From NCBI GenBank assembly GCA_030066455.1, contig JASJBQ010000285.1:1-6164 (forward strand): a DNA stretch of 6,164 bases, written 5' to 3'. Source of the DNA: Desulfobacterales bacterium. Its GTDB lineage: Bacteria > Desulfobacterota > Desulfobacteria > Desulfobacterales > UBA5852. Under the pieces are notes generated by a model, which was not told where the DNA came from, searched no databases, and saw nothing but the letters and a program-made list of their open reading frames with translations. This document shows, piece after piece, positions 1 to 6,164 of this stretch (its first letter is position 1; each line of letters begins with the position of its first letter). Both the position numbers and the translations under genes were made by a program.

Positions 1-245
1 AGTTCAACACGGATCTGCTGGAGCTGATCGAACTGGGCAACCTGCTGGATCTCTCCCTGATCACCGCCGCCTCGGCGGCCAACCGCACGGAGAGCCGCGG
101 CGCCCACAGCCGCGAAGACTTTCCCGAGCGCGACGACGACCAGTGGCTCAAGCACACCCTGGCCTATCTGGAGGGCGATGCGGTGCGCATCGACTACAAG
201 CCGGTGGACACCTCCATCTGGGAACCTAAACCGCGCACCTACTGA
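1..245 (+). CDS. sdhA: Succinate dehydrogenase/fumarate reductase flavoprotein subunit, C-terminal end (5' truncated)
   Basis: This is the last 80 residues of the FAD-carrying catalytic subunit of complex II, which oxidises succinate to fumarate (or runs in reverse) on the cytoplasmic side of the membrane. The reading frame begins at base 3 and the start of the gene lies outside the window. The C-terminal signature is clear: a helix rich in Leu (LLELIELGNLL), then AANRTESRGAHSRED at about residues 25-39 of the fragment, then FPERDDDQWLKHT, ending in EPKPRTY. The ESRGAH-R-DFPxRDD block and the terminal PKPRxY are typical of SdhA/FrdA C-terminal domains. SdhB follows 17 bp downstream, which supports the call and an operon. 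Sequence alone does not settle whether the enzyme works as dehydrogenase or fumarate reductase. Confidence 0.93.
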   Translation, partial: FNTDLLELIELGNLLDLSLITAASAANRTESRGAHSREDFPERDDDQWLKHTLAYLEGDAVRIDYKPVDTSIWEPKPRTY

Positions 246-262
246 TTGCAAAGGAGTGATTC

Positions 263-985
263 ATGAAGATCAATCTCAAGATCCAACGCTTCGATCCGGA
301 GACCGACGCCGAGCCGCGTTTCCAGGAATATTCGGTGGAGATCGATCCCAACGCGCGCCTGCTGGATGCCCTGATGCAGGTCAAGCGCTTCCAGGACGGC
401 AGCCTGGGCTTCCGCAAAAGCTGCGCCCACGGGGTGTGCGGGTCGGATGCCATGCGCATCAACGGCAAGGACGGTCTGGCCTGCAAGACCCTGGTCAAGG
501 ACCTGGCCGCAGCCGACGGCGACACCATCACCGTGGAGCCCCTGCGCTACCTCCCGGTCCAGCGGGACCTGATCGTGGACCAGAGCGACTTCTTCCGCAA
601 ATATCGCCTGATCAAGCCCTACCTGATCAACGACGATCCGGTGGCGGCCGGGGAGCGCATCCAGTCCCAGGAGGAGCGCATGGTGTTCGACGATACCACC
701 AACTGCATCCTGTGTGCCTCGTGCTATTCGGCCTGCCCGGTGCTGGGGGAAAACACGGCCTTTCTGGGCCCGGCCGCCATCAGCCAGGCCTATCGCTTCC
801 TGGCTGACACCCGCGACCAGGGGTTTGCCGCAAGGCAGCCGGCCCTGGACGACCCCAACGGTGTCTGGCCCTGCCAGAACCATTTCAAATGCACGAAGGC
901 CTGTCCGCGCTCGATCCTGATCACCAAACGCATCAACCAGATCAAACGGATGCTCGACAAGGCGCGTGAAGCCGAAACCGAGTGA
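263..985 (+). CDS. sdhB: Succinate dehydrogenase/fumarate reductase iron-sulfur subunit
   Basis: This 240-residue protein carries electrons from the SdhA flavin through three Fe-S clusters to the quinone site at the membrane anchor. The N-terminal plant-type ferredoxin domain has [2Fe-2S] ligands Cys54, Cys59 and Cys74. The usual fourth ligand position is Asp62 (CGSD), as in E. coli SdhB. The C-terminal domain has Cys148, Cys151 and Cys154 with Cys214 for [4Fe-4S], and Cys158, Cys204 and Cys210 for [3Fe-4S]. Length and spacing match the family closely. The start is fixed by AAGGAG at 250-255, seven bases before the ATG. After Cys158-Pro159 the sequence reads VLGENTAFLGPAA, so the Trp pair of the E. 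coli SdhB quinone site is absent; FrdB proteins also lack it. No anchor gene follows, so sdhC or its equivalent is expected upstream of sdhA. No convincing terminator is visible after the stop. Confidence 0.96.
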   Translation: MKINLKIQRFDPETDAEPRFQEYSVEIDPNARLLDALMQVKRFQDGSLGFRKSCAHGVCGSDAMRINGKDGLACKTLVKDLAAADGDTITVEPLRYLPVQRDLIVDQSDFFRKYRLIKPYLINDDPVAAGERIQSQEERMVFDDTTNCILCASCYSACPVLGENTAFLGPAAISQAYRFLADTRDQGFAARQPALDDPNGVWPCQNHFKCTKACPRSILITKRINQIKRMLDKAREAETE

Positions 986-1081
986 GGCGCCGCCCGCAGA
1001 GCGGAAGAACTCGGCCAGCCTTCGGAGAGACGATTAAAAACGTTTTCAGAACGCGGATATCGGACTTCCTACGAGACCGTC

Positions 1082-1103
1082 TTTTCTTTTCCAGGAAAGA
1101 AAA
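1082..1103. repeat. AT-rich imperfect inverted repeat
   Basis: The arms TTTTCTTTTCC and GGAAAGAAAA are complementary apart from one extra T, with a single A between them. Such a short spacer forces some central bases to stay unpaired if it folds. It could be an operator-like dyad or the weak remains of a terminator. There is no GC-rich stem, so an intrinsic terminator is unlikely. Confidence 0.3.
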
Positions 1104-1150
1104 TGAACACGCCGAACAACAAAATCACACCCCGGATCGGCCGAACGCTT

Positions 1151-1181
1151 CTAAGTCCGCCATCAGCGGTGAAGAGCTTAG
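1151..1181. repeat. Compound hairpin in the sdhB/permease gap
   Basis: Outer arms CTAAG (1151-1155) and CTTAG (1177-1181) enclose inner arms CCGC (1157-1160) and GCGG (1166-1169) around a CCATC-type loop. It lies between two convergent stop codons, where a terminator would be useful. There is no adjoining T-run on either strand, so it is at best a weak or Rho-assisted terminator and may be chance. Confidence 0.25.
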
Positions 1182-1302
1182 ATCAAAACCAATCGGAAGC
1201 CACTCATCGCGAAGCGACAGGGATGTCGCATGAGGTGAGCCAGAGGGAAGACGAGGCCCGGGCCGGACAACTCCGCCGGGCCATTCGGACCGGCGCGGCG
1301 GT

Positions 1303-2649
1303 TCAGGCTTCCGGCAGCAGGCTGCTCAAGACCGCGCCCGCCAGCCCTAAGAACATCAGGATGGCGATCAGCCAGGGCAGCCCGAACACCTCGGCCACAA
1401 TGCCCAGCGCGCCGAAGGCGAGGGCCACCAGACCGATGGCCGAATTGGCGAAGGCCACGAAGGTGGCGCGCCGGTCCGGGTCGGCCCTATCGATCAGGTA
1501 GGTCTTGCGCCCCAGCAGCACCCCCGCCTCCGCAAACCCCAGCAGCACGAAGATCGCGGCCGCCAGATAGGGGCTGCGCCAGGCGGGCGGCAGAAACCCG
1601 ATGGCCAGCGCGCCCGCGCCGGTCAGCACGGCCATGATCCCGCTCAGCACCAGGACCTTGCGGCTGGACAGATCGGCGAAGCGCCCCCACAAAGGGCTGC
1701 TCAGGGCGGCCGCCAGGCCGGCGGCAATCACGATGAGCCCCAGGGCGCCGGACTGGCCGGGCAGCAGATCCTTGACGTAGAGCACGTAAAAAGGGGCGGC
1801 CAGTTCGACCGACAGGAGCACGGCCCGCACCGCCATGAAGCGGCGGAACCAGGACGCTTCCCGCAGAAGCCCCCAACCGGCCGCCGCCTCGCGCAGGGCG
1901 TTGCGGCCGCCGGCCACCGCGCCCGGCGATTCAGTCATGCCGGCAAAAGCCAGACCGGCGATCAGCCAGAGCAGAGCACCGCCAAAGAGCAGCACCAGGG
2001 CCGGACGCAGGGCCGCCGCATCGCCAAAGAAAGCCTTGATCGCCAGGCCCGCGGCGATGGTCAGCAGCCCGCCGATCATCCCGCGGGCGGCAAGCATTTT
2101 ACCCCGCCGGCCCTTGGGAATGGTTTTGCCGGTCACATCCTGGAAGGCCACCGAGCCCACCCCGCGGGAAACGCTGAACACCAGCAGACAGAGAGCGATC
2201 ACAGCCCCCGCGGCCCCGGGAGAGAGCATCAGCGCCGCCGCGATCATCGCCAGCAGCATGAGCACCTGAACCATGGCCGCGACGACCCAAAGCCATTTGC
2301 GCACCGGATAGCGGCGAATGTGGCCGGCCACGGCCAGCTGGGGCAGCAGGGTTCCGGTCTGGCGCAGGGGCAGCAATAGACCCACGAAAAGGGCCGGCGC
2401 CCCCAGGGCGCCTAGCAGCCAGGGCAGAACGAGCTTGGCGCTGGCCACCTGTTCGGCCAGCTTTGAAGCTGCGCCGTTCAAGACATTGAGGACGTAGTTG
2501 CGCGGCAGGTCGGTGCATTCGGCCGGGGGGATGTCCGTGCAGGCGCGCTCGGTGGCATCGTCTCCGCTCAAAAGGGTGTAGATGCGCTCGATCCGGCCAG
2601 GGCGGGATTCTCGCTCGTCCGAAGGCGGTCTTTCCTGGATAGTGGTCAT
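1303..2649 (-). CDS. Major facilitator superfamily permease (substrate unknown)
   Basis: This 448-residue integral membrane protein has about 12 hydrophobic helices, for example near residues 73-94, 118-141, 146-162, 188-206, 216-237, 271-292, 301-318, 331-353, 361-380, 400-420 and 424-444. A soluble N-terminus of roughly 50 residues rich in charge and Pro precedes them. The segment NYVLNVLNGAASKLAEQVAS, followed by LPWLLGALGAPALFVGLLLPLRQTG and HIRRYPVRKW, resembles a group of MFS permeases of unassigned substrate that I recognise from proteobacteria. A loop with WGRFADLSSRK (321-331) is the MFS motif-A-like turn of the second half. The ATG at 2649 has AGGA (complement of 2657-2660) seven bases upstream, which supports the start. 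The gene is transcribed alone, convergent with sdhB and divergent from the DUF3141 gene. Its cargo cannot be read from the sequence or the neighbours. No clear promoter was assigned. Confidence 0.9.
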   Translation of the reverse strand: MTTIQERPPSDERESRPGRIERIYTLLSGDDATERACTDIPPAECTDLPRNYVLNVLNGAASKLAEQVASAKLVLPWLLGALGAPALFVGLLLPLRQTGTLLPQLAVAGHIRRYPVRKWLWVVAAMVQVLMLLAMIAAALMLSPGAAGAVIALCLLVFSVSRGVGSVAFQDVTGKTIPKGRRGKMLAARGMIGGLLTIAAGLAIKAFFGDAAALRPALVLLFGGALLWLIAGLAFAGMTESPGAVAGGRNALREAAAGWGLLREASWFRRFMAVRAVLLSVELAAPFYVLYVKDLLPGQSGALGLIVIAAGLAAALSSPLWGRFADLSSRKVLVLSGIMAVLTGAGALAIGFLPPAWRSPYLAAAIFVLLGFAEAGVLLGRKTYLIDRADPDRRATFVAFANSAIGLVALAFGALGIVAEVFGLPWLIAILMFLGLAGAVLSSLLPEA

Positions 2650-2680
2650 CGGGCAATCCTGTCTGGCGAACGGCCTGGGC

Positions 2681-2744
2681 CGACCGGGCGGTCGCGGCCG
2701 GATTTTGTCTGTCGCCGCAAGCGTAACAGATCCGACCCCGGTCG
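2681..2744. promoter_or_regulatory. Two CGACC/GGTCG dyads upstream of the permease gene (possible operators)
   Basis: CGACC-GGGC-GGTCG lies at 2681-2694 and CGACC-CC-GGTCG at 2733-2744. Both share the same five-base arms, with spacers of 4 and 2, and their centres are about 51 bp apart. They fall in the permease leader, between its start codon and the centre of the divergent region. A repressor controlling the transporter could bind here. The GC-rich background makes short GC dyads fairly common, and the unequal spacers argue against a single regulator. Confidence 0.22.
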
Positions 2745-2799
2745 AAAAGCCTTTAGCCCCCGGTGCGGCCGGCTTCAGACGAATCGATGGCAGGCAGGA

Positions 2800-2827
2800 T
2801 TGTCAGATCGTAAAAAGGTTTTATTAT
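2800..2827 (+). promoter_or_regulatory. Candidate sigma70 promoter for the DUF3141 gene
   Basis: TTGTCA at 2800-2805 (5 of 6 to the -35 consensus) and TATTAT at 2822-2827 (5 of 6 to the -10 consensus) are separated by 16 bases. The region is locally AT-rich within GC-rich DNA. Transcription would begin near 2834, giving a leader of about 85 bases before the ATG at 2919. A second, weaker -10-like TATAAA lies at 2860-2865. Confidence 0.45.
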
Positions 2828-2918
2828 CGGCCTCACATTTGCTAAACAGCCAGGGGCGTTATAAACAAAGCGTATCATCAGATTGGCCAATGCCGCCACC
2901 GAAAGAAAGCGAGCATAT

Positions 2919-5114
2919 ATGCAAACCAGCGATTATTCAATGTGGACGACAGACTGGGAAGCCTACTGGTCCGACGCGGCCCAGCGCGCTGTCCTGTTCA
3001 CCGATATTCTTTGCCAGCGCGGCAATGTCTACCTGGAACACCTGCACCAAGGCCAGCCCCCCGTGCTGGTCTTCGACTACGAAACCATCCTGGAGGGCCG
3101 TGAACTGGAGCCCCCGGTCAATTTCGCCCTGGTGCGCATCATCGACCGGCGGCGCGAAGGAAAGGACCGGCGAAGCACAGAGAGGCCCGTGCCCGAGGGC
3201 GCGGCCGACGACCGACGGCACCAGACGTCGATTGCCACCGAGGCCCCGCAGGTGACGCGGCGGCCGATTGTCATCTTCGATCCGCGCGCCGGCCACGGAC
3301 CGGGCATTGGCGGCTCCAAGACGGATTCCCAGATTGGCATGGCCCTGGATGCCGGCCACCCGGTCTATTTCCTGATCTTCTTCACCCAACCCGCACCCGA
3401 GCAGACCCTGGCCGATGTGCGCAACGCGCAGATCAAATTCATCGAAAACGTCCGCAAGCGCCACCCCGATGCCCCGCGCCCGGCCATCATCGGCAACTGC
3501 CAGGGGGGCTGGGCCGCCGCGCTGGTAGGGGCCGAAAGACCCGACCTGGTGGGGCCGATGGTGTTCAACGGTTCACCGCTCTCCTACTGGGGGGGCGTCG
3601 AAGGCGTCAATCCCATGCGCTATCTGGGCGGACTGATCGGCGGCGTGTGGATCAATTCCTTCCTGAGCGACCTGGGCCACGGCTATTTCGACGGGGCCAA
3701 CCTGGTGGCCAATTTCGAGAACCTCAACCCGGCCAACACCCTCTGGACCAAGCTCTATCACGTCTACGCCAATGTCGACACGGAGGCCCAGCGCTTCCTG
3801 GATTTCGAGAAGTGGTGGGGGGGCTTTTTTCTGCTCACCGACCGCGAAATCCACCAGATCGTGGAAGGCCTGTTCGTGGGCAACAAGCTCGAGCGGGGCG
3901 AATTCGAACTCGAGGCCGGCCGACGGGTCGACCTCAAGAACAACGACAACCCGGTGGTGGTCTTCGCCTCGATGGGCGACAATATCACCCCGCCCCAGCA
4001 GGCCTTCAACTGGATCGTCAAAGCCTACGGTACGGTGGAGGAAATCAAGCGCCGCGGCCAGGTGATCGTTTTTATCGGCCATTCGAAGATCGGCCATCTG
4101 GGCATCTTCGTCTCCGCCAAGATCGCCCGCAAAGAGCACAGGGAAATCATCGCCAGCTTCGATATGCTCAACTACCTGCCCCCCGGACTCTACGAGATGC
4201 AGATCGAGGAGGAACCCGACGCGCCCGGCGAATATGCCGTGCGCTATGTCGAAAAGCACGTGGACGACATCCTGGCGCTGGACGACGGGCTGGAGGACGA
4301 GAGGGCCTTCCTGGCCGTGCGTCAGCTTTCCGAGGTGACCGATCTCCTCTACCGCAGCCTTGTCTCGCCCTGGGTCCGCCTGGCCGTACCCGCGGATGCG
4401 GCCGAAATCCTGCGCCAGCTCCACCCCCTGCGCGTCCAGCGCTACCTGTTCTCCGATCTGAACCCCTGGATGATCCCCGTCAAGGTCTGGGCCGAGGCCA
4501 TCCGCGGCAATGGACGCCGCCGCCCCGCCCCCGAAGACAATGTCTATCGCGTCTGGGAAAAACGCGCGGGCGACACGATCGTGGACGGGCTCAATCTCTA
4601 CCGCGATGTCCGCGACGCGACCTGCGAGCTGATGTTTCAGACGATCTACGAAAGCCCCTGGATGAAGATGCTATCGGATTTCGTGGGCGGCACGGCCCCG
4701 CACGACGATGCGGAACTCGAAACCATGCGCCGGCGCGATGCCGAACGCTGGCGACGCAGCATGACTGAGGGCGATTTCGAGGATGCCATGGTGCGGATCT
4801 TTCTGGCCATCGGCTTTGCCGATCAGGTGGTGCGGCGCAAGGGCTACCAGACCATCGGCCGGCTGTTCGCCGGCAATCCCCGGATGAAGGACCTGGCACC
4901 TGAAGACATGCAGCAGATCGTGCGCGAACAGTCCCGGATCGTGCAGACCGACCTGGACCAGGCCATCGCCACCCTGCCGCAGCTGCTGAACAGCAAGGGG
5001 GACCGCCGGGATGCCCTGGCCATGATCGCCACGGCCGAGGCCACCATCGGCCGCCCACTGGCCGCTCAGGAACAGGCCGTGCTCGAACGCATCAAAGCCA
5101 CCCTGGAAGCATGA
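2919..5114 (+). CDS. DUF3141 family protein, PHA-synthase-like alpha/beta hydrolase
   Basis: The 731-residue product belongs to the DUF3141 family, often labelled 3-hydroxyalkanoate synthetase-like; its biochemical role is not established. From the ATG at 2919: an N-terminal helical stretch (about 16-41, YWSDAAQRAVLF...GNVYLEH), a polar linker (about 74-115), and IVIFDPRAGHGPGIGG (about 117-132), the family's entry to the alpha/beta fold. The nucleophile box GNCQGGW is at 192-198, putting Cys194 where PHA synthases also have Cys. Likely triad partners are Asp354 in SMGDNITPPQQ and His393 in SKIGHLGIF. Family blocks NGSPLSYW, ENLNPANTLWTK, HPLRVQRYLFSDLNPWM and a helical C-terminus (about 608-731) follow. 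No signal peptide or membrane helix is evident, so it is probably cytoplasmic. A TTG at 2883 would add 12 residues but has no Shine-Dalgarno. The ATG at 2919 has only a weak purine run (GAAAGAAAGCGAG), so the start is uncertain; ATG 2940 is another option. No phaC, pta or ack neighbour is in view. Confidence 0.92.
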   Translation: MQTSDYSMWTTDWEAYWSDAAQRAVLFTDILCQRGNVYLEHLHQGQPPVLVFDYETILEGRELEPPVNFALVRIIDRRREGKDRRSTERPVPEGAADDRRHQTSIATEAPQVTRRPIVIFDPRAGHGPGIGGSKTDSQIGMALDAGHPVYFLIFFTQPAPEQTLADVRNAQIKFIENVRKRHPDAPRPAIIGNCQGGWAAALVGAERPDLVGPMVFNGSPLSYWGGVEGVNPMRYLGGLIGGVWINSFLSDLGHGYFDGANLVANFENLNPANTLWTKLYHVYANVDTEAQRFLDFEKWWGGFFLLTDREIHQIVEGLFVGNKLERGEFELEAGRRVDLKNNDNPVVVFASMGDNITPPQQAFNWIVKAYGTVEEIKRRGQVIVFIGHSKIGHLGIFVSAKIARKEHREIIASFDMLNYLPPGLYEMQIEEEPDAPGEYAVRYVEKHVDDILALDDGLEDERAFLAVRQLSEVTDLLYRSLVSPWVRLAVPADAAEILRQLHPLRVQRYLFSDLNPWMIPVKVWAEAIRGNGRRRPAPEDNVYRVWEKRAGDTIVDGLNLYRDVRDATCELMFQTIYESPWMKMLSDFVGGTAPHDDAELETMRRRDAERWRRSMTEGDFEDAMVRIFLAIGFADQVVRRKGYQTIGRLFAGNPRMKDLAPEDMQQIVREQSRIVQTDLDQAIATLPQLLNSKGDRRDALAMIATAEATIGRPLAAQEQAVLERIKATLEA

Positions 5115-5256
5115 ACGACCGGCCGCCGGGGCCTGCATTCGAGGCGCCGCCGCCCGTGCCGTCCCCCCACCCGCGTATGCGGCCGGATGACGACCAGTCA
5201 CACCCGGTGTGGACGGCCGCGAGGCCTTCTCTGCCGCCAATCGTTCCCCACGTCGA

Positions 5257-5454
5257 TCACTCGGAGCGGCGCCCGTAGTGATGGGCCAAATGCTCCCAGT
5301 CCTCCGCCCCCAGCTCGACCAAGCGCTCCAGGCGGCCGTCGCCCGGGGGCCGAAAGACCACCGCCTGGTCGGAATGGGTGGGCTGCGCGCCGGCGGGCAA
5401 GCCGACGGCGAGGACGACCCACCCCAGCAACGGCATGTATCGCCACGTCGCCAT
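5257..5454 (-). CDS. Possible small secreted or lipid-anchorless exported protein (hypothetical)
   Basis: This 65-residue ORF starts MATWRYMPLLGWVVLAVGLPAG and has the three parts of a Sec signal peptide: a short basic n-region (Arg5), a hydrophobic core (about residues 7-20) and an AGA-Q cleavage-like site near 22-25. The remaining mature part of about 40 residues is charged (LERLVELGAEDWEHLAHHYG). Third codon positions are nearly all G or C, as in the neighbouring genes. Against it: no Shine-Dalgarno sits at a normal distance from the ATG at 5454 (GGAGAGG is about 19 bases away), the frame extends upstream to a TTG at 5526, and GC-rich DNA gives many shadow frames. I recognise no family. 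It would be convergent with the DUF3141 gene. Confidence 0.33.
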   Translation of the reverse strand: MATWRYMPLLGWVVLAVGLPAGAQPTHSDQAVVFRPPGDGRLERLVELGAEDWEHLAHHYGRRSE

Positions 5455-5543
5455 GCACAATAGGCTAAAGCGCCCTCTCCGGGTTGTCGAGACCGCGTGC
5501 GGTCGGTTCCCGCCGCCTCGCGCCAAAGCGCATCAGCCCTTTT

Positions 5544-5556
5544 GAAAACCGTTTTC
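5544..5556. repeat. Perfect 6-bp-arm inverted repeat GAAAAC-C-GTTTTC
   Basis: The two six-base arms are exact reverse complements around one C. The short spacer suits a protein-binding dyad better than a hairpin. A similar core, AAAACGTTTT followed by C, occurs at 1037-1046 in the other large gene-free stretch. It lies about 90 bp upstream of the possible minus-strand ORF and about 120 bp upstream of the promoter at 5664. Confidence 0.3.
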
Positions 5557-5638
5557 TACACCCGAGTCTTCCGGGATACAGCCAGCCCGCACGGCAGGTC
5601 TGCCGACCTTAGTAAAGGCGATCCCGGCCCCGTCATTT

Positions 5639-5655
5639 TTTAGAGCATATTCTCA
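5639..5655 (+). promoter_or_regulatory. Operator-like repeat, upstream copy
   Basis: The core reads GAGCATATTCTCA with TTTA before it. It has partial dyad symmetry, with GAG and CTC as outer arms, ATAT at the centre, and TTT matched by AAA further out at 5656-5658. It matches the copy at 5692-5708 at 15 of 17 positions. It ends eight bases before the -35 hexamer, a position where an activator or the distal half of a looping repressor could sit. Confidence 0.55.
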
Positions 5656-5663
5656 AAATCTTC

Positions 5664-5692
5664 TTGACAGACGGATGGGCGCCACCTATGGT
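5664..5692 (+). promoter_or_regulatory. Sigma70-type promoter of the MTH1175-like/MinD-like operon
   Basis: A perfect -35 TTGACA (5664-5669) is followed after exactly 17 bases by TATGGT (5687-5692), 4 of 6 to the -10 consensus. Transcription should start near 5699, leaving a leader of about 44 bases that ends in the Shine-Dalgarno at 5732-5737. Operator-like repeats flank the hexamers on both sides. The strong -35 with a weaker -10 is compatible with a regulated promoter. Confidence 0.6.
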
Positions 5693-5708
5693 TTTGAGCA
5701 TAATCTCA
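5692..5708 (+). promoter_or_regulatory. Operator-like repeat, downstream copy over the start of transcription
   Basis: The core reads GAGCATAATCTCA with TTTT before it. TGAG and CTCA form the outer arms of a partial dyad. It begins on the last base of the -10 hexamer and covers the expected transcription start, so protein bound here should block RNA polymerase. The offset from the upstream copy is 53 bp, close to five turns of B-DNA, placing both on the same face of the helix. Confidence 0.55.
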
Positions 5709-5742
5709 TATATTGATCGTGTTCATCCCATGGAGGGAAAAG

Positions 5743-6111
5743 ATGAAGAAAGTCGCCGTCACCGCCGAGAGCCCGGAACTGGATGCCCGAATCGACCCGC
5801 GTTTCGGACGGGCGGCGGGCTTCCTTATCATCGACCCGGACACCATGGCCTTCGACTATGTGGACAATGGGCGTTCCCAGGTCATGGCACAGGGGGCCGG
5901 CATTCAGGCGGCCGAAATCGTGGCCGCCTCCGGAGCCGGTGTCCTGTTGACGGGTTTCGTGGGCCCCAAGGCTTTTCGGGCTCTGAATGCCGCCGGCATC
6001 GCCGTCGGCCCGAACATGGACGATCTGACGGTGCGCGAGGCGATCCAACGCTTCCGGTCCGGGGCGGTCGAAATCGCCGACGCCCCCAACAGTCGAGGAA
6101 ACCAGCGATGA
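5743..6111 (+). CDS. MTH1175/NifX-like family protein (dinitrogenase Fe-Mo cofactor biosynthesis domain)
   Basis: The 122-residue protein is a single-domain member of the family related to NifX/NafY and the C-terminus of NifB (PF02579), small cytoplasmic proteins thought to bind or carry metal clusters. One relative, the Orange Protein of Desulfovibrio, binds a Mo-Cu cluster. Visible marks are the opening KKVAVTAESPELDARIDPRFGRA (about 2-24), DNGRSQVMAQGAGIQAAE (about 41-58), VLLTGFVGPKAFRALNAAGI (about 67-86) and a closing amphipathic segment TVREAIQRFRSG. It contains no Cys or His, so any metal ligation is not through them; this is also common in the group. GGAGGG at 5732-5737, six bases before ATG 5743, fixes the start; a TTG at 5713 would add ten residues without a Shine-Dalgarno. 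Its stop overlaps the next ATG. Nothing here shows nitrogen fixation, and the family is widespread in non-diazotrophic anaerobes. Confidence 0.93.
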   Translation: MKKVAVTAESPELDARIDPRFGRAAGFLIIDPDTMAFDYVDNGRSQVMAQGAGIQAAEIVAASGAGVLLTGFVGPKAFRALNAAGIAVGPNMDDLTVREAIQRFRSGAVEIADAPNSRGNQR

Positions 6112-6164
6112 TCCTGACCATTGCCAGCGGCAAAGGCGGCACCGGCAAAACTACCGTTGCGGCC
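6108..6164 (+). CDS. MinD/ParA-type P-loop ATPase, N-terminal end (3' truncated by window)
   Basis: Only 19 residues are present: MILTIASGKGGTGKTTVAA. This is a beta strand followed by a deviant Walker A motif (KGGTGKTT), with the signature Lys9 and the P-loop Lys14, as in SIMIBI-class ATPases. The ATG overlaps the preceding stop by four bases (ATGA), which implies translational coupling. Next to an MTH1175-like gene, the usual neighbour is a MinD-superfamily ATPase with an inserted 4Fe-4S ferredoxin domain, or an Mrp/NBP35 Fe-S carrier. Which of these it is depends on sequence beyond the window. Confidence 0.88.
   Translation, partial: MILTIASGKGGTGKTTVAA

What the first reader, a model, noticed from the sequence alone, without database searches (positions are those of the whole stretch)
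5639..5708. Paired operator-like repeats bracketing the promoter of the cluster-protein/ATPase operon
TTTaGAGCATAtTCTCA (5639-5655) and TTTtGAGCATAaTCTCA (5692-5708) match at 15 of 17 positions and lie 53 bp apart, near five helical turns. One sits just upstream of a perfect TTGACA; the other starts on the last base of the -10 and covers +1. On a uniform-base model, two 13-mers matching at 12 or more positions within 100 bp would be expected about 0.003 times by chance; AT bias raises this somewhat. The layout suits co-operative or looped repression, or an activator/repressor switch, of an operon handling Fe-S or Mo clusters. I do not recognise the motif with certainty. From memory, HTH proteins of the DUF134 type often neighbour such operons and are a candidate binder; this is inference.
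Basis: partly seen in the sequence, partly recalled or inferred. Interest (0 to 1): 0.72.

Follow-up and report, generated by a model that had tools for sequence, protein, structure and literature searches.

The report
DUF134 operator pair before orange-protein operon
Two near-copies of a mirror-symmetric DNA site bracket the promoter of an operon for a metal-cluster "orange protein", and comparison across many sulfate-reducing bacteria points to an unstudied family of DNA-binding proteins (DUF134) as the likely binder, which would give that family a first proposed job.

Summary
The repeats are real and exactly placed (0 of 200 shuffles). Each is an imperfect copy of a 14-bp palindrome, TGAGCATATGCTCA, bracketing a sigma70-like promoter of an operon whose first gene encodes an orange-protein (ORP) homologue (2wfb, E=2e-44). 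Of the best 80 related loci, 16 carry the palindrome upstream of the orthologous gene and 36 have a DUF134 gene upstream in the locus. DUF134 genes carry their own palindrome about 30 bp before the start codon: 42 of 96 non-redundant genes, against a shuffle mean of 0.33 and 1 of 676 other frames. In 18 of 18 loci with two classed DUF134 paralogues the site classes differ. Many DUF134 proteins are fused in frame to the ORP domain. The pair is most likely a DUF134 operator, probably repressing; binder about 0.85, sign about 0.6. Looping is not supported: spacing varies from 51 to 64 bp. The window's own DUF134 gene could not be seen. A one-residue recognition code is suggested but confounded by clade.

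The parts
5642..5655 (.). Operator O1: imperfect 14-bp palindrome AGAGCATATTCTCA (T/A-rich flanks 5638-5659), centred about 51 bp before the inferred start of transcription
   Evidence: 2 mismatches from TGAGCATATGCTCA; 8 of 16 ORP promoters examined, window included, have a convincing pair, summed mismatches 5 or fewer
5664..5669 (+). -35 hexamer TTGACA between O1 and O2
   Evidence: exact TTGACA at the equivalent place in 14 of 16 ORP promoters, window included
5687..5692 (+). -10 hexamer TATGGT (4 of 6), 17-bp spacer
   Evidence: consensus match only
5695..5708 (.). Operator O2: imperfect 14-bp palindrome TGAGCATAATCTCA (flanks 5691-5712), covering the expected transcription start
   Evidence: 2 mismatches from consensus; same promoter layout in relatives
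5732..5737 (+). Shine-Dalgarno-like GGAGGG of the ORP gene
   Evidence: sequence
5743..6111 (+). orange-protein (ORP) homologue, 122 aa, PF02579; first gene of the controlled operon
   Evidence: Pfam; D. gigas ORP structure 2wfb E=2e-44
6108..6164 (+). start of a MinD/ParA-like ATPase overlapping the ORP stop codon; cut by the window end
   Evidence: P-loop motif read by eye; in relative L002 the following gene is a CbiA/MinD-type ATPase with ferredoxin motifs

Best explanation
The two repeats are paired operators for a DUF134 (UPF0251) protein, a DNA-binding protein with a sigma-region-4-like helix-turn-helix. They bracket the promoter of an orange-protein/MinD-ATPase operon. Bound protein would cover +1 (O2) and the region upstream of -35 (O1) and most likely represses; binding would be relieved when the regulator's metal-sensing part changes state. 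In many relatives that part is an ORP domain fused to the DUF134 domain. In the two closest relatives examined (G001, G002) DUF134 is a separate gene outside the fetched ORP locus, with C-terminal CxxC pairs. Shown by comparison: motif, promoter layout, tight association with DUF134 genes. Inferred: binding itself, the sign of control, the signal, and that the window's genome carries DUF134.
Confidence: 0.85

Rival explanations
1. The palindromes are sites of a sigma54 activator like OrpR (DVU2106), which controls the orp operons of Desulfovibrio vulgaris.
For: OrpR controls orp operons, has palindromic sites, and one overlaps a sigma70 promoter (passages of PMC3897727; operon targets in a passage of PMC4641369).
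Against: No sigma54 -24/-12 match with 3 or fewer mismatches between 5150 and 5743; a sigma70-like promoter sits between the sites; sites track DUF134 paralogues. The OrpR site sequence was not seen (2011 paper not held), and activator genes near these operons were not looked for.
Confidence: 0.05
2. DUF134 binds here but activates rather than represses, with O1 near -51 as an activator site and O2 limiting output.
For: O1 is centred where upstream activators can contact RNA polymerase (my arithmetic); the -10 is poor.
Against: The commonest DUF134 site lies close to the start codon (about -27 to -38), as expected for autorepression. No expression data.
Confidence: 0.25
3. A different regulator binds palindromes before both ORP and DUF134 genes; DUF134 is only a target.
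For: No biochemical proof of the binder.
Against: Two DUF134 genes in one genome carry different site classes in 18 of 18 classed loci; DUF134 carries a predicted HTH.
Confidence: 0.07
4. Chance repeat in an A/T-rich promoter.
For: Each copy alone is weak.
Against: 0 of 200 shuffles and conservation with the same promoter layout.
Confidence: 0.02

Closest known systems
OrpR (DVU2106) control of the Desulfovibrio vulgaris orp operons
   Same: Controls orange-protein operons through palindromes; negative loop on its own sigma70 promoter (PMC3897727, passages)
   Different: OrpR is a sigma54 activator helped by IHF; here a sigma70-like promoter lies between two sites that track DUF134
Orange protein (ORP) of Desulfovibrio gigas, 2wfb
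   Different: No regulator fusion of ORP was seen in the paper listings and passages
DUF134 / UPF0251 (PF02001)
   Same: The proposed binder belongs to it
   Different: Pfam lists it as unknown function; no paper giving it a site or regulon was seen in the listings (one search listed 5 of 5,990, 10 of 46)
Sigma70 region 4 DNA-binding domain
   Different: Proposed to bind palindromic operators rather than -35 elements as part of a sigma factor (inference)

Membership tests
DUF134-controlled operator (proposed here) | Palindrome of a class found before DUF134 genes | tested here: met
   Both copies class A (GAG half-sites), 2 mismatches each
DUF134-controlled operator (proposed here) | Conserved before orthologous ORP genes with the promoter between | tested here: met
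   16 of 80 loci with a site; exact TTGACA in 14 of 16 promoters examined, window included
DUF134-controlled operator (proposed here) | A DUF134 gene in the same genome | tested here: inconclusive
   Window genome not held. Relatives with a site at an ORP gene without linked DUF134: 13 of 13 searched have DUF134 (L010 and L019 not searched)
DUF134-controlled operator (proposed here) | Direct binding | not testable with these tools
   needs gel shift or footprint
ORP family | Sequence match to orange protein along its length | tested here: met
   2wfb, residues 1-116, E=2e-44
ORP family | Mo-Cu cluster binding | not testable with these tools
   for D. gigas ORP, from reference titles seen
OrpR / sigma54-dependent control | sigma54 -24/-12 promoter before the operon | tested here: not met
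   No TGGCACNNNNNTTGCA match with 3 or fewer mismatches between 5150 and 5743
OrpR / sigma54-dependent control | OrpR palindrome sequence | not tested
   Sequence not seen; PMC3133258 not held

The most novel reading that the evidence does not exclude
DUF134 proteins are a family of metal-cluster-responsive autoregulators: a sigma-region-4-like HTH, often fused to an orange-protein domain that serves as sensor. Fused genes carry a conserved internal ribosome-binding site and start codon and so make two products, a full-length regulator and free orange protein. Paralogues in one cell keep separate circuits through different palindrome classes. The window shows the split form, with the ORP operon under a trans-acting DUF134.
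Probability: 0.5. Interest if true: 0.75.

Novelty: new variant of a known kind. Interest (0 to 1): 0.6.

Why it matters
DUF134 is common in the groups sampled (matches in 143 of 192 and 69 of 120 genomes of two classes, and 30 of 99 of the whole phylum) and is listed by Pfam as unknown function. A defined operator makes its function directly testable. Orange protein's physiological role is, to my knowledge (recall), still unclear; its repeated fusion to a DNA-binding domain suggests a sensing role.

Tried and rejected
Looping by helical phase: rejected as an argument, since spacing varies. Rfam: no hit in the window at gathering thresholds. Exact consensus in papers: none. Intrinsic terminator in 5100-6164: none found.

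One-residue code (helix SR-x-T: Q or A with GAGC, P with GAAC, H with GCTC). 75 of 110 half-sites match against null mean 31.7, maximum 56 in 20,000 permutations, but discovery genes are included and residues follow clades. The tree gave 1 starred independent pair for each comparison, which cannot reach significance. Hold-out genes under 80% identical to discovery genes, 50: residue A 9 of 12 classed A (1 mixed, 2 unclassed); Q 7 of 10 classed A (3 unclassed); P 2 B, 1 A, 1 mixed, 1 unclassed; H 0 of 5 classed, so H was not tested there; 18 had no recognised helix. First hold-out pass under the rule set beforehand, redundant genes kept: A 19 A, 1 B, 5 unclassed; Q 8 A, 7 C, 1 unclassed; P 3 B, 1 A, 7 unclassed; H 5 C, 5 A (each at 4 mismatches), 6 unclassed. 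The 7 Q genes called C have an SRQTVGR helix and a TGATCAAATGATCA-like site, so look like a further class. Not claimed as a code.

Other possible targets, 20 further sites fetched: L194 (perfect) and L197 (1 mismatch) lie about 136 and 204 bp before another PF02579 gene; L202 lies between a DUF5320/NUBPL pair and an Fe-S gene; L189-L193 lie before an Fe-S-type gene (Pfam run on L191 only) in conserved DNA; L198 lies about 70 bp before a metallo-beta-lactamase-fold gene; L200 and L201 lie about 40-50 bp before a lipoprotein-like frame in two genomes; L199 and L207 are unclear; L195, L196, L203-L206 and L208 lie inside long frames. No enrichment test was made, so no regulon is claimed.

Rows dropped: 64 of 160 DUF134 genes were removed before the 96-gene counts for redundancy (80% or more) or short upstream sequence. 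One search's script stopped on an error after 16 ORP rows and six DUF134 rows, so its DUF134 rows are incomplete; L031 was not among its ORP rows. In one search, pairs with summed mismatches above 5 (8 of 16, including a likely mis-assigned L006) are not counted as convincing. One search's 80 loci are the best 80 of 304 confirmed; two have under 300 bp upstream.

Full report
Observation. The two repeats are exactly as described, beyond chance (0 of 200 shuffles), and bracket the one sigma70-like promoter found in 5100-6164. Each is a copy of a 14-bp palindrome, consensus TGAGCATATGCTCA, with 2 mismatches.

What it controls. The first gene is PF02579 and matches Desulfovibrio gigas orange protein at E=2e-44. 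In relative L002 it is followed by two successive frames matching MinD-type ATPases with ferredoxin motifs and by another PF02579 gene. Of the 120 listed homologues, the three whose source name gives an organism are Desulfobacterales (two, one of them 99% identical) and Desulfobacteraceae.

Conservation. 80 loci, the best of 304, were fetched with an alignment of homologues. 16 of 80 carry the palindrome within 300 bp upstream of the ORP gene, 36 of 80 hold a DUF134 gene upstream in the locus, L031 has both, and 29 have neither. Among 16 promoters examined (window and 15 loci), 14 have an exact TTGACA at the matching place and 8 have a convincing pair, spacing 51-64 bp.

Binder. All 18 genomes examined have DUF134, but all were chosen for carrying a site. 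Ten of these have a site at an ORP gene without linked DUF134, as do 3 more, so 13 of 13; of 25 genomes whose ORP locus has neither, 16 have DUF134. Of 23 DUF134 genes in the 18 genomes, 21 have a site with 4 or fewer mismatches upstream and 14 with 2 or fewer. In a larger set drawn from the discovery loci and, non-redundant DUF134 genes carry a start-proximal palindrome in 45 of 96 cases against a shuffle mean of 5.0, maximum 11. The stricter form is in 42 of 96 against a shuffle mean of 0.33, maximum 2, and 1 of 676 other long frames; in A/T-rich upstreams it is 33 of 69 against 0 of 172. Loci with two DUF134 genes: 24; both sites classed in 18; different class in 18 of 18, three of them mixed against pure. 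These are not independent events, but they argue that each site belongs to its own DUF134 protein. Many DUF134 genes show no such site.

Genome-wide. Sites with 2 or fewer mismatches number 6 to 31 per genome, above the reversed-pattern control in 18 of 18 genomes (0 to 8), but not above uniform-base expectation in G002 (13 against about 19, my arithmetic). The only perfect match in G002 lies before its ORP gene and the only one in G017 before its DUF134-ORP gene; G013 has none.

Architecture. In many relatives DUF134 and ORP domains are one open frame (20 aligned; domains). The model of L041 has helices 36-47, 52-59 and 63-83, a sigma-region-4-like part and an ORP part. Its pTM is 0.48 and the linker is unreliable. 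In 29 of 31 fused frames a Shine-Dalgarno-like 5-mer precedes the ORP start inside the frame, and 28 of 31 have ATG or GTG there; controls are 412 of 6727 other codons and 24 of 176 other ATGs. This predicts a second product, free ORP.

Mechanism. Most likely repression: O2 covers +1 and O1 flanks -35 (inference from position). The signal is unknown; a metal cluster is the natural guess given ORP. External hint: in strain OA-G20 two genes annotated as or similar to dinitrogenase cofactor proteins (Dde_3198, Dde_3197) appear among the most changed genes, with feoA and flavodoxin, in control and graphene-copper exposures (passages of PMC10533852); whether they correspond to this operon was not tested.

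Known or new. Paper searches on DUF134, UPF0251, COG1342 and the consensus showed no regulon or site for the family (listings; held library only). Of the 20 papers I looked at passages of two, PMC10434189 and PMC8459023; what matched there was DUF1349 and DUF1343, not DUF134. A passage of PMC5886521 names a UPF0251 gene only as the place of an insertion. The nearest known system is OrpR (passages of PMC3897727 and PMC4641369; MrpORP passages of PMC6345978).

Noticed in passing
L041:303-1091 and 30 other fused DUF134-ORP frames: Conserved internal Shine-Dalgarno-like motif and start codon before the ORP part of the fused frame: 29 of 31 against 6% of other codons.
   Followed up: partly
L194:1544-1557 and L197:1507-1520: Palindrome (perfect in L194) about 136 and 204 bp before a second PF02579 gene, followed in L194 by a metallo-beta-lactamase-fold gene; possible further target.
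   Followed up: partly
L198:1527-1540; L200:1454-1467; L201:1466-1479: Near-consensus sites shortly before a metallo-beta-lactamase-fold gene (L198) and before a lipoprotein-like frame in two genomes (L200, L201).
   Followed up: no
L161, L166, L167, L171, L175, L177, L180, L229: DUF134 genes, seven with an SRQTVGR helix, carry a different palindrome, TGATCAAATGATCA-like, near -28.
   Followed up: no
L189-L193: TGAACATATACTCA-type site conserved in five genomes near an Fe-S-type protein gene.
   Followed up: partly
window 2919-5111: DUF3141 protein, 731 aa from that start, function unknown.
   Followed up: no
window 3-985: End of a succinate dehydrogenase/fumarate reductase flavoprotein and its iron-sulfur subunit.
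   Followed up: no
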